From contig JACPUU010000018.1 of the NCBI GenBank assembly GCA_016192075.1, forward strand, positions 186,001-250,000: DNA of 64,000 nt. Direction: 5' to 3'. Under the pieces are notes generated by a model, which made no database searches, was not told where the DNA came from, and saw only the letters and a program-made list of their open reading frames with translations. The position numbers and the translations under genes are program-made. The stretch comes from Bacteroidota bacterium. GTDB taxonomy: Bacteria; Bacteroidota; Bacteroidia; Flavobacteriales_D; Crocinitomicaceae. Positions within the stretch are counted from its first letter, which is position 1, and every line of letters begins with the position of its first letter. This document shows positions 1-64,000 of this stretch, piece by piece.

Positions 1-1
1 A

Positions 2-292
2 CTCAAACCAACGTTTGTTCCCAAATCAAAAAAAGAAAAAGAAGATCAGCACCGGTTCTTTTTCTGGTATAAAAATGAGAACAAGGGCTGGATCAAAGAC
101 AAATTAAAATCTGCCGGAAAACCTGAACTTGCTGAACGTTTGCTGGGGAAAGAATTGCGCTTTGAATCTGATAAAAAATCATACGGTTCAAAACAGCAGG
201 AGCAACGGCAAGGACAACAGAAATTACAACAGCGCGATAAAAAAGAAGTTCCTAAATGGCTGGCCGAAAAGCGGCGCGACCGGAGAAAATAA
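2..292 (+). CDS. C-terminal part of an unknown lysine-rich protein (5' end outside window)
   Basis: An open frame runs from the window edge to a TAA stop at 290-292, giving 96 residues without an internal stop. The visible part is hydrophilic and rich in Lys, Glu and Gln, with an aromatic patch near its start (RFFFWYKNEN) and a charged tail ending in KRRDRRK. No signal peptide or membrane segment is visible in this part. The stop lies 32 bp before the next gene on the same strand, so the two could be co-transcribed. I do not recognise the family from the tail alone. The frame is called coding because of its codon pattern, with A/T-rich third positions like its neighbours, and because the antisense frame has no credible content. 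Confidence 0.6.
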   Translation, partial: LKPTFVPKSKKEKEDQHRFFFWYKNENKGWIKDKLKSAGKPELAERLLGKELRFESDKKSYGSKQQEQRQGQQKLQQRDKKEVPKWLAEKRRDRRK

Positions 293-324
293 CCCTGCTG
301 ATTCAAAAAAAAATTAATGCTATC

Positions 325-1287
325 ATGAAATTCATTTTTATCTGTGTATTGGTATTACAGCCAATTTTAAGTAGTTCGCAGGCAGATTTTGAAAAACAAA
401 TTTCCGGCAGTCTGGATTCTTCCTTGCATTTACACGCAATCTCATGGGATGATACGCACAACGAGTTTATGATTTTTGCCAGTTCACTTTTTAAAAAGAC
501 CCAAAGCGTAACCGGCTTTTTATCTGCGCTGCAGGAAAAACCAGAGAAGGTTTATAAAAACAAAATTGGCCCGTCTGAATATCCCAAACTTAATGCGCTT
601 TCAGCGGCTTCTCCAAAAATTATGGCTGCCTTGCAAACCACACTATTTCAGTTTGCGCTTCATGATAAAAATTATGCCGATTACTGTGAAATGAGTCCCA
701 TTGCAGAGTTCTACTGGTTACTTTATGAGTACAGCCAAAGCTTTAACGGTTCTCATGGTGTTTTGGGAGTTACTCAAAAAATAAAGACCATCACCAATGA
801 TATGACTGATGCCGTGCTGCGCGATAAACTTGCCGTTCTTCTGCTAATCAGACATCTTGTTGAAAAAGGTGAGACTATTTACAAAGACCCTGTTGAGCTC
901 GAACGAAATGCTATTGAAGTTGTTCCGTGTAACTTTAAACCGGCTATGGATTCTTCTGCCACAAAATCTGCCAGCACTATTTCTCTTGAGGAAGTTGAGC
1001 CTTGTTTTTTTGGTGGTGAAAAAGCACTGATTCGGTTCATTCAAATGACAATAGAATACCCGGCAGAGTCACGTGAAAAAGAAGAACAGGGATTCGTCTA
1101 CGTAAGTTTTACCGTGAATGAAGATGGCACCGTTAGCGACATTTGTATTGAACAATCATCCTACGAATTATTATCCAAAGAGGCCATTCGCGTTATTCAG
1201 CACATGCCAACCTGGTTACCTGCCAAACAAAACGGAAAACCCGTGCGTGTGCGTTATTCTTTCCCAATCAGATTCAGCCTGGCCTAG
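325..1287 (+). CDS. Exported protein with TonB C-terminal domain
   Basis: A 320-residue protein with an N-terminal signal peptide (MKFIFICVLVLQPILSSSQA). The start at 325 is preferred over the in-frame ATG at 256, because 256 would place 23 charged residues before the signal peptide and overlap the upstream gene. Residues 20-225 are an uncharacterised, mostly helical region. The last 90 residues (about 230-320) match the TonB C-terminal fold: IEYPAESREKEEQGFVYVSF, then a VNEDGTVSDICIEQSS strand pair, then KEAIRVIQHMPTWLPAKQNG and a final RYSFPIRF strand. TonB C-terminal domains normally touch TonB-dependent receptors. Here there is no uncleaved N-terminal anchor or proline-rich spacer, so energy transduction is doubtful. 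It may be a periplasmic protein that uses this fold for binding. The family assignment is firm; the role is not. Confidence 0.8.
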   Translation: MKFIFICVLVLQPILSSSQADFEKQISGSLDSSLHLHAISWDDTHNEFMIFASSLFKKTQSVTGFLSALQEKPEKVYKNKIGPSEYPKLNALSAASPKIMAALQTTLFQFALHDKNYADYCEMSPIAEFYWLLYEYSQSFNGSHGVLGVTQKIKTITNDMTDAVLRDKLAVLLLIRHLVEKGETIYKDPVELERNAIEVVPCNFKPAMDSSATKSASTISLEEVEPCFFGGEKALIRFIQMTIEYPAESREKEEQGFVYVSFTVNEDGTVSDICIEQSSYELLSKEAIRVIQHMPTWLPAKQNGKPVRVRYSFPIRFSLA

Positions 1288-1437
1288 CAAATCTGCGATC
1301 TCAATTCTATTTCGATTTAGATTAAGCCCCCCATCCCTTTATCAGGGATAAAGCAACTTGTAACATGTTATAAAACCCATGAAACCCAACGCTCTTGTGT
1401 AATTTTTCGTCATCTGTTTAAGCGCCCTCAAAAAATC

Positions 1438-1452
1438 CGAACTTTAAGTTCG
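1438..1452. repeat. Perfect 7-1-7 palindrome upstream of a T9SS cargo gene
   Basis: CGAACTTTAAGTTCG is an exact inverted repeat with a one-base centre, 28 bp before the ATG at 1481. Its size and place would suit a dimeric repressor operator, but no matching regulator or second copy was seen. The 193-bp gap (1288-1480) that holds it also has a short hairpin (ATCCCT/AGGGAT, about 1334-1350) and no gene. Confidence 0.3.
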
Positions 1453-1480
1453 CCTCTTGTTTTACCCGCGGCATTGTTTT

Positions 1481-2725
1481 ATGCAACGATTTTCGATTTT
1501 ATTTTTCCTTGCAAGTATTCCTATCCATCAGGGTTTGGGACAGATTGTCTATTTTGAAGATTTTGGAACCGGATGTACAACCGGTACGCTGGCGACTACT
1601 TTTGGATGGGTTCTCACCAGTACCGGTACCAACGAGATTACGGCCAATACCTGGTACGTCAGTGCTGACGAGAATGGTGTGGGCTCAGGCAATTGCGGCA
1701 TAGGCTGCGGAGGCGCCAACAGCAGAACTTTACATGTGGGTGCCCATTTGGATGCCGGTGGTGATTTGGGTGCCGCTTACTTTGAATCCAGCGCATTTTT
1801 CTGTGCCTTTTTAGGTTTATGCTCAGCAACCGATAAACGCATTCAGTCACCCACTATTAACTGCACCGGTATTTCAACCATTACCCTTTCATTTGACTAC
1901 ATTGAAAACGGTGAAGGGACTGCCGATAATGCAACCGTTTGGTATTCGGCCGACAACGGCACAACATGGATTCAGATTGATGATCCGCCAAAAACAAGTT
2001 TGTGCGGGGCGCAGGGACTTTGGACCAGCCGCAGCTTAACCCTGCCGGCATCTGCCGACAACAATGCAACCGTTAAAATTGGTTTCAGATGGGTGAACGA
2101 CGCTAACGGAACAGCAACGGACCCTTCGTTTGCAGTAGATAACATTCAGGTAGGCCTGCCGGTTATTTTAGCGGCTGAAATGCTGAATATGACTGTAAGC
2201 TGCACCGGTTTTGAAAACAGCATTTCATGGAAAACAGAAAACGAACTGAATACGGATTATTATGCCGTGTATAAAAGTACTGATGGTGTAACCTGGGCAC
2301 TGCTGGGCCAAACGCAGGCAATTAACGGCAGCGGGCCAAACCACTATGTCATTACAGATAAATTGCGCACTGCCGGAATATCGTACTACTACATTGAGCA
2401 GGTTGATTTTGATGGAAAGCGCAAATCATATCAGCAGTTAAGTTCTGAAAATTGTCAGCCTGAATCCGATTTATCTATTTATCCAAACCCTTCAGACGGC
2501 AGCACGGTAACCCTTTATTCAGGCAAACAGGATATTTTACAAGCCGGGCTATTTTCAATGGATGGCAAATTAATTGCCGTTTATACGAATGACACCAATG
2601 CACACCCATTTCAGCTGAATCTCAACCTGCCATCAGGCACATACCTGGTAAAAGTACTTACCACCAGCGGTGTAAAGGTGCTGCCGCTCATTATTTCTTC
2701 AGGCGGACAACCGGCAAATCATTGA
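1481..2725 (+). CDS. Secreted protein with T9SS type A sorting domain
   Basis: A 414-residue protein. The ATG at 1481 gives a clean signal peptide (MQRFSILFFLASIPIHQGLG, then QIVYFEDFG); an upstream in-frame start would prepend a polar stretch. Residues 20-225 look like a beta-sandwich of the kind often annotated as MAM or jelly-roll, with paired Cys and the strand motifs ITLSFDYIENG and VKIGFRWVND. Residues 235-325 form a fibronectin-III-like module (ENSISWKTENELNTDYYAVY, then GISYYYIEQVDFDG). The last 80 residues start with DLSIYPNPSDG and end with SGTYLVKVLTTSGVKVLPLI, a typical type A sorting domain that sends the protein through the type IX machine and is removed at the cell surface. The function of the cargo is unknown. 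The gene converges on the next one with a 10-bp gap. Confidence 0.8.
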   Translation: MQRFSILFFLASIPIHQGLGQIVYFEDFGTGCTTGTLATTFGWVLTSTGTNEITANTWYVSADENGVGSGNCGIGCGGANSRTLHVGAHLDAGGDLGAAYFESSAFFCAFLGLCSATDKRIQSPTINCTGISTITLSFDYIENGEGTADNATVWYSADNGTTWIQIDDPPKTSLCGAQGLWTSRSLTLPASADNNATVKIGFRWVNDANGTATDPSFAVDNIQVGLPVILAAEMLNMTVSCTGFENSISWKTENELNTDYYAVYKSTDGVTWALLGQTQAINGSGPNHYVITDKLRTAGISYYYIEQVDFDGKRKSYQQLSSENCQPESDLSIYPNPSDGSTVTLYSGKQDILQAGLFSMDGKLIAVYTNDTNAHPFQLNLNLPSGTYLVKVLTTSGVKVLPLIISSGGQPANH

Positions 2726-2735
2726 TTTGTTTAGC

Positions 2736-3515
2736 CTACTCTACCGGCGCGGCAATCTCTGTCACCTGCCACATGCCGTCAACAATAACCAGCTCATAGG
2801 TTACCAATGATTCAGAAACAATGTCATTTCCTTCTTCATCGGTATCGCCGCCGTTGCGATCTGTTTTAGTAGCTATCATTTTGCCGTTCTCAACTGAAAA
2901 CAAGATTTGGGTTTCACTCCAATAAGGGGCGTCACCACCGCCGGAAGATTCACCAATCAGGGTACAGCTTTTAACTTCATTGTTTCTGAAAACAGAAGCG
3001 TACAGTGTTTTTCCTGAAAAATAAGGGCAGGCCTCGTAGGTTCCAAAATCAACATACCAAAGCAGCAGGCCGGTACTGTCATCAAGCGCAATATGTTGTG
3101 CTGCGTAAGCATTGGCATCTTTCATCATACCAATATCCAGCACTTCAACATAACTTTCGTATCCGCCGGCGGTTTTGAGCGAATCAAAAAACAAGGCGTC
3201 ATCAATGCTTGATTTTCCGGAATAGGAAAGGTCACTTTCTACAAAATTGAACGACAGAAACCGTACCTCGTCAGCAAGCAGTTTAGCACTGTCTGACATT
3301 TCCATTTCAGCCAGGTAGGCACTGTCCTGGTTAAAGGGCAAGGCGCTAACCGCCGGATATTTGGCCAGCAGTGACGGAACATCAATGGTAATGTTTGGAA
3401 TCACCGCAACGGTGTCTGTTTTTGCCGTGTCTGAATCACCCGCAGGTGTACCTGATTCACCGCCGCATGAAGTCAGCAAAAGACCCAGCCCAATTGTAGC
3501 TAAATGTATTTTCAT
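2736..3515 (-). CDS. Putative lipoprotein of unknown function
   Basis: A 259-residue protein with an N-terminal lipoprotein signal (MKIHLATIGLGLLLTSCGGE), where Cys17 would be the lipidated residue. It is followed by a short Ser/Gly/Asp linker of the kind seen in Bacteroidota surface or periplasmic lipoproteins. The remainder is acidic and beta-rich (for example SCTLIGESSGGGDAPYWSE, FSVENGKMIATK), with no recognised catalytic motif. It lies 64 bp downstream of the S4-domain gene on the same strand, so it may be the last gene of that reverse group. It is anchored either at the periplasmic face or outside; the sequence does not decide which. Family not recognised. Confidence 0.7.
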   Translation of the reverse strand: MKIHLATIGLGLLLTSCGGESGTPAGDSDTAKTDTVAVIPNITIDVPSLLAKYPAVSALPFNQDSAYLAEMEMSDSAKLLADEVRFLSFNFVESDLSYSGKSSIDDALFFDSLKTAGGYESYVEVLDIGMMKDANAYAAQHIALDDSTGLLLWYVDFGTYEACPYFSGKTLYASVFRNNEVKSCTLIGESSGGGDAPYWSETQILFSVENGKMIATKTDRNGGDTDEEGNDIVSESLVTYELVIVDGMWQVTEIAAPVE

Positions 3516-3579
3516 GAAACGAAGGTAAATAAAACAAAAGATGCGTGTTTACAGAATCAGCAAATAAATTCAGCAGCCC

Positions 3580-3948
3580 CTAATCACCCAGAAAGCGCCG
3601 CAGTTTCCGACGGTCTGTTTTAGATGGTTTGCCCAATTTAAAATCACGGAAATCACGCTTTGCGTCAAGGTATTCTTTCTCTTTTTCAACCTGGTCGGCC
3701 GGGGTAATATTCTCCAGGTAATTTTTTACCAGGGGCGCTCCAACGCGGTTTTCAAGAATAGCGAGTACCCTGAATGAAAACACGGCTGTGTTTCGTTTAA
3801 GCTGAATTACCTCCCCCGGTTTTATTTCACGCGATGTTTTTACCGGCTCGTTGTTTACCAGTACTTTTTGTGATTTGCAGTGCTCGGCAGCAAGGCTGCG
3901 TGTTTTGAAAAGTCTGACCGCCCACAGGTATTTATCAATTCGTGTCAT
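3580..3948 (-). CDS. S4-domain RNA-binding protein, Hsp15 (HslR) family
   Basis: A 122-residue basic protein. The N-terminal S4 fold (residues 1-60) is clear: TRIDKYLWAVRLFKTRSLAA, then KSQKVLVNNEPVKTSREIKPG, then VIQLKR. The C-terminal half is lysine/arginine rich and ends GKPSKTDRRKLRRFLGD, as in Hsp15. Members bind free 50S subunits carrying stalled nascent chains and help recycle them. That role is known for the E. coli protein and is inferred here. The length fits the family (120-135 aa). It is 40 bp downstream of the 3989-4420 gene on the same strand and may share its transcript. Confidence 0.88.
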   Translation of the reverse strand: MTRIDKYLWAVRLFKTRSLAAEHCKSQKVLVNNEPVKTSREIKPGEVIQLKRNTAVFSFRVLAILENRVGAPLVKNYLENITPADQVEKEKEYLDAKRDFRDFKLGKPSKTDRRKLRRFLGD

Positions 3949-3988
3949 GGCAATACTACTGATCTGTTTTTGGGTTACCGGTAAAAAT

Positions 3989-4420
3989 TCAGCCCCGGTT
4001 GTTTTTTTTGGCCCTTTGCTCCTTCATCCACGTCATCGCATCTGCCAGTTCAGTAAAGGCCTTGTGCGGAACGGGAGGTTTATTCATTGCCATAAAAAAA
4101 TCATACAGCATTCTGATTCCAAGATTGGGGGTAATCACTGCTTTTCCAAGGGCCCCGCGGTTAGCCTCAGGCCGGGCCAGAAATTCCCTGGCCTCACGGG
4201 AAAGGTTGCCAAATTTTGGGCAGACAAATAAAACACAATACGGGGCGCCCTGCGTCAACTGTTGTTTGTGAATCTGAATTTGTTGAATGTCTTCCAGCTC
4301 AATGAATGCCCGCTCTAATACATCAACCCTGAAAATGAAATCATCGATCCAGCTGATGCAGTATTTTTCATGCCTGACAGCAGCCTCAGCAGGAATTTCG
4401 TAATCCGGTTTTAGCATCAT
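3989..4420 (-). CDS. Small cytoplasmic protein, STAS/SpoIIAA-like fold suspected
   Basis: A 143-residue soluble protein without signal peptide or membrane segment. The alternating pattern of short strands and helices (CISWIDDFIFRVDV, then ERAFIELEDIQQIQIH, then APYCVLFVCPKFGNLSREAR, then KAVITPNLGIRMLYDFF) resembles the small STAS-like proteins often found in Flavobacteriia. No catalytic residues can be pointed to, and the fold assignment is inference only. Two adjacent ATGs (4420 and 4417) could start it. A TAnnTTTG box ends 8 nt before the first ATG, which would give an almost leaderless mRNA. It heads a possible reverse operon with the S4 gene and the lipoprotein. Confidence 0.65.
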   Translation of the reverse strand: MMLKPDYEIPAEAAVRHEKYCISWIDDFIFRVDVLERAFIELEDIQQIQIHKQQLTQGAPYCVLFVCPKFGNLSREAREFLARPEANRGALGKAVITPNLGIRMLYDFFMAMNKPPVPHKAFTELADAMTWMKEQRAKKNNRG

Positions 4421-4428
4421 GGTCTAAA

Positions 4429-4436
4429 CAAATATA
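4429..4436 (-). promoter_or_regulatory. -7 box TATATTTG (reverse) for the gene ending at 3989
   Basis: An exact match to the Bacteroidota -7 consensus TAnnTTTG on the minus strand, ending 8 nt before the ATG at 4420. No TTG was found at the usual 17-23 nt upstream. Confidence 0.45.
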
Positions 4437-4474
4437 AACTTTTGACGCGTAAAAAGAAATTATCTTACTGCCAA

Positions 4475-4828
4475 CTAAAGGTCATTGAGCGCTTCGCGTT
4501 GTTTTTTGGTGAGGCTTTTAACCACCAGGTTGTAAGACAGATCAATCCACTGGTAGATTTTCTTATCCGGCGCATCACCGTTTACGGTAACCGTATTCCA
4601 ATGATTCTTGTTCATGTGATACCCCGGCTTAACAGCATCATATTGCTCACGCAGTTCAACAGCAAGTTCAGGTTCACACTTCAGGTTTATGCTATCAAAC
4701 GTCTCTGCATCGGCCAGGGCAAACATTTTACCCATGACTTTAAATACCAGCGTATCCGCCCCAAACGGAAACTCATCAGTTACACCCGGCTTGGCCAGGC
4801 AATATTCTACAAAGTCTTCAAGTGTCAT
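4475..4828 (-). CDS. MmcQ/YjbR family protein
   Basis: A 117-residue protein with the full YjbR (CyaY-like fold) signature: an opening helix TLEDFVEYCLAKPGVTDEFP, then FGADTLVFKVMGKMFALA, then NLKCEPELAVELREQYDAVK, then GYHMNKNHWNTVTVNGDAPD and a closing helix LVVKSLTKKQREALNDL. Length and motif order match the family. Members are described as double-wing DNA-binding-like proteins, but their physiological role is unclear. It has its own TAnnTTTG box 16 nt upstream and is separated by 54 bp from the next reverse gene. Confidence 0.88.
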   Translation of the reverse strand: MTLEDFVEYCLAKPGVTDEFPFGADTLVFKVMGKMFALADAETFDSINLKCEPELAVELREQYDAVKPGYHMNKNHWNTVTVNGDAPDKKIYQWIDLSYNLVVKSLTKKQREALNDL

Positions 4829-4844
4829 ACCTGTTTAATAATTA

Positions 4845-4852
4845 CAAAGTTA
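4845..4852 (-). promoter_or_regulatory. -7 box TAACTTTG (reverse) for the MmcQ/YjbR gene
   Basis: An exact TAnnTTTG match on the minus strand, ending 16 nt before the ATG at 4828. The region up to 5050 contains no gene or further clear signal. Confidence 0.45.
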
Positions 4853-5050
4853 AGGTTAACGTTGCTACTGATCGTATCCATTTGCAAGAATTACGATTTA
4901 CCCTTCAAATTTTTAGGCTGATTTTTTTATGCTGCGCGGCTAAATAACATTTGCATTGATTGAGTAAAATCAAAGCCGGCATTGCCCGCTCGCTCACAGC
5001 CCCTTGCACATCAATTCATTTTTGTGATTGACCCGGTTGATTTTTGACTT

Positions 5051-5085
5051 TTTGACACCTCTAGTTTTTTATTCAGCTATATTTG
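5051..5085 (+). promoter_or_regulatory. Promoter of the PfkB kinase gene
   Basis: TTTG at 5051-5054 is followed after 23 nt by TATATTTG at 5078-5085, matching the Bacteroidota TTG-N17-23-TAnnTTTG layout. The box ends 18 nt before the ATG at 5104. Confidence 0.6.
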
Positions 5086-5103
5086 CACTCTAAATTCAGA
5101 AAA

Positions 5104-6030
5104 ATGAGCTTACTCACCGTTGGAAGCGTGGCATTCGATGCAATCGAAACCCCCTTTGGAAAAACAACTAAAATTATTGGTGGCGCGGGTACCTATATTG
5201 CCCTGTCAGCCTCTTATTTTACGCGTGATCAAAAAATTGTGTCTGTCGTTGGCGGCGATTTTCCACAGGAAACACTGGATGATTTGAAATCACGCGGTAT
5301 TTCTATTGAAGGCATCCAGATCAAAAAAGGTGAAAAAACATTTTTCTGGGCCGGTAAATATCACAATGATATGAACTCACGTGATACGCTGGTGACAGAA
5401 CTGAATGTACTTGAAAAATTTGATCCTGTTGTTCCGGATTCATACCAGGGTGTAGATTTTCTGATGCTTGGAAACCTGGCCCCTGCTGTTCAGCGCCTGG
5501 TTATTGAGCGGTTAAAAACACGTCCCCGCTTTATTGCCATGGATACCATGAATTTTTGGATGGATATTGCCTGGAACGATTTAATGGAAACCATTAAACT
5601 GGTTGACATTCTCATCATCAATGACGAAGAGGCACGCCAGATGACCAAAGAATATTCGCTGGCAAAAGCTGCAAAAAAAATCATGGAACTGGGCCCTAAA
5701 CACCTCATCATTAAAAAAGGAGAACACGGTGCCCTGCTTTTTGGACCGGGTAAAGTATTCTTTGCACCAGCGCTGCCGCTCGAAGAGGTTTTTGACCCGA
5801 CCGGGGCCGGTGATACATTTGCCGGTGGTTTTATCGGTTACCTGGCTAAAACAGGCGATACCTCGTTTGAAAACATGAAACGTGCCGTTATTGCCGGATC
5901 AGCAATGGCCTCTTATTGTGTTGAAAAATTTGGAACTGAGCGCATTATGAATCTTACGGAAGATGAAATAAACACCCGCATCAAGCAGTTCCGCAACCTG
6001 ATTGATTACGAGGTAGAACAGGTGATTTAA
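5104..6030 (+). CDS. PfkB family carbohydrate/nucleoside kinase
   Basis: A 308-residue ribokinase-fold protein. The ATG at 5104 is preferred over the in-frame ATG at 5083, because the upstream start overlaps the TATATTTG promoter box. The N-terminal motif GGAGTYIALSASYF binds the sugar-like substrate, and the C-terminal PfkB signature DPTGAGDTFAGGFIGYLA (near residue 235) carries the anion hole and the catalytic Asp. LIINDEEARQMT and LIIKKGEHGALLF are the usual mid-domain strands. The enzyme phosphorylates a sugar or nucleoside hydroxyl with ATP, but the substrate cannot be read from sequence. Bacteroidota proteins of this kind are often annotated as adenosine kinase-like. It stands alone with its own promoter, and a 199-bp gap follows. 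Confidence 0.88.
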   Translation: MSLLTVGSVAFDAIETPFGKTTKIIGGAGTYIALSASYFTRDQKIVSVVGGDFPQETLDDLKSRGISIEGIQIKKGEKTFFWAGKYHNDMNSRDTLVTELNVLEKFDPVVPDSYQGVDFLMLGNLAPAVQRLVIERLKTRPRFIAMDTMNFWMDIAWNDLMETIKLVDILIINDEEARQMTKEYSLAKAAKKIMELGPKHLIIKKGEHGALLFGPGKVFFAPALPLEEVFDPTGAGDTFAGGFIGYLAKTGDTSFENMKRAVIAGSAMASYCVEKFGTERIMNLTEDEINTRIKQFRNLIDYEVEQVI

Positions 6031-6229
6031 CGCGACTTTCCTTTTTTTACTAATTTCTTTGTCGTAAATTTCGGATTCCTGCCGGGTAAAGCAGGTAAAA
6101 CCACAAACCTTAAATTCATTTTAAACCCTTTTGTACTTCTGATCCCAACCAATTTTAGCGGGATTTATCAAAACAAACAAGCTCCATTTATCTAACTGTG
6201 CTTTACACCCTGCACTTTAATCTCTACCT

Positions 6230-7939
6230 ATGAAAGCAGAAATTCTTGCAAAAATTATCGCGCTGAACAATCAGCCCTCTGTGTTGGATTCAGTGAATGA
6301 GTTCAATGACCTCGTAAACGAATTTTACCACCTTCAAAACGAAGAAGAGCGCCAGTTCGAAATTGAAAAAATGGACCGCATTGCCGCAGGTGAAAAACCT
6401 GAAAACATTGAGCGTCCCGTTTATCCACACCTGGAAGAGTTTAAAGCGGTTACCACTGTTTTTAAAGAACGCAAAAAGGTAGAACTGACCCAGATTAAAG
6501 ACCAGGAAAATGCAAACTACAAACAAAAGAAAGTCTACATTGCTGCCCTGACAGACCTTATTCAGAATGAAGAGAATATTGGAAAGGCCCTTACCCGATT
6601 TAAAGAAATTCAGGATGGCTGGAAAGAAGTAGGCGCCGTGCCGCGTGAAAAAAGACAGGCGCTGCAGAATGAATTTTCACAGCTGATTGATACGTTCAGA
6701 TACAACATTGGTATTTTTAAAGAAATTAAAGATCACGACCTGAACCGCAATCTGACTCTTAAAAAAGAGCTGATTGAAAAACTAAAAGGTTTGTTGTCAC
6801 TTGACAAAATCAAAGAAATTGAAACCCAGCTCCACAGCCTGCAGGATGAGTGGAACTCCCTGGGCGGCACACACCAGGAAGAGTGGGAAAAAATTAAAGA
6901 TGAATACTGGGCTACTGTTAATGCCGTTTATGAAAAAATACGCAAATTCTACGATGAGCGTAAAGCAGAACAGGGCAAAAACCTGGAACTGAAAAAACAA
7001 CTCATTGAAAAAGCAAAAGAAATTAATACCCGTGAGCTGACCGATCATAAACACTGGCAAAAAGCATCTGATCAGCTTTTGGAATTGCAGGAAGATTGGA
7101 AAAAAGCAGGCTACGGACCGCGTGATGAAAATGAACAAATCTGGCAGGAATTCCGCGGTGTATGCAACGAGTTTTTTGCAAAGAAAAAACTGTTTTACGG
7201 TGAACGCAATGATCAGTTTTCAGATGTAAAAGCCAAAAAAGAGGCCCTGATCAAAGAAGCCGAAGAAATTAAAAATTCAACCGACTGGAAAGCCGGAACA
7301 CAAAAAATTCTGAATCTTCAAAAACGCTGGAAAGACATAGGTTCTGCCGGACCTAAATTTGAGAACCAGCTTTGGAAAAAATTCCGTGAACCCATTGATT
7401 TTTTCTTCAATGCCAAAGACTCACACTTCAAAGAACAGGACAATGCCAACCTTGAAAACCTGGCCAGGAAAAAAGCCGTTATTGAAAAAATAAAGGCCTA
7501 CGAGGCCGCCGGCGATACCCAAAAAATCATTGCTGATCTGAAAGCTTTTTCTGAAGAATTTGCCGGTATTGGAAACGTTCCGTTTGACAGCAAAGATGCT
7601 ATTTACAAAGACTATAAAACAGCACTTGACGACAAATATGCCAGCCTGAAAATTGACAAGGAAGAGAAAGAAAAAGTACTGTTCCAGGCCAAAATTGATT
7701 CCATCATGACCAGTACAAACAAAGACCGGCTGATTGACCAGGAAACCAGCAGCATCCGCCAGAAAATTGATGCATTGAACAAAGAGGTGCTGAAGTATGA
7801 AAACAACCTGTCTTTCTTCTCTAACGCTGATGAAAAAAATCCGCTGTTCAAAAGCGTTAATGACAATATCAGACGCAATAAAGAAGAAATTGAGAGCCTG
7901 AAACTGCGTTTGAAACTTATTCGTCAGGCTGCTAAATGA
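6230..7939 (+). CDS. DUF349 repeat protein
   Basis: A 569-residue, highly charged, almost wholly helical protein. At least five DUF349 repeats of about 70 residues are visible by their W..G anchors: DGWKEVGAVPREKRQALQNE, DEWNSLGGTHQEEWEKIKDE, EDWKKAGYGPRDENEQIWQE, KRWKDIGSAGPKFENQLWKK and a weaker EEFAGIGNVPFDSKDAIYKD. The C-terminal 90 residues form a coiled coil. No signal peptide or membrane segment is present, so it is cytoplasmic. Its molecular function is not established. It begins a run of overlapping genes: its stop overlaps the start of the membrane protein gene by 4 bp (ATGA), and that gene in turn overlaps the GT-C-like gene. This suggests translational coupling with envelope functions. 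Confidence 0.88.
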   Translation: MKAEILAKIIALNNQPSVLDSVNEFNDLVNEFYHLQNEEERQFEIEKMDRIAAGEKPENIERPVYPHLEEFKAVTTVFKERKKVELTQIKDQENANYKQKKVYIAALTDLIQNEENIGKALTRFKEIQDGWKEVGAVPREKRQALQNEFSQLIDTFRYNIGIFKEIKDHDLNRNLTLKKELIEKLKGLLSLDKIKEIETQLHSLQDEWNSLGGTHQEEWEKIKDEYWATVNAVYEKIRKFYDERKAEQGKNLELKKQLIEKAKEINTRELTDHKHWQKASDQLLELQEDWKKAGYGPRDENEQIWQEFRGVCNEFFAKKKLFYGERNDQFSDVKAKKEALIKEAEEIKNSTDWKAGTQKILNLQKRWKDIGSAGPKFENQLWKKFREPIDFFFNAKDSHFKEQDNANLENLARKKAVIEKIKAYEAAGDTQKIIADLKAFSEEFAGIGNVPFDSKDAIYKDYKTALDDKYASLKIDKEEKEKVLFQAKIDSIMTSTNKDRLIDQETSSIRQKIDALNKEVLKYENNLSFFSNADEKNPLFKSVNDNIRRNKEEIESLKLRLKLIRQAAK

Positions 7940-8625
7940 ACCGCGTAGTTAACGTTTTCACCCTTTTGATTCTTGGAGTTTTTTGCTTCATGATTATGGT
8001 TGTGGTGTATGATCTTTCGATATCCAATTTACACCTGAAGGGCATGCCCTACAAGCGTGAAATTTTTACCGGCCTCGCGCTGCTTGTTTTTCTGCTTGGT
8101 CTTATTCGCATGCAGCGACGCTGGCAGGGAATGCGTGATATGAAGAAATACCGCAGTTTTAAATTCACTGTACCGGTTGCCAGAAAACACCGCATGCTCG
8201 GTTTTATTATCACCCTTATTGAAGCTGTTTTTTTTACCGCCGTAATTTGGTTTTGCACGCTGTTCATTCCGCTGGAACCAACCTATGTATATCCCATGAT
8301 ACTGGTACTGGGTGTCCTGATCCTGGAATCATTGATTTTTGCTGCCCGTCAGTACAAGGGTGGAAACGCTTTTGTGGTTGGTTTTGATGATACCGTAATG
8401 GGTTATTTTGACCGTGAAATTCACCTGTTCTATTACACCGGTTTGCAGCGGGCACAATTGTATCAAAAAGACCTGATTAGTCTTGAATACCGTGAAGAAC
8501 TGAATATGGGCTTTGAAACAACCGTCATTGAAGAGTCAGATCGTAAAGCTTTCCGTGATGCTTTTGTTGAAACGCTTGAGTCAAAAAATATCTACGTAGA
8601 CGATTCGTTACGCAACTGGGAATGA
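7936..8625 (+). CDS. Four-helix membrane protein of unknown function
   Basis: A 229-residue protein with four hydrophobic helices (about 5-27, 42-58, 83-105 and 109-128), the second pair being strongest (LGFIITLIEAVFFTAVIWFC). A soluble C-terminal part of about 95 residues follows, rich in charged residues (QKDLISLEYREELNMGFETT, then SDRKAFRDAFVETLESKN). It overlaps the DUF349 gene by 4 bp upstream and the GT-C-like gene by 4 bp downstream, both as ATGA. The C-terminal part is probably cytoplasmic and could interact with the DUF349 protein, which is inference from gene order only. The family was not recognised. Confidence 0.75.
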   Translation: MNRVVNVFTLLILGVFCFMIMVVVYDLSISNLHLKGMPYKREIFTGLALLVFLLGLIRMQRRWQGMRDMKKYRSFKFTVPVARKHRMLGFIITLIEAVFFTAVIWFCTLFIPLEPTYVYPMILVLGVLILESLIFAARQYKGGNAFVVGFDDTVMGYFDREIHLFYYTGLQRAQLYQKDLISLEYREELNMGFETTVIEESDRKAFRDAFVETLESKNIYVDDSLRNWE

Positions 8626-10406
8626 TCCAAAAACTGGCAGAACATAGAATCGCCTTTCTGCTGCTGGTTACTCTTTTACTGGTTCAACTTTTTTCTGTTG
8701 ACCTCAACAGCCCTTACCGCAAGCCCATTAATGGTGACGCCCAGGCTTATTACGCTTATTTACCGGCCATTTTCATTTACCAGGACCTCGATTATTCATT
8801 CGTGCCGGAAATGCAGCAGAAATATTATACCACTGCAAGCGCCAAATCTTTTTTAAAAGAAACAACCGATGGTGAAAAAGTGAATAAAACTTTTCCCGGT
8901 GTTACCGTATTGTACCTCCCGTTTTTTCTGGCTGCACATGCAACGTCACTTCTCTTTGGCCTGCCGGCTGACGGATATGCGTTTACCTACCAGCTTTTCT
9001 ACCTCATGGGTTTCTGGTTTTACTTTTTGCTGGGCATGATTTTTTTTCGCAAGGTGCTGTTACAGCTGAATTTCACACCAAAAACAACCAACCTGACCCT
9101 GCTTGTGCTGGTATTGGCAACCAACCTCTTCTTTTACACCGTTTATGATCAGTCAGTGACACACATCTACAGTTTTTTTCTGATCAATTGGGCTTTGTGG
9201 TTGCTGTTGAAACTGAAAGCGCATTTTCAATTGTCCAGGTTAATACTGCTCGCAAGCATTCTGGCGCTTATTGGCATAACCCGCCCAACCAATATTCTGG
9301 TACTGGGTGTGTTTTTCTTTTTTGTGCCTGAAATGGCCTTTTATAAATCGCTTTTAAATCAGTTTTTTCGTATTAAAAACATTTATAAAACTCTTGTTCC
9401 GGTTCTGCTCCTGCTTTCTATACCATTCATTTTATGGAAATTACAAACCGGAAAATGGATTGTTTATTCGTATGGCAATGAGGGTTTTGACTTTTTGCAT
9501 CCGCAGCTGTTTAATTTTCTGTTTTCATACACCAAAGGCTGGCTGGTTTATACCCCGGTTATGGCATTTGTTCTGCCGGTTGGTTTTATACTTTTATTCC
9601 ACCAAAACAAAAAGCAGTTTTTCATTGGTCTGATCTTTCTGTTGCTAGCTGTATACATTTTCAGCAGCTGGTGGTGCTGGTATTATGGTGCAGGCCTGAG
9701 CCAGCGGGTAATGATGGACTTTTACATTCTCCCGGGTTTTTTGCTTGCCCTTATTTTTCAAAAAACAGGCACAATAAAAGAATCATCACAGAACCAAAAT
9801 TCAAAAAAGCAATTCTCCTGGAAACGGCCAGCCCTGCTAATACTCATGCTGCTGTTTATTTGCGTAAACACCATTCAGGCCTGGCAAATATCCAACGGCA
9901 TTTTACCTTTTGGATCACCTACGCGCGAACAATACTGGGACAATTTTTTGGTGCTGAAGAAAAGAGCACAGGTTTACCCCCAGCAGCACTGGGTTTTTGT
10001 TAACCGGGGCGTTGTATCCCTCAATTCAGCTGAAGGGCAGATTTTGAAAGGAAACCCGGTTCAGCTTGAAAACAACTGGTGTTTGCAGGTAAATGAGTCA
10101 GCTGAATATTCGGCTGTTGCACAAATTCCGCCGCAACATTTCAAAAAGGGGTGTAAACTCATTGTTTCATTTGAAAGCAGGGCAAACACAACTATTGAAC
10201 AAACCCGCGTTGTTTTTCAGCTGGGGCCAACACTTCAAAAAGTCTTTTTACTGAAAGATTACATTTCAGCCGATTGGGAAAAAATGCAATACCTCCTTGA
10301 AATAGATGATGAACTAACGGCACCCGTTGACATTTACCTGTGGAATGCCGGCAGCGGTGAACATGCTGAGTTGCGCAACCTCAGCTGGGAACTGTATTTT
10401 GACTAA
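8622..10406 (+). CDS. Polytopic membrane protein, GT-C glycosyltransferase-like
   Basis: A 594-residue protein with about ten to twelve transmembrane helices in the first 440 residues and a soluble C-terminal domain of about 150 residues. The segment after the first helix (NGDAQAYYAYLPAIFIYQDL) has an acidic pair in the first periplasmic loop, where lipid-linked GT-C glycosyltransferases (families 39/83/87) carry their catalytic Asp. The general topology fits, but no complete family signature was seen. The C-terminal domain (VFQLGPTLQKVFLLKDYISA, then PVDIYLWNAGSGEHAELRNL) looks like a carbohydrate-binding beta-sandwich. The neighbouring GT2 and GT9 genes support a role in surface glycan or LPS decoration. 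An alternative is an unrelated transporter-like membrane protein. Confidence 0.6.
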   Translation: MIQKLAEHRIAFLLLVTLLLVQLFSVDLNSPYRKPINGDAQAYYAYLPAIFIYQDLDYSFVPEMQQKYYTTASAKSFLKETTDGEKVNKTFPGVTVLYLPFFLAAHATSLLFGLPADGYAFTYQLFYLMGFWFYFLLGMIFFRKVLLQLNFTPKTTNLTLLVLVLATNLFFYTVYDQSVTHIYSFFLINWALWLLLKLKAHFQLSRLILLASILALIGITRPTNILVLGVFFFFVPEMAFYKSLLNQFFRIKNIYKTLVPVLLLLSIPFILWKLQTGKWIVYSYGNEGFDFLHPQLFNFLFSYTKGWLVYTPVMAFVLPVGFILLFHQNKKQFFIGLIFLLLAVYIFSSWWCWYYGAGLSQRVMMDFYILPGFLLALIFQKTGTIKESSQNQNSKKQFSWKRPALLILMLLFICVNTIQAWQISNGILPFGSPTREQYWDNFLVLKKRAQVYPQQHWVFVNRGVVSLNSAEGQILKGNPVQLENNWCLQVNESAEYSAVAQIPPQHFKKGCKLIVSFESRANTTIEQTRVVFQLGPTLQKVFLLKDYISADWEKMQYLLEIDDELTAPVDIYLWNAGSGEHAELRNLSWELYFD

Positions 10407-10420
10407 ACCCGTTTGACTTT

Positions 10421-10663
10421 ATGTGGATTATTACAGTCATCCTTTTACTGATACTTTTTTTCCCGGCAATTATTCTGTTCGATTATCATAAAAAGCACAA
10501 CATTCATAAATCTATCTGGTTCCTTGTATTTTTTTGTGTTTTTATGTTACTGATCCGCCTCTGCATTGCGTTTTTGGGCCTGACGCTGGTGAATTACCTG
10601 CTGCTGATTCCGGTAAGTATTTTTGGTGTTTTGTTTGCGAAAAACCGGCGAAAAAAAGAGTGA
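10421..10663 (+). CDS. Small membrane protein (80 aa)
   Basis: An 80-residue protein that is almost entirely hydrophobic, with two or three helices (ITVILLLILFFPAIILF, then SIWFLVFFCVFMLLIRLCIA, then LVNYLLLIPVSIFGVLF) and a basic tail KNRRKKE that favours a cytoplasmic C-terminus. It starts 15 bp after the GT-C-like gene and so is likely co-transcribed with it. No family was recognised. It could be an accessory subunit of the membrane enzyme upstream. Confidence 0.6.
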   Translation: MWIITVILLLILFFPAIILFDYHKKHNIHKSIWFLVFFCVFMLLIRLCIAFLGLTLVNYLLLIPVSIFGVLFAKNRRKKE

Positions 10664-10737
10664 AATTCGCTGCTTTCAAACAACAAAACTTTCAAAACTC
10701 AGCACGCACAAGCCATTTACTGCGTTCTATTTTAACC

Positions 10738-10745
10738 TAAATTTG
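10738..10745 (+). promoter_or_regulatory. -7 box TAAATTTG just before the GT2 gene
   Basis: An exact TAnnTTTG match ending only 4 nt before the ATG at 10750. Initiation at the normal distance would start transcription at or inside the start codon. No -33 TTG at standard spacing was found. Confidence 0.45.
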
Positions 10746-10749
10746 TTTG

Positions 10750-11502
10750 ATGTCTCAACTCACCGTTGTCATAATTACCAAAAATGAAGAACGCAACATT
10801 GGCCGTGCGCTTGATTCTGTAAGCCATATTGCCGATGAGATTATTGTGGTAGACAGCTATTCTACCGATAAAACCAAAAGCATTTGTGAAAAAAAGGGGG
10901 CTCATTTCATTCAAACAGACTGGAAAGGATACGCTGCCACCAAAAATTTTGCAAACAGCCTGGCCAAATTCCCCTACATTTTTTCGTTAGATGCTGATGA
11001 GGCAGTTGATAAGGAGCTTGAAAAAGCCATTCTGGCAGAGAAATCAAAGGGTTTCTCAGGCACTTACACCATCAACCGGCTCACCAATTATTGCGGCAAA
11101 TGGATTCATCATTCAGGCTGGTATCCGGATAAAAAAATTCGCATTTTTCCAAAAGATAAAACGCAATGGGTGGGTGAATTTGTGCATGAAGAGCTTGCGT
11201 TTTCTGAGCCGCTTGGTCATACCGAATTGCCCGGACACCTGGAACATTACTCGTACTATTCATTTGAAGACCACCGCATGCGTGCAGACAAATATTCATT
11301 GCTGACTGCACAAAAAATGGCTGCACGTGGAAAAAATGCGGGAGCGCTGAAACCCTACATCAGTGCCGTTGGCCGTTTCATTTCCATGTACCTGCTTAAA
11401 CGCGGTTTTTTAGATGGCAAAATGGGGTTCCGCATTGCATCCATTTCAGCCAAATCAAATATTCTTAAATACAAGGAACTTCGCCGGTTGAACCAACAAT
11501 GA
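10750..11502 (+). CDS. Glycosyltransferase family 2, LPS core type (WaaE/KdtX-like)
   Basis: A 250-residue GT-A enzyme. The N-terminus reads directly into the nucleotide-binding strand and loop (LTVVIITKNEERNIGRALDS, then IVVDSYSTDKTKSICE). The metal-binding DxD is SLDADEAVD near residue 80, followed by the WaaE-like signature YCGKWIHHSGWYPDKKIRIF and WVGEFVHEELAF. Such enzymes add a glucose or related sugar to the LPS inner core. An in-frame TTG one codon upstream is possible, but the ATG at 10750 fits the domain start exactly. The next gene, a heptosyltransferase-like GT9, overlaps by 4 bp, which supports a role in lipid-linked glycan or LPS core assembly at the inner membrane. Confidence 0.88.
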   Translation: MSQLTVVIITKNEERNIGRALDSVSHIADEIIVVDSYSTDKTKSICEKKGAHFIQTDWKGYAATKNFANSLAKFPYIFSLDADEAVDKELEKAILAEKSKGFSGTYTINRLTNYCGKWIHHSGWYPDKKIRIFPKDKTQWVGEFVHEELAFSEPLGHTELPGHLEHYSYYSFEDHRMRADKYSLLTAQKMAARGKNAGALKPYISAVGRFISMYLLKRGFLDGKMGFRIASISAKSNILKYKELRRLNQQ

Positions 11503-12479
11503 TCCCTAATCCCACACATATTGTTATCAGCCGTACCGATAGTATTGGAGACGTTTCACTGACCTTGCCGCTGGCCGGAATTCTGAAAGAAAAATACCCC
11601 GCTGCAAAAATTACATTTCTTGGAAACACCTATACCAAACCGGTTATTGAATGCTGCCAATACATTGATGAAATATGGGAATGGGCTGAACTGCAAAAAT
11701 TAACTGCGGCTGAAAAAATTGCCTTTTTGAAATCAAAAAATGTCACTGTTTTTATTCACGTTTTCCCCCGTAAAGAAATTGCTCAATTGGCCAAAAAGGC
11801 CCGCATACCGCATCGCATTGGAACGTCACACCGCCTGTTTCATCTTTTTACCTGCAACCACCGGCCCAATTTTACCCGTAAAAATTCCGCTTTGCATGAA
11901 GCACAGCTCAATACCAAACTGCTAAAACCGCTTGGCATTCAAACAGATTACAGCCTGGCTGATTTGCAGCATTATGCCGGTTTTTCTCGAATACCTGACC
12001 TTCAACCAGCACACGAAGCACTTTTAAAAACCGGTAGAAAAAACATTATTCTCCACCCTAAATCACAGGGCAGTGCACGTGAGTGGTCACTTGAAAACTA
12101 CATGGAACTTGCCGCTTCACTGGATGAAACAAAATACTGCATTTTTTTTACCGGAACAGAAAAAGAAGGCCTGCTTTTCAGGAATTTAATTCCGTGCAAA
12201 GCCAATATTCACGACTTGACAGGCAAAATGACGCTGCCTGAACTGATTGCTTTTATAAAAAGGGCTGATGCTTTGGTGGCTGCCAGTACCGGACCGCTTC
12301 ACCTGGCGGGTCTTTCAGGTATCAGGGCCATTGGTTTGTTTTCAGGTCAGCGGCCCATTCATCCGGGTAGATGGCAACCCCTTGGAAATAAGGTAATCAC
12401 CCTGGAAGAAAAAAATATTTCAAATTCCACCCAACCCCTCAACATTCCTTTACGTGATGTTAAAAAAGCCCTTGAATAA
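11499..12479 (+). CDS. Glycosyltransferase family 9 (ADP-heptose:LPS heptosyltransferase-like)
   Basis: A 326-residue GT-B protein. It opens with the GT9 N-terminal motif ISRTDSIGDVSLTLPLAGIL, including the invariant D of the acceptor domain. The C-terminal donor domain has NIILHPKSQGSAREWSLENY and the ADP-heptose binding stretch ASTGPLHLAGLSGIRAIGLF. These enzymes transfer a heptose or similar sugar from ADP-heptose to the growing LPS core. The exact acceptor is not predictable. The ATG overlaps the stop of the GT2 gene (ATGA), so the two are translationally coupled. The family call is strong. A hairpin about 20 bp after the stop may end the operon. Confidence 0.87.
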   Translation: MIPNPTHIVISRTDSIGDVSLTLPLAGILKEKYPAAKITFLGNTYTKPVIECCQYIDEIWEWAELQKLTAAEKIAFLKSKNVTVFIHVFPRKEIAQLAKKARIPHRIGTSHRLFHLFTCNHRPNFTRKNSALHEAQLNTKLLKPLGIQTDYSLADLQHYAGFSRIPDLQPAHEALLKTGRKNIILHPKSQGSAREWSLENYMELAASLDETKYCIFFTGTEKEGLLFRNLIPCKANIHDLTGKMTLPELIAFIKRADALVAASTGPLHLAGLSGIRAIGLFSGQRPIHPGRWQPLGNKVITLEEKNISNSTQPLNIPLRDVKKALE

Positions 12480-12779
12480 AGGGTCTTAAAAGAAGATAAG
12501 CCTGACACGTTTGCCAGGCTCATCAACTTTTGAAATGAAAAAAACTACTTACTCTGTTCTAAATGTACGAAGTTTTCTTGGTACAGCAATACTTTTTATG
12601 CATTTAGTTTTTTAAATCCCCTCTTGATTGAGTGAACGTGAACTATAGCAAAGTCTTCGGTTACAGCCCTTTTTTGGTTAAACCTGTATTTCGACCAATC
12701 TTCTTTTTTTTCCGATCGTTCTTTGGCAAGGAATTTGATTCTGTACGTTTAATCGTAACAAACTAATGCAAACTATACT
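12480..12779 (+). other. 300-bp intergenic region with weak hairpin and likely promoter
   Basis: AGCCTG/CAGGCT (12499-12504 with 12515-12520) forms a short hairpin but has no T-tract, so it is at best a weak terminator for the glycosyltransferase operon. TTTG at 12722-12725 and TACGTTTA at 12744-12751, spaced 18 nt, form a near-consensus promoter for the DUF3108 gene at 12780. No open frame of credible coding quality was seen. Confidence 0.4.
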
Positions 12780-13595
12780 ATGAAAGGGCTTGGATTACTC
12801 GCTGTAGCGACAATCGGAATTGTTCTCTCAGCAAACGCTGCCACTGATCAGGATCAGGCAGGTGAAGCAGATAAAAGTTTTGTAAAAATTAAACAGTCTG
12901 CTTTCAGACCTGGTGAAAAATTAACATACCGGCTTTCTTACGGCGCCTTTGATGCCGGTGAAGCAGTGTTGACTGTTGAAGAAAGTGAAAAAACCGTTCA
13001 GGGTCGAAAACTCTGGAAAGTAAGAGGTGTTGGAAAAACAATTTCTGCCTTTGAATGGTTTTACAAAGTAAACGACCGCTATGAATCGTATATGGATGCT
13101 GAAGCCATGTTTCCATGGCTTTTTGTAAGACGTGTAGATGAAGGTGGATACATCATCAACCAGGACTATACGTTTCACCAGCACAAAAACCTGGTAGATA
13201 ACGGTGAAGGCAAAAAATTCAACATACCTGACCTGTGCCAGGACATGATCTCAGCCTTTTACTATGCCCGCACGCTGGATTTCAGTAATGCGAAAAAAGG
13301 TGACATTTTCACCGTGAACATTTTTCTCGATGACGAGCTTTACCCAACCAAAATCAAATACCTGGGCAAAGAAGAAATCAAAATACGCAAAGGCAAATTC
13401 CGCTGCCACAAATTTGCACCAATTGTTCAGGAAGGGCGGGTGTTTAACAGTGAAGAAGATTTAACCGTGTGGATTACGGACGACGGCAACAAAATTCCAA
13501 TTCTGGCCAAAGCAAATATCAAAGTTGGTTCCCTGAAAATGCACCTGACCGGTTGGGAAGGGCTGGTGAATCCAATGGCAAAAATATATGAGTAA
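12780..13595 (+). CDS. Exported DUF3108 protein
   Basis: A 271-residue protein with a signal peptide (MKGLGLLAVATIGIVLSANA). The mature part opens with the DUF3108 hallmark FRPGEKLTYRLSYGAFDAGE and continues with strand pairs such as KLWKVRGVGKTISAFEWFYK and a DRYESYMDAEAMFPWLFVRR segment. It ends with the VWITDDGNKIPILAKANIKV GSLKM strands that are typical of the family. DUF3108 proteins are periplasmic or outer-membrane-associated beta proteins whose fold resembles that of lipid-carrying or LPS-handling proteins; the function is unproven. It lies just after the LPS-type glycosyltransferases but has its own promoter-like sequence. Confidence 0.85.
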   Translation: MKGLGLLAVATIGIVLSANAATDQDQAGEADKSFVKIKQSAFRPGEKLTYRLSYGAFDAGEAVLTVEESEKTVQGRKLWKVRGVGKTISAFEWFYKVNDRYESYMDAEAMFPWLFVRRVDEGGYIINQDYTFHQHKNLVDNGEGKKFNIPDLCQDMISAFYYARTLDFSNAKKGDIFTVNIFLDDELYPTKIKYLGKEEIKIRKGKFRCHKFAPIVQEGRVFNSEEDLTVWITDDGNKIPILAKANIKVGSLKMHLTGWEGLVNPMAKIYE

Positions 13596-13708
13596 TCCAT
13601 GGTGATTCTATTAACAATTTAGTCCCCACAGCATTTAAAACCTGATTTTCGTCAGCCTTTCCCCAGAAAGAATTAGCTATTTTTAGCGCATTCAAAAAAT
13701 TTCACTGC

Positions 13709-14734
13709 ATGGAAATAGCTGACGAAACGCTTAAACGCATCCAGATTTTAAAAGATAAATACGCCTCTATCGGGCAGGATTTAAACTCATACCTGGATGG
13801 ATTAATCTACGCAAACCCTCTTGCTTATTGGGATTATATTGAAGTGGATGCGCTTCTGAGTCTTCAAAAACCAAAAACAGATTTCCCGGACGAAAAGATT
13901 TTTATTGTCTATCACCAGATCACTGAACTCTATTTCTACCTGGCTGAGCATGAGCTGAAACAAATTGCCTACAACGGTAAAAACATCAGTGATCAGGGAC
14001 AGGATATGGGCTGGAACAGTGAACTGAAAATAGATTACCTGATTGATCGTTTGCGCCGCATAAACAAATACTTTGAAGCATTAACCAAGTCATTCGACGT
14101 GATGCGTTTTGGCATGGAAAAAGAACAATTCACCAAGTTCAGAATGTCCCTGTTATCAGCCAGCGGATTTCAAACCGCCAGTTACCGCCGTATTGAAATT
14201 GCCTGTACCGATTTAAAATACCTGGTGCATGAATCAAAACGCAAACATTTGTGGACGGCTGAAGTGCATGAACAGCTGGACAATATCTACTGGAAACAAG
14301 GGGCTATTGTTGAAGACACGGGTGAAAAAACACTCACACTCAAACATTTTGAACAGAAATACATGGCCGATTTTCACAAACTGGCCGATGAATTTGAAAC
14401 ACGCAATGTTTGGAAAAAAGTACAACAGCTGCCTGAAGCTGACCGTAAAAATCCAAAACTGGTCAAAGAACTGCGTGAGCTGGATGTGAACGTAAACATA
14501 AACTGGCCGCTGGTTCATTACCGCACCGCGGTGCGTTACCTGGCTAAAGACAAAGGAGAATCCAAAGGCACCGGCGGAACAAACTGGCAAAATTATTTGC
14601 CGCCGCGTTTTCAGCGCCGTATTTTTTACCCTGAACTCTGGTCACAACAAGAGATGGATGAATGGGGCAAAGCCTGGGTAGAAGAAGTGCTGGCTGATTC
14701 TATCCGCACTGAAAATCTACGGGAAAATATTTAA
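13709..14734 (+). CDS. kynA: Tryptophan 2,3-dioxygenase family protein
   Basis: A 341-residue cytoplasmic heme enzyme that opens the indole ring of L-tryptophan to N-formylkynurenine, the first step of the kynurenine route. Visible family residues are the substrate-site HQITELYFYLAEHELKQI (His69), the block FRMSLLSASGFQTASYRRIE (near residues 144-163), the proximal heme ligand His270 in NINWPLVHYRTAVRYL, and the GTGG loop at 287-290 that closes over the substrate. The length is somewhat above the roughly 280-300 residues of many bacterial forms because of an N-terminal helix. No other kynurenine gene (kynB, kynU, kmo) is nearby. A TATTTTTA near-consensus -7 box lies at 13678-13685. The enzyme family is clear; strict substrate specificity is inferred. 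Confidence 0.85.
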   Translation: MEIADETLKRIQILKDKYASIGQDLNSYLDGLIYANPLAYWDYIEVDALLSLQKPKTDFPDEKIFIVYHQITELYFYLAEHELKQIAYNGKNISDQGQDMGWNSELKIDYLIDRLRRINKYFEALTKSFDVMRFGMEKEQFTKFRMSLLSASGFQTASYRRIEIACTDLKYLVHESKRKHLWTAEVHEQLDNIYWKQGAIVEDTGEKTLTLKHFEQKYMADFHKLADEFETRNVWKKVQQLPEADRKNPKLVKELRELDVNVNINWPLVHYRTAVRYLAKDKGESKGTGGTNWQNYLPPRFQRRIFYPELWSQQEMDEWGKAWVEEVLADSIRTENLRENI

Positions 14735-14738
14735 CCGA

Positions 14739-17159
14739 TTACGATCCACCCGTACGTTTGTCTTCGTCTTCTAATCCTGTTTTGCGATCGCGGACCTTTT
14801 TCACGTCTTTATTTCCAAAATTGTACGACAATTGTATGCGCGCAATGCGGCTTTCCCATCCGCCGGAGCCTGAAACGCTTAACTCGCCGTAAGACATGTG
14901 CGCCTGCCAGTAAGAGGTGAATAATACATCACTGCAAGACACCCTCAACGATAAACGGTCTTCTAAAAATTTCTTTTCAAGGGCAAGATCCAATGCACCC
15001 ATGCTGCCTGTGAGGTAAGTACCGCCCCAGATAGAAGGAGAACTGTACCAGCCTGAAATTTCAAACTTAAATCCTTTTGGTAATAAAAAGGTGTTTTGCC
15101 CATAAGCACTTGCCGTAAACCGGTCCACCGCCTGAAACTTATCATCTGTACCAATATAGGATGTGTGGAACGCATTTACACTGATAAACACACTCCACCA
15201 TTTTGTAACAGAAAAGGGCAAACTGACACCCAGTGTAATGGTTTGTTCGTCGGCCACATTTTTTGAAATTAAATAGCTCTTTGTCTGACCCAGCGTATCA
15301 TTGATCTGCGCAAAAAAATCTTCTACATAACTATAGCTCAGTGATGTGCTGAAACGGTATTTGAAAGTGTGTGATACTTTGACATTATTGCCATACTGCG
15401 GTTGCAAAAACGGATTGCCTTTCATAAAGGACAGTTCATTCACCTGCCAGGTAAACGGGTTCAGTGACTGGTAATTTGGTCGTTGAATTCTTCTGCTGAA
15501 AGTAAGCGCCCAGGTATGATTGGCATTAGGTGACCAGGTTAATCCCCCGCTTGGAAAAAAGTTAAGATAATGCCGCTCAACATGATCTTCTGCTGTTACC
15601 TGCGTACTTACCAAATCACCCACCGAGTTTGTCTGCTCTGCCCGCAGACCCAATTGAAAATTCAATTTTTGAGAAATGACCCGTGCATAGTTTACATACC
15701 CTGCGCTGATATTTTCAGTATAGGTGAACTGATTGCTCCGGTCAGCATTGTAATTATCAACCTGATCTACCACATCGTAAAAATTGAGTGTGTTATCAGT
15801 CGTTACAAAAGAAACCTTAGCGCCCAGTGACAATTTACCGCCCCACAGGTTTTGGTTATAATCTATTTTTGCAGTTGCTATTGAAATGTCTGTTGGCGTA
15901 ATCATGCGGTAATTATTCTCATACAAAACTTGCTGTGTGGCAACATCCATGTATGAGTTGGGCTGATAATTGTTTGCCTCACGGCTATAAATTCCATAAT
16001 CAACATCTGCTGTAAACTCGTGTCCCAGCGTGTCTGCAAAGCGATAATTGATGTTTCCGGCAGCACGGTAATTCAATCCAACCCCGGTGTTGTTGGCTGT
16101 CAAAATCTGGGTCGGATCGGTGAAGCCTGTCGGTCCTATCTCTGTAATATTTGCCCCGTTTGATTCAGAATCGAAATAATTGCCGCTTGCCAAAAAACCA
16201 ATGGTGTGTTTGGGATTAATGTACCAGTCTACACCTGCTTTTCCATTATGTGAACCCTGGTAATCGTTATTGTCGCTGCGCGATTCATACGTTGAACCAA
16301 ACTGCGTTCTGTCCAGGTAAAAAAAGCTCCAGTTGGTTCCGATACTGTTGCTGTAAGAGGTGTAAAAATTCACTTTCTTTTTACGGTGATTCAATGAAAA
16401 CGAACCATTGGCGTGGTGATTGTGATAGATGCCATAACCGTAACCCGCGGTAATTGTTCCATTGGTTCCCAGGTTTTTATCGCGTTTCAACACCACATTA
16501 ATGATTCCGGCATTTCCGGCGGCCTCATATTTGGATGAGGGTTGTGTAATAATTTCTATTTTATCAATGTCTGCCGCCTGCATAGATTTTAGATAATTCA
16601 CCAGGTCTTCACCAGCCAGAATGGTAGGTTTATTGTCAACATAAACCTGTACGCCTGATTTTCCCTCAAGAACAATGTTGTTGTTGTTGTCAATAATAAC
16701 TCCCGGCGCCTTGCGCAATAAATCAAACCCGTTTGCGCCTGTTGCATTAAGTGTTCCCTGAACATTAAAAACTGTTTTGTCAGGCTGTACCTCAATAATG
16801 GGCCTTGCCGCAACAACATTTACCGTGGCTAATTCTGTATTGGGATTCATTTGGATTTTTCCCAGATCAACATCACTGAAAGAAAGTTCAAAGGTTTCAG
16901 AAGTATAAGGCGCTAACCCTACCATGGTAGCATACACAAAATAGTGTCCTTCTGTAACCCCTATAAATTTGAAGTTTCCTGAAGTGTCAGAAAGCGCTAC
17001 TTTAACAACCGAAGAATCGGCCGTGTTTTTGACAAACACGGTTGCAAACGGCACAGCACCGGTCTCTGAAGATAATTTGCCGGTAATTTTTGGGGAGGAC
17101 TGACCAAACGCCAGAGCGTTTAAACAGAATGACAACAATACTATTACTCTAATTCGCAT
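14739..17159 (-). CDS. TonB-dependent receptor-like outer-membrane protein
   Basis: An 806-residue protein. The ATG at 17159 starts a clean signal peptide (MRIRVIVLLSFCLNALAFGQ); the further in-frame ATG at 17189 would add ten polar residues and overlap a likely promoter (GATATTTG at 17187-17194). After the signal comes a carboxypeptidase-regulatory-like domain (about 25-105: ITGKLSSETGAVPFATVFVK), then a plug domain (about 115-225: NVVAARPIIEVQPDKTVFNV, then IIDNNNNIVLEGKSGVQVYV, then AAGNAGIINVVLKRDK). The rest is an outer-membrane beta-barrel of the OMP_b-brl_3 type, rich in YGYGIYHNHHANGSFSLNHR-like strands. No SusD partner is adjacent, so it is probably an iron, vitamin or peptide receptor and not a Sus glycan system. 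The ligand is unknown. Confidence 0.85.
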   Translation of the reverse strand: MRIRVIVLLSFCLNALAFGQSSPKITGKLSSETGAVPFATVFVKNTADSSVVKVALSDTSGNFKFIGVTEGHYFVYATMVGLAPYTSETFELSFSDVDLGKIQMNPNTELATVNVVAARPIIEVQPDKTVFNVQGTLNATGANGFDLLRKAPGVIIDNNNNIVLEGKSGVQVYVDNKPTILAGEDLVNYLKSMQAADIDKIEIITQPSSKYEAAGNAGIINVVLKRDKNLGTNGTITAGYGYGIYHNHHANGSFSLNHRKKKVNFYTSYSNSIGTNWSFFYLDRTQFGSTYESRSDNNDYQGSHNGKAGVDWYINPKHTIGFLASGNYFDSESNGANITEIGPTGFTDPTQILTANNTGVGLNYRAAGNINYRFADTLGHEFTADVDYGIYSREANNYQPNSYMDVATQQVLYENNYRMITPTDISIATAKIDYNQNLWGGKLSLGAKVSFVTTDNTLNFYDVVDQVDNYNADRSNQFTYTENISAGYVNYARVISQKLNFQLGLRAEQTNSVGDLVSTQVTAEDHVERHYLNFFPSGGLTWSPNANHTWALTFSRRIQRPNYQSLNPFTWQVNELSFMKGNPFLQPQYGNNVKVSHTFKYRFSTSLSYSYVEDFFAQINDTLGQTKSYLISKNVADEQTITLGVSLPFSVTKWWSVFISVNAFHTSYIGTDDKFQAVDRFTASAYGQNTFLLPKGFKFEISGWYSSPSIWGGTYLTGSMGALDLALEKKFLEDRLSLRVSCSDVLFTSYWQAHMSYGELSVSGSGGWESRIARIQLSYNFGNKDVKKVRDRKTGLEDEDKRTGGS

Positions 17160-17347
17160 ACTTGGGAAATCATCGTTTGGGTTGTACAAATATCAGGAAG
17201 GTTCTTCAAAACGCGTGTTAAATTTAGAATGATTCTTCACTACAACGTTTTAATGTACCACTCTTCAATGGCTGGTAACGAATTGTAATCTGTCACTGGC
17301 TGAATAATAACCAACATCCCACATTTAATAAAGAATGCCCCGTATGC

Positions 17348-17378
17348 TTGAACACCCGGGATTCCCTGCTTATCTTCG
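17348..17378 (+). promoter_or_regulatory. Likely promoter of the M23 lipoprotein gene
   Basis: TTG at 17348-17350 and TATCTTCG at 17371-17378, separated by 20 nt, match TTG-N20-TAnnTTTG with one mismatch. The box ends 18 nt before the ATG at 17397. Confidence 0.45.
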
Positions 17379-17396
17379 CCAAAACCTTAACTGATC

Positions 17397-18707
17397 ATGC
17401 GTCTTTACCTTTCCCTGGCTGTGCTTGCGGCTTTGCTTTCTTTTTTCTCTTGCGGTGGAAACAATGAATCCGGGGAAGGCTCCAAAGATTCTGTAATTGT
17501 GAAAGAGCCGGTTATTGAATACGGCTTTAACCTGGATTCTTTCCAGGTTATCCGTGATACGGTACAACCTGATTGGACCATGAGTCACATGTTGGCACCC
17601 TACGGTGTTTCACAGGTTAATATCAACCTTGCCGCACAAATGGCTGCTGATTCAGCCGTTGGTTTGAAATATGTCAAAGAAGGAGTTCCGTTTCTGATTC
17701 TGGCCGCCCTTGGTGATACTTCTAAAAAAGCATTGTACTGCATTTACCCAAAAAACGTGGTTGAATTTATTGTCTTTGATTTTACAACCGACTCTGTTAT
17801 TGTCACTAAAAAAGAAAAAGAAACCAGCGTTGCAGAAAAAATTCTGTCTGGTGAAATTGTCAAAAATTCAAACCTCACTTTTGCATTGGATCAGCAGCTG
17901 AAAGACATTAATATGACCGGTGAAATGGCCGAGTTTATTGCGGGTGTTTTTGCCTGGACCATTGACTTTTTCAAACTGCACCCGGGCGATGAATTCAAGG
18001 TTATTTATGAAGAAAAATCGGTTGAGGGCACACCCTTTTCTATTGGAAACATTACCGCCGCCTGGTTCAAACACCAGGATAAAGAGTTTTTTGCATTCCG
18101 CTATGTCATTGACTCTGCTACCAACCAGATTGGTTATTTTGATACCGCCGGTAAAGAAATGAAACGCCCGTTTCTGATGGCGCCCGTTAAATATTCACGC
18201 ATCAGTTCAGGCTTTACGATGAAACGCTTTCACCCGGTTCAAAAGAAATGGAAAGCACACCTTGGAACCGATTATGCTGCCCCGCACGGCACGCCCATTA
18301 TGGCTACCGGCGACGGAACGGTAATTGCCGCATCGTACACCGGTGGAAACGGAAATTATGTCAAAATTCATCACAACGAAACCTACGAAACGCAATACCT
18401 GCACATGTCTGGCTTTGCACCCGGTATTAAAAAAGGCGTTTTTGTAAAACAGGGAGACATTATTGGCTATGTTGGCAGTACCGGACTTGCAACCGGGCCG
18501 CATGTGTGTTACCGTTTCTGGAAAAACGGAGAACAAATTGACCACCGTGCTGAAAAATTTCCTGAATCAGTGCCAATGGTAGATTCACTTTTACCACATT
18601 ACCTGGAATACATTAAGCCTGTTAAAGCACAGCTTGATTCCATGCCCGTTACCAAATACATTATGACCGGTGATGAGCCGGTGGAGGAAGAAGAGGCGGA
18701 ACAATAA
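17397..18707 (+). CDS. M23 family metallopeptidase lipoprotein with HxC active-site variant
   Basis: A 436-residue protein with a lipoprotein-type signal ending FFSC (Cys19). The middle region (about 100-270) carries an OapA/LysM-like helper part (DFFKLHPGDEFKVIYEEKSV). The lysostaphin-type M23 domain runs from about 280 to 405: zinc ligands His288 and Asp292 in KAHLGTDYAAPHGTPIM, the QYLHMSGF strand, and a terminal motif ATGPHVCYRFWKNG in which the usual HxH is His369-Val-Cys371. M23 enzymes cut peptidoglycan cross-bridges or regulate other hydrolases. Cys for the third zinc ligand could still bind zinc or could mark an inactive regulator. The tail is acidic (EEEEAEQ). It acts in the periplasm, anchored by lipid. 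Confidence 0.85.
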   Translation: MRLYLSLAVLAALLSFFSCGGNNESGEGSKDSVIVKEPVIEYGFNLDSFQVIRDTVQPDWTMSHMLAPYGVSQVNINLAAQMAADSAVGLKYVKEGVPFLILAALGDTSKKALYCIYPKNVVEFIVFDFTTDSVIVTKKEKETSVAEKILSGEIVKNSNLTFALDQQLKDINMTGEMAEFIAGVFAWTIDFFKLHPGDEFKVIYEEKSVEGTPFSIGNITAAWFKHQDKEFFAFRYVIDSATNQIGYFDTAGKEMKRPFLMAPVKYSRISSGFTMKRFHPVQKKWKAHLGTDYAAPHGTPIMATGDGTVIAASYTGGNGNYVKIHHNETYETQYLHMSGFAPGIKKGVFVKQGDIIGYVGSTGLATGPHVCYRFWKNGEQIDHRAEKFPESVPMVDSLLPHYLEYIKPVKAQLDSMPVTKYIMTGDEPVEEEEAEQ

Positions 18708-18815
18708 TTCAACTAAACCGCTGGTGGTATAATCACAACAGGCTACCACTTCGGCTTTTTTGACGGCGGCCGTGCCTGGTTATACTAACCGCTTTAAAAA
18801 TTCGTTACTTGAATC

Positions 18816-19475
18816 ATGCGTGTTCTGTTACCTATACTGCTGTTTTCATTCCCGTGCATGGCCCAAACGCTTTCATTCAGCCCCGGCATGACAGTGGAAA
18901 AAACGGTGTCACTGAATTATTACAACACCGAATATCTCTTCATTGAAAACATTTCAGACCAGGCCGTTTCTTTAAATTTTGAACTTGTATCAAACACGCT
19001 GCCTCATGAATGGTCTGCCACCGGTTGTACCAATTTGCTGTGTTATGTGACTATTCCGGAAAACGGACCTTTGGGTGTTTTGCAGCCGCACGAACAGGCC
19101 TATCTTTCAATTAACCTGGCGGTAAATGAATTTGCCGGAGACGGTGAAATCAGGTATGCTGTTACTAACAGCCAAACCACAACCGGTGCAGATACCGTCG
19201 TGTTTCATTACCATGCAGAAGCCTTACAAAACGAGGAGCCACAGCCCTGGGCCCAAATCAATTTTGCGCAAAACATACTGACCGTTTTTCTTGAAAACGC
19301 AGGAACGGAAACTGTTCTATATGTCTTTGATCTGAACGGGAATAAACAGGTGGCCATGAAACTGCAGGATATAACATCTGTTTCACTTGCCGCATTTTCA
19401 ACCGGCACTTACATTGCTGTGGTGCGCACTGAAAACGGAAAAGAGCTTGTGCAGAAAGTTGTAAAATCCGATTAA
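18816..19475 (+). CDS. Small secreted protein with T9SS-type C-terminal domain
   Basis: A 219-residue protein with a signal peptide (MRVLLPILLFSFPCMAQ). Residues 18-135 look like one immunoglobulin-like beta-sandwich (YLFIENISDQAVSLNFELVS, then PLGVLQPHEQAYLSINLAVN). The last 70 residues resemble a type A sorting domain (ENAGTETVLYVFDLNGNKQV, ending STGTYIAVVRTENGKELVQK), although the usual YPNP opening is replaced by a degenerate start (INFAQNILTVFLE). It is probably exported by the type IX system. The function of the small cargo domain is unknown. It converges on a reverse gene, with a bidirectional terminator between them. Confidence 0.75.
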   Translation: MRVLLPILLFSFPCMAQTLSFSPGMTVEKTVSLNYYNTEYLFIENISDQAVSLNFELVSNTLPHEWSATGCTNLLCYVTIPENGPLGVLQPHEQAYLSINLAVNEFAGDGEIRYAVTNSQTTTGADTVVFHYHAEALQNEEPQPWAQINFAQNILTVFLENAGTETVLYVFDLNGNKQVAMKLQDITSVSLAAFSTGTYIAVVRTENGKELVQKVVKSD

Positions 19476-19550
19476 GCGGTGAACCATCATTCGTTGTTTC
19501 TACTCCCCGGCCGGCGTCAGGGTATTGACTTCTGCAATTAAAGCACAAAA

Positions 19551-19577
19551 AAACGGATGACTATAAATCATCCGTTT
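19551..19577. terminator. Bidirectional Rho-independent terminator
   Basis: AAACGGATGA and TCATCCGTTT form a 10-bp stem around the 7-nt loop at 19561-19567, with an A-run on the left and a T-rich stretch on the right. It serves the convergent genes ending at 19475 and 19585. Confidence 0.8.
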
Positions 19578-19584
19578 GTCTTTT

Positions 19585-19950
19585 CTATTTTTCCGCCTCA
19601 ACACTGTCGGACGAACTTGTAGTAGTATGCTGCCATTTGCTACCGCAAAATTTTTCTTCCCATTTACGGCGGTCTTCGTCAGACATGTTTTGCCATTTTG
19701 ATTTGAATTTTTCTTTCCAGGCAGAATGGCTGTGACCGTATCCGCCGTGGCAGCAATGACCGCGTTTACCCCAGTGTCCGCCAAAAAGAATTTTTGACAA
19801 AACCAGCACACCCAGTGCCTGCCAGAACGTGATAACACTCAGGCCAAACAATACCGGCATCAGCCAGTTCCACAGCAACATCACCACCAGTGTCATTGCA
19901 ATACCCATCAGCACAAAGAAGATTGGCATTAATATAAATTTCCCTCTCAT
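19585..19950 (-). CDS. Small membrane protein with Cys/His-rich segment, downstream of ECF sigma factor
   Basis: A 121-residue protein with two hydrophobic helices (about 5-28 and 31-58). They are followed by a Gly/His/Cys-rich stretch (FGGHWGKRGHCCHGGYGHSH, about 60-80) and a charged helical segment (FKSKWQNMSDEDRRKWEEKF, about 86-106) with one more Cys. The His/Cys cluster could bind a metal or respond to thiol oxidation, which is inference. It lies 77 bp after the ECF sigma gene on the same strand and no classical anti-sigma gene is present, so it may be the sigma factor's membrane regulator or its main target. The family was not recognised. Confidence 0.65.
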   Translation of the reverse strand: MRGKFILMPIFFVLMGIAMTLVVMLLWNWLMPVLFGLSVITFWQALGVLVLSKILFGGHWGKRGHCCHGGYGHSHSAWKEKFKSKWQNMSDEDRRKWEEKFCGSKWQHTTTSSSDSVEAEK

Positions 19951-20027
19951 AATTTTTTATTTTGTCCCTCTCTCAGCCCTGGTTCCAATAGCTTTCCGGC
20001 TAAATTCACAGGCTGACCGGGAATGAT

Positions 20028-20603
20028 TTATTGATTCAAAATTTCACCGTACAATGCTCCCAGTTTTTTTCGCAAATGCAAAATGGCATACCGTTTTCTT
20101 GAAATCAATGTATTTACCCCCTCACCTGTCAGCTCTGCAATTTCATTAAACGATAGCTCTTCAAACTCATGCATTTTGAAAACGTCACGCTGTTCTGCGG
20201 GGATTTCAGACAGGCCTTCATCCAAAACCTCCCACACCATTTCACGCGTTAAAACGGCATCTGGCAAATCGGTCAGATCAGGTATGTAATCTTCAAAATT
20301 CAGTGACCCTTCTTCATCGTCTGATCCGGCATCAAACTGTGAAAAACTGGCCGGCTTCTTTTTGCGGTACAAATCCGTAATCTTGTTCCGTGCCACCTGA
20401 AACAGCCAGGCGCTTGCTTTTTCAATGGTTTCTACTTCTTCTGAAACCCTTACAAACTGGTAAAAAACATCTTGTAAAATATCTTCTGCATCAAGCGTTG
20501 ATTTAACCCTTTTGCGTATGAAGTTGAAAAGCCGGTTTCGTTCCTGCTTCACCGTTTGGGTTATGTCAGGCCGCACAATGGCGACTTCTTTTGCTGTAGA
20601 CAT
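20028..20603 (-). CDS. ECF-type RNA polymerase sigma factor
   Basis: A 191-residue sigma-70 family protein with the two ECF regions. Region 2 (about 18-95) has NRLFNFIRKRVKSTLDAEDI, then LQDVFYQFVRVSEE and KASAWLFQVARNKITDLYRK. Region 4 (about 130-185) has LSEIPAEQRDVFKMHEFEEL and SFNEIAELTGEGVNTLISRK, the -35-binding helix-turn-helix. The acidic linker between them (FDAGSDDEEGSLNFEDYIPD) is longer than usual. It directs RNA polymerase to a stress or envelope regulon. Regulation is probably through the adjacent small membrane protein, since no FecR-like or zinc-binding anti-sigma gene follows. It has a well-formed own promoter (20713-20740) and a leader of about 100 nt. Confidence 0.9.
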   Translation of the reverse strand: MSTAKEVAIVRPDITQTVKQERNRLFNFIRKRVKSTLDAEDILQDVFYQFVRVSEEVETIEKASAWLFQVARNKITDLYRKKKPASFSQFDAGSDDEEGSLNFEDYIPDLTDLPDAVLTREMVWEVLDEGLSEIPAEQRDVFKMHEFEELSFNEIAELTGEGVNTLISRKRYAILHLRKKLGALYGEILNQ

Positions 20604-20712
20604 TTTTGTTTTTACTCCTGTTTTTTAGTGAAGACGATGCAAGGTGACTGATATTTTAAATTTTTCAAAATTCTTTTACGAAGCGTCCAACAGGTATTTT
20701 GAATACCCGCTG

Positions 20713-20740
20713 CAAAGGTAACGCAAACCACTCGTTTCAA
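20713..20740 (-). promoter_or_regulatory. Promoter of the ECF sigma gene
   Basis: On the minus strand TTG (20740-20738), a 17-nt spacer and TACCTTTG (20720-20713) fit the Bacteroidota housekeeping consensus exactly. The predicted leader is about 100 nt. Confidence 0.6.
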
Positions 20741-20961
20741 GGGTCTTCTGAATAACTGAAATAATCGTTTTCTGCTTGCAGCGGGCAGTTGCAGCTGGTT
20801 CCGGAAAGACGTTATCATGGTTTCACGGAGTGGTTTTGCCCGCAAATTCCGTTGCAAATTTGCTCATTGCCCCGTGCTTCAAATAATTAACAAATCCCTT
20901 CACTTATTAAAAAATGCATATTTATTCGTGTTGGTAATCGCATAAATCACTCTCAAAATTC

Positions 20962-20969
20962 TACCTTTG
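20962..20969 (+). promoter_or_regulatory. -7 box TACCTTTG for purH
   Basis: An exact TAnnTTTG match, ending 46 nt before the ATG at 21016. The nearest upstream TTG (20931) is 28 nt away, longer than usual. No purine riboswitch-like structure was seen in the short leader. Confidence 0.45.
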
Positions 20970-21015
20970 TACGCGCAAGGATCGGCGCAAACCACGATAA
21001 CGATTAAAACCAAGA

Positions 21016-22542
21016 ATGGCGAATAAAAAACGAATTAAAAGCGCATTAATTTCTGTCTTTGATAAAGACGGTCTGGATGCCATTGTAAAGCAGTTAAACA
21101 GCTATGGTGTAACTATTTACTCAACAGGTGGCACGCAGGATTTTATTGAAAAACTGAACATACCGGTGGAGCGGGTTGAAGATTTGACGTCTTACCCGTC
21201 TATTTTGGGGGGCCGTGTAAAAACACTTCACCCAAAAGTTTTTGGTGGTATCCTTACCCGCCGTGAGAATAAAACCGACCAGGAGCAGATTGCTGAATAT
21301 GAAATTCCGGAAATTGACCTGGTGATTGTAGATCTCTATCCGTTTGAAAAAACCGTTGCTTCAGGCGCCAGTCATGAAGACATCATTGAAAAAATTGATA
21401 TCGGCGGCATATCCCTGATACGCGCCGCTGCCAAAAATTACGACGACGTGGTGATCATTCCGTCTAAAGAGCAATACCCTGCTTTTCTGAATCTGATCAG
21501 CCAGTCAGCAGAAACCTCTTTGGCTGACCGCAAAACATTTGCACGTGATGCATTCAATGTTTCATCGCATTACGACGCTCAGATTTTCAATTACTTTAAC
21601 CAGGACGGCATTCCGGTTTTTAAACAAAGTCAAATCAAAGCCAAAACTTTGCGTTACGGTGAAAACCCTCATCAACAGGGTACTTTTTACGGTGACCTGG
21701 ATGCCATGTTTGACATTTTGCACGGCAAGGAACTTTCATACAACAACCTGCTGGATGTAGATGCCGCGGTTAACCTGATGGACGATTTTAAAAATGATGA
21801 TCCGACGTTTGGCATTCTGAAACACAACAATGCCTGCGGTTTTGCAACCCGTAAAACCATCAAAGAAGCATACCTGGCAGCATTGGCAGGTGACCCTGTA
21901 TCGGCATTCGGAGGCATTTTAATTTCAAACCGGCCCCTGGATGAAACAACGGCTAAAGAAGTCAACGAACTTTTTTGTGAAGTGGTTATCGCTCCCGAAT
22001 ATGACGCCCGCGCTCTTGAAATACTGAAAGAAAAAAAGAACCGCGTAATTCTGGTTCAGAAACCCGTTGTGCTGCCTAAAAAACAGTTCCGCACGGCCCT
22101 GAATGGCATTCTGGAACAAGACCGGGATTTGATTTCAGAAACCGTTGCCAATTTTGAACCGCGCACCAAAACAGTGCCAACAGCGGCTGAAATGAACGAC
22201 CTGGTATTTGCCAACAAGCTGGTTAAACATACCAAATCAAACACCATTGTACTTGCAAAAAACGGGCAGTTACTTGCCAGCGGAACGGGCCAAACATCAC
22301 GCGTTGATGCATTGCGGCAGGCTATTCACAAAGCACAGTCGTTCAATTTTGACCTGCATGGCGCAGTGATGGCATCTGATGCGTTTTTTCCATTCCCCGA
22401 TTGTGTTGAAATTGCTAAAAATGCGGGTATAACTGCCGTAGTTCAACCCGGTGGATCTGTTAAAGATCAGCTCTCAATCGATTATTGCAATGAGAACGGT
22501 GTAAGCATGGTATTTACCGGCAACCGGCATTTTAAACATTAG
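21016..22542 (+). CDS. purH: Bifunctional AICAR transformylase / IMP cyclohydrolase
   Basis: A 508-residue enzyme for the last two steps of purine synthesis: AICAR is formylated with 10-formyl-THF, then closed to IMP. The N-terminal cyclohydrolase domain (1-190) shows the MGS-like start KRIKSALISVFDKDGLD and the loop TLHPKVFGGILTRR. The transformylase domain shows LRYGENPHQQGTFYGDL and the catalytic KHNNACG with Lys269 and His270, and ends with AVVQPGGSVKDQLSIDYCNE and VFTGNRHFKH. The length is typical (505-535). It is transcribed alone before the mre cluster, with an 85-bp gap to mreB. It is cytoplasmic. The assignment is secure. Confidence 0.97.
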   Translation: MANKKRIKSALISVFDKDGLDAIVKQLNSYGVTIYSTGGTQDFIEKLNIPVERVEDLTSYPSILGGRVKTLHPKVFGGILTRRENKTDQEQIAEYEIPEIDLVIVDLYPFEKTVASGASHEDIIEKIDIGGISLIRAAAKNYDDVVIIPSKEQYPAFLNLISQSAETSLADRKTFARDAFNVSSHYDAQIFNYFNQDGIPVFKQSQIKAKTLRYGENPHQQGTFYGDLDAMFDILHGKELSYNNLLDVDAAVNLMDDFKNDDPTFGILKHNNACGFATRKTIKEAYLAALAGDPVSAFGGILISNRPLDETTAKEVNELFCEVVIAPEYDARALEILKEKKNRVILVQKPVVLPKKQFRTALNGILEQDRDLISETVANFEPRTKTVPTAAEMNDLVFANKLVKHTKSNTIVLAKNGQLLASGTGQTSRVDALRQAIHKAQSFNFDLHGAVMASDAFFPFPDCVEIAKNAGITAVVQPGGSVKDQLSIDYCNENGVSMVFTGNRHFKH

Positions 22543-22627
22543 AAATTCAGCGTTGGTCTAAAAACCCAATAATTAGCGTAACTTAAAGAAAAATATTCAG
22601 TAAAATAGAACCAACCAAAATCATCCC

Positions 22628-23653
22628 ATGGGCTTATTTGATTTTTTAACACAGGAAATAGCCATCGACTTAGGCACAGCAAACACACTTATTATCATGA
22701 ATGACAAAGTGGTTGTAGATGAGCCTTCTATCGTTGCCAAAGACATTCAAACCGGTAAAGTGGTTGCCATTGGAAAGGTGGCACAGCAAATGCACGGTAA
22801 AACACATAAGCTCATTGAAACCATTCGACCCCTGAAAGATGGCGTAATTGCAGACTTTGAGTCTGCCGAGCAAATGATTCGCGGAATGATCAAAATGATT
22901 ACCAGCAAACGCCGCCTGATAAGCCCATCATTGCGAATGGTTATTTGTATCCCTTCAGGTATTACAGAGGTTGAGAAACGTGCGGTACGTGACTCTGCCG
23001 AGCATGCCGGTGCAAAAGAGGTTTACATGATTCACGAGCCTATGGCAGCAGCTATTGGTATTGGTATTGATGTGGAAGAACCAATGGGTAATATGATCAT
23101 TGACATTGGAGGTGGTACTTCTGAAATTGCCGTTATTGCCCTGGGCGGAATTGTCTGTGATAAATCCATTCGTGTTGCGGGTGATGATTTTACCAGTGAT
23201 ATTGAAGAGTATATGCGCCGCCAGCACAACATTCTGGTAGGTGAACGTACTGCTGAACAAATTAAAATTGAGGTGGGTTCTGCATTAACTGACCTTGGTG
23301 ACCAGGCTCCGCCACCCTATGCCGTTCGCGGACGAGATCTGATGACCGGTATTCCAAAAGAAATTCTGATCACCTATTCTGAAATTGCACACGCGCTTGA
23401 CAAAAGTATCAGCAAGGTAGAAGAAGCTATTCTCAGTGCGCTTGAAATGACGCCTCCTGAACTTTCAGCAGATATTTACAAAACCGGTATTTACCTTGCC
23501 GGCGGCGGATCTATGCTGCGCGGCCTGGATAAACGAATCTCCATGAAAACCAAACTGCCGGTTCACATTGCCGAAGATCCGTTGAGAGCTGTGGCGCGCG
23601 GAACCAGCATTGCACTGAAAAACATCGGGCGCTTCCAGTTCCTGATGCGCTAA
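22628..23653 (+). CDS. mreB: Rod shape-determining protein MreB
   Basis: A 341-residue actin homologue that polymerises under the inner membrane and positions the elongation machinery. The nucleotide pocket is complete: phosphate-1 IAIDLGTANTLIIMND, the region SLRMVICIPSGITEVEKRAV, phosphate-2 NMIIDIGGGTSEIAVIALGG, and the adenosine motif GIYLAGGGSMLRGLDKRIS. The N-terminus begins with an amphipathic MGLFDFLTQE stretch suited to membrane binding. It is the first gene of mreB-mreC-mreD-mrdA-rodA, the classical elongasome operon, followed by mreC after 28 bp. No exact TAnnTTTG box is visible upstream. The assignment is secure. Confidence 0.97.
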   Translation: MGLFDFLTQEIAIDLGTANTLIIMNDKVVVDEPSIVAKDIQTGKVVAIGKVAQQMHGKTHKLIETIRPLKDGVIADFESAEQMIRGMIKMITSKRRLISPSLRMVICIPSGITEVEKRAVRDSAEHAGAKEVYMIHEPMAAAIGIGIDVEEPMGNMIIDIGGGTSEIAVIALGGIVCDKSIRVAGDDFTSDIEEYMRRQHNILVGERTAEQIKIEVGSALTDLGDQAPPPYAVRGRDLMTGIPKEILITYSEIAHALDKSISKVEEAILSALEMTPPELSADIYKTGIYLAGGGSMLRGLDKRISMKTKLPVHIAEDPLRAVARGTSIALKNIGRFQFLMR

Positions 23654-23681
23654 GTTGAACGTATAAGACCGATCATGCAGC

Positions 23682-24518
23682 ATGCGGAAACTATTCCAAT
23701 TTCTACGCAAATTCCGAGATTTTCTAATCTTCTTCGTGCTGCAGATTATTGTGCTTGGATTCTTCTTTAATTCACGCAATTACCACAAAGCAAAACTCTT
23801 CAACACCTCTTCATCACTCATTGGCTGGTTTGTAGAAAAAAAGTACAACATCACCAAACACTTTGATCTTTCTGACGCCAACGAACGCCTGATGCTGGAA
23901 AATGCTCACCTGCACAGCATGATGCCTGAAAACTTTTATCAGCTGCAAGACCGCATTATCTACGTGCATGATACGCTCTACAAACAACAATTTGAATACA
24001 CCCCCGCTGAGGTTATCAATTCAACTTCTACCAAACGCGACAATTTCTTTACCATTAACAAAGGCCGGCTCACCGGTGTAAAACCGGGCATGGGTGTAAC
24101 CTCAGACCGTGGAATTGTTGGTTTTGTTATCGATGTGTCTGATCATTTTTCAACCGTTAAAACCATTCTCTCTGAAAACATAAATGTACCCGTTAAACTT
24201 AAAAAAAACAACGAGCACTGGTTGTTGAAGTGGGATGGGTATGATCATGAAATTGCCCAGGTAAACGGCGTTAACCGCGATATTGACATTGCAAAGGGTG
24301 ATACCATTGTAACACGCGGCGGCAGCGGCATGTTTCCCGTGGGCCTGCCTGTGGGTGTGGTAGATGAACTTATTTCACAGGACGGGAAACAAACCTGGGA
24401 TGTCAACATTAAACTGGCTGTTGATTTTAGTGCAGTGTTTCATGTTTATCTTATTAAAAACCTGTTCCAGGAAGAACAAACTGAACTGGAATTACGCTTG
24501 TTAGAAAACAATGACTAA
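23682..24518 (+). CDS. mreC: Rod shape-determining protein MreC
   Basis: A 278-residue protein with one N-terminal membrane helix (DFLIFFVLQIIVLGFFFNS), a coiled coil (about 70-105) and a periplasmic double beta-barrel. The barrel shows the family motifs FFTINKGRLTGVKPGMGVTS, then GIVGFVIDVSDHFSTVKTIL, and KGDTIVTRGGSGMFPVGLPV GVV. MreC links MreB inside to PBP2/RodA outside and activates PBP2. The gene overlaps mreD by 8 bp. Length and domain order are normal. Confidence 0.95.
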   Translation: MRKLFQFLRKFRDFLIFFVLQIIVLGFFFNSRNYHKAKLFNTSSSLIGWFVEKKYNITKHFDLSDANERLMLENAHLHSMMPENFYQLQDRIIYVHDTLYKQQFEYTPAEVINSTSTKRDNFFTINKGRLTGVKPGMGVTSDRGIVGFVIDVSDHFSTVKTILSENINVPVKLKKNNEHWLLKWDGYDHEIAQVNGVNRDIDIAKGDTIVTRGGSGMFPVGLPVGVVDELISQDGKQTWDVNIKLAVDFSAVFHVYLIKNLFQEEQTELELRLLENND

Positions 24519-25026
24519 TACCTGGTTAAAATACATACTGATTTTTATACTGGTTGTTTTAATCCAGGGCCTGGTTGTGAACAACATTGAGATTAATGAG
24601 TTTCTGAACCCCATGATATACCCCATGCTGATTCTGATGCTCCCTTTTGAGCTGGGTGTTTTGGCTACGCTTATCATTTCATTCATTCTGGGTATTACCA
24701 TTGATGGTTTCAGCAACACCTTTGGTTTGCATGCTTCTTCCTCCATGCTCATCGGCTATCTGCGGCCCTCTATTCTCAACTACATCAAACCGCGTGACGG
24801 GTATGACAACTCGTTATTGCCCTCCCTGCATGACATGGGCATTGGCTGGTTTATCGGGTATTCATCCCTGTTCCTGTTCATTCACCACCTGTGGTTTTTC
24901 AGTTTTGAAGTGCTGCGCTTTGACCTGATTATGCTCATTGCAGCCAAAACCCTGTTCAGCGTTATTTTTTCATTATTGCTTATCATTCTTCTGCAATACA
25001 TTCTTTACACCTCGTCGAAGAAATGA
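24511..25026 (+). CDS. mreD: Rod shape-determining protein MreD
   Basis: A 171-residue integral membrane protein with five to six helices and very few charged residues outside short loops. The segment LGITIDGFSNTFGLHASSSM LIGYLRP is the central conserved part of MreD. It overlaps mreC upstream (8 bp) and mrdA downstream (4 bp), placing it in the elongation operon. MreD is thought to balance MreC activity in the elongasome; its biochemical role is not fully known. The call rests on hydropathy, the core motif and gene order. Confidence 0.9.
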   Translation: MTNTWLKYILIFILVVLIQGLVVNNIEINEFLNPMIYPMLILMLPFELGVLATLIISFILGITIDGFSNTFGLHASSSMLIGYLRPSILNYIKPRDGYDNSLLPSLHDMGIGWFIGYSSLFLFIHHLWFFSFEVLRFDLIMLIAAKTLFSVIFSLLLIILLQYILYTSSKK

Positions 25027-26900
25027 AAAACATGGACAACCGCAAATACGTTATTGCCCTGATGGTGCTGCTGGTGTCCTTAATTTTCACCGTGCGCCTG
25101 TTTTACATGCAGGTGATTGATGACAAGTGGAAAGACCGGGCCGCAGAAATTTCAGAAAACAAAGTAATTACACAACCCGCTCGGGGTGTGGTTTATGACC
25201 GCAACAATGAAAAACTCATCAGCAACGTAGTCTATTACGATCTGCGCGTTGTTCCAAACCAGGCCCGCAATATTGACAGCGTTTCACTGGTAAAACTGCT
25301 CGATATTTCCATGGAGGAATACGTCAAAAAAATGAACGCAGCGCGCAAATATTCCAAACGAAAACCGTCAGACCTGGTTACGCAAATTCCGCCCGATGAA
25401 TTTTCACTCATAGCCCCTGAGCTGTACAAATACCCCGGTGTGTTTGAGATAGAGCGTACGCTGCGGGTTTACCCAAAAAAATGCGGTGCACATGTGCTGG
25501 GTTATATGAATGAGGTAAACGCTAATGATATTGAAAAAAATAACTATTACAAGTCGGGTGATTTTATTGGCCGCATGGGCATTGAACGGTATTATGAAGA
25601 AGTGCTGCGGGGCCAGCGGGGTGTAAAATATTATTTGCAGAATGCGATTGGGGTAGAAACCGAACGTTATGAAAATGGAAAATACGACACCTTAGCGGTG
25701 CAGGGAAAAAGTATTACCCTGGGCCTTGACTGGGAACTTCAGGCTTACGGCGAACGGCTCATGCAAAACAAACTGGGCTGTGTTGTGGCTATTGAACCTT
25801 CCAGCGGTGAAATTCTGGCCATGGTTTCATCACCGGCCTATGACCCCAATTTGCTGGTAGGCCGGCGTTTAGGAGAGAATTACAGCATACTTGAAAAAGA
25901 CACCTTGCTTCCGTTATTTAACCGGGCGGCAAGCGCTACTTATCCCCCGGGCTCTACGTTTAAATTAATTATGGCATTGGTTGCCCTGCAGGAGGGCGTC
26001 ATAACACCTGAATCCAGTTTCCCGTGTAACAAAGGCCTGGTGGGCTGTCACAACCACCCTACCGCCGGCAGCGTTTCTGACGCCGTTAAAATGTCATGCA
26101 ACCCGTATTTTTATGCTATCACCAAACGTATTATTCACCAGGGCAAATCACCCAACGGGTTTAAAGATGCTGCCATTGGGCAGGACATTTGGCACGATTA
26201 CGTAGAAAGTTTTGGAATTGGTACTGATCTGCATGTTGATTTTCCGGGGCTGAGCCGTGGTTTTGTTCCCAACACCGCTTTTTACAACGACCTGTACAAC
26301 CAGTTTGGCTGGCAGTTTGAAACCATTTATTCAAACTCTATCGGGCAGGGTGAGGTACTGGTAACATCCATAGAGATGGCCAACGTAGTGGCCATTATTG
26401 CCAACCGGGGATATTATTACTACCCGCACTTTATCCGTGAAATTGAAGGACAGAAAGCTCCTGAAATTTATCACCAGAAAAACTATACCAAAGTAGACTC
26501 ACAATGGTTTGCCCCTATTGTTGATGGCATGTGGCGGGTGGTGCATGAACCCAACGGTACCGGTAGCCGCGCGCGGCTCGACAGTATTGCAGTTTGTGGA
26601 AAAACCGGTACCGCCGAAAACTTCAAACGCATCAACGGTGTAAACCATCAAATGACAGATCACTCCATTTTCAGTGCGTTTGCACCCATGGACAAACCGC
26701 AGATTGCCATTTATGTTTACCTTGAAAATTCTGGTTTTGGCGGAACATGGGCTGCACCACTGGCCAGTCTGATGATTGAAAAATACATTACCGGTGAAAT
26801 ATCTGATACCACCAAAGAAAACCGCATTCTGAACGCAAACCTGATTCCGGATGCCAGTGACATTTTACCGCCGAAACAACCCAAAAAACGCAACCGGTGA
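25023..26900 (+). CDS. mrdA: Penicillin-binding protein 2 (elongation transpeptidase)
   Basis: A 625-residue class B PBP. A single membrane helix (about 9-28) is followed by the pedestal domain (PARGVVYDRNNEKLISNVVY, then the GRMGIERYYEEVLRGQRGVK block). In the transpeptidase domain the catalytic Ser311 lies in PPGSTFKL (SxxK), the second motif is SCN near 358-360 and the third is VCGKTGTAENFKR near 535. It cross-links new peptidoglycan strands made by RodA, and MreC activates it. The start at 25023 overlaps the mreD stop; the in-frame ATG at 25032 is a possible alternative. The end overlaps rodA (GTGA). The assignment is secure. Confidence 0.96.
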   Translation: MKNMDNRKYVIALMVLLVSLIFTVRLFYMQVIDDKWKDRAAEISENKVITQPARGVVYDRNNEKLISNVVYYDLRVVPNQARNIDSVSLVKLLDISMEEYVKKMNAARKYSKRKPSDLVTQIPPDEFSLIAPELYKYPGVFEIERTLRVYPKKCGAHVLGYMNEVNANDIEKNNYYKSGDFIGRMGIERYYEEVLRGQRGVKYYLQNAIGVETERYENGKYDTLAVQGKSITLGLDWELQAYGERLMQNKLGCVVAIEPSSGEILAMVSSPAYDPNLLVGRRLGENYSILEKDTLLPLFNRAASATYPPGSTFKLIMALVALQEGVITPESSFPCNKGLVGCHNHPTAGSVSDAVKMSCNPYFYAITKRIIHQGKSPNGFKDAAIGQDIWHDYVESFGIGTDLHVDFPGLSRGFVPNTAFYNDLYNQFGWQFETIYSNSIGQGEVLVTSIEMANVVAIIANRGYYYYPHFIREIEGQKAPEIYHQKNYTKVDSQWFAPIVDGMWRVVHEPNGTGSRARLDSIAVCGKTGTAENFKRINGVNHQMTDHSIFSAFAPMDKPQIAIYVYLENSGFGGTWAAPLASLMIEKYITGEISDTTKENRILNANLIPDASDILPPKQPKKRNR

Positions 26901-28270
26901 GAAATCAAAACGATAGTAGTTTTGCGGACCTTGACTGGAGCATGGTGATTATCTATTTTCTTTTGGTTGGGCTGGGCATTACCAACATTTATTCGTCGGT
27001 TTATGACCCTGAACATCCGGCCTTGTTTGACCAGATTACACAGCATGGTAAACAAATTACCTGGTTGGGTATTTCCCTTTTTCTGGGAATTACCATCATG
27101 TTTCTGGAGACAAGTTTTATCAAAAAATACGCCTACTGGTTTTATTGGGTAACCATTGTTCTGCTGGTAGCCGTTTTGTTTACACCCCCTGTAAACGGTG
27201 CACGGGCCTGGTTTGGCATTGGAGCTTTTGGTATACAGCCGGCTGAATTTGCCAAAATAGGTGTAGCACTGGCGCTGGCCAAATACCTGAGTACAACAGA
27301 TCATCTCCGCAGCCGCGGACTGCAGATTAAATTCAGCCTGCTGCCGGGCATCACGTTTACACGCATGCCGCTGCCGGCACTGCTCATGCTGATTATACCG
27401 GCCTTACTGATTCTGGCCCAGCCAGACGCCGGAACCTTTATTATTTTTACCTCATTTATCCTGGTTTTATACCGTGAAGGATACGCCGGTAACATTTTAC
27501 TATTCCTGATCATTGCGGTCATCATTGCTGTTATAACGCTGGTCGTAGCAGACTCCTCCTTTATGATTCCCGGGCTCAAAATCAAACTCAGTGGTAAAAC
27601 CGGTATTGTTTTGAGTTTGGTGACACTGAGTATTATCTTTTATTTTCTGATTCGGTCGGTGGTATTGCCCCGCAACCGGCCACCGCTGTATCGCGCACTT
27701 ATCGGAAGTTTGATTGTAGCCGTCATTTTTGTCAATTTTATTGAAATAGGTTACTCCAAAATTCTGATGTCGCACCAAAAAGAACGGATTGACCTGGTGC
27801 TTGGTAAAATTGACGATCCGGATGGAAAAGGGTACAACATCAACCGGGCAAAAGCCGCTATTGGTTCAGGCGGTTTTTTTGGCAAAGGGTACATGAAAGC
27901 AACGCTGGCAAACGAAAACCAGGGACACGTGCCCATGCAAAGCACCGATTTTATTTTCTGTACCTGGTCTGAAGAATGGGGATTTATAGGCTCTTTTTCC
28001 CTGGTGCTTATTTATACCTTTTTACTCATTAAAATGATTGTTATTGCCGAACGACAGCGGTCTGACTTCACGCGGATTTTTGCCTATTGCGTTACGGGTA
28101 TCTTCTTTTATCATTTTATGATTAACGTGGGCATGGCCATTGGTCTGGCGCCGGTAATTGGTATTCCCTTGCCGTTTTTCAGTTACGGCGGATCATCGAT
28201 GATGTCTTTTTCTATTCTTTACTTTATATTGCTCAAGCTCGATGCTGAGCGCAAAGTTGTGCTTCAATAA
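26897..28270 (+). CDS. rodA: Peptidoglycan glycosyltransferase RodA
   Basis: A 457-residue SEDS-family protein with about ten transmembrane helices. RodA polymerises lipid II into glycan strands together with PBP2. Family marks: INGARAWFGIG-like stretch VNGARAWFGIGAFGIQPAEF AK, the periplasmic loop with NENQGHVPMQSTDFIFCTWS EEWGF (the conserved Asp/Glu-Trp-Gly region), and the last helix GIPLPFFSYGGSSMMS. An extra loop of about 60 residues in mid-protein makes it longer than the roughly 370-residue E. coli form, as often in Bacteroidota. The start codon is GTG at 26897, overlapping the mrdA stop by 4 bp. No ATG near the start gives a better fit. Confidence 0.95.
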   Translation: MRNQNDSSFADLDWSMVIIYFLLVGLGITNIYSSVYDPEHPALFDQITQHGKQITWLGISLFLGITIMFLETSFIKKYAYWFYWVTIVLLVAVLFTPPVNGARAWFGIGAFGIQPAEFAKIGVALALAKYLSTTDHLRSRGLQIKFSLLPGITFTRMPLPALLMLIIPALLILAQPDAGTFIIFTSFILVLYREGYAGNILLFLIIAVIIAVITLVVADSSFMIPGLKIKLSGKTGIVLSLVTLSIIFYFLIRSVVLPRNRPPLYRALIGSLIVAVIFVNFIEIGYSKILMSHQKERIDLVLGKIDDPDGKGYNINRAKAAIGSGGFFGKGYMKATLANENQGHVPMQSTDFIFCTWSEEWGFIGSFSLVLIYTFLLIKMIVIAERQRSDFTRIFAYCVTGIFFYHFMINVGMAIGLAPVIGIPLPFFSYGGSSMMSFSILYFILLKLDAERKVVLQ

Positions 28271-28275
28271 ACCCT

Positions 28276-29028
28276 ATGCAGGAAAAACAACGTCCCGGTA
28301 TTCAGTTACTCATGCTTTTAGGCATTTACGCCTGCTGTATGTTTGTGGGGCAAAGTATTTCCAGGATCATTCTGCTGTTGCACTATGGTGATCAGTTACA
28401 AGAGCTGGAGGTAATTGATCCGATGCTGATACTTGCCACTGCGGCCACAACGCATTTTTTTACCCATCTCATCGGTTTTTTTGTTTTTCTGCGGGTCAGT
28501 AATCTATCATTTACCAGCCTTTTTCCAAACACTTCGCTTAAAGCAACCCTGCTGCTTTTACTGCCGCTTATAGCTATTGCGGGTATTTTTTCAGCCGGTT
28601 TATTGTCAGGCATCAGTCTTTCTTTTTTTGAACGCAATGGCTTTTATGAAATTGTTCAGCAGGAAAAAGCACTGCAGGAAACCTTACTTCCTATACTGAT
28701 ACATGAGAATCCGGCGCAGCTTTTCCTGGCCATTTTTACACTGGGTGTTTTACCCGCGCTGGGGGAGGAGTTTATTTACCGCGGTATTTTGCAGTCGCGT
28801 CTGATGTTGTCTACACAGAATCTGCATTTTTCAGTCATTGTATCTGCGTTTATTTTTGCAGCCATGCACGGGCAACCCGTCAATCTGCTGGCCATTGCTG
28901 CCCTGGGCGCTATTTTAGGCTACCTCTACGCGTACACCAAAAACATCTGGTATGGTGTTATACTTCACTTCCTGGTAAATTCTATTCAGTTAGTTCAGGC
29001 TTACTTTTGGCCTGATCAGGTGGTGTAA
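28276..29028 (+). CDS. CPBP family intramembrane glutamic endopeptidase
   Basis: A 250-residue membrane protein with about seven helices. The CPBP/Abi signature is complete: motif 1 LPALGEEFIYRGILQSRL (EExxxR), motif 2 FIFAAMHGQPVNL (conserved His), motif 3 ILHFLVNSIQL (His and Asn). It belongs to the Rce1-like intramembrane proteases. The substrate is unknown; in other bacteria members act in peptide maturation or immunity. It starts 5 bp after rodA, so it is the last gene of the elongation operon, which then ends at a strong terminator. Confidence 0.9.
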   Translation: MQEKQRPGIQLLMLLGIYACCMFVGQSISRIILLLHYGDQLQELEVIDPMLILATAATTHFFTHLIGFFVFLRVSNLSFTSLFPNTSLKATLLLLLPLIAIAGIFSAGLLSGISLSFFERNGFYEIVQQEKALQETLLPILIHENPAQLFLAIFTLGVLPALGEEFIYRGILQSRLMLSTQNLHFSVIVSAFIFAAMHGQPVNLLAIAALGAILGYLYAYTKNIWYGVILHFLVNSIQLVQAYFWPDQVV

Positions 29029-29062
29029 TTCACACGCATTGGGGATTAAAAACGGCACAAAA

Positions 29063-29095
29063 AAAGCCCCGGAATAATAAGTTCCGGGGCTTTCT
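29063..29095. terminator. Strong bidirectional terminator after the mre operon
   Basis: AAAGCCCCGGAA (29063-29074) pairs perfectly with TTCCGGGGCTTT (29082-29093) around a 7-nt loop, with A-run and T-rich flanks. It separates the forward elongation operon from the reverse exbD gene. Confidence 0.9.
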
Positions 29096-29113
29096 ATTTC
29101 TTGTTTTGATTAC

Positions 29114-29563
29114 TTAGCGTTTATCAGCAGAGTAATTAATTTTTACAGCATCAATGTTTCTCAATTCTTCTTTTACGTTTGAAACAATACGCATTCCAAC
29201 ATCTTCGTGCACTTTGAGTGATGTTACAATGTCAAATGCAGTTCTTCCATCGCGTTGTTTGGTAAGCTTCCAGGGCCCAACCTGGGTGTAATCCAGCGCC
29301 AGTTGGTCGTCAAGCTGAATGCGCGGCTCTGTTCCTTCATCGGCATCGGTTGGAAAACCAATGTAAATAAAATCAACGGCATCCTTGTTTTCAAGCACCT
29401 CAGCCTGGGTGGCTGTCGGTTTTACAATTTCAACCTGCATGTCTACTTCTTTCATGGTTGTAGCCACCATGAAGAAGAACAGGAGCATGAAAATAATATC
29501 CGGCAATGATGCGGTACTTAATGCGGGAACAGAACGTGTTTTGCCTTTATTAAACTTTCCCAT
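29114..29563 (-). CDS. ExbD/TolR family biopolymer transport protein (second copy)
   Basis: A 149-residue protein. The N-terminal part has the single membrane helix and the functional motif TASLPDIIFMLLFFFMVATT, in which the Asp (DIIF) is the proton-path residue of ExbD/TolR. The rest is a periplasmic domain (IQLDDQLALDYTQVGPWKLT, ending DAVKINYSADKR). It couples proton flow through the TolQ/ExbB channel to work at the outer membrane. It is last in the reverse operon tolQ-hypothetical-exbD-exbD, 3 bp after the other exbD. Two non-identical ExbD proteins in a row suggest a hetero-oligomer. Confidence 0.92.
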   Translation of the reverse strand: MGKFNKGKTRSVPALSTASLPDIIFMLLFFFMVATTMKEVDMQVEIVKPTATQAEVLENKDAVDFIYIGFPTDADEGTEPRIQLDDQLALDYTQVGPWKLTKQRDGRTAFDIVTSLKVHEDVGMRIVSNVKEELRNIDAVKINYSADKR

Positions 29564-29566
29564 AAA

Positions 29567-30286
29567 TTACTGTTCAATTTTTGCTTCAATAATACGCTCA
29601 GGAACTAAAACCTGGAGCATTTCTATTTTTTCCTGATCATCCGGATCATCCGGATCCAGTTTTTTGTATTCGCCCCAACCCAATTCTTCTGATTTTTCAT
29701 TACGCAGGTCGTTTACTACCTTTTTCAAGATATCCTGAACCTGAATGTAAAGACCATAACTGGTATTTGCCTGATTTTTTAACTGGATCAATGCTGAATT
29801 TGAAATTTCACTATAGGCACCAATGGTTTGAAAGGTGGTTTTGCGTTTTTCCCATTTCGTGATATCTTCCTGATAGAACGACTTTTGATTTTCCGGTGCG
29901 GCATCCATGGCTGCTTTCAGCTTAGCCATTTCCTCTTGTATAACCCCACCGGTTATATACTTATATGCAGGCATTTTTATGTCGTTTTCCTGACCATTGG
30001 CGTTCACGAGGTAAAAGTCCCGCACCTTTTCTTCCAGGTCCTCAATCATCATAAACTCACCCTCAACCAGCAACTCGTCGCGTGAGTTAGCCATGATAAC
30101 AAGAATATCTCGATCGTGAATTACCGGAATAGGTGTATTAGGATCCAATTCTCTCTTGAGTGGCAGGTTACGGCTGATACCAGCGTCTACCTCCATGGTA
30201 GTTGTTACGAGGAAGAAAATCAACAACAGGAAAGCAATATCCGCCATCGACCCCGCATTGATCTCCTCTAATTTTCTTGCTGCCAT
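29567..30286 (-). CDS. ExbD/TolR family protein with enlarged periplasmic domain
   Basis: A 239-residue ExbD. The N-terminal motif is INAGSMADIAFLLLIFFLVT, with the conserved Asp (ADIAF) at about residue 16. The periplasmic part is about 190 residues, roughly twice that of classical ExbD, with an inserted helical region (IQEEMAKLKAAMDAAPENQK, then SFYQEDITKWEKRKTTF) within the usual beta structure. A trailing Asp-rich segment (LDPDDPDDQEKIEMLQVLV) follows. It probably pairs with the adjacent 149-residue ExbD on the TolQ/ExbB channel. The neighbouring gene begins 6 bp upstream. Confidence 0.92.
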   Translation of the reverse strand: MAARKLEEINAGSMADIAFLLLIFFLVTTTMEVDAGISRNLPLKRELDPNTPIPVIHDRDILVIMANSRDELLVEGEFMMIEDLEEKVRDFYLVNANGQENDIKMPAYKYITGGVIQEEMAKLKAAMDAAPENQKSFYQEDITKWEKRKTTFQTIGAYSEISNSALIQLKNQANTSYGLYIQVQDILKKVVNDLRNEKSEELGWGEYKKLDPDDPDDQEKIEMLQVLVPERIIEAKIEQ

Positions 30287-30292
30287 GATTTA

Positions 30293-30760
30293 CTATTTTG
30301 AAACGTACGAAAAGATATTTCTGAGCATCTGTACAGCCAGCAAAACAATTGCCAATATAAACAGGATGTACGTCATGTAAATTCCAATATCTGCCCATTT
30401 AAGCCAGAACGGAGTTGCCATAGGATGTTCAGCCAGTGCTTCAGTAGGCTGATCACTTGCCAGACCGGCACAAATCAGGTATATGATAAATACAACACCT
30501 ACCCCTATCATTGTTGTAATAAATCGTTTTGGATTTATAATCATTCCCCAGAGTGTAAATCCAAGTACTAAAATGATTGCTATCCAGAAAAGGGCCAGCG
30601 AATAGACCACTGAATTGTGGACCGCTGCTGTATCACCGACTGCCTGTTTGGTAACCGGATCAAGCTCTGTTTGTGCGGCTCCCCAGCTCAACAGCGTGCC
30701 AATAATCAATAGCAGCGCTACCACAATGGTTGATGCCAGGTTAAATGCTTTTGAATTCAT
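30293..30760 (-). CDS. Four-helix membrane protein in the tolQ-exbD operon
   Basis: A 155-residue membrane protein with about four hydrophobic helices (LASTIVVALLLIIGTLLSWG, then SLALFWIAIILVLGFTLWGM, then MIGVGVVFIIYLICAGLAS, then GIYMTYILFILAIVLLAVQM). A periplasmic loop follows helix 1. It lies between tolQ/exbB and the first exbD, with 33-bp and 6-bp gaps. The same order of channel, unknown membrane protein, exbD, exbD is familiar in Flavobacteriia genomes, so it is likely a true part of the complex. No biochemical function is known to me. Confidence 0.8.
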   Translation of the reverse strand: MNSKAFNLASTIVVALLLIIGTLLSWGAAQTELDPVTKQAVGDTAAVHNSVVYSLALFWIAIILVLGFTLWGMIINPKRFITTMIGVGVVFIIYLICAGLASDQPTEALAEHPMATPFWLKWADIGIYMTYILFILAIVLLAVQMLRNIFSYVSK

Positions 30761-30793
30761 ACTACTTATTTTTTAATTAAATGTTCGTAGTGA

Positions 30794-31612
30794 TTACGCT
30801 TTTTTAGAGTGTTTGTAGATCATATCAATCAACCCGATTGATGAATCTTCCATACTGTTTACGATGCTGTCAATTTTTGAAAGCAGGTAGTTATAAAACA
30901 CCTGAAGAATCATCGCAACGATCAAACCAAATACGGTAGTTAAGAGGGCCACTTTAATACCACCCGCTACAACCGCTGCAGAAATTTGTCCTGCTTTCGC
31001 AATCGCATCGAAGGCCTGAATCATACCAACTACAGTACCGAGGAACCCGAGCATTGGAGCAAGTGCAATGAAAAGTGCAATCCATGACATTCCTTTTTCC
31101 AAAAGACCCATTTGAACACCGCCGTAAGCAACAACTGATTTTTCAGCCATGTCCACACCATCTTCAGCTCTGTCTAATCCCTGATAAAAGATAGATGCAA
31201 CTGGTCCGCGGGTATTGCGGCAAACTTCTTTTGCAGCTTCAAGACCACCGGTTTTCAAGGCAGCTTCAACTTTTTCAAGCAATTTTTTGTTGTTTGTAGT
31301 AGCCAGGTTGAGGTATACAATACGCTCAATAACCAAAGCAAGACCCAAAATCAAACAGATCAATACCGGGGCCATCCAGATAGGGTCACCTTCAATGAAA
31401 CGGGTTTTGAATTCCGTTGTCATAGAATATTCACCGGTGTTAACGGTGTCCTTCACCTCTTCTTTTTTATCGTTAGTTACTGGTTCTGGTTCAGTAATTG
31501 CCGCAGCATTAGTGTCAGCTCCGGTAGAGTCTGTTGCCTCAGCTTGAGCGTAGCTGGAAATTCCTAAGGTTAAAAACCCTGCAATAGCGAAGAATGCTAA
31601 TACTTTTTTCAT
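30794..31612 (-). CDS. MotA/TolQ/ExbB proton channel family protein
   Basis: A 272-residue protein with an unusual N-terminus: a cleavable-looking signal (MKKVLAFFAIAGFLTLGISS YAQA) and a low-complexity Ala/Thr/Glu linker to about residue 70. It then has three membrane helices: PIWMAPVLICLILGLALVIE, WIALFIALAPMLGFLGTVVG MI, and VAGGIKVALLTTVFGLIVAM. The GTVVGMIQAFDAIA stretch is the ExbB/TolQ signature. With the ExbD proteins it forms a proton-driven motor for the outer membrane or for TonB. It is the first gene of the reverse operon. The leader (31613-31742) carries a perfect inverted repeat. Confidence 0.92.
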   Translation of the reverse strand: MKKVLAFFAIAGFLTLGISSYAQAEATDSTGADTNAAAITEPEPVTNDKKEEVKDTVNTGEYSMTTEFKTRFIEGDPIWMAPVLICLILGLALVIERIVYLNLATTNNKKLLEKVEAALKTGGLEAAKEVCRNTRGPVASIFYQGLDRAEDGVDMAEKSVVAYGGVQMGLLEKGMSWIALFIALAPMLGFLGTVVGMIQAFDAIAKAGQISAAVVAGGIKVALLTTVFGLIVAMILQVFYNYLLSKIDSIVNSMEDSSIGLIDMIYKHSKKA

Positions 31613-31650
31613 TGTTGCTTATTTAAATTTATTATTTACTTGGTTTTAAT

Positions 31651-31672
31651 TTTTTGCCGCGTCTGGCAAAAA
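31651..31672. repeat. Perfect inverted repeat in the tolQ/exbB leader
   Basis: TTTTTGCC and GGCAAAAA flank a 6-nt centre, 39 bp before the ATG at 31612. It lacks a run of T after the stem on either strand, so it is not a normal terminator. It could be an operator or an mRNA stem. Confidence 0.35.
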
Positions 31673-31742
31673 TGAGGTGCTAAAGTACAAAAATTTCTTT
31701 TTTATCAACGTTTATCCCTTATTTTTCAACTATCCGGCTATA

Positions 31743-32774
31743 TTAAATTTGTGTAAACTCACCGCAGCAATTTTTCTGCAACGCCTCTTTACGTTCAGAA
31801 AGGGCTGAATATCTGCCTAAAACATACATCATTTTGGTTATTGCTGCCTCTGTTGTCAGGTCATAGCCGCCAATAACCCCAAGCCGCACAAACATCAGGC
31901 TTGTTTCATATTTTCCATGGCTGACGGTACCTTTTCCACACTGGGTAATATTAAGCACCAGTCCGCCTGCTTTCATGTAATCTCCAATGAGGGCTTCAAG
32001 TTCAGTTGATGAAAACGTGTTGCCGTTTCCATAACTTTCAATCACCACTCCTTCTGTATTCTCCCTGTCAAAGACAGAACGGAGGGCGTTCACCGGCATG
32101 CCCGGGAATAACTTAACAAGGCCCACCCGGTTATTAAATGCCGTAAAAACCTCAAATTTCTGAAATCCTTTGCGGAGCAGGGCTGAGTGGTTAAACGCAA
32201 TGTCCACGCCGGCCTCAGCCAACAGTGGATAATTCTCACTCACAAATGCCTCAAAATTACTGGTGCTTTGTTTGCTGGTGCGATTGCCGCGGTGCAGTTG
32301 AAACTCAAAATAAATAGCCACTTCCTGTACCATGGGTTCTCCCACCAAATCAAGTTTTCCGGCAATTTCAATGGCCGTGATCAGGTTTTCTTTTCCGTCT
32401 GTTCTGATCTGGCCTATGGGCAACTGCGAACCGGTTAAAATCACCGGTTTTTTAAGGCCGCTGAGCATAAAACTCAGGGCTGATGCCGTATACGCCATGG
32501 TATCTGAACCGTGGAGCACCACAAATCCGTCGTAATCTGAATAGTTGTCAAAGATCGTTTTTGCAATTTCAGCCCAAATGGTTGGATTCATTTCAGAAGA
32601 ATCAATGGGATTCTTCATAGAATGTGCCTCAAGCCGGTAATTAAATTGTTTCAATTCCGGAACACTGTTGTACAGATGCTCAAAATCAAAGGGCTTTAAT
32701 GCGCCGGTCTCAGGATCATTGACCATTCCGATGGTTCCACCGGTGTAGATGATCAATACCTTTGGGTTTTTCAT
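31743..32774 (-). CDS. ansA: Type I (cytoplasmic) L-asparaginase
   Basis: A 343-residue enzyme that hydrolyses L-asparagine to aspartate and ammonia. The first catalytic block is KVLIIYTGGTIGMVND, with the nucleophilic Thr in TGGTIG (residues 11-16). The second is FVVLHGSDTMAYTASALSFM, with the Thr-Lys-Asp triad partner Asp in HGSDT. No signal peptide is present, so this is the cytoplasmic type I form. The ATG at 32774 is preferred to a GTG one codon upstream. The tail contains several Cys (NCCGEF). It lies downstream of tatD on the same strand with a 67-bp gap and has a TAACTTTG box of its own. Confidence 0.93.
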   Translation of the reverse strand: MKNPKVLIIYTGGTIGMVNDPETGALKPFDFEHLYNSVPELKQFNYRLEAHSMKNPIDSSEMNPTIWAEIAKTIFDNYSDYDGFVVLHGSDTMAYTASALSFMLSGLKKPVILTGSQLPIGQIRTDGKENLITAIEIAGKLDLVGEPMVQEVAIYFEFQLHRGNRTSKQSTSNFEAFVSENYPLLAEAGVDIAFNHSALLRKGFQKFEVFTAFNNRVGLVKLFPGMPVNALRSVFDRENTEGVVIESYGNGNTFSSTELEALIGDYMKAGGLVLNITQCGKGTVSHGKYETSLMFVRLGVIGGYDLTTEAAITKMMYVLGRYSALSERKEALQKNCCGEFTQI

Positions 32775-32802
32775 CACTTCAGCAAATTAACAATTGATAA
32801 AA

Positions 32803-32810
32803 CAAAGTTA
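32803..32810 (-). promoter_or_regulatory. -7 box TAACTTTG (reverse) for ansA
   Basis: An exact TAnnTTTG match on the minus strand ending 28 nt before the ATG at 32774. A TTG complement lies 15 nt further upstream (32826-32828), slightly closer than usual. Confidence 0.45.
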
Positions 32811-32841
32811 ATTAGGAAAACGAGGCAACGGTAAGTCTGGT

Positions 32842-33612
32842 TTATTTTACGGTAGAAAAGAGCTGAAGAGCGTTAGCGCTTGTTATTTGATCCACTTCAG
32901 CAACACTGAGTCCTTTAATTTCGGCTACTTTTTGTGCAATGATCTGGAGGTAAGCACTTTCATTTCGTTTGCCCCGGTGCGGTGCCGGCGCCAGGTAGGG
33001 CGCATCTGTTTCAAGCACCACATATTTGAGCGGAACGTAAGGCAGCACCCTGTCAAGACCTGAATTTTTAAAGGTGACCACGCCGCCTATTCCCAGCTTA
33101 AATCCACCGTAACTTAGTACGTGTTTGGCCTGTTCAACAGTGCCGGTAAAACAATGAAAAACGCCTGTGAGATCGTCGTCATTCAGTTCATCAATTATAT
33201 CAAACGTGTCAGCAAATGCTTCGCGCACATGAATAACAACCGGCAGCTTTTTTTCTTTGGCCCAGATAAGCTGCTGTCTGAATGCTTTTTTCTGAAATTC
33301 AAGGGTAGACTGATCCCAATACAAATCCAACCCTATTTCACCCACCGCACAATAGCCCCCTTTGTCAAGCCATGATTTAATAATACTCAACTGAGACTCC
33401 CAGTTTTCTTTTACGCTGCAGGGGTGAAGGCCCATCATGGGGAAACAATGGTCTGGAAATTTCTGTGCCAGCGCATGCAAACCTGCGATGGAATCAACGT
33501 CAACGTTGGGCAGCAGCATTCTGGAAACACCCCCTGCTATGGCCAATTTTACAACTGCCTCACGGTCTGTATCAAATTCTGTACTGTATAAATGGGTGTG
33601 CGTATCAATCAT
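32842..33612 (-). CDS. TatD family metal-dependent hydrolase
   Basis: A 256-residue TIM-barrel hydrolase. Metal ligands appear in order: His4 and His6 (IDTHTHLYS), Glu in GYCAVGEIGLDLYWD, His in PVVIHVREAFADTF, His in VFHCFTGTVEQAKH, and Asp in YVVLETDAPYLAPAPHRGKR. TatD proteins are 3'-5' exonucleases or D-aminoacyl-tRNA deacylase-like enzymes of the cytoplasm. The exact substrate here is not decided by sequence. The length is typical. The start codon is 5 nt downstream of a TAACTTTG box, so the mRNA is likely leaderless. Confidence 0.92.
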   Translation of the reverse strand: MIDTHTHLYSTEFDTDREAVVKLAIAGGVSRMLLPNVDVDSIAGLHALAQKFPDHCFPMMGLHPCSVKENWESQLSIIKSWLDKGGYCAVGEIGLDLYWDQSTLEFQKKAFRQQLIWAKEKKLPVVIHVREAFADTFDIIDELNDDDLTGVFHCFTGTVEQAKHVLSYGGFKLGIGGVVTFKNSGLDRVLPYVPLKYVVLETDAPYLAPAPHRGKRNESAYLQIIAQKVAEIKGLSVAEVDQITSANALQLFSTVK

Positions 33613-33617
33613 CCGGA

Positions 33618-33625
33618 CAAAGTTA
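33618..33625 (-). promoter_or_regulatory. -7 box TAACTTTG (reverse) for the tatD-family gene
   Basis: An exact TAnnTTTG match on the minus strand, 5 nt before the ATG at 33612. The 227-bp gap to the next gene (33613-33839) shows no other feature. Confidence 0.45.
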
Positions 33626-33839
33626 AGAAAGTGAAACCGGGCACAGAAGTACTAAAGCAGGAAAGTTGGGGTCTAAATGTGACCTGTTTTTTGTAATCCT
33701 GCCAAATATCAGCCAAAAAACGTTTGGAAAACGACCTGGATGCTTAAAAGAGAACACGATAAGGGTTAAAAACAGCGATGGGAAAATTCAGCAGAAACCT
33801 AATAAGCGAATACGGCAGACTATCCGCTACAGCGTTTTC

Positions 33840-34709
33840 TCAATGCCAGTCCGGGCACGAATCACACCCATTGATCGCCGGCACATAAAAGAAAATGCCG
33901 CCTAACAATTCCCATTGGCCATACACAAATTTCTGGCGGGCAAAATCAGGAGCGTCCTGAATGGTGCGGTTGTGCGGCAAATAAATAAAACCACCGGACC
34001 AGTTTGACTGAAAGAAAAAGCGGTTAAAAAAATCAAACCTTACGCCGGTATGGGCTGAAATTCCAAAACCGGTTAATCCAAACCGGGAGTGATATTCCTG
34101 ACCGTCCCAAAAAAAATCCGTTTGCGTTACAACAGGACCCACTCCCATTCCCAGGCGCTGATGAATGGCAAATTTCTGATTTTTGGTTTCAAAACGGGGT
34201 GTTGTATTGTTGAGCTGAAGTGAAATGTAATTGAGGCCATTGGTGTTTTCATAATGCAGGTCCTGCTCACGAATTGGAATTTTGCCGGTAGAACGGTCAT
34301 ACACCCCATTCAATTCACTGTTTGTTGTAGCAATGGTGCCCACCAGGTAAAGGGTTTGATTGCCTGCCATCACATACTTCATGTGGTCATACCCGACAGA
34401 CAGATCCCAATGATCAGCATAATAATACCCGACGCGGACATTAAACTGCGGAACAGAAATGGATTTTATATTTACATACGTTGAGAATTCTCGCGAAGGC
34501 CGGTCATGCGCTTCCAGATCTTCTGCAATAAAATTGTAACCGGGACCCTGAAAATTGACGTCACTTTTAGAGTAAATATCACGGTTATATCCCCAGTAAA
34601 AATACATGGTGTTTTTGCGCGTGCTGTACTTGCGTTTAGACGACCACTTTTGCGCATCAGCATGTGACGCAAGTATGATCAAAACCAGTAAGAGAATTGC
34701 TTTTTTCAT
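33840..34709 (-). CDS. Putative outer-membrane beta-barrel protein
   Basis: A 289-residue protein with a signal peptide (MKKAILLLVLIILASHADAQ). The mature part has many alternating strands rich in Tyr, Phe, Trp and Gly (NTMYFYWGYNRDIYSKSDVN, then FNVRVGYYYADHWDLSVGYD, then QRLGMGVGPVVTQTDFFWDG, then FGLTGFGISAHTGVRFDFFN), as in small outer-membrane barrels of Bacteroidota. The C-terminus has two Cys (NGCDSCPDWH), unusual for a barrel end. No ligand or enzymatic motif is seen. It is divergent from yraN with a 65-bp intergenic region that carries promoters for both. Confidence 0.7.
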   Translation of the reverse strand: MKKAILLLVLIILASHADAQKWSSKRKYSTRKNTMYFYWGYNRDIYSKSDVNFQGPGYNFIAEDLEAHDRPSREFSTYVNIKSISVPQFNVRVGYYYADHWDLSVGYDHMKYVMAGNQTLYLVGTIATTNSELNGVYDRSTGKIPIREQDLHYENTNGLNYISLQLNNTTPRFETKNQKFAIHQRLGMGVGPVVTQTDFFWDGQEYHSRFGLTGFGISAHTGVRFDFFNRFFFQSNWSGGFIYLPHNRTIQDAPDFARQKFVYGQWELLGGIFFYVPAINGCDSCPDWH

Positions 34710-34737
34710 GCCTTAGTGTAACGGATTTGCGGTAATC

Positions 34738-34767
34738 TTGTTACAGAACAAATTTACGCTATTTTTG
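34738..34767 (+). promoter_or_regulatory. Promoter of yraN
   Basis: TTG (34738-34740), a 19-nt spacer and TATTTTTG (34760-34767) match the full Bacteroidota consensus. The box ends 7 nt before the ATG at 34775. Confidence 0.65.
34749..34756 (-). promoter_or_regulatory. -7 box TAAATTTG (reverse) for the outer-membrane protein gene
   Basis: An exact TAnnTTTG match on the minus strand, 39 nt before the ATG at 34709. It lies inside the spacer of the yraN promoter, so the two divergent promoters overlap and could interfere with each other. Confidence 0.45.
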
Positions 34768-34774
34768 TTGAATC

Positions 34775-35137
34775 ATGGCTGAACACAATGAATTAGGAAG
34801 ACAGGGAGAGGAGATTGCGGCCAATTTTCTGGTCAAAAAAGGCTATCAGATTGTGGCCCGCAACTATACCTTCAAAAAACTTGAACTGGATATTATTGCC
34901 AAAAAAGGCGGTAAATTAATTGTGGTAGAAGTAAAAACACGCAACAGTGATTACCTGGCCGGGCCCGAAATTACAGTGACCAAAACCAAACAAAAATCCA
35001 TCATTAAAGCCGCTAATTTTTACATTCAGGAGAATGACCTGGACCTGGAAACGCAGTTTGATATTGTTTCCATTATTCTGAACGCCAAAGAACAGACGAT
35101 TGAACATTTGGAAGATGCGTTTTATCCGTTGTTGTAG
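34775..35137 (+). CDS. YraN family (UPF0102) nuclease-like protein
   Basis: A 120-residue protein with the restriction-endonuclease-like fold of UPF0102. The opening MAEHNELGRQGEEIAANFLV KKGY is characteristic. The PD-(D/E)xK core is NYTFKKLELDIIAKKGGKLI followed by VVEVKTRNSD, giving Asp, Glu-x-Lys in the right spacing. Members are small cytoplasmic proteins, possibly Holliday-junction-related; the activity is unproven. The last codons (Pro-Leu-Leu-stop) lie inside a long palindrome. It has its own consensus promoter and is followed by ileS after 82 bp. Confidence 0.9.
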   Translation: MAEHNELGRQGEEIAANFLVKKGYQIVARNYTFKKLELDIIAKKGGKLIVVEVKTRNSDYLAGPEITVTKTKQKSIIKAANFYIQENDLDLETQFDIVSIILNAKEQTIEHLEDAFYPLL

Positions 35138-35168
35138 GCGTTGGTCGCAACCAACGCCTGCAACAACG
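35127..35168. repeat. 42-nt palindrome across the yraN stop codon
   Basis: CGTTGTTG-T-AGGCGTTGGT and ACCAACGCCT-G-CAACAACG pair as 18 Watson-Crick pairs plus one T-G around the 4-nt loop CGCA. It contains the last codons and stop of yraN. It is followed by TTTGG, not a T-tract, so it is more like a dispersed palindromic repeat than a standard terminator, though it could still act as one. Confidence 0.65.
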
Positions 35169-35200
35169 TTTGGCCCTTCCCCAAGAAATCACTAAATTCG
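35169..35200 (+). promoter_or_regulatory. Likely promoter of ileS
   Basis: TTTG (35169-35172), a 20-nt spacer and TAAATTCG (35193-35200, one mismatch to TAnnTTTG). The box ends 19 nt before the ATG at 35220, and the -33 element abuts the preceding palindrome. Confidence 0.5.
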
Positions 35201-35219
35201 CGCCTTTCTATTGATTCTC

Positions 35220-38200
35220 ATGAGCACAAAATATACCGAATACAAGGGGCTTGATTTACCCAAAGTAGCCGACGAAGTTTTAACAACGTGGAAAGACAAA
35301 AACGTCTTTCAGCAAAGCATTGAAACCCGTGATGCCCAAAAAACCTTTGTGTTTACCGAAGGGCCTCCGTCAGCCAATGGTTTGCCGGGTATTCACCACG
35401 TGATGTCACGTGCCATCAAAGATATTTTTTGCCGCTATAAAACACTCAAGGGATACCGCGTTAACCGCAAAGCTGGCTGGGATACGCACGGCTTACCGGT
35501 TGAATTGAAAGTGGAAAAAGAATTGGGCATTACCAAAGAAGACATTGGCCATAAAATTTCAGTAGACGATTACAACAAAGCCTGCCGTGAAGCGGTGATG
35601 CGCTATACTGATATCTGGAACGACCTCACGCTGAAGATGGGTTATTGGGTGGACATGGAACACCCCTACATCACCTATGACAGCAAATACATGGAAAGTG
35701 TGTGGTGGCTTTTGCGTGAGATTTACAACAAGAATCTGATGTACAAAGGCTATACCATTCAGCCTTATTCACCTAAAGCGGGAACGGGTTTAAGTTCACA
35801 TGAAATTAATCAGCCGGGGTGTTATCGGGATGTGAAGGATACCACGTGCGTGGCACAGTTTAAAGTAGGTGACTTCGGCTCCGCTCAGTCACCAGATTTG
35901 GTCAAAAAACTCTGGGGGGGGCTTCCCTTCGGGGAGCTGTCCGAAGGACTGAGGGGTCAGGGGGAAATTTACCTGCTCGCCTGGACAACAACACCCTGGA
36001 CGCTTCCATCAAACACAGCACTGACCGTTGGGCCCAAAATTGAATACGTTTTGGTGCAGACATTTAACCAATACACGCACGAAAAAATTCAGGTAATTCT
36101 GGCCAAAAACCTGGTGGCAAAACAATTTGCCGGAAAGTTTCAGGCAGTAGAATCTGCGAGCGATTTGAACTACAGTGCCGGTGATAAAAAAATTCCTTAT
36201 TACGTTGTTGGATCGTGTTTGGGAACAGATCTGGTCGGCATCAAATACGAACAACTTTTGCCGTACACACTCCCTTATCAAAATGCGGAAAAAGCATTTG
36301 TCGTTATTCCGGGTGATTTTGTTACGACCGAAGATGGAACGGGCATTGTACACACCGCACCTACCTTTGGCGCAGATGATGCTTTCGTGGCTAAACAAGC
36401 CGGCGTTCCGCCGATGTTGATTTTAGATGAAAACGGTAACCCGGTTCCGCTGGTTGATTTACAGGGACGTTTCCGTAAAGAGGTGAAAGATGCTGTTTTT
36501 GGCTTAGGCGGCGAATATGTAAAAGCAGAATATTTAGAAGAAGGTGAAGCCGAAATTGAACTGGCAAAACAGAAAGAAAATCTCAAACACATCATTGCAG
36601 ATTTAAAGGCCTACATGAGTGTGGACGAGCGCATCACGCTGAAACTGAAAATTGAAAACAAAGCCTTTAAAATTGAAAAATACGAGCACAGCTATCCACA
36701 TTGCTGGCGCACTGATAAACCGGTTTTATACTATCCGTTAGACTCCTGGTTTATTAAAGTGACCGATCATCGTGACCGCATGGTGGAACTAAATACAACC
36801 ATCAACTGGAAACCCAAATCAACCGGTGAAGGGCGTTTTGGTGAGTGGCTGAAAAATGCAAACGACTGGAACCTGTCACGCTCCCGTTATTGGGGAATTC
36901 CAATTCCGGTTTGGACATCTGAAGATAAGACCGAACAAATCTGTATTGGCTCTGTGGAGCAGCTGAAAGCAGAGGTTGAAAAAGCCGTTACAGCTGGTGT
37001 TATGAAAACCAATCCGCTGGCTGATTTTAAGCCGGGTGACATGTCTGACTCAAATTACGCAAACGTAGATTTGCACAAGAATTATGTAGATTCCCTGATT
37101 TTGGTTTCTGCAAGTGGTAAACCCATGAAACGGGAGTCTGATTTAATTGACGTTTGGTTTGATTCAGGCGCTGCACCGTATGCGCAATTTCACTACCCGT
37201 TTGAGAATAAAGAACAGATTGATAACCGCACTTATTTTCCGTCTGATTTTATTGCAGAGGGAGTTGACCAAACCCGCGGCTGGTTTTATACACAACATGT
37301 TATTTCAACCCTTGTTTTTGATTCGGTGGCATACAAAAATGTCGTTTCAAACGGTCTTGTGCTTGATAAAAACGGACAGAAAATGTCCAAGCGCTTAGGC
37401 AACACCGTTGACCCTTTTGAAACGCTAAAAACTTACGGACCCGATGCCACACGCTGGTACATGGTCACCAACGCACAACCCTGGGATAACCTGAAATTTG
37501 ATACCGATGGTATTGTGGAAGTGCAGCGTAAATTTTTTGGAACGCTGTACAACACCTATTCGTTTTTTGCCCTGTATGCAAACATTGACGGCTTCCATTT
37601 TTCAGAAAAAGAAATTGACTACAAAGCCCGTCCTGAAATGGACCGGTGGATTTTGTCCAAACTGAATTCATTGATCAAAACGGTTGATGAGGCCTATGCC
37701 GATTATGAGCCAACCAAAGCCGGACGCGCTATTCAGCAGTTTTTGAGTGATGAGCTTTCAAACTGGTACGTGCGTTTATGCCGTCGCCGTTTCTGGAAAG
37801 GATCGTATGAAACCGATAAAATTTCAGCCTACCAGACATTGTATCGCTGCCTTGAAACAATCTGTATTCTGGGCGCTCCCATTGCACCTTTTTACCTGGA
37901 TCATTTGTTTACCGATCTCAATAAAATAACGAAAAGACATGAGGCTGATTCGGTTCACCTGGTGTTGATTCCGGCTTCAAATCCGGCTGAAATTGATTTG
38001 GATTTAGAAGAGAAAATGGACATTGCCCAAAAGGTTTCTTCAATGGTTTTAAGTTTGCGCAAAAAAGAGCAAATCAAGGTGCGCCAACCGTTACAGCGCA
38101 TTATGGTGCCGGTTTTAGACAAAGATTTTACCCGCCGTATTGAAGAGGTTAAAGACATTATTTTGTCTGAAGTCAACATTAAACAAATTGAGTTGCTTGA

Positions 38201-38744
38201 AGACACCAATGGTATTATTGTCAAAAAAATCAAGCCTAATTTCAAAACCATTGGCAAAAAATACGGCAAGCAAATGAAAGCCATTACCGAGCTTGCAAAA
38301 AACTGGACCAATGCCGATATTCAAAAAATAGAAGCTCAGGCAGGTTGGAAAGGAGACGTTGAGGGAACGCCGGTAGAACTGGAAATGGAAGATTTCGAAA
38401 TCACGACAGACGACATTCCGGGTTGGTTGGTAACTTCTGAAGGCCGTATCACCGTTGCGCTGGATGTAACGCTTACCGATGATTTAAAACGTGAGGGTAT
38501 TGCCCGTGAAATAATCAACCGCGTACAAAATTTACGCAAAGACAGTGGTTTAGAAGTAACTGATAAAATTCACGTCACCGTTGACACCAACGACCTCATC
38601 AAATCAGCTATTGAAGCCAACAAAGAATTCATTTGCAACGAGGTTTTAGCCAAAGAAATTGCCTTTGGAAAGCTGGATCCTTCGAAAGCGTTGAATGCTG
38701 AGTTGGAAGAAGGGGAGACGTTTATTGCGTTGGTGAAGGGGTAG
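35220..38744 (+). CDS. ileS: Isoleucyl-tRNA synthetase with an in-frame repeat-like insertion
   Basis: An 1174-residue class I synthetase that charges tRNA-Ile. The ATG at 35220 is chosen; a TTG three codons upstream is in frame but less likely. The HIGH region is PSANGLPGIHHVMSR (about 50-64) and KMSKR is at 721-725 (NGQKMSKRLGNTVDP). The editing domain contains LAWTTTPWTLPSNTALTVGP, followed by GTGIVHTAPTFGADDAF. The ADSV-type anticodon-binding region and C-terminal DUF5915-like part (GIAREIINRVQNLRKDSGLE) place it in the eukaryote-like, mupirocin-tolerant type 2 clade usual in Bacteroidota. Residues about 218-249, at the entry to the editing domain, look foreign: Gly/Leu/Pro rich and coded by G/C-rich palindromic DNA (separate entry). 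Frame and synthetase motifs are intact, so it is presumably active. Confidence 0.96.
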   Translation: MSTKYTEYKGLDLPKVADEVLTTWKDKNVFQQSIETRDAQKTFVFTEGPPSANGLPGIHHVMSRAIKDIFCRYKTLKGYRVNRKAGWDTHGLPVELKVEKELGITKEDIGHKISVDDYNKACREAVMRYTDIWNDLTLKMGYWVDMEHPYITYDSKYMESVWWLLREIYNKNLMYKGYTIQPYSPKAGTGLSSHEINQPGCYRDVKDTTCVAQFKVGDFGSAQSPDLVKKLWGGLPFGELSEGLRGQGEIYLLAWTTTPWTLPSNTALTVGPKIEYVLVQTFNQYTHEKIQVILAKNLVAKQFAGKFQAVESASDLNYSAGDKKIPYYVVGSCLGTDLVGIKYEQLLPYTLPYQNAEKAFVVIPGDFVTTEDGTGIVHTAPTFGADDAFVAKQAGVPPMLILDENGNPVPLVDLQGRFRKEVKDAVFGLGGEYVKAEYLEEGEAEIELAKQKENLKHIIADLKAYMSVDERITLKLKIENKAFKIEKYEHSYPHCWRTDKPVLYYPLDSWFIKVTDHRDRMVELNTTINWKPKSTGEGRFGEWLKNANDWNLSRSRYWGIPIPVWTSEDKTEQICIGSVEQLKAEVEKAVTAGVMKTNPLADFKPGDMSDSNYANVDLHKNYVDSLILVSASGKPMKRESDLIDVWFDSGAAPYAQFHYPFENKEQIDNRTYFPSDFIAEGVDQTRGWFYTQHVISTLVFDSVAYKNVVSNGLVLDKNGQKMSKRLGNTVDPFETLKTYGPDATRWYMVTNAQPWDNLKFDTDGIVEVQRKFFGTLYNTYSFFALYANIDGFHFSEKEIDYKARPEMDRWILSKLNSLIKTVDEAYADYEPTKAGRAIQQFLSDELSNWYVRLCRRRFWKGSYETDKISAYQTLYRCLETICILGAPIAPFYLDHLFTDLNKITKRHEADSVHLVLIPASNPAEIDLDLEEKMDIAQKVSSMVLSLRKKEQIKVRQPLQRIMVPVLDKDFTRRIEEVKDIILSEVNIKQIELLEDTNGIIVKKIKPNFKTIGKKYGKQMKAITELAKNWTNADIQKIEAQAGWKGDVEGTPVELEMEDFEITTDDIPGWLVTSEGRITVALDVTLTDDLKREGIAREIINRVQNLRKDSGLEVTDKIHVTVDTNDLIKSAIEANKEFICNEVLAKEIAFGKLDPSKALNAELEEGETFIALVKG
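35871..35962 (+). repeat. Palindromic repeat-like segment inside ileS, in frame
   Basis: This stretch reads CTTCGGCTCCGCTCAGTCACC at its left end and has GGGGAGCTGTCCGAAGGAC and CTGAGGGGTCAGGGGG at its right end. It is much more G/C-rich than the flanking gene and encodes about 32 residues (DFGSAQSPDLVKKLWGGLPF, then GELSEGLRGQG). Similar TTCGxCTxCGCTCAG words occur in the intergenic repeats at 57258-57428. The flanking protein (YRDVKDTTCVAQFKV before, EIYLLAWTTTPWTLP after) is a standard IleRS sequence that in most relatives is joined by a short variable loop. Confidence 0.55.
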
Positions 38745-39165
38745 GTGTTTTGAATAACGGCTATTGAACCGGGAATATAAAATGCCGGGGTAAAATTCAG
38801 TTACCTGCCTTCCTCGCTTGGGTGCGCGACACCTGAGGCTTTAGTAGTAATAAAAGGAGGAAAGAGTTGTAGGTGGAATTAGCGTGTCCGGAGTTTCAAG
38901 CCACAATCATTGGACTTTTTTGCTCTTGCTCTTGACTTGTGGACGATGATGTACATCCAGATAAAAAAATCAGGCTTGCTTCGCAGAAAATTTTCAAATA
39001 CGCCTTCCTCTTTTTTTAAATATACGGCTATTTGGTATGATTAATTTTTCACACACGGAACTTTGTCACAACGAATAAAATCAGGCGCGCACCTGATTAA
39101 ACCCTTTTATTTTACTTGCCCGCCAACTCTATTTTGTCTTATATTTGTTTGAACAAAAAACACTT
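38745..39165 (+). other. 421-bp intergenic region after ileS
   Basis: No credible gene. It holds a short hairpin AATCAGG/CCTGATT (39079-39085 with 39092-39098) followed by a T-rich but interrupted stretch, which might terminate ileS transcripts poorly. A GC-rich imperfect CCGG...CCGG element lies near 38768-38790. The promoter of the next gene is at the right end (39116-39147). Confidence 0.4.
39116..39147 (+). promoter_or_regulatory. Promoter of the glycine-rich T9SS protein gene
   Basis: TTG (39116-39118), a 21-nt spacer and TATATTTG (39140-39147) match the consensus exactly. The box ends 18 nt before the ATG at 39166. Confidence 0.65.
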
Positions 39166-40497
39166 ATGAAAAAATCGCTACTTATTCTTGGTGCTCTTTC
39201 TCTCTTAAATACGGGAAAAGCCCAAACCGTTACTTTTAACTATACCGGCGCACTTGATTCACTTCAAATTCCAAACTGCATTGACAGCATTACCATTAAT
39301 GCCTGGGGAGCAGAAGGCGGCACAACCATTGATGGCGGGCTTCCCGGAAAAGGCGCTTATATCAGCACAAAAATGGACGTTACTGCCGGGCAGTGGATCT
39401 ACATCCAGGTGGGCGGACAAGATGGTTACAACGGTGGTGGTGAAGGAGGTTATGGAACACCAACAACCGGTATTGGTGATTATGCCGGCAACGGCGGTGG
39501 CGCATCTGATGTACGTTTTGGCGGAACAACCCTGGCTGACCGAAAAGTAGTGGCGGCCGGTGGCGGTGGTGGCGGACGCAGTTATGTAAATGGCAGTTGT
39601 GTGCCTTGTGGAGTTGGTGGCAGCGGCGGTGACGGCGGTGTTACAAACGGCCTTGACGGAGAAGATGCCATTAATGGCGGATACGGTGCTAACCCGGGCG
39701 GAGCAGGAAAAGGAGGAACACAAATTGCCGGTGGTGATGGTGGTTTAGGCGTTGAAGGTGATCCCGGAAATCCCGGCTCTCTTGGTCAGGGAGGCATCGG
39801 AGTTGATGGTCAATACAGTGTTGCCGGCGGTGGCGGCGGTGGCGGTTATTATGGCGGCGGATCGGGTGTAAATGCCAATTCTTCTCCGGGCTCAGGCGTA
39901 GCCGGTTCGGGCGGCGGCGGCGGGTCATCGTATTATGACCCAACTGTTGTTTTTGTGAATGGTCTTCCAGGCATCAGAACCGGCAACGGTCAGGTTACCA
40001 TTACCTATATTCACAGTTCACCAATCATGACAACCGCTGTAGGACAATCTGATATTACTTTAAATTCATTGCAGGCCGGCGTTTCTTACCAGTGGCTCAA
40101 TTGCGGAACAGGTTATGCCGTTGTACCAGGTGCAACCAATCAATCCTATACCGCCACAGCAAATGGCTCATACGCCGTTGAACTGGATAACGGAAACGGA
40201 TGCGTAGACACTTCAGCCTGTTTTGCCATTACCCAGGTAAGTCTTTCTGAATACGATGACCTCAACGTAGCCGTTTATCCAAACCCGGCCAACAACCAGG
40301 TTCAGGTAACGGTGAATGCCAACACCACAAACATCATGGTACATGTTTATGATGCTGAAGGACGCCTGGTCCTGGAGGCGGCACAAAATAATCCACTATT
40401 TACCCTGAACATTGAATCACTTGAATCAGGCGTTTATATTCTTCAGCTAAACGCTGATGAAACGCTGGTTTCACGCATACAATTGATCAAAAACTAA
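39166..40497 (+). CDS. Secreted glycine-rich protein with T9SS sorting domain
   Basis: A 443-residue protein. The ATG at 39166 begins the signal peptide (MKKSLLILGALSLLNTGKAQ); a start at 39145 would lie in the promoter box. Residues 20-290 match the glycine-rich (Gly_rich, PF12810-type) domain: FNYTGALDSLQIPNCIDSIT, then GQWIYIQVGGQDGYNGGGEG, then NGGGASDVRFGGTTLADRKV and several GGGGG runs, ending GNGQVTITYI. Residues 300-365 form a short module with YQWLNCGTGYAVVPGATNQS and CVDTSACFAIT that recurs in the 966-residue protein at 52159. The last 75 residues are a type A sorting domain (NVAVYPNPANNQVQVTVNAN, ending SGVYILQLNADETLVSRIQL). It is exported by the type IX system; its function is unknown. 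Confidence 0.85.
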   Translation: MKKSLLILGALSLLNTGKAQTVTFNYTGALDSLQIPNCIDSITINAWGAEGGTTIDGGLPGKGAYISTKMDVTAGQWIYIQVGGQDGYNGGGEGGYGTPTTGIGDYAGNGGGASDVRFGGTTLADRKVVAAGGGGGGRSYVNGSCVPCGVGGSGGDGGVTNGLDGEDAINGGYGANPGGAGKGGTQIAGGDGGLGVEGDPGNPGSLGQGGIGVDGQYSVAGGGGGGGYYGGGSGVNANSSPGSGVAGSGGGGGSSYYDPTVVFVNGLPGIRTGNGQVTITYIHSSPIMTTAVGQSDITLNSLQAGVSYQWLNCGTGYAVVPGATNQSYTATANGSYAVELDNGNGCVDTSACFAITQVSLSEYDDLNVAVYPNPANNQVQVTVNANTTNIMVHVYDAEGRLVLEAAQNNPLFTLNIESLESGVYILQLNADETLVSRIQLIKN

Positions 40498-40512
40498 ACG
40501 CAGTAACTACTT

Positions 40513-40572
40513 TAAAGCCGGTTCGACAGATCCTGAAACAAGTTCAGGATGACAGTCGGACCGGCTTTTTTT
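40513..40572 (+). terminator. Long Rho-independent terminator with embedded repeat
   Basis: An outer stem AAAGCCGGT/ACCGGCTTT encloses TCGAC/GTCGG and an inner stem ATCCTGAA/TTCAGGAT, followed by seven T residues. The inner part (ATCCTGAA...TTCAGGATGACA) looks like a Bacteroidota dispersed repeat captured in the terminator loop. Confidence 0.8.
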
Positions 40573-40606
40573 GTTTAAATGAAATTATGAATTAACGAAA
40601 TCTGCC

Positions 40607-40614
40607 TATATTTG
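40607..40614 (+). promoter_or_regulatory. -7 box TATATTTG for tRNA-Leu
   Basis: An exact TAnnTTTG match, ending 9 nt before the 5' end of the mature tRNA, so the transcript would have almost no leader. Confidence 0.5.
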
Positions 40615-40623
40615 CACCCGCCT

Positions 40624-40707
40624 GCCCACGTGGCGAAATTGGTAAACGTTGCGGTCTCAGAAGCCGTTGGAGTTAAATCCTTGGGAGTTCGAGTCTCCCC
40701 GTGGGCA
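40624..40707 (+). tRNA. tRNA-Leu (anticodon CAG)
   Basis: The acceptor stem GCCCACG pairs with CGTGGGC and the discriminator is A at 40707. The D arm is GGCGAAATTGGTAAACGTTGC-like with the usual GG. The anticodon loop CTCAGAA gives CAG, which reads CUG leucine codons. A long class II variable arm (TTGGAGTTAAATCCTTG) and the T arm GGGAGTTCGAGTCTCCC follow. CCA is not encoded. The 3' half of the T arm and the acceptor strand are repeated 97 bp downstream. Confidence 0.95.
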
Positions 40708-40857
40708 CAATAGTTGAAGGAGCGTTATGCTCCTTTTTTTATTTCTCCATACGGGGAGCGAGAAGTCTATCCTGAGTGAAACGAAGGAAGTCTCCCCGTG
40801 GGCACAATAGTTGAAGGAGCGTTATGCTCCTTTGTTTATTACTCCATACGGGGAGCG
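40692..40857 (+). repeat. Direct duplication of the tRNA-Leu 3' end plus terminator
   Basis: A 69-bp unit occurs at 40692-40760 and again at 40789-40857 with two mismatches. Each unit holds the tRNA 3' T-arm/acceptor strand, the tail and the hairpin terminator, and ends in CCATACGGGGAGCG. The 28-bp spacer (40761-40788) holds CCTGAGTGAAACGAAGGA, a word of the dispersed repeats in this genome type. No integrase or other mobile gene is present. Confidence 0.85.
40717..40740 (+). terminator. Rho-independent terminator of tRNA-Leu
   Basis: AAGGAGC-GTTAT-GCTCCTT with seven T residues at the end of the stem, 10 nt after the tRNA. A second copy (40814-40832, T-tract broken by G) lies in the duplicated unit. 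Confidence 0.88.
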
Positions 40858-40971
40858 GGAATCTGACTTTTCAAGTCCGGCAGGCGTTATCTGAGATCTC
40901 ATCTTACGCAGAAAAAGCGGAAGAAATATCCGTTGTGCTTTCTATAAATTTTTCACTTTCAGTGCTTTTAC

Positions 40972-40979
40972 TATATTTG
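40972..40979 (+). promoter_or_regulatory. -7 box TATATTTG for the 949-aa gene
   Basis: An exact TAnnTTTG match, 10 nt before the ATG at 40990. No TTG stands at 17-23 nt upstream. Confidence 0.45.
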
Positions 40980-40989
40980 GCGCCCTGTC

Positions 40990-43839
40990 ATGACTTTTCG
41001 TTGTTACAATAGCAAACACCTCTTCATTCAACTGTTTGTCGTTTTATGCCTGATCGTAAATCACGCTTCAGCACAAACCGTAACACCACTTATGGAAAAG
41101 GTTTATGCCCTCAACACCATTGTTTCAGATCCTGAAAAGCAGGTTGGAAATATCAACCCCGACAGTTTGCCATCACTACCCGTTGGACTGGTTAAAGAAA
41201 TTGGCCAAACGCAGGTGGTTATTGCCATTGACAGCGCTTACTTTTTACCAGACGGAGCTTATTTTTCCGCGTATGTAGCGCTTGATTTTCCGGGGGCAGA
41301 TCAGAAACTGGCCTTTGCAGCGAAAGACATTAAATTTAACCCAAAAGGTATTATTGGCGGTGAACAATCGCGACTTCAGCTTGTCAGTGAGCACCTCATT
41401 GAACTGGGGCCACACACGCAATTATTATTGCCTTCAGACGGATCCAATTATGTAAACTGGTCGTGCAATGGCTTTGAGTCGGTCAACCTGCATGGTTTTT
41501 TTCTTTTTAAAGAGGGCATTATCCGCCCGCCGGATGGTTCAGCTGATTCAGTTGTAACAGCCGAATTCCAGGTCAACGTAACCGACATGCATAACCTGAT
41601 GACCGCTGTTACTTTTTCACCCTTTGTGGTGAAGGGCATGGAAGATTTCAGCTTTACGGTATCTCAGGCCTATGTTGATATGAGTGATTTTGCAAATCCG
41701 GCCAATGTGGTTTTACCTACCTGTTATCAGCAATCATATCCTGACGATATCAACCTCTGGCGCGGATTTTACCTCAGCTATTTCTCAGTTAAACTGCCTG
41801 AAGAACTTAGTAAACAAGGTAATCCGGTAACGCTATACGCCAACTCGTTGTTTATTGATGATGCCGGCGTTACGGGGAATTTTGGCGGTACTAATCTTTT
41901 TACAACCAATGAAAATCACATGAATAATGAGTGGGGCTTTTCAGTAGATTCTCTGCTGGTTGGTCTTACACTGAATAAAATAACAACGGGCCGCATGGCC
42001 GGAGAAATTGTTGTTCCGCCGCTTGACAACAATAAGCTGGAATACGGTGCCCTGATTTCTCAAAACCCCTCAAACGGCCTGGTGAACTATAGTTTCAGCA
42101 TCAGCCCCAGCGCATCAATGAGCATCAGCTGTTTTAACTCAACACTCCAGGTCTATGAGAGTTCGTCATTCAGCGTCGGTCGTGTTAACCGAAAATTTAT
42201 GCCCAAGCTTGAACTTAACGGCAAGTGGACACTGGACAACACAAACTGGAAATTCAGCGGTATCTCTTTTGAAAAATTTACACTCATAACACAGGCGCCT
42301 TATGTTACCAACGGCTATTTTGCCCTGATTTCAAATGACGCACCCCAGGGTAATACCGGTAATTTTCCGGTATCACTTTCCAATATTGGTTTTGGAATTA
42401 TCAATAGTCAACCGGTGCTTGGGGCAACTGTTGGTCTTAACTTCGGAGATACCGATCAAAGCGGTTTCTCTGCCTCTACCACGGTCAAAATATATACCAA
42501 CATCAGCCGTAATACACAAACCAACCGCACGCAATGGCAGTATGATCATTTTGCATTAAGCACTATTAACCTGGAGGTAATGACAAGTGTGATTGAATTA
42601 ACGGGTCAAATCAACTTTAACGATGATCATCCGGTTTATGGAAAAGGGTTTTACGGCGGTTTAAATTTCAAAATTCCATCCATCATGGAAAATTCCATGG
42701 CTATGGCCTGCGCCTTTGGAAAAGTGGCTGATTACCGGTACTGGATGATTGATGCAACCCTGCCAACCAGTCTTCCAATTGGCACTTCAACATTGATAAC
42801 AAGCATTACCGGTGGAATTGCCTACCACATGGTAAATACAAAATCACAGTCACAACTTATCAGCAGTGTCTCTCCAACGGCCAGTTCAGGTCCTGCCCTG
42901 GCAACGCACTATGTTCCGGATGGTGATGCCGGTTTGTTTTTTAAAGCCGGCGTCGGGTTCAAAAACGCCGTTAAAGAAGAGGCCTTTAACGGAGACGTTT
43001 TATTCACTGTCAGCTTTAACGAAAACGGCGGTTTAAATAACATTAACTTCAGCGGTAATGTCTATTCCATGGCCAAGGTGGCTGAACGCATGACCAGCAG
43101 CAACTATGCAATGGGAACCGCCAACATCAATTACGATAACCAGCAAAAAATTCTGAACGCCCAACTCAACCTGAACGCTAATTTTTCAGATGCGCTTACC
43201 GCGACAATCTGGTCGCAGTTTTATTTTTCACCGGGACTCTGGTATGTTCATTTAGGCAAACCATCTAACCCTTGCAGCGTAAATCTTTTGAACCTGGCCA
43301 CCGCCAATGCCTATTTTATGATTGGGCAAAGCCTGGAACCCATGCCAAATCCACCACCACAAGTCACCGCTGTTTTCAATACCATGAATGATCAGCGCAA
43401 TGAAGAATCAATTGCAACCGGTGATGGTATTGCCTGCGGAATGAAAATGGATGCCTCTTTTGGCGGTGAGGTTTTTATTACCGAAGAAATTTATGTTTAC
43501 GGAAATGGCTCCGCCGGGGCTGGTTTTGATATGACCCTTTACAAATATGCTCCAACAACCCACTGCGAAGGTTCTACGGCTCCGTTTGGTATGAATTACT
43601 GGTATCTGCAAGGTCAGCTTTACGCATACGCAGGCATTGTTGCCGGTGTTGCCAAGGCAGATCACTGGGACTTTAAAATTCTGGAAGGCAACGTGGCGCT
43701 TTTACTCCAGGGTAAATTGCCCAAACCATCTTACGTATACGGCGGTGTTTATTTACAGGCTGCTTTTATGGGGTTCATTGATGTAGACATGACCTTTGAT
43801 TTTGATTTTGGAACCAATTGCGTACTTGTAAACGGATGA
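40990..43839 (+). CDS. Large exported protein of unknown function (949 aa)
   Basis: A 949-residue protein with a signal peptide (FIQLFVVLCLIVNHASAQ). The mature part seems all-beta, with long runs of alternating polar and hydrophobic residues (NLMTAVTFSPFVVKGMEDFS, then KFSGISFEKFTLITQAPYVT, then GKGFYGGLNFKIPSIMENSM) and glycine-rich turns. Later strands (CGMKMDASFGGEVFITEEIY, then GSAGAGFDMTLYKY, and a DVDMTFDFDFG end) resemble an amphipathic shell or barrel. No sorting domain, catalytic motif or known repeat was recognised. Its stop overlaps the next start (ATGA), so the two secreted proteins are translationally coupled and probably act together. It lies just downstream of the tRNA-Leu duplication. 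An outer-membrane or surface location is inferred. Confidence 0.75.
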   Translation: MTFRCYNSKHLFIQLFVVLCLIVNHASAQTVTPLMEKVYALNTIVSDPEKQVGNINPDSLPSLPVGLVKEIGQTQVVIAIDSAYFLPDGAYFSAYVALDFPGADQKLAFAAKDIKFNPKGIIGGEQSRLQLVSEHLIELGPHTQLLLPSDGSNYVNWSCNGFESVNLHGFFLFKEGIIRPPDGSADSVVTAEFQVNVTDMHNLMTAVTFSPFVVKGMEDFSFTVSQAYVDMSDFANPANVVLPTCYQQSYPDDINLWRGFYLSYFSVKLPEELSKQGNPVTLYANSLFIDDAGVTGNFGGTNLFTTNENHMNNEWGFSVDSLLVGLTLNKITTGRMAGEIVVPPLDNNKLEYGALISQNPSNGLVNYSFSISPSASMSISCFNSTLQVYESSSFSVGRVNRKFMPKLELNGKWTLDNTNWKFSGISFEKFTLITQAPYVTNGYFALISNDAPQGNTGNFPVSLSNIGFGIINSQPVLGATVGLNFGDTDQSGFSASTTVKIYTNISRNTQTNRTQWQYDHFALSTINLEVMTSVIELTGQINFNDDHPVYGKGFYGGLNFKIPSIMENSMAMACAFGKVADYRYWMIDATLPTSLPIGTSTLITSITGGIAYHMVNTKSQSQLISSVSPTASSGPALATHYVPDGDAGLFFKAGVGFKNAVKEEAFNGDVLFTVSFNENGGLNNINFSGNVYSMAKVAERMTSSNYAMGTANINYDNQQKILNAQLNLNANFSDALTATIWSQFYFSPGLWYVHLGKPSNPCSVNLLNLATANAYFMIGQSLEPMPNPPPQVTAVFNTMNDQRNEESIATGDGIACGMKMDASFGGEVFITEEIYVYGNGSAGAGFDMTLYKYAPTTHCEGSTAPFGMNYWYLQGQLYAYAGIVAGVAKADHWDFKILEGNVALLLQGKLPKPSYVYGGVYLQAAFMGFIDVDMTFDFDFGTNCVLVNG

Positions 43840-45848
43840 AGCGGCTGTCTCTTTTTATTGGTTTATTTTTTGGCTGTTTTACGCACGCACAAACCGCTGA
43901 TTTTATTCTTAAATCACTGGTGCGTGAAGACACTGTTCTGCTTCGCTGGGCCCCGGCAAATGCTGATCTTATGCTGCGTGGTTTACGAAACGGGTATCAG
44001 CTTCAGCGCATTGATGGTTCAGGTGTTTTTGAAAATAATTCAACGCTGCGCACTTTCAGCATTGAGCCCTTTGAAAGTCGCAAATCAGTGTTCGAAAATT
44101 CAGCCAGTGAAGAAACAAAAAACATGGCCGCATTTATTTCAGACATGCTTCAGAATTCATCCCTTTCAGCTGAATCAAACCAAATGGCTTTTGCCGTTTT
44201 ACTCCTGGGGTCATCTACCAACAGAGACATAGCCCGAATGCTGGGTTTGTTTTATGAAGATCTGACAGCACTATCCGGCAACTATTCTTACCGCGTTGTA
44301 CTTAACAACGCTGATTCCAAAAGCAACACAGTTACACTTTCATCTGACACGTTAACGGTTGACCATGATCTGAGCTTACTCAGCGGTTCAGCACGCCCCA
44401 GATTAAAACAGGCTTACCTGAGCTGGGAGGCCGAATCACTGCAGGCTGATTATGTGGCTTATTGGGTAGAACGGTCTACTGATTCGGTTCATTTTTCGAG
44501 GAGAAATACCCTGCCTTATTTTTTTCTGAAATCACAGGATGAGACGGACAAAACAATTTGTGATTTTGTAGATACAACCGTTGCCGAAGGCATTGTTTAT
44601 TATTACAGGGTTACCGGAATAACGCATTTTGCTGAAACGGGTAAATCATCCAACACCGTTGCTGTTTATGTTCCCAAAAACATTTGTGCTGATGCCCGCA
44701 TTGACAGTATCCGGGTAAATGGTTTTGAGCGGCAGGTGTTTTGTAAGATTTTGACGCACTGCAAGGTCAACAATATTCAAAAATGGCAGCTTTTACGGTC
44801 AGACAGTTTACTTTTTGGTTACACGGTTTTGAAAGAACAGCTTTTTTCAGGGCATTCGCAGGTAGTTACAAGCAGCGTTCAGGTTCCGCTGGAAAGCGGT
44901 GATCGCTATTATTACAAACTAGCCTTGATTGGTGTAGACAAGGATACCGTTTATTCATACCCCTATTACTTTTTTACCCTGGATCAAATTCCACCTTCAA
45001 CACCACAAAATCTGACCGGATCGGTCAATGACTCAGGAATGGTATCACTGACCTGGGACCCGAATCCTGAAAACGATATCCGCGGATACCGGGTGTATCG
45101 GTCCAATTCATTAAACGAAGAATTTATTGAAGTGAGCCGGACCTTTTGCACCAGTCCCGTTTTTAGAGATACACTGGATCTCCGGAACCTGACCCCGGAT
45201 GTTTATTACCGCATTTCTGCCGTGGATTTAAATTACAACAATTCTAAAACCTGTGCCCCGGTAAAATTACTGAAGCCCGATACCATTGCTCCTGTACCGG
45301 CTGTTTTCAGAGCTTACCGGGTAGACTCAGGCGGTGTGTATTTAGCCTGGAATAATTCAAGCAGTGCTGATATTGCTGAGAACTTGTTACTGCGACAAGG
45401 CAATAATGTTGTGGATACGCTATTGCGCTGGACCGATAAAACCACCAGCTGGCTTGATACAAGCGGGGTCGTCGGTAAAGGTTATGATTACCGCATTGTC
45501 ACCCTTGATCAATCCAAAAACCCAGGCATTTCTGAGTCTGTTTTTGTGAATTATGAAACCGGTCTGCGTCCTGGTATCAGCAAACTGCAGGCCATTGTTA
45601 ACCGCCCTGAAAAACAGGTTGAATTAAGCTGGACATTACCCGCCGATTCCGAGATTTATTCCATTCAGCTATACCGTGCTAAAAACGACAGCCGTTTTAT
45701 TCTTTACAAAACCCTGCGCGAACCTTCCGCCACAAGTTTTACAGACAAAGATCTTTCTATGAATAATACCTACCGGTATAAAATCAAAGTGGTGTACAAA
45801 AACGGGGTTTCTTCTGTTGTATCAGAAGCGGTGGTTGTTATTTACTAA
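43836..45848 (+). CDS. Exported fibronectin type III repeat protein
   Basis: A 670-residue protein. The ATG at 43836 gives the signal peptide MKRLSLFIGLFFGCFTHAQ and overlaps the upstream stop by 4 bp. About four fibronectin-III domains are seen: LKQAYLSWEAESLQADYVAY, then the PPSTPQNLTGSVNDSGMVSL, TWDPNPENDIRGYRVYRS domain (about 385-475), the AVFRAYRVDSGGVYLAWNNS domain, and the last KQVELSWTLPADSEIYSIQL YRAK domain, which runs to the C-terminus. The protein ends in a beta strand (SSVVSEAVVVIY) without a type A sorting domain, so how it reaches the surface, if it does, is unclear. A scaffolding role for the 949-residue partner is inference from overlap. It converges on tadA. Confidence 0.8.
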   Translation: MKRLSLFIGLFFGCFTHAQTADFILKSLVREDTVLLRWAPANADLMLRGLRNGYQLQRIDGSGVFENNSTLRTFSIEPFESRKSVFENSASEETKNMAAFISDMLQNSSLSAESNQMAFAVLLLGSSTNRDIARMLGLFYEDLTALSGNYSYRVVLNNADSKSNTVTLSSDTLTVDHDLSLLSGSARPRLKQAYLSWEAESLQADYVAYWVERSTDSVHFSRRNTLPYFFLKSQDETDKTICDFVDTTVAEGIVYYYRVTGITHFAETGKSSNTVAVYVPKNICADARIDSIRVNGFERQVFCKILTHCKVNNIQKWQLLRSDSLLFGYTVLKEQLFSGHSQVVTSSVQVPLESGDRYYYKLALIGVDKDTVYSYPYYFFTLDQIPPSTPQNLTGSVNDSGMVSLTWDPNPENDIRGYRVYRSNSLNEEFIEVSRTFCTSPVFRDTLDLRNLTPDVYYRISAVDLNYNNSKTCAPVKLLKPDTIAPVPAVFRAYRVDSGGVYLAWNNSSSADIAENLLLRQGNNVVDTLLRWTDKTTSWLDTSGVVGKGYDYRIVTLDQSKNPGISESVFVNYETGLRPGISKLQAIVNRPEKQVELSWTLPADSEIYSIQLYRAKNDSRFILYKTLREPSATSFTDKDLSMNNTYRYKIKVVYKNGVSSVVSEAVVVIY

Positions 45849-45874
45849 GCTTTGGTTGCACGGTTGCCGGTGCT

Positions 45875-46339
45875 TTACCCCAGATTTCTTTTTTTTGCAA
45901 AAAAATCCTGCAGCAATTTGGTTGATTCAGCAGCCAGCAAACCACCCTCAATAACTGTTTTTGGATGAAACACATTTTTAGAAATAGTTGACACGCCTCT
46001 TTTTTCGTCTTTGGCGGCATAAACAATCCGGTCAATCTGTGACCAGGCAAGAGCTCCCGCACACATCACACAGGGTTCCAGCGTCACGTATAGCGTACAT
46101 TTTTTTAAATATTTTCCGCCCAAAAATTCTGCCGCTGAAGTAATCGCCTGCATTTCGGCGTGCGCAGTAACATCGTGTAATTTTTCGGTCAGATTATAGG
46201 CCCGTGCAATAATGCGTTTTTCCAAAACAATGACACAGCCCACCGGCACCTCATCGTCATCAAACGCCAGCTGAGCCTGACGCAAGGCCTGGCGCATGAA
46301 ATATTCATCGTTAAACGGGTCGAGGTGTTGGTCAAGCAT
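45875..46339 (-). CDS. tadA: tRNA-specific adenosine deaminase (TadA-like nucleoside deaminase)
   Basis: A 154-residue zinc enzyme that converts A34 to inosine in tRNA-Arg(ACG). Zinc and catalytic residues are His60 and Glu62 (TAHAEMQAITSA) and Cys90, Cys93 (TLEPCVMCAGALAWSQIDRI). The start EYFMRQALRQAQLAFDDDEV PVG matches the TadA N-terminus. The length is normal. A guanine-deaminase-like relative is a minor alternative. The start codon is 4 nt downstream of a TAACTTTG box, so the mRNA is probably leaderless. Confidence 0.93.
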   Translation of the reverse strand: MLDQHLDPFNDEYFMRQALRQAQLAFDDDEVPVGCVIVLEKRIIARAYNLTEKLHDVTAHAEMQAITSAAEFLGGKYLKKCTLYVTLEPCVMCAGALAWSQIDRIVYAAKDEKRGVSTISKNVFHPKTVIEGGLLAAESTKLLQDFFAKKRNLG

Positions 46340-46343
46340 GAGG

Positions 46344-46351
46344 CAAAGTTA
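46344..46351 (-). promoter_or_regulatory. -7 box TAACTTTG (reverse) for tadA
   Basis: An exact TAnnTTTG match on the minus strand, 4 nt before the ATG at 46339. It is the closest such spacing in the window, shared with the GT2 gene. Confidence 0.5.
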
Positions 46352-46358
46352 CGGTTTT

Positions 46359-46483
46359 TAGGGAAGAGGGAAGAGCCATAAGGGAAGAGGGATTCTAATT
46401 GTAGTCAGAAATTCTACTTTCACACCCCTCCTCTGGCCTGATTTTAAAATCCCTCATGGCTCTTTCCTTTTCCCTCTTCCCTA
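46359..46483. repeat. Inverted repeat between tadA and aspS
   Basis: The left arm (46359-46385) begins TAGGGAAGAGGGAAGAGCC. The right arm (46450-46483), read on the other strand, begins TAGGGAAGAGGGAAAAGG and continues AAAGAGCCATGAGGGA. The arms agree except for a 7-nt indel and single changes, and enclose 64 bp. The left part also repeats GGGAAGAGGG in tandem. No open frame lies inside. This looks like a small palindromic element or a remnant of one. Confidence 0.6.
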
Positions 46484-46490
46484 TAATTAC

Positions 46491-46498
46491 TATCTTTG
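46491..46498 (+). promoter_or_regulatory. -7 box TATCTTTG for aspS
   Basis: An exact TAnnTTTG match, 19 nt before the ATG at 46518. The right arm of the inverted repeat occupies the -33 region, where no TTG is seen. Confidence 0.5.
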
Positions 46499-46517
46499 TC
46501 CCTTCAATTTTTTTATC

Positions 46518-48281
46518 ATGTACAGATCACATACCTGCGGCGAACTTAGCGAAAAACACATTGGTCAAACCGTTATCCTGGGCGGCTGGGTGCAAACAAT
46601 CCGTGACAAGGGCAACATTATTTGGGTTGATTTGCGTGACCGTTATGGTGTAACACAAGTTGTGGCCGAAAATGGTAAAGTGGCTGAAAATGTGCTTGCC
46701 GGATTAAAAGCGCTGGGGCGTGAATACGTGGTTCAGATTACCGGAAAAGTAATTGCCCGTCACAGCCCGAATCCAAACCTGAAAACCGGTGCCATTGAAA
46801 TAGAAGCAACTGATGTGAATCTGCTCAACGCCTCCATCACTCCACCATTTACAATTGAAGATGAAACCGATGGCGGTGAAGAATTGCGTATGAAATACCG
46901 GTATCTTGATTTGCGCCGAAACCCGGTTCAGGAAAAACTGAAACTGAGAAATAAAGTGGCGCTGGAAACGCGCAAATATTTAGATTCCATTGACTTTATG
47001 GATGTGGAAACGCCTTATTTAATCAAATCAACCCCTGAGGGCGCGCGTGACTTTGTAGTGCCAAGCCGCATGAATCCCGGTCAGTTTTATGCCTTACCGC
47101 AATCACCGCAAACTTTCAAACAGCTTTTGATGGTTTCAGGTTTTGACAGGTACTATCAAATTGTAAAATGTTTCCGCGATGAAGATTTGCGGGCTGACCG
47201 GCAACCTGAGTTTACACAAATTGACTGTGAAATGGCTTTTGTGGAGCAGGAAGATGTATTAAAAACGTTTGAAGGCCTTATCAAACACCTTTTCAAAACC
47301 TGCCGTGGTGTTGATTTTCAGGGTGATTTTCCGCGCATGACATTTGCAGAAGCCATGCAGAAATACGGCTCTGATAAACCGGATATTCGTTTTGCAATGG
47401 AGTTTGTTGAACTGAATGAGGTGGCTAAAGGAAAAAACTTTGCTGTTTTTGACGATGCTGAATTAATTGTTGCCATCAATGCCAAAGGTTGTTCTGAATT
47501 TACGCGCAAACAGCTGGATGAATTGACTGAATGGGTTAAGCGTCCGCAAATTGGCGCAAAAGGGTTGATTTATTGCAAATGCAATGCTGACGGAACCTTC
47601 AAATCATCGGTCGATAAATTTTTTGACAACGACGCGCTCTCACAATGGGCAAAAAAATGCGGCGCAGCCGCCGGCGATTTGATTTTTGTGCTCTCCGGAT
47701 ATACCAACAAAGTGCGCAGCCAGATGAATGAACTGCGGCTTCACCTTGGAACCATGCTTGGTCTGCGCAAAACAGATGAATTCAAACCCTTGTGGGTTTT
47801 GGATTTTCCGTTATTGGAATTTGATGAAGAAAACAAACGCTGGCATGCCATGCACCACCCCTTTACATCTCCAAAACCAGAAGATGTACACCTGCTGGAA
47901 ACAAAACCGGGCAACGTGCGCGCAAATGCCTATGACCTTGCTATGAATGGTGTTGAATTGGGGGGCGGATCTATTCGTATCCACGATAAAAAACTACAGG
48001 GCAAAATGTTTGAATTGCTTGGTTTTACTAAAGAAGATGCTGAAGCTCAATTCGGCTTTTTGATGAACGCTTTTGAATATGGCGCTCCACCACACGGTGG
48101 ATTGGCTTTTGGCCTTGACCGTTTGGTTGCAACCATGGGTGGTTCTGATTCTATCCGTGATTATATTGCATTCCCTAAAAACAACAGCGGACGTGATATG
48201 ATGATTGATTCACCTTCTGTGCTCCACAAAGAACAACTCGATGAGCTGGCTATTCAAACGCTTGTTCCGGAGCAAAAATAA
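46518..48281 (+). CDS. aspS: Aspartyl-tRNA synthetase
   Basis: A 587-residue class II synthetase. The N-terminal OB-fold (1-110) shows [20 protein letters not shown] and [12 protein letters not shown]. Motif 1 lies in [20 protein letters not shown] and the following helix. Motif 2 is [20 protein letters not shown] with FTQID. The bacterial GAD insertion occupies about 290-410. Motif 3 is [20 protein letters not shown]. The length is typical of bacterial AspRS (580-600). The ATG at 46518 starts directly at the conserved [10 protein letters not shown]. It is cytoplasmic. The assignment is secure. Confidence 0.97.
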
Positions 48282-48286
48282 ATTCA

Positions 48287-48328
48287 GCCCCGGTATTTAC
48301 ATAAATACCCTCTTTTCGGGGCGTTTTA
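48287..48328 (+). terminator. Probable terminator after aspS
   Basis: GCCCCG/CGGGGC encloses a perfect inner hairpin GGTATTT-ACAT-AAATACC, with GTTTT after the outer stem. It starts 6 bp after the aspS stop. Confidence 0.65.
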
Positions 48329-48407
48329 AGCATCCGCTATTCCGTTTATACCGAACGATTTTCAATGTGTCCGGCAGAGTGTCCGGCTTACTTTGTATCT
48401 TGCATCA

Positions 48408-50627
48408 ATGCTGCGATCACTTTTATATTGTATCCTGATTTTTTGTTCCTCCTTTTCTTTTTCACAGGGATCGGGTGCTTTTTTAAAGCAGCTCGAAAAC
48501 CGTGTTGAAGAAAATCCGGATTCGGTAAGGCTCATTCTGACCAAAAACCTGGCTCAGGTAAATGATCCAAGAAAAAAAATAGGCATACATCACGTGCTGG
48601 GTATCGCCTACAAAAACCTGAATTCATTTGACTCATCTATCTACCATCTGAAACAGGAGGATACGCTGCTTCAAAATTATACCCCTACCCTGGAAACCGC
48701 CGTTGGCAATCAAACCGCCCTGGCTGATGTGTATTATCACATTGGCAATCTCACAGAGGCAGAAAAATACTACCAGAGTGCACTCAGCATAGCGCGTAAA
48801 TCAACTGACTATGAACTAAAATGCAACGCATTGCTTTCATGCGGGTGGATTTCACGCGAGCAAGGCCGTCATGCAAAGGCACTTGATTATTATTTTGAAG
48901 CCATAGGGCTGGCCGAGGCCAACAACGATGAACCGCTTGCGGCAAATGCCTATTCAAAAATCGGTATTGTATACAACGTAACCGGCGATCTTGACAAAGC
49001 GCGTGAATATTATTACAAAGCGCTGGACATGCAATTGCAGATGCAGAACATGCCTGCCGTGGGCGGGCTTTACAACAACATTGGTTTAATGCATGAAGCG
49101 GCGCAAGAATATGACAGTGCCATTTTCTTTTTTGAAAAATCCTATCACATTGCTGATTCACTAGGTAACGAACGTTCGATGGCTATTGCCAATGAAAATA
49201 TTGGATTAATGTGTTATCAGAAACGTGAAAACATGGATCTGGGCCTCAAAAAACTGGCTGTAAGCCTGAATATCTGGCGCAAAAATGACGATATCTTCGG
49301 CCAGAGTCAAACCCTGGTTTACATGGTTTTTATTTATAATGAACAAAAACGGTTCAACCAGGCACTCGACTCCGCTTTCAGGTCACTGGAAATGGCTAAA
49401 ACCGCCGGGGCTAATGATGTACAGCAACAAATTCTGGAACAAATTTACCTGGCCTACCAGGGATTGGGGCAGCATGATCAGGCACTGAATTATTACCAGC
49501 AATTTGATGCCCTGCGTGACAGCCTTGCTTCACTCAACACGCAAGCTGAATTTGACAAACTGGGACTGCAGCATGAGTATGAATCCAAACAACTGCAGGA
49601 CTCTCTTTCACTGGCCTTAAAGCATGAGCAAGAACAAACCGCAGTTCAGGCTGATATAGCCGCCGGAAAGTTCTGGAACAAAATGCTGCTCGTTGGTTTG
49701 ATTGTTTTTGCTCTTCTGGCTATTTTAATTTTTTACGTGGCACGCCATCAGAAAAAAACATCCGGCATTATTGAAAAAGCCAACCTTCAGCTCAAGGCCA
49801 AAAACAAAGAAATTATTGACAGTATCACCTATGCGCGGCGAATTCAAAGCGCCATTTTACCAACCTCATCACGCATTAAATCTATTTTTAAAAACAGTTT
49901 TGTTTTTTACAAACCAAAGGACATTGTTGCCGGTGATTTTTACTGGCTTTCTGAGGTTGCTGATGAGGCTGAAAACCGGATTTATTTTGCCGTTGCTGAT
50001 TGCACCGGACACGGTGTGCCGGGCGCTATGGTTAGTGTTATTTGTTCAACAGCACTCAATAAAGTGGTCAACGAAATGCATATCAAAAGTCCGGGTGAAA
50101 TTCTAAACAAAGTCACCGACCTGGTTATTGAAACCTTTGCGCAAAGTGATCATGAACTCAAAGACGGAATGGACATTGCGCTGATATGTATTTACACGGA
50201 TAGCAAAACTGGTGAACAAAAGGTGGACTATGCCGGCGCCAACAACGGACTTTGGATTGTGTCAGACCGGGCACATGTTTACAACAACGCTATTACCATG
50301 ACAAACCCGGGCACATCTGTGTTTTTACATGAAATTAAGGCTACCAAACAACCTGTTGGCCGGTTTACCAAACGCATCCCTTTTAATACACACACCCTTA
50401 CCCTGAAAACCTCTGATCTGATTTACCTGTTTACCGATGGTTACGCTGATCAGTTTGGCGGATTGAAAAACAAAAAGTTCAAATACGCGTCACTCAAAAA
50501 ACTACTGCTTTCTGTGGCCAGCCGAAATCTGGACGAACAGCGCGAAGCGCTTAAAAGCAATTTCAGCGACTGGAAAGGCCCCATGGAGCAGGTAGATGAC
50601 GTCTGCGTTGTTGGAGTGCGACTGTAA
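48408..50627 (+). CDS. TPR-repeat membrane protein with SpoIIE-type phosphatase domain
   Basis: A 739-residue signalling protein. The ATG at 48408 starts the signal peptide (MLRSLLYCILIFCSSFSFSQ). Residues about 60-390 hold at least seven tetratricopeptide repeats (GNLTEAEKYYQSALSIARKS, then GDLDKAREYYYKALDMQLQM and others) in the periplasm. A membrane helix (about 425-447, MLLVGLIVFALLAILIFYVA) and a short coiled coil follow. The cytoplasmic SpoIIE/PP2C domain (about 475-739) shows ITYARRIQSAILPTSS, VAGDFYWLSEV, VADCTGHGVPGAMVSVICST and IYLFTDGYADQFGG, so the metal-binding Asp residues are present. Such proteins sense through the TPR part and dephosphorylate anti-sigma-antagonist or other Ser/Thr phosphoproteins. 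No partner STAS or kinase gene is adjacent. The last codons and stop lie in the first copy of a 110-bp tandem repeat. Confidence 0.9.
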   Translation: MLRSLLYCILIFCSSFSFSQGSGAFLKQLENRVEENPDSVRLILTKNLAQVNDPRKKIGIHHVLGIAYKNLNSFDSSIYHLKQEDTLLQNYTPTLETAVGNQTALADVYYHIGNLTEAEKYYQSALSIARKSTDYELKCNALLSCGWISREQGRHAKALDYYFEAIGLAEANNDEPLAANAYSKIGIVYNVTGDLDKAREYYYKALDMQLQMQNMPAVGGLYNNIGLMHEAAQEYDSAIFFFEKSYHIADSLGNERSMAIANENIGLMCYQKRENMDLGLKKLAVSLNIWRKNDDIFGQSQTLVYMVFIYNEQKRFNQALDSAFRSLEMAKTAGANDVQQQILEQIYLAYQGLGQHDQALNYYQQFDALRDSLASLNTQAEFDKLGLQHEYESKQLQDSLSLALKHEQEQTAVQADIAAGKFWNKMLLVGLIVFALLAILIFYVARHQKKTSGIIEKANLQLKAKNKEIIDSITYARRIQSAILPTSSRIKSIFKNSFVFYKPKDIVAGDFYWLSEVADEAENRIYFAVADCTGHGVPGAMVSVICSTALNKVVNEMHIKSPGEILNKVTDLVIETFAQSDHELKDGMDIALICIYTDSKTGEQKVDYAGANNGLWIVSDRAHVYNNAITMTNPGTSVFLHEIKATKQPVGRFTKRIPFNTHTLTLKTSDLIYLFTDGYADQFGGLKNKKFKYASLKKLLLSVASRNLDEQREALKSNFSDWKGPMEQVDDVCVVGVRL

Positions 50628-50989
50628 GGAGCACGAACAAGAACGCATTGACGGAATCTATCCTGACCCGAATGCAATGAAGCGTCAGGATCTGCCCGGG
50701 TGTTATTCTAAAGATCATTGTCGGCAGAACAATGTAAGGAGCACGAACAAGAACGCTTTGACGGAGTCTATCCTGACCGGAATGCAATGGAGCGTCAGGA
50801 TCTGATCAGGTGTTATTCCAAAGATCATTGTCAACTGGCCACTGTAAGGAGCGCGAACAAGAACGCATTGACGGAATCTATCCTGACCCGAATGCAATGA
50901 AGCGTCAGGATCTGATCAGGTGTTATTCCAAAGATCATTGTCAGCAGGCCACTGTAAGGAGCACGAACAAGAACGCATTGACGGAATCA
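50623..50989 (+). repeat. 110-bp tandem repeat, about 3.3 copies
   Basis: Copies start at 50623, 50733, 50843 and 50953 (each with TGTAAGGAGC), with an exact 110-bp period; the last copy breaks off at about 50989. Copies differ at roughly one position in ten or fewer. Each full unit contains an inverted pair ATCCTGAC...GTCAGGAT separated by 16 nt. The first copy supplies the stop codon of the TPR-SpoIIE gene. Short frames on both strands follow the repeat and are not counted as genes. The rest of the 524-bp gap to 51151 has no gene. Confidence 0.92.
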
Positions 50990-51070
50990 ACCCCAAAGGT
51001 TCCTTTTTTAGCCTGAAATGCTCACATTCAGGGCCTTGGATGCAAAATAGCCCTGATTTTTGTTTGAGAT

Positions 51071-51078
51071 TAGCTTTG
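51071..51078 (+). promoter_or_regulatory. -7 box TAGCTTTG for the 51152 gene
   Basis: An exact TAnnTTTG match, 73 nt before the ATG at 51152. A small hairpin GCCTGAA/TTCAGGGC (51011-51033) stands upstream of it. Confidence 0.35.
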
Positions 51079-51151
51079 AAACACGTAAATTTACTTTATA
51101 TCAACATTTGATTTCCCGTTTACCCGCATCTCACTTAATCCCTTATTTAGT

Positions 51152-52033
51152 ATGAAATGCTCTATTTACGGTTTTCTTTTTGTTGTTTTTTTGTGCCCTC
51201 CCGTCATTGGTCAAGGCGACTCCTTGTCAGGATTACAGACAGATAATATGCTTCATCCGGCTGATGGTTTTACGGCTCAGACGTTGAAGAAAAATGAATT
51301 TGTTTATTATCAGCCGCTGCTGTTTATTGAAAACCCTTCACCCATTTGGTTCAGTTGGGGAATAACCAACAAACTGACGGCAGAAGTGGATCTTTCTGCC
51401 ATAATTCATGGGGTATCTGAAGAACAACCGCGTTTTCTTCCGGTAATAAATCTGCGCTATAAATTCAGAGATCAGCAACAATGGGTTCCGGCAATTGCCG
51501 CAGAAACCATGTTTGAGCATTTGGGCTGGGGCTGGAATTCTTATGGCGGAAACTTTGCTCCAACACCTCTTACGTCTCATAATCGCATTGGGTGGTCTGC
51601 CCGCGTTAACATGGGCTGGGCGCTGCGTAAAAAATTCAACATTCACACATCACTGGGCGCCAGCTATACAGAAGAATTGTTTATGGCCGATGATTCAGGA
51701 AATGTCACCTCATTCTACCGAACCGTGAATCCTGATTTTTCTGCCACTGCAGATTGGCGCCCGCTGCCCTGGCTGTCAACACACCTTAGCCTGAGTTATG
51801 GGGTCACTTCTCTTTTTGTTGATCACATTCCCAGAAAATACCAGGTGGCCTATAGTTTCAGGTTCGCCCCGTTTCACAAACGAAAATGGGGGATTTTAAG
51901 AACTTTCCGCGTAGAATTGGGCGCGTTTTATTGCTATTTTCCGGATACGCAGCGCGATTTTCAGGTAATGGTTCCCCTCATAACCAGTGTTTACTGGCAA
52001 TGGACCTGTAAAAAACGCAATCACGCAAATTAA
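51152..52033 (+). CDS. Putative outer-membrane beta-barrel protein
   Basis: A 293-residue protein with a signal peptide (SIYGFLFVVFLCPPVIGQ). The mature sequence alternates aromatic strands and short turns (KKNEFVYYQPLLFIENPSPI, then WFSWGITNKLTAEVDLSAII, then ARVNMGWALRKKFNIHTSLG, then HLSLSYGVTSLFVDH), typical of porin-like outer-membrane proteins often annotated as transporters of unknown ligand. It has no catalytic motif. The C-terminus ends in basic residues (CKKRNHAN) with no aromatic terminal strand residue, so the barrel assignment is moderate. The stop codon overlaps a TAACTTTG box serving the next gene. Confidence 0.65.
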   Translation: MKCSIYGFLFVVFLCPPVIGQGDSLSGLQTDNMLHPADGFTAQTLKKNEFVYYQPLLFIENPSPIWFSWGITNKLTAEVDLSAIIHGVSEEQPRFLPVINLRYKFRDQQQWVPAIAAETMFEHLGWGWNSYGGNFAPTPLTSHNRIGWSARVNMGWALRKKFNIHTSLGASYTEELFMADDSGNVTSFYRTVNPDFSATADWRPLPWLSTHLSLSYGVTSLFVDHIPRKYQVAYSFRFAPFHKRKWGILRTFRVELGAFYCYFPDTQRDFQVMVPLITSVYWQWTCKKRNHAN

Positions 52034-52038
52034 CTTTG
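52031..52038 (+). promoter_or_regulatory. -7 box TAACTTTG for the adhesin-like gene
   Basis: An exact TAnnTTTG match overlapping the TAA stop of the preceding gene. It implies a leader of about 115 nt before the ATG at 52159, containing an inverted pair ATCGT/ACGAT. Confidence 0.35.
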
Positions 52039-52158
52039 TACCGCGTAAAGACTTGATCTGGCGCTGGCTTTGGTTAAAAACAACCTTTTAATAATTAGAT
52101 CGTCATTAAAACGATTGACTAGTTAGGAATTCAGGTTTAATCAACAACCGGCGCAACC

Positions 52159-55059
52159 ATGAAATTGTTCAGCACAACCCTTTTTATCGTTACCTTTTCA
52201 GTAGTAACCTTCGCTCAAACATGGCAGGATGTAGGGGGCGGAACCAACAGCAGCAGTCATGGCATGTGCCTTTGGAATGGCATGTTGGTTAACGCCGGCA
52301 GTTTTAATAATCCCTGTCAGAAAGTAGCAGGATGGGACGGAACCACCTGGAGCTGTATGGGTGGCGGTGTTGGTTTGGTTGGGCGTGATGCAATTGAGTG
52401 GAACGGAAACCTGGTTGTTGTAGGCGATTTTTGGAATAATTTTCAACCCTGCACAGATTGTAACGGTATTGGTGTTTGGGATGGAACAACCTGGTCTCCG
52501 CTTGGAACAGGTTTTAACAATGATGTTTTGTGCCTGGCAATCTGGAATGGAGACCTGGTAGCCGGCGGTGATTTTACAGAGGCTGACGGTCAGCCTTGTT
52601 CCCGCGTGGCAAGGTGGGACGGAACAACCTGGCAACCAATTGGCGGACCCACAGATTTTGATAACGACATACGCTGCATGGTTGAATACGATGGCGAATT
52701 GTGGGTGGGTGGTGATTTTAGCAATGTTGCCGGTTGCACTGCCTGTGACGGACTTGTGCGGTGGAACGGAACCAACTGGGTTGGTGGTGACAGCGGTGTA
52801 GACATTCAGGGAGGGGTAGATAGCACCGTGCGTGTATTATACATCAATCCCAATGACGGAAATTTATACATGGGGGGCCATTTTACTGACCTTTCCATTG
52901 ATGGGGTTACAACTGCTTTCAACGGTGTTGCCATGTATGACGGGTCTGCCTGGACTCCTCTTGGAAGCGGCGTAAACAGTTATGTGCGGGCAATTCATGA
53001 ATACAACGGTAACCTGATTGTTGGTGGTGATTTTACCTCAGCAAGCGGAACAGCCGCAAATAAAATAGCCAAATGGAATCCTGGCTCGTCCAGCTGGTCT
53101 GCCATGGGCAGCGGAATGAATGATTACGTAAAATCAGCCGCTGTATACAGCGGTGTTTTTTATGCCGGTGGTGCTTTTACAACAGCTGACGGGTTACCCC
53201 GGGAATATATTGCCAGCTGGTATGAAACACCTTCGGTTCCGCCGGTTGCAACCATTAATTCAAGCGCTACAGCTGTTTGTTCGGGCAGCTGCATTTCTTT
53301 TACCGATTTAAGCACCAATAGCCCAACGTCCTGGCTTTGGAGTTTTCCGGGTTCGTCAACACCCTCATCAACGCTGCAAAATCCGGGAAGCATTTGTTAC
53401 CCCGGTGCAGGCAATTATACGGTTACGCTGGAAGCCTGTAACAGTGCCGGCTGCAATACAACCACACTCAACATTACCGTAAATGCAGCCCCAACCGTTT
53501 CTTTTACAAATCAAACCATTTGCAGTGGTGAATCAGTAACACTTACCGCCGTGCCATCTTCAACCGGTGGAAATTATTCCTGGAGTCCCGGCGGAGAAAC
53601 CACGGAATTAATCAATGTATCTCCGGCTTCAACTACGTCGTACACGGTTACATATTCACTCAACGGTTGTTCCAGCGCAGCATTCAACGGTTCAGTTACC
53701 GTTAATCCAACACCGGTTTTAACGCTAAATCCTGACGAAACAATCTGCAGTGGAAACAGCGTACTACTTACGGCAACCCCTTCTCCCGCAGGAGGGAATT
53801 TCAACTGGGCCCCGGGCGGTGAAACCACCTCTTCTGTTACGGTGTCTCCTGCTGTTACGACGGATTATACGGTTTCCTATTCATTGAACGGTTGTGATGC
53901 TTTAGATGCCAGCGTACTTATTACTGTAAATACAACTCCTGCCGTTAGTGTCAACAGCCCAACCATTTGTGAAGGAACAAGTGCATTGCTAACAGCCACG
54001 CCATCTGTTGCCGGCGGAAACTTCAGCTGGAGTCCGGGTGGTGAAACAACACAAAGCATCAGTGTTTCACCGCTGTCATCAACAACTTATTCTGTGATTT
54101 ATACCCTTAACGGCTGCCAAAGCAGTACCGCTGTATCAACGGTCACGGTTGCTGCACAACCAACCGTAAGTGTTGATGATGCGTCTATTTGCAGCGGATC
54201 AGCGGTTGATTTAACTGCAAATCCATCCTCAGCCGGGGGTAGCTACTTGTGGAGTCCCGGCGGTGAAACAACACAAACCATTACCGTTTCACCGGGGTCC
54301 AGTACTTCATACACGGTAACATATACCATTGCCGGCTGCACACCCGTGCAGGATAATGCGAGCATCAATGTCACCAGTACTCCCTCCGTTTCTGTTAACA
54401 GCGCGACCATTTGTGCCGGTGAAAGTGCTTTGTTAACAGCTATTCCTTCAGCCTCAGGAGGTGATTTTATCTGGTCTCCGGGTGGTGAAACCACAGCTGC
54501 AATAAATGTAACACCAGCCTCATCAGTTACTTATTCTGTAACCTATACCCTTGATGGCTGCACCAGTTCTGCAGCCAGCGCAGCGGTTACTGTGCTGCCG
54601 CTTCCAAACACGCTGGTTGATCAAAGCGGTTTTGTATTAAGCGCACAACAAGCCGGCGCTGCTTATCAGTGGCTTGACTGTGAAGCATTCACCCCTGTTT
54701 CAGGTGAAACCAATCAAAGTTTTTATCCGGCGTATAACGGTTCGTTTGCTGTAGAAATTAATCTGAATGGCTGCATTGATACATCTGCGTGCACCCCTAT
54801 CACCGGACTTGGTTCTGTTGAGGTTGTTAGTACACCTGTTTTTTTCTATCCCAACCCGGCACATGAAATAATTGTGGTGTATACCAATGCTTCGCTGATT
54901 GGATCATTTGTACAACTGCATGACCAGGCGGGCAGGCTTGTTTTTGAAACCCGTTTATATTCCACTCAAAATACTATTCCGGTTGCGCAATTACAACCGG
55001 GTATTTACTTTATTTCTTTTGCTGAATCAACTGAAATTTTGCGGATGGTTAAACAATAG
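52159..55059 (+). CDS. Large T9SS-secreted repeat protein, adhesin-like
   Basis: A 966-residue protein with a signal peptide (LFSTTLFIVTFSVVTFAQ). Residues 20-360 form seven or so propeller-like repeats around the words WDGTTWxxxG and NGNLxVGGDF (for example ARWDGTTWQPIGGPTDFDND). A PKD-like domain (about 365-440: SGSCISFTDLSTNSPTSWLW SFPG) follows. Then come five Ig-like repeats of about 73 residues, each with ICSG, SWSPGGETT and YTVTYSLNGC-type words (nucleotides about 53490-54600). A module with YQWLDCEAFTPVSGETNQSF and CIDTSACTPIT recurs in the protein at 39166. The last 80 residues are a type A sorting domain (FFYPNPAHEIIVVYTN, ending GIYFISFAESTEILRMVKQ). It is secreted by the type IX system to the cell surface or medium; binding to surfaces or glycans is inferred. 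Confidence 0.87.
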   Translation: MKLFSTTLFIVTFSVVTFAQTWQDVGGGTNSSSHGMCLWNGMLVNAGSFNNPCQKVAGWDGTTWSCMGGGVGLVGRDAIEWNGNLVVVGDFWNNFQPCTDCNGIGVWDGTTWSPLGTGFNNDVLCLAIWNGDLVAGGDFTEADGQPCSRVARWDGTTWQPIGGPTDFDNDIRCMVEYDGELWVGGDFSNVAGCTACDGLVRWNGTNWVGGDSGVDIQGGVDSTVRVLYINPNDGNLYMGGHFTDLSIDGVTTAFNGVAMYDGSAWTPLGSGVNSYVRAIHEYNGNLIVGGDFTSASGTAANKIAKWNPGSSSWSAMGSGMNDYVKSAAVYSGVFYAGGAFTTADGLPREYIASWYETPSVPPVATINSSATAVCSGSCISFTDLSTNSPTSWLWSFPGSSTPSSTLQNPGSICYPGAGNYTVTLEACNSAGCNTTTLNITVNAAPTVSFTNQTICSGESVTLTAVPSSTGGNYSWSPGGETTELINVSPASTTSYTVTYSLNGCSSAAFNGSVTVNPTPVLTLNPDETICSGNSVLLTATPSPAGGNFNWAPGGETTSSVTVSPAVTTDYTVSYSLNGCDALDASVLITVNTTPAVSVNSPTICEGTSALLTATPSVAGGNFSWSPGGETTQSISVSPLSSTTYSVIYTLNGCQSSTAVSTVTVAAQPTVSVDDASICSGSAVDLTANPSSAGGSYLWSPGGETTQTITVSPGSSTSYTVTYTIAGCTPVQDNASINVTSTPSVSVNSATICAGESALLTAIPSASGGDFIWSPGGETTAAINVTPASSVTYSVTYTLDGCTSSAASAAVTVLPLPNTLVDQSGFVLSAQQAGAAYQWLDCEAFTPVSGETNQSFYPAYNGSFAVEINLNGCIDTSACTPITGLGSVEVVSTPVFFYPNPAHEIIVVYTNASLIGSFVQLHDQAGRLVFETRLYSTQNTIPVAQLQPGIYFISFAESTEILRMVKQ

Positions 55060-55236
55060 CCGGAATGCTCCTGAGTGCTTTATTTACAGCATTTAACCCC
55101 GGCGGTTTTTAACTTCTTTATAGTACCCGTTCAGCTGATTTAATTTCTGCGCGTTTTCGGTCAGAAACCTTGTTCATACACTGCTTTGACTAAAGCATCA
55201 CTGACTTTTATCACACATGTTTCTTTTGATTTGATG

Positions 55237-55244
55237 TACTTTTG
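55237..55244 (+). promoter_or_regulatory. -7 box TACTTTTG for the SCO gene
   Basis: An exact TAnnTTTG match, 14 nt before the ATG at 55259. No TTG at standard spacing is seen. Confidence 0.45.
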
Positions 55245-55258
55245 CACAAAAAAAGGTC

Positions 55259-55957
55259 ATGCGCAACCGCCTTATCATTGTTAGTACAATCATTGTTACC
55301 GGTATGCTTATTGCCGGTTTTATCAATAAATATTATTTCTCAGACGATTACCGTAATCCAAACAACAAACTCAAAGTCATTAACCCGTCTGATGTTAACA
55401 CGGCACTGGTAGATTCGTCCATTGCACACGTTTCAGACGGACACACCATTGGTGATTTTTCATTTACAAACCAGCTGGGCAATACCATTACAAACGAAGA
55501 TACCCGGGGTAAAATTTATGTGACCAATTTCTTTTTTACCACCTGCGGAAGCATTTGTCCTAAAATGACAAAACAGCTTCAGCGTGTACAAACTGAGTTT
55601 AAGAACGACAGTACCTTTAAAATTCTGAGTCATACGGTTAATCCAAAAATTGACACCGTAGAGGTAATGAAGGCTTATGCTGACCGTTTTCAGGCAGATC
55701 ATGAACAATGGTGGTTTTTAACCGGATCCAAAGAAGATTTATACCTGATGGCCCGCAAATCATACCTGGTGGTGCCGGACGAAAATGACCCCAATTTTAA
55801 ACACGGTGATGAATCAGATTTCATTCACACCGAAAACTTTGTGCTGGTCGACCCCGACAGGCGTATCCGCGGCATGTATGATGGCACTAATCCGGATGAA
55901 GTTTCTGAGCTGATTAAAGATATCTACGACCTCAAAAAAGAGTATAAATTCAAGTAA
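55259..55957 (+). CDS. SCO1/SenC family copper chaperone
   Basis: A 232-residue membrane-anchored thioredoxin-fold protein. An N-terminal helix (about 4-22, LIIVSTIIVTGMLIAGF) is followed by a periplasmic domain. The copper site is complete: CxxxC at Cys96 and Cys100 (FFFTTCGSICPKMTKQLQ) and the distal His190 (DFIHTENFVLVDPDRRIRGM). SCO proteins deliver copper to the CuA site of cytochrome oxidase or act in thiol/copper homeostasis. No oxidase genes are adjacent. It is a single-gene unit with its own promoter box. Confidence 0.93.
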   Translation: MRNRLIIVSTIIVTGMLIAGFINKYYFSDDYRNPNNKLKVINPSDVNTALVDSSIAHVSDGHTIGDFSFTNQLGNTITNEDTRGKIYVTNFFFTTCGSICPKMTKQLQRVQTEFKNDSTFKILSHTVNPKIDTVEVMKAYADRFQADHEQWWFLTGSKEDLYLMARKSYLVVPDENDPNFKHGDESDFIHTENFVLVDPDRRIRGMYDGTNPDEVSELIKDIYDLKKEYKFK

Positions 55958-55963
55958 TGTTTC

Positions 55964-55997
55964 CCGGATTTTGGTTTTAAAAAAAATTTTTTTTCAG
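55964..55997 (+). repeat. Left copy of a direct repeat flanking the 56107 gene
   Basis: CCGGATTTTGGTTTTAA followed by an A/T run. It matches CCGGACTTTGGTTTTAA at 57217-57233 with one change, and both copies continue with runs of A then T and, some 40 bp later, CTTAATAAA. The copies lie just after the stop codons of the SCO gene and of the 56107 gene. Confidence 0.6.
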
Positions 55998-56106
55998 ATA
56001 ACCACTCACCGGCAGCGCTTAATAAATCACTTGTTCATCTCTCCCGCATTTTTTATTTCAGGTCTTACGCAGACCTTACTTTTAAGTGATTTTAAAAGTA
56101 GCCGTG

Positions 56107-57210
56107 ATGCGATTTTTTTATTTATTTTTTATCAGCGTTATCTTTCTTTGCTGCAAAGGACAGGCTGTTGTTAAGTTGGTTCGAAATCCGCGCATGTTTG
56201 GGCCTTTTGCATCTGATCTGACGGTTCACCAGAAATACATTCCACCGCCGGCAACAATTGATCTTGGCAGAACCTCATTACATCCCGGAGAATTAGTGGT
56301 CCGCGACACGTTTAACGCATCAACCGTTTTGCTGCAGCTTTTTCCGGGAAATTTCAGCCGCCAGCCTGATGCTTATGAAAAAGACTCGCTCAATCTTATT
56401 TGGTGGACCTGTAAAGATTGCGATACCATTACCTACGAATATGCCTGGTGGGCCAGTTCAGAGTTCAGTGAAACCTATCCCTTTCCGGATAGCTCATGGA
56501 ACACTACTCAGTTGCTGGGTGAGGTAGCATTTAAACTCGGCAAAAAAGACTACCGCGGTTTGGTTTTCTTTCATTCCAACCAAACCATTCCTGAGTTTTG
56601 CGGCCGGTTTTTAGGGGCGCCTACCGGAATTGCACTTTTCAGAAAGTGCGGACCTGATTATGTGCTTGAAAATTTTTCACCGCTTTTGGGCAGTTATGGC
56701 AGTTTTAGTCAACCCATTTACCCTGAATTTAGTATTGCCGGATCAGAACGTCTCTTGATTGATTTCACCACCTATAATGGCGGGCCGGGCAGTGAATACA
56801 CTGAAGTTAAAGAACTTTTTATCCCTTATAAAAACGGTTTCAAAAAGGTGCTGCGTGAAGAGTTTTTAAGCTGTGTAAACACACCCCGCGGTAATTGGCG
56901 CACAACGCTGCATGTTGTGGACAGCACAGACACCCTTGGTTACAGTGATCTTGTTTTAGAAACAAGCGGTGATTTTCACGGGCGCTACTTTTACGGTGAC
57001 AACGATTACGGCTGGTTGTTTGATGGCGCGCCCGGCGTATTTGCCAACAAGGCCCGAAAAGCTATTGCCGACAGTACCTCGTTTTCGTTTACCCTGAAAC
57101 GTCACTATGCATTTATCAGTAATAGCTATAAACTCACCCAATCAAGCATGAATTCTAAACGAATCCGACCGCCAAAAGGGCCTTACCAGGCAGCCTGGGT
57201 ACTGGAATAA
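56107..57210 (+). CDS. Exported protein of unknown function (367 aa)
   Basis: A 367-residue protein. The ATG at 56107 starts a strongly hydrophobic leader (MRFFYLFFISVIFLCCKGQA); the in-frame ATG at 56086 would add seven residues before it. The two Cys at the end of the leader only loosely resemble a lipobox, so lipidation is uncertain. The mature part is beta-rich with aromatic strands (LNLIWWTCKDCDTITYEYAW WASS, then YRGLVFFHSNQTIPEFCGRF) and six or more Cys. No known domain was recognised. It is bracketed by a direct repeat (55964 and 57217) and followed by a cluster of palindromic repeats, so it may have been duplicated or inserted as a cassette. Confidence 0.7.
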   Translation: MRFFYLFFISVIFLCCKGQAVVKLVRNPRMFGPFASDLTVHQKYIPPPATIDLGRTSLHPGELVVRDTFNASTVLLQLFPGNFSRQPDAYEKDSLNLIWWTCKDCDTITYEYAWWASSEFSETYPFPDSSWNTTQLLGEVAFKLGKKDYRGLVFFHSNQTIPEFCGRFLGAPTGIALFRKCGPDYVLENFSPLLGSYGSFSQPIYPEFSIAGSERLLIDFTTYNGGPGSEYTEVKELFIPYKNGFKKVLREEFLSCVNTPRGNWRTTLHVVDSTDTLGYSDLVLETSGDFHGRYFYGDNDYGWLFDGAPGVFANKARKAIADSTSFSFTLKRHYAFISNSYKLTQSSMNSKRIRPPKGPYQAAWVLE

Positions 57211-57216
57211 AAAGGA

Positions 57217-57245
57217 CCGGACTTTGGTTTTAAAATTTTTTTCTG
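57217..57245 (+). repeat. Right copy of the direct repeat flanking the 56107 gene
   Basis: CCGGACTTTGGTTTTAA plus an A/T run, matching the copy at 55964 with one mismatch in the first 17 bases and a shorter A-run. Confidence 0.6.
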
Positions 57246-57252
57246 GTAAGAA

Positions 57253-57428
57253 GTACACTTCGGCTTCGCTCAGTGTACGGCTCTGCTTAATAAAAGACAA
57301 ATTATCCATACTTAACAGGGTAAGCGTAGCTGAAGCAGTATTTTTCCATGGGAGAAGGATCTGGCTGAGCACAGCCGAAAAAACTGCTATGAAATCCAGA
57401 ACAAAGGTGGCTGAGCGGAGTCGAAGCA
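57253..57428. repeat. Cluster of palindromic TTCGxCTxCGCTCAG-type repeats
   Basis: GTACACT and AGTGTAC (57253-57278) enclose TCGGCTTCGCTC. On the minus strand TTCGGCTGTGCTCAGCC (about 57364-57382) and TTCGACTCCGCTCAGCCACC (about 57407-57427) follow. These are variants of one word, also seen inside ileS at 35874. They fill the gap between two convergent genes and include no real gene; the 72-aa open frame there is a by-product. Confidence 0.65.
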
Positions 57429-57438
57429 ACCGGCAACG

Positions 57439-58191
57439 TTAAAGCAAATTCAATTTTTCCAGCAACTCATCTTTATAAGAACCGCCGATTGGAATGACTT
57501 TTTTGTCGTTTTCCAGGTAAAGGTTCGGATACTCAATAGATGCTATTTTAGACACACGTACAATGAATGAACGGTGAACGCGAATAAACGCTTCAGCAGA
57601 TAATTTGCTGATAATATCTTTCATGGTAGAGTGAATGGTGTAACGCGCATCAAGGGTATTGATAACAACGTAATCTTTCAACGCCTCTACGTAGTAAATA
57701 TCTTCGGTTTTGATTTTTACGAGCCTGCTTTTTGATTTTACAAAAATAAACTCTTTGGAATCTTTGTTTTCAATCAGTGAATAAAACAGGTCACGCTCTT
57801 TCAGTACTTCTTTCTCTTTAGAGTACTTGTACAGCGCCATTTCAATCGATGTATGTAAATCTACCTCTTTGAACGGTTTAATGATGTATCCGTAAGGTTC
57901 AGTAACTTTTGCTTTTGCCAGGGTTGACTCGTCAGCATAGGCAGTCAGGTAAATAACCGGGATATGCAGTTCGGCTTTTACTTTTTCAGCTGTTTCAATT
58001 CCGTTCATTTCTCCCTTAAGCATGATATCCATGAGAATGATATCGGGATTTTTTTCGGCGGCCAGTTCAAATGCCTTTTCACCGGTAGACGCGGCACCCA
58101 CCACATTATACCCTAATTTCTTAAGGCTGTGCTGAATATCCTTTGAAACAATACTTTCGTCTTCGACTACAAGAACATTGGTTTTTGGCAT
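57439..58191 (-). CDS. Response regulator with LytTR DNA-binding domain
   Basis: A 250-residue two-component regulator. The receiver domain (1-120) has the acidic pocket Glu10/Asp11, phospho-acceptor Asp55 (ILMDIMLKGEMNGIETAEKV), Thr83 (IPVIYLTAYADEST) and Lys105 (GYIIKPFKEVDL). After a short linker, the LytTR domain (about 150-250) shows FIFVKSKSRLVKIKTEDIYY, VEALKDYVVINT, then FIRVHRSFIVRVSKIASIEY and the end KVIPIGGSYKDELLEKL. Phosphorylation by the upstream kinase would control its binding to direct-repeat promoters. It lies 2 bp after the kinase gene and is the last of the three-gene operon. Confidence 0.94.
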   Translation of the reverse strand: MPKTNVLVVEDESIVSKDIQHSLKKLGYNVVGAASTGEKAFELAAEKNPDIILMDIMLKGEMNGIETAEKVKAELHIPVIYLTAYADESTLAKAKVTEPYGYIIKPFKEVDLHTSIEMALYKYSKEKEVLKERDLFYSLIENKDSKEFIFVKSKSRLVKIKTEDIYYVEALKDYVVINTLDARYTIHSTMKDIISKLSAEAFIRVHRSFIVRVSKIASIEYPNLYLENDKKVIPIGGSYKDELLEKLNLL

Positions 58192-58193
58192 AG

Positions 58194-61100
58194 TTATACT
58201 TCCTGCTTTTCAAAGGTAATTAAAAATTTTGTTCCGCCTAATCTTTTCAGGTTTAGTTCGCCGTCCAGCTGATCAACCAGTGTATACACCAAACTTAGCC
58301 CCAACGACTCGGAATTTTCAATTTGAAAGCCTTCAGGCAGGCCTACTCCAAAATCCTGCACACCCAGGGCTATTTTTCCGTTATTTTCAGAAACCTCTAT
58401 CAGAATTTGCCCTTTTTCATCTTCCGGATATGCATATTTCAACGCATTTGAAACCAGTTCATTCAAAATAAGCCCACACGGTATCGCCTGATCAAGTGCC
58501 AGTTTCACCGGCCCAACGTTGAATTTTAGCTCAACCTTATCATGATACAACTGGTACGAGTGTACCAGGTTTTGAACCAGGTTGGTAATGTAATCTGCAA
58601 AATTAATCGACGAAAAATCTTTCGTTTGGTAAAGCGACTCGTGAATGTATGACATGGACCGTATGCGGTTCTGGCTTTCATTAATAATTTCGAGCGTTTT
58701 AGGATCCTCCACATACGACGACTGAAGATTCAGAATACTGTTAATAACCTGCAGGTTGTTTTTAACCCGGTGGTGAACCTCTTTCAGCAGAATTTCTTTT
58801 TCCTTGACAGACTCTACCAGCATGGATTCGTACTCAATGGTTTCAGTAACATTGCGGGCCAGAACGATCACCTCATTTTCGTTCATTTTAGAAAACCGGT
58901 TTTCGTAATACAAAGGCCGGCCGCCATCATTCTGATTCAGTTCAAACGTAAACGTTTCAAACTCGTTAGTGACCAGAACGCGGTTGACAATTTCCAAAAA
59001 CTTAGCCACAATTACAGGGTCTTTTACTACATCAGAAACCTTGTTTCCGATAAAATGCGGGGTTTTCAAATACGGTAATACCGGGTCAAGGCCATTTTGC
59101 TGGCTCATTCTGAAATCAGTAAACACACCATTGCGGTTTACCTTGGTAAGTATATCAGGCAGTGCCAGTAATATGGCGCGGTTATTGGCCTCGCTGATTT
59201 TAATTTTACGCTGCGCTTCTATTTTTTCAGTGATTTCATGTGAAATAAACGATATTTCAGACACGTTGCGGTCACCAATTTTCACCGGGTTCAAGAATGA
59301 TTCTACCCATACTTCGCCTGTTTTTGCTTCAAAATGGCTGATAAATTCAAGTGTTTCTCCGTTCAGCACCCGCGCAAAACGCTCTTCAATTTTTTCACGT
59401 GCGCGTGCTTCTGTTTTAAATAAATCCAGAAAATTATCTCCGATTTTTACCTCAACTCCCAGGCTTTTTTGAATCATGCGGCGGAAATTTTCATTGAAGG
59501 ATGAAATGCAATACTTTTCATCCAGCGAAAGAATAAACAAGTTGTAAGAGCTTTCAAAAAGGGCATTCAGCCAGAATGTTTTTTCAAGCAGCTGCGATTG
59601 CGTAATTTTGTGGCGGGCAATCTCATCCTGTAATTTTTTGTTGGTGTCTTCAGCAATTTCTGCACGCAGCTTCTGGCGGTTATATTCGGTTTGCAGGGTA
59701 ACATCCTGCAGCATCAACAGGTCTGATTTTTTATTGTTGTAAATGGTTTTTACAGCGTTGAGGCTGTATTGACGCATGTCTTTGTCATTGGCCAGTTCTA
59801 TTTCTGTGAACGCATTCAGTCCGCCCTCCTTTTCTTCAAGCAAATCATTGATTAAGTATTTTAATTTTTCAGGAAAAACAGCGTCAAGATGTTTTGATTT
59901 GGTGTTCAGGCGATCATTGTAAATGTGTTCTCCCTGCGGATTGGTGTAAACCAGTTCATTGTCTGTGAAAATGAGAATACCGGCCGGTGAATTATCAACA
60001 ATGTTTTTAAAGCTTCGCTGACTTTCAAGCAGAATTTCTTCGTTGTGTTTTCGTTCAGAAATGTCTTTAATAACAAGCTGAATAATTTTATCACGACCCA
60101 ACTCAATGGCTACAACAGATATTTCTGCTACAAATTCAGATTTGTCTGACCGTTTGAAACGCCATTCTGTTTCTATTTTTTTACTGTTGTTTCTGTTTTC
60201 TGTAAATTGTTCCTTCAGCCCGTCCGGATTAACCGTAAACGCTTCGAGCGCCATGCCGGTCATTTTTGTTTTTTCGTATCCCAAAAGTGCTGCTGCGCCT
60301 GGGTTTAAGTCAATAATGGCGGGTGATGATTCCTTCAGGGATATGAGCAAAATTCCTTCTTTGGATTCTTCAAACAACAAGCGGTATTTTTCTTCGCTCA
60401 TCTTGAGCGCATTGGCTGTTTCTTCAATCTCGGTAATATCAATGAGTGTCCCTTCTATGATATTCAGATTACCGTCTTCATCAGGCTGAATGGAAACGTT
60501 GTTGTTGAGTACAATGCGTTTGCCGTCTTTGCGCCTGAGAATAGAAATGGAGTTGTTTATGAACCCTTCACTCCGTAGCTTTTCCAGGTAATTTTTACGG
60601 TCTTCTTTGTAATAATAAAGATCTTTGATGTTTTGCTGTTTTAGCTCCCCTACTGAATCATATCCCAGAATGCGCGCAAAAGCCTGGTTTGCATCAATGA
60701 TAGTGCCGTCTACATGTGTTTTATAAACACCTGCCAGGTTTCGTTCAAAAATCTGCCGGTATCTTTTTTCAGACTGCTCCAGTGAATTTAAAGCCTCAAT
60801 CTGTTCGGTAATATCAGTGACAATGCCAAAGAGTTGAACGACGCCTTCGGCGTCGATTTTTTTTGCAAAAATCTTCTCTTCTACCCAACGTACTTCACCA
60901 TTCCTGACAATGCGGAATTTGATCTGGTTCTGATGGCCTGTTTGCACCACTTCATCAAAAAGCTTTGCCGTTCTGACACGATCTTCGGGATAAAAAATAT
61001 CACTTAACCGGCCTGATTTTACCAGGGTAATGTATTCATCTGCTTCAATACCATACACCTCAAAAACTTTGTTTGACACGTAATTCACCTGGTGGTCACC

Positions 61101-62105
61101 ACCCCGGGGCCGGTATGAAATGTTAAAAACAAATGAATTAATGTTTTCAAGCACCCTTGAAATGTTTTCTTTGCTCTCCAGAAGCCTGGTTTCAAAGTCG
61201 CGCTGCTCCTGAACTGAACGAATGGTGATAATCAACACATCTGATCCAAAATATACAGACTTTCGAACCGTAAACTCTTTTTGGGTAAAATGATCACTGC
61301 CTAAAACAGCGCACTGGGCTTCGAATTTTTTTCGCATTCCCTTCAGGGCTCCTTCCACCGCAATTCTGAATTGTTTTTTATCAGACTCGTCACGTGAGCA
61401 AAAAACCTCATGGAACTTTTTACCTATCAGTTCATCCCTCCCTACTTCTGAAATTTTATCAAGGGCTGTTTTATTTAAATCAATGATGGTTAAATCTGTA
61501 CTTACTACATAAATCTGCTCTGCCAGGTCACTAAACAGGTTTTTATAGCTTTCTTTCGCATTTTGATTTTCCAGTATCAGATTTTCACGCCAGTAGCTGA
61601 AAATCACTACTACAATGGCATAAAAAAACACATAAACACCGTATTTTACATCATCTGGATCATTTAGCAGTGCAGCTGTTGTAAATGACACCACAAAAAC
61701 AGCAAAATAGGTAATGGTGATGGGCGGTTTAACCAAAAGCAAGCCTGAAAAAAACACCGTCATCATCAGGCTTATCACACTTCTGTCTTCCGGTTGATTT
61801 ACAAACCAGATAAAATTCAGCAGGGTGAGACAAAACAAAAAAGCACTGTGCAGGTACACAAAGTTTTTTTTTATCCAGGCGTTTTTGTAAAAAATCAAAA
61901 CCGCTGATCCAAATGCAATACCGACAAACGCCTGGAGGTATTGATTAAATTCCATGGTGTAAAAATCTGTCAGTGATACAAGAACATTGATGGTAATAAG
62001 GGGTAAAAGTATTTGTGACAACCTTTTATAAAACACCATTAGTGTATCACCGAAAGAATTGTCAGCAGAAATTTTTAAAGAAAATATGTTCGCTCGTTTT
62101 TTCAA
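58194..62105 (-). CDS. Giant seven-PAS sensor histidine kinase (HisKA_2 type)
   Basis: A 1303-residue membrane sensor kinase. Five or six helices occupy about residues 28-170 (RLSQILLPLITINVLVSLTD, through FYAIVVVIFSYWRENLIL). Then about seven PAS domains follow, near 190, 325, 440, 565, 690, 845 and 965, recognisable from SYKNLFSDLAEQIYVVSTDL, RYRQIFERNLAGVYKTHVDG, KYRLLFEESKEGILLISL, SFKNIVDNSPAGILIFTDNE and VLLALPDILTKVNRNGVFTD-like starts. Each ends with an IVTDITE- or VIKDISE-type tail. The dimerisation/phospho-acceptor region (about 1095-1170) is LLKEVHHRVKNNLQVINSIL, the HisKA_2 signature. The ATPase (about 1180-1303) has LILNELVSNALKYAYPEDEK and GVQDFGVGLPEGF. It signals to the LytTR regulator 2 bp downstream. 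No ligand can be named. It follows the MORN-repeat gene by 2 bp. Confidence 0.92.
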   Translation of the reverse strand: MKKRANIFSLKISADNSFGDTLMVFYKRLSQILLPLITINVLVSLTDFYTMEFNQYLQAFVGIAFGSAVLIFYKNAWIKKNFVYLHSAFLFCLTLLNFIWFVNQPEDRSVISLMMTVFFSGLLLVKPPITITYFAVFVVSFTTAALLNDPDDVKYGVYVFFYAIVVVIFSYWRENLILENQNAKESYKNLFSDLAEQIYVVSTDLTIIDLNKTALDKISEVGRDELIGKKFHEVFCSRDESDKKQFRIAVEGALKGMRKKFEAQCAVLGSDHFTQKEFTVRKSVYFGSDVLIITIRSVQEQRDFETRLLESKENISRVLENINSFVFNISYRPRGGDHQVNYVSNKVFEVYGIEADEYITLVKSGRLSDIFYPEDRVRTAKLFDEVVQTGHQNQIKFRIVRNGEVRWVEEKIFAKKIDAEGVVQLFGIVTDITEQIEALNSLEQSEKRYRQIFERNLAGVYKTHVDGTIIDANQAFARILGYDSVGELKQQNIKDLYYYKEDRKNYLEKLRSEGFINNSISILRRKDGKRIVLNNNVSIQPDEDGNLNIIEGTLIDITEIEETANALKMSEEKYRLLFEESKEGILLISLKESSPAIIDLNPGAAALLGYEKTKMTGMALEAFTVNPDGLKEQFTENRNNSKKIETEWRFKRSDKSEFVAEISVVAIELGRDKIIQLVIKDISERKHNEEILLESQRSFKNIVDNSPAGILIFTDNELVYTNPQGEHIYNDRLNTKSKHLDAVFPEKLKYLINDLLEEKEGGLNAFTEIELANDKDMRQYSLNAVKTIYNNKKSDLLMLQDVTLQTEYNRQKLRAEIAEDTNKKLQDEIARHKITQSQLLEKTFWLNALFESSYNLFILSLDEKYCISSFNENFRRMIQKSLGVEVKIGDNFLDLFKTEARAREKIEERFARVLNGETLEFISHFEAKTGEVWVESFLNPVKIGDRNVSEISFISHEITEKIEAQRKIKISEANNRAILLALPDILTKVNRNGVFTDFRMSQQNGLDPVLPYLKTPHFIGNKVSDVVKDPVIVAKFLEIVNRVLVTNEFETFTFELNQNDGGRPLYYENRFSKMNENEVIVLARNVTETIEYESMLVESVKEKEILLKEVHHRVKNNLQVINSILNLQSSYVEDPKTLEIINESQNRIRSMSYIHESLYQTKDFSSINFADYITNLVQNLVHSYQLYHDKVELKFNVGPVKLALDQAIPCGLILNELVSNALKYAYPEDEKGQILIEVSENNGKIALGVQDFGVGLPEGFQIENSESLGLSLVYTLVDQLDGELNLKRLGGTKFLITFEKQEV

Positions 62106-62107
62106 TG

Positions 62108-63673
62108 CTATTCTTCTTCTATTTCTGCTACTTTGAATCCGTTAATCTTATAAATTTCGCCGTTTTTATACTGAATTTCTTCTGTTTCTTCACCCATTTC
62201 ATTGTAGGTTCTCCAAACCCCGTGCTGAACGCCGCCGACATATTTTCCGGTCATTTTCCGTATTCCGTTTTGATGATACCAGGTGTGTTTTCCTTTTGGT
62301 GTTCCCTCTTCAAAAGCGCCAACAAATGCTATTTTTCCATTAAGGTAATAATGGTACCACACCCCGTCAGGCTGACCTACTGTAAAGGAGCCAACCTCTT
62401 TGTGATCACCAACCTGGTAAAACCAGGCCCCTTCCTGCAACCCGTCATAATATTCACCGCTCGCAATTTCTGTTCCGGTTGAATCGTACTCGGTTACTGT
62501 GCCCTCCAGTTTACCATACGCATTGTAGGTTTCATTGCGCTTAAGCTGGCCGTTGGGGTAATACCAGTTCCAGGTTCCGTAAGGTATGTTGTTTCTGAAC
62601 TTTCCCTCCTGCTCTTTTTTTCCATTGGCATAATAGTACGTCCATAAATCACTCTGCACACCAGCAACATACATACCTGCAGATAATAATTTGCCCGACG
62701 GATAATAATTTTTCCAGGCTCCCTGGTACGTACCATCAAACAAAATCATTCCCTCTGAAACAAGTGTGTCGTTTTTATAGATATACCCATTTTTCAGGTT
62801 TCCGGCTTCATCGTATTCCCTGAAAATGCCTGATTTGAGACTTTCATTCATGCCACCTACCAGCTTTATTTTACCACCCGGGTAGTATTCTTTGTACAAC
62901 GCTATTAACACAATGTCTGATTTTGTGTTGGTGGTGTCGCTGGTCATATCCTGAATATCGATCAGTTTTCCTTTCGGGCTGTATGTTTTGGACAAGCCAA
63001 ATTTTTGCCCGTCGCGGTAATTCTGTTCTGTTTTAATGGTACCATCCGGATAATATTCACGCCAGGTTCCGGTTTTCTTCCCATTCTCATCAAGCCGGTT
63101 AAACTCTGACCGGTCTTTCAGGTATCCGTTATCGTATAATTCTTCTGTTATCACGGTGCCTTCAGGTGAATACTCCAATGACAGGCCCACTTCTTTTCCA
63201 CCTTGAAACAACAGGTTTTTTTTCAAACTTCCATCCGGATAAAACCACTGTTTTTCTCCTTCAATAACATCGTTCACATAAAAAAACTCTTCACTCAGCC
63301 GGCCCAGTGAATCATAACGCTGCGCGCAGCCGTTTTTTTTATCTGCTTTATATTCGTATTTCCAGTTAATTCTACCCTGGCTGTCGTAGAAAATCCAGGT
63401 GCTGTCAGATAATCCGCTGGTTTTATAACCGATAGCTTTCAGAACACCATCTTCATAATAGGTTTTCCACAAACCAACCGGTACCCCTTTTTTGAACTCG
63501 CCCTCGCTGGCCACCCCGCCGTTGTCATAATAAAATGTATTATAACCGTTCGGGTTAATTTCCTGGCCAAAGGTCGCGCTAAAATGCAACACCGCAGTAA
63601 TTAAAATACAAACACTCTTTTTTTTTAAAGTATGAAAGAAGAAGAGAGGCTTATGTTTATTAGCGCTGTTCAT
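62108..63673 (-). CDS. Exported MORN-repeat (YwqK/MORN_2) protein
   Basis: A 521-residue protein with an N-terminal signal (about 18-36, KSVCILITAVLHFSATFGQE). Almost all of the mature part consists of about 17 MORN_2 repeats of 22-25 residues built on the word G.W..YY.dG.l: for example KKGVPVGLWKTYYEDGVLKA, GKKTGTWREYYPDGTIKTEQ, GAWKNYYPSGKLLSAGMYVA and NIPYGTWNWYYPNGQLKRNE. It ends acidic (KVAEIEEE). Despite the database label antitoxin for YwqK-like proteins, no toxin is nearby. In bacteria such repeats form elongated beta-solenoid surfaces at membranes or cell walls. It opens the operon with the seven-PAS kinase and LytTR regulator, 2 bp before the kinase, so a sensory or co-sensor role is plausible. 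Confidence 0.88.
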   Translation of the reverse strand: MNSANKHKPLFFFHTLKKKSVCILITAVLHFSATFGQEINPNGYNTFYYDNGGVASEGEFKKGVPVGLWKTYYEDGVLKAIGYKTSGLSDSTWIFYDSQGRINWKYEYKADKKNGCAQRYDSLGRLSEEFFYVNDVIEGEKQWFYPDGSLKKNLLFQGGKEVGLSLEYSPEGTVITEELYDNGYLKDRSEFNRLDENGKKTGTWREYYPDGTIKTEQNYRDGQKFGLSKTYSPKGKLIDIQDMTSDTTNTKSDIVLIALYKEYYPGGKIKLVGGMNESLKSGIFREYDEAGNLKNGYIYKNDTLVSEGMILFDGTYQGAWKNYYPSGKLLSAGMYVAGVQSDLWTYYYANGKKEQEGKFRNNIPYGTWNWYYPNGQLKRNETYNAYGKLEGTVTEYDSTGTEIASGEYYDGLQEGAWFYQVGDHKEVGSFTVGQPDGVWYHYYLNGKIAFVGAFEEGTPKGKHTWYHQNGIRKMTGKYVGGVQHGVWRTYNEMGEETEEIQYKNGEIYKINGFKVAEIEEE

Positions 63674-64000
63674 TTGTTGAAAAGAATGTCCGGAAAATTT
63701 GGATTTTAAAGTTAAGGCTTTTTTTTCAGACTGAATGAACAGCCACTCAACATCGGTTTTATTTGATTATAAAGGGTTGAGGTGGGTTATGAACATTGTT
63801 GGTTTTGGATATAGATGTTAATTCTATTTTCTCAATTCACTCTATTTTTCTGTCAATAAATGATGTTTAATTTTTAGGCTTCTGAACAGCGGTTATTCAA
63901 ATACTTGTATACCTCGAATTTAAAATGGCAATTCAAAGCAATTTGAAGAAAAGTATTACAAATTCTTTCACGGCATTTGAACAATTGAATTAACAAATTG
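63674..64000. other. 327-bp A/T-rich right end, no gene seen
   Basis: Upstream region of the MORN-kinase-LytTR operon. No TAnnTTTG box stands close to the ATG at 63673, and no open frame of coding quality or strong hairpin was seen. Any promoter here departs from the consensus used by the other genes. Confidence 0.4.

Follow-up and report, generated by a model that had tools for sequence, protein, structure and literature searches.

The locus considered here raises the question of why the gene for an exported repeat protein should stand directly in front of a sensor kinase gene and a response regulator gene, and what this arrangement has to do with its place on the chromosome. The window, a stretch of 64,000 nucleotides from a Bacteroidota bacterium, contains a MORN_2 beta-solenoid gene (MORN), a sensor histidine kinase gene (HK), and a gene for a REC-LytTR response regulator (RR), as listed in Table 1. 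The original prediction regarded the MORN protein as the extracytoplasmic partner of the kinase. We favor a different reading, to which we assign a probability of about 0.6, in which a conserved two-component operon is the first transcription unit at the chromosome origin and the MORN protein is its secreted product.

Table 1. Coordinates of the features in the window and at the comparison locus L057.
Feature	Position	Strand	Remarks
REC-LytTR response regulator	57439..58191	(-)	250 aa
Sensor histidine kinase	58194..62105	(-)	1303 aa, listed start codon TTG
MORN_2 beta-solenoid protein	62108..63673	(-)	521 aa, start codon 63673-63671
Putative origin unwinding element	63651..63683	(-)	DnaA-box-like TTTTCAACA + AAATGAACA, GCGC, A-centred trios
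Putative oriC, window part (rpiB-MORN intergenic)	63674..64000	.	continues to 64141 equivalent, rpiB start
DnaA-box-like site TTATGAACA	63787..63795	(+)
L057, MORN	8980-10503
L057, HisKA kinase	7658-8980
L057, OmpR-type regulator	6949-7650

The three genes are arranged in tandem on the reverse strand with a gap of 2 bp at both the MORN/kinase and the kinase/regulator junction; the coordinates, strand, lengths, and both gaps were confirmed as first described. Family searches identify rpiB, beyond the start side of MORN, and rnr as the genes that flank the unit. Six hydrophobic segments fall within residues 29-169 of the kinase, and a PAS model matched each of the seven PAS-sized fragments into which it was cut (five above the Pfam cut-off, two below), which agrees with the initial description of about six helices and seven PAS domains. 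Pfam also places HisKA_2 (PF07568) at residues 1109-1184, together with HATPase_c, and the H-box at 1111, N-box at 1215, and G-box at 1251 are those expected of a kinase core. In the regulator, REC (6-116) and LytTR (156-247) both lie above the Pfam cut-off (LytTR with 73.5 bits against 22.6) and the acceptor aspartate D55 is intact. D55 and K105 are invariant in 36 aligned orthologues, and the regulator is even across loci, with 34 of the 35 other aligned rows 59-89% identical to that of the window and L083 at 39%. The front end of the kinase varies freely, and the kinases adjoining the regulator have lengths of 453 to 2038 aa. In domain make-up, gene order, and active-site residues the pair is like an ordinary PAS-HisKA_2 kinase/REC-LytTR pair; what sets it apart is that a MORN gene precedes it and that it is maintained next to a putative origin.

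The MORN protein matches PF07661 with 113.4 bits, and eight stretches pass individually in Pfam. Its structure was predicted with AlphaFold2 from the window protein and 25 orthologues, giving a mean pLDDT of 89.7 with a pTM of only 0.52, and the model consists of one N-terminal helix followed by a nearly all-beta chain. The count of 17 repeats made at first is fair, because the model has 39 strands of at least three residues and about 19 hairpins. The proposed signal peptide corresponds to a hydrophobic segment at residues 20-36, which fits such a peptide as judged from hydrophobicity. In a Foldseek search, Morn1 crystal structures align with about 210 residues of the model (TM by target 0.55-0.60), and there is a profile match to SET7/9. 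Rhs/teneurin shells, which gave the best Foldseek E-values, have TM below 0.2 and were rejected as repeat-sheet matches in favor of Morn1. The only NCBIfam model matched at E <= 0.01 is the Leptospira LIC20035 adhesin (NF033566), and with 104.1 bits against a cut-off of 250 the protein does not belong to that family. YwqK-type and Fusobacterium MORN2 proteins are also MORN_2 proteins; the sole NCBIfam match being the adhesin model, the statement that a YwqK antitoxin label does not explain the context is supported, likewise for the conserved MORN-HK-RR unit described below, with the neighboring genes viewed as ORFs and through a few family searches. Eukaryotic Morn1 and SET7/9, the YwqK type, and the LIC20035 adhesin model have the repeat family in common with the window protein, which is set apart from other MORN_2/MORN proteins by its signal-like N-terminus, its 521 aa, and orthologues tied to one locus. 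The parts of the unit are of known kinds.

The conservation of the unit was followed in three locus sets that partly overlap, with genes counted in six frames. Of 98 relatives, 47 have a MORN orthologue over most of the length, at 30-57% identity, and these belong to 11 of the 13 families in the table. Two of the 47 orthologues are split in two pieces, one in G043 and one in G061 across the numbering start, since the numbering of the closed G061 chromosome (C1) begins inside the MORN gene; G081, with a partial MORN match, was left out of the fetched loci, which include all 47 orthologue loci. These comprise 34 MORN-HK-RR, 2 MORN-RR, and 11 MORN-alone arrangements, and among the 40 with 5.5 kb downstream 31 are MORN-HK-RR, 2 are MORN-RR, and 7 have MORN alone. 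Counting L083, whose divergent regulator retains LytTR but escapes the strict threshold, the LytTR regulator follows MORN without a kinase in three cases. The named loci, drawn by the regulator (80 kept of at least 502 matches), include records of Crocinitomix catalasitica, Cryomorpha ignava, Brumimicrobium, and Fluviicola. All 80 divide into 48 MORN-HK-RR, 21 HK-RR, 10 RR alone, and 1 MORN-RR; for the 62 with 5.5 kb upstream the numbers are 44, 12, 5, and 1, and rpiB is near in 57 of the 62. In 85 of the 198 genomes covered by a class-wide search, the regulator was present at E <= 1e-60; 20 of these loci were opened and gave 15 MORN-HK-RR, 4 HK-RR, and 1 RR alone, with rpiB near in 10. The survey that had been suggested thus returns the triplet in 31/40, 44/62, and 15/20 loci of relatives, named records, and the class, respectively. 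Its conservation in distant genomes excludes chance, and the claim that the three genes are coupled is borne out, as they form a conserved unit. The arrangement in which rpiB diverges, across an intergenic region, from MORN, HK, and REC-LytTR is ancient within this bacterial order, and the triplet occurs elsewhere in the class as well. Records titled Actinomyces, Chryseobacterium, Chitinophaga, or Kuenenia also contain the locus (L143, L155, L167, L170, L172, L177); these look like mislabelled metagenome bins.

In the reading first proposed, the MORN protein would be the extracytoplasmic partner that reads the envelope and signals to a membrane kinase. The tight tandem order and the signal-like MORN N-terminus speak for such a partnership, and the kinases of the window and of 15 of 77 other MORN loci have at least three membrane segments. 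One hundred distinct kinases adjoining the regulator were compared, 77 with MORN and 23 without. Of the kinases beside MORN, 61 lack an N-terminal membrane segment, 1 has a single one, and 15 have at least three, whereas the 23 without MORN comprise 18 with at least three and 5 with none (Fisher p = 4e-7, phylogeny ignored). On seven short contigs (L143, L160, L167, L172, L189, L200, L203) MORN could lie past the end, and excluding these leaves at least three segments in 14 of 16 kinases without MORN. This association of MORN with segment-less kinases argues against an extracytoplasmic partner. By eye, the six segments of the window kinase leave short loops only. Furthermore, at four loci that have lost the kinase (L079, L080, L083, L174) MORN still adjoins the regulator; at L083 (8100-8855) the regulator has an altered REC acidic pocket and an intact LytTR domain, with no kinase beside MORN. 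The occurrence of HK-RR without MORN, MORN-RR without HK, MORN alone, and RR alone weakens the proposed partnership further, and we regard it as very unlikely. Because MORN-side kinases mostly lack membrane segments, the MORN protein is better viewed as a product than as a sensor, and the idea of a MORN sensor becomes a comparative result against that idea.

The chromosomal position of the locus was unexpected. The rpiB-MORN intergenic region looks like a replication origin, as it carries sequence marks of oriC, and it is referred to here as a putative origin. Strand skew, mnmG, and dnaA were followed in six genomes (the window contig of G000, and G004, G061, G077, G219, and G249, the last two from another family of the class), with ten stretches around the locus per closed genome. 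In all six, the skew turns at the locus by GC3 or raw counts, with off-sign stretches. The GC3 skew has the expected sign to the left and right in 5/5 and 5/5 stretches of both G004 and G061, in 4/5 and 5/5 of G077, and in 9/9 and 2/2 of the window contig, where the two stretches on the right share 4 kb; it is less clean in G219 (2/5, 4/5) and G249 (4/5, 4/5). The raw GC skew has the expected sign in 5/5 and 5/5 stretches of G249, 5/5 and 4/5 of G219, and all ten of G004, and is less clean in G061 (4/5, 3/5), G077 (5/5, 3/5), and the window contig (8/9, 2/2). An alignment of the rpiB-MORN region of nine family members contains conserved blocks, chiefly TGTTCATAATTATTAACATCTT (with variants in some) and a repeated TGTTNATAA. 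DnaA-box-like words were counted with the variant TTATNAACA, the variant box itself being an assumption. On the window contig their density is 4.55 per kb across the 660 bp surrounding the MORN start and 0.10 per kb elsewhere, and in L042 and L043 it is 10.6 per kb compared with 0.15-0.31. Of 19 same-family loci, 11 have densities of at least 4.5 per kb around the MORN start (in one of them measured over just 113 bp), with at most 0.6 outside, and many loci of other families have none or one such word. An 18-bp box pair occurs exactly once in G000 and once in G004, both times at the rpiB-MORN locus, and has no exact site in the other four genomes searched.

A further mark is a putative unwinding element that overlaps the MORN start codon, as it overlaps the first MORN codons in several relatives too. 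The family consensus over the MORN start reads TTAT[TC]AACA-WATNAACA-GCCC-TAATAATAA or a close variant. The element is not kept for the start codon, since L047 and L050 keep the element DNA without an ATG, and it is also matched at loci without MORN (for example, L184, L199, L201, and L202). A regular expression for the element matched 33 of 93 regions, compared with 7 of 93 on the reverse strand and a mean of 1.3 (maximum 4) in 50 shuffles. A profile was then built from 28 distinct matches of the expression, with its threshold at the 99% level of 930 dinucleotide shuffles. It exceeds this threshold in 74 of 93 rpiB-side regions, including 41 of the 60 outside the regular-expression set, against 7 of 93 on the reverse strand; the other 19 of the 93 fall below. 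When near-duplicates were removed, the figures were 55/72, 31/48 outside the training set, and 5/72 on the reverse strand. On both strands of the window contig, which is outside the training set, the top match has 18.7 bits at 63657-63684 and the next has 4.8 bits in 95.6 kb. Whole stretches gave 25.9 bits in G004 (in training) and 18.6 bits in G061 (not in training), and the profile was weak in G077 (3.6 bits, at the right place), G219 (5.2 bits), and G249 (none). A 19-bp element pattern with one mismatch has five matches in 59 genomes, all at the element site, and its reversed controls have none, although it does not fit the variant of the window. A 23-bp pattern designed on the window element is unique in its own genome at up to three mismatches, where the match is by design and the uniqueness is the result.

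The element can be compared with the basal unwinding system of oriC, for which the published passages give a rule of one box with at most two mismatches, a second box with at most four, a spacer of at most 16, and at least three NAN trios (PMC8287927). Measured against TTATCCACA, the two boxes of the window have 2 and 4 mismatches, and one frame after them contains four NAN trios, the frame and strand being the analyst's choice. Box and trios were taken on one strand, which the passages of PMC8287927 and PMC6669920 do not state. By the profile, 55 of 72 regions, and the window with 18.7 bits, would belong to this box-spacer-trio type. Tandem boxes, a GC stretch of about 4 bp, and A-centred trios are features that the described system has in these passages (PMC8287927, PMC6669920) and that are also found here. 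In contrast to it, as there described, the boxes read TTATNAACA more than TTATNCACA, the element overlaps the start of a secreted-protein gene, and in 6/6 genomes dnaA is either distant or located on a separate contig (the latter in G000).

The true origin might instead be at mnmG, which lies 6-28 kb from the locus in 6/6 genomes, so that the rpiB-MORN region would merely be its neighbor. Ori-Finder placed oriC at mnmG in two Flavobacteriaceae, Mariniflexile (PMC11278836, in passages where text and figure legend disagree on the marker gene) and Algorimicrobium (PMC12843772, in the passages available). This published mnmG-side position also fits the coarse position of an rpiB-MORN origin (PMC11278836, PMC12843772, the same passages). 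Within the 95.6-kb window contig, however, the cumulative GC3 minimum has a flat bottom at the kinase gene, 1.6 kb from the intergenic region and about 28 kb from mnmG. In the mnmG-containing stretches of G000, G004, and G061 the top element match is at MORN; G004 was in the profile training set, and G000 and G061 were outside it. An origin at mnmG is decidedly improbable.

The origin position itself may account for part of the linkage through slow gene-order change, which counts against the operon-at-origin reading; loci with MORN alone, with the regulator alone, and with the kinase but no MORN all exist. Taken to its limit, the position would be the whole explanation, with functionally unrelated genes staying together since order near the origin changes slowly. 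The flanking genes rpiB and rnr are of unrelated function, and members of the unit are lost singly. The regulator is the only member next to rpiB in Brumimicrobium (L162, L168), Fluviicola (L184, L199), and L202, and likewise in L181 with slightly less flank; MORN has neither kinase nor regulator beside it in L078, L082, L084, L085, L086, and L087 (L078 and L087 with little flank). Yet order and strand persist, and MORN-HK junctions are mostly short (-11 to 131 bp), while the outer neighbors differ. In other lineages (L239, L243, L246, L248, L250) nadA directly precedes MORN or separates it from rpiB, and MORN, HK, and RR nevertheless remain in line; nadA was confirmed by a family search in L248, and the other four are alike by eye. 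L246 has an extra 887-aa gene between MORN and HK. A pure effect of position is, on this evidence, unlikely.

In the operon-at-origin reading, the PAS kinase would integrate mainly cytoplasmic or membrane signals and would phosphorylate D55 of the regulator, whose LytTR domain would then bind promoters, probably including that of the operon itself inside the origin region. The MORN protein would be an exported beta-solenoid made together with the pair, a secreted product such as an envelope or surface scaffold and not a sensor. Genes near an origin have a higher dosage; the position should thus give the operon a high dosage, and its transcription would run through or next to the unwinding element. 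Such an arrangement would give a precise and testable origin position for a large bacterial group whose origin and dnaA are far apart, and a sensor-regulator operon maintained beside a putative origin across families.

A bolder proposal is that the LytTR regulator binds within the origin, that a swappable PAS kinase tunes transcription at the unwinding element and replication initiation, and that the envelope MORN protein is a coupled output, making this a widespread two-component replication input in Bacteroidia. If the regulator did act on the origin, signals and chromosome replication would be linked in a new way, although we consider the proposal distinctly improbable. LytTR proteins bind direct repeats, and their DNA-binding fold differs from those of CtrA, HP1021, and MtrA. 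A dyad count over 72 de-duplicated regions returned unwinding-element and AT-rich words only, with no LytTR-like pair. The element remains above threshold in L057, L076, L082, L084, and L086 (flank of at least 5.5 kb), which have no adjoining regulator of this type beside MORN, and the origin therefore does not need the regulator there. Both this and the missing LytTR-like pair also count against the operon-at-origin reading. Behind MORN at L057, the place of the HisKA_2/LytTR pair is taken by a HisKA kinase and a regulator of the OmpR type, for which the RprY model is the closest (292 bits against a cut-off of 370), and L076 is alike by eye. RprX/RprY is a pair in Bacteroidota; the RprY-like regulator replaces the HisKA_2/LytTR pair in the family of L057 and not in the window. 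CtrA, HP1021, and MtrA are described as response regulators that bind origins (passages of PMC4285127). They share with the window regulator a link between a response regulator and oriC (PMC4285127, same passages), which in the window is one of gene position.

Among the titles and abstract beginnings of openly licensed PMC literature, no paper on a MORN/LytTR operon or an rpiB-linked origin was found, and a DoriC prediction at the rpiB-MORN site may already exist. LytTR/kinase mutations of F. johnsoniae, as given in passages of PMC10197871, could not be tied to the window regulator. With 150 of 171 candidates scored, the window genome (G000) has at least 16 MORN_2 matches, which fall on eleven genes, and the ten further genes are on C1, C2, C7, C8, C10, C12, and C20. 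Judged by ORF starts and lengths, no kinase/LytTR pair was seen beside eight of these ten (L018-L024), and at L024 a different kinase/regulator pair lies some 4.5 kb away from MORN. Elsewhere in the window, positions 52159-55059 encode a protein of 966 aa that combines PKD and Ig-like units and carries a sorting tail for type IX secretion.
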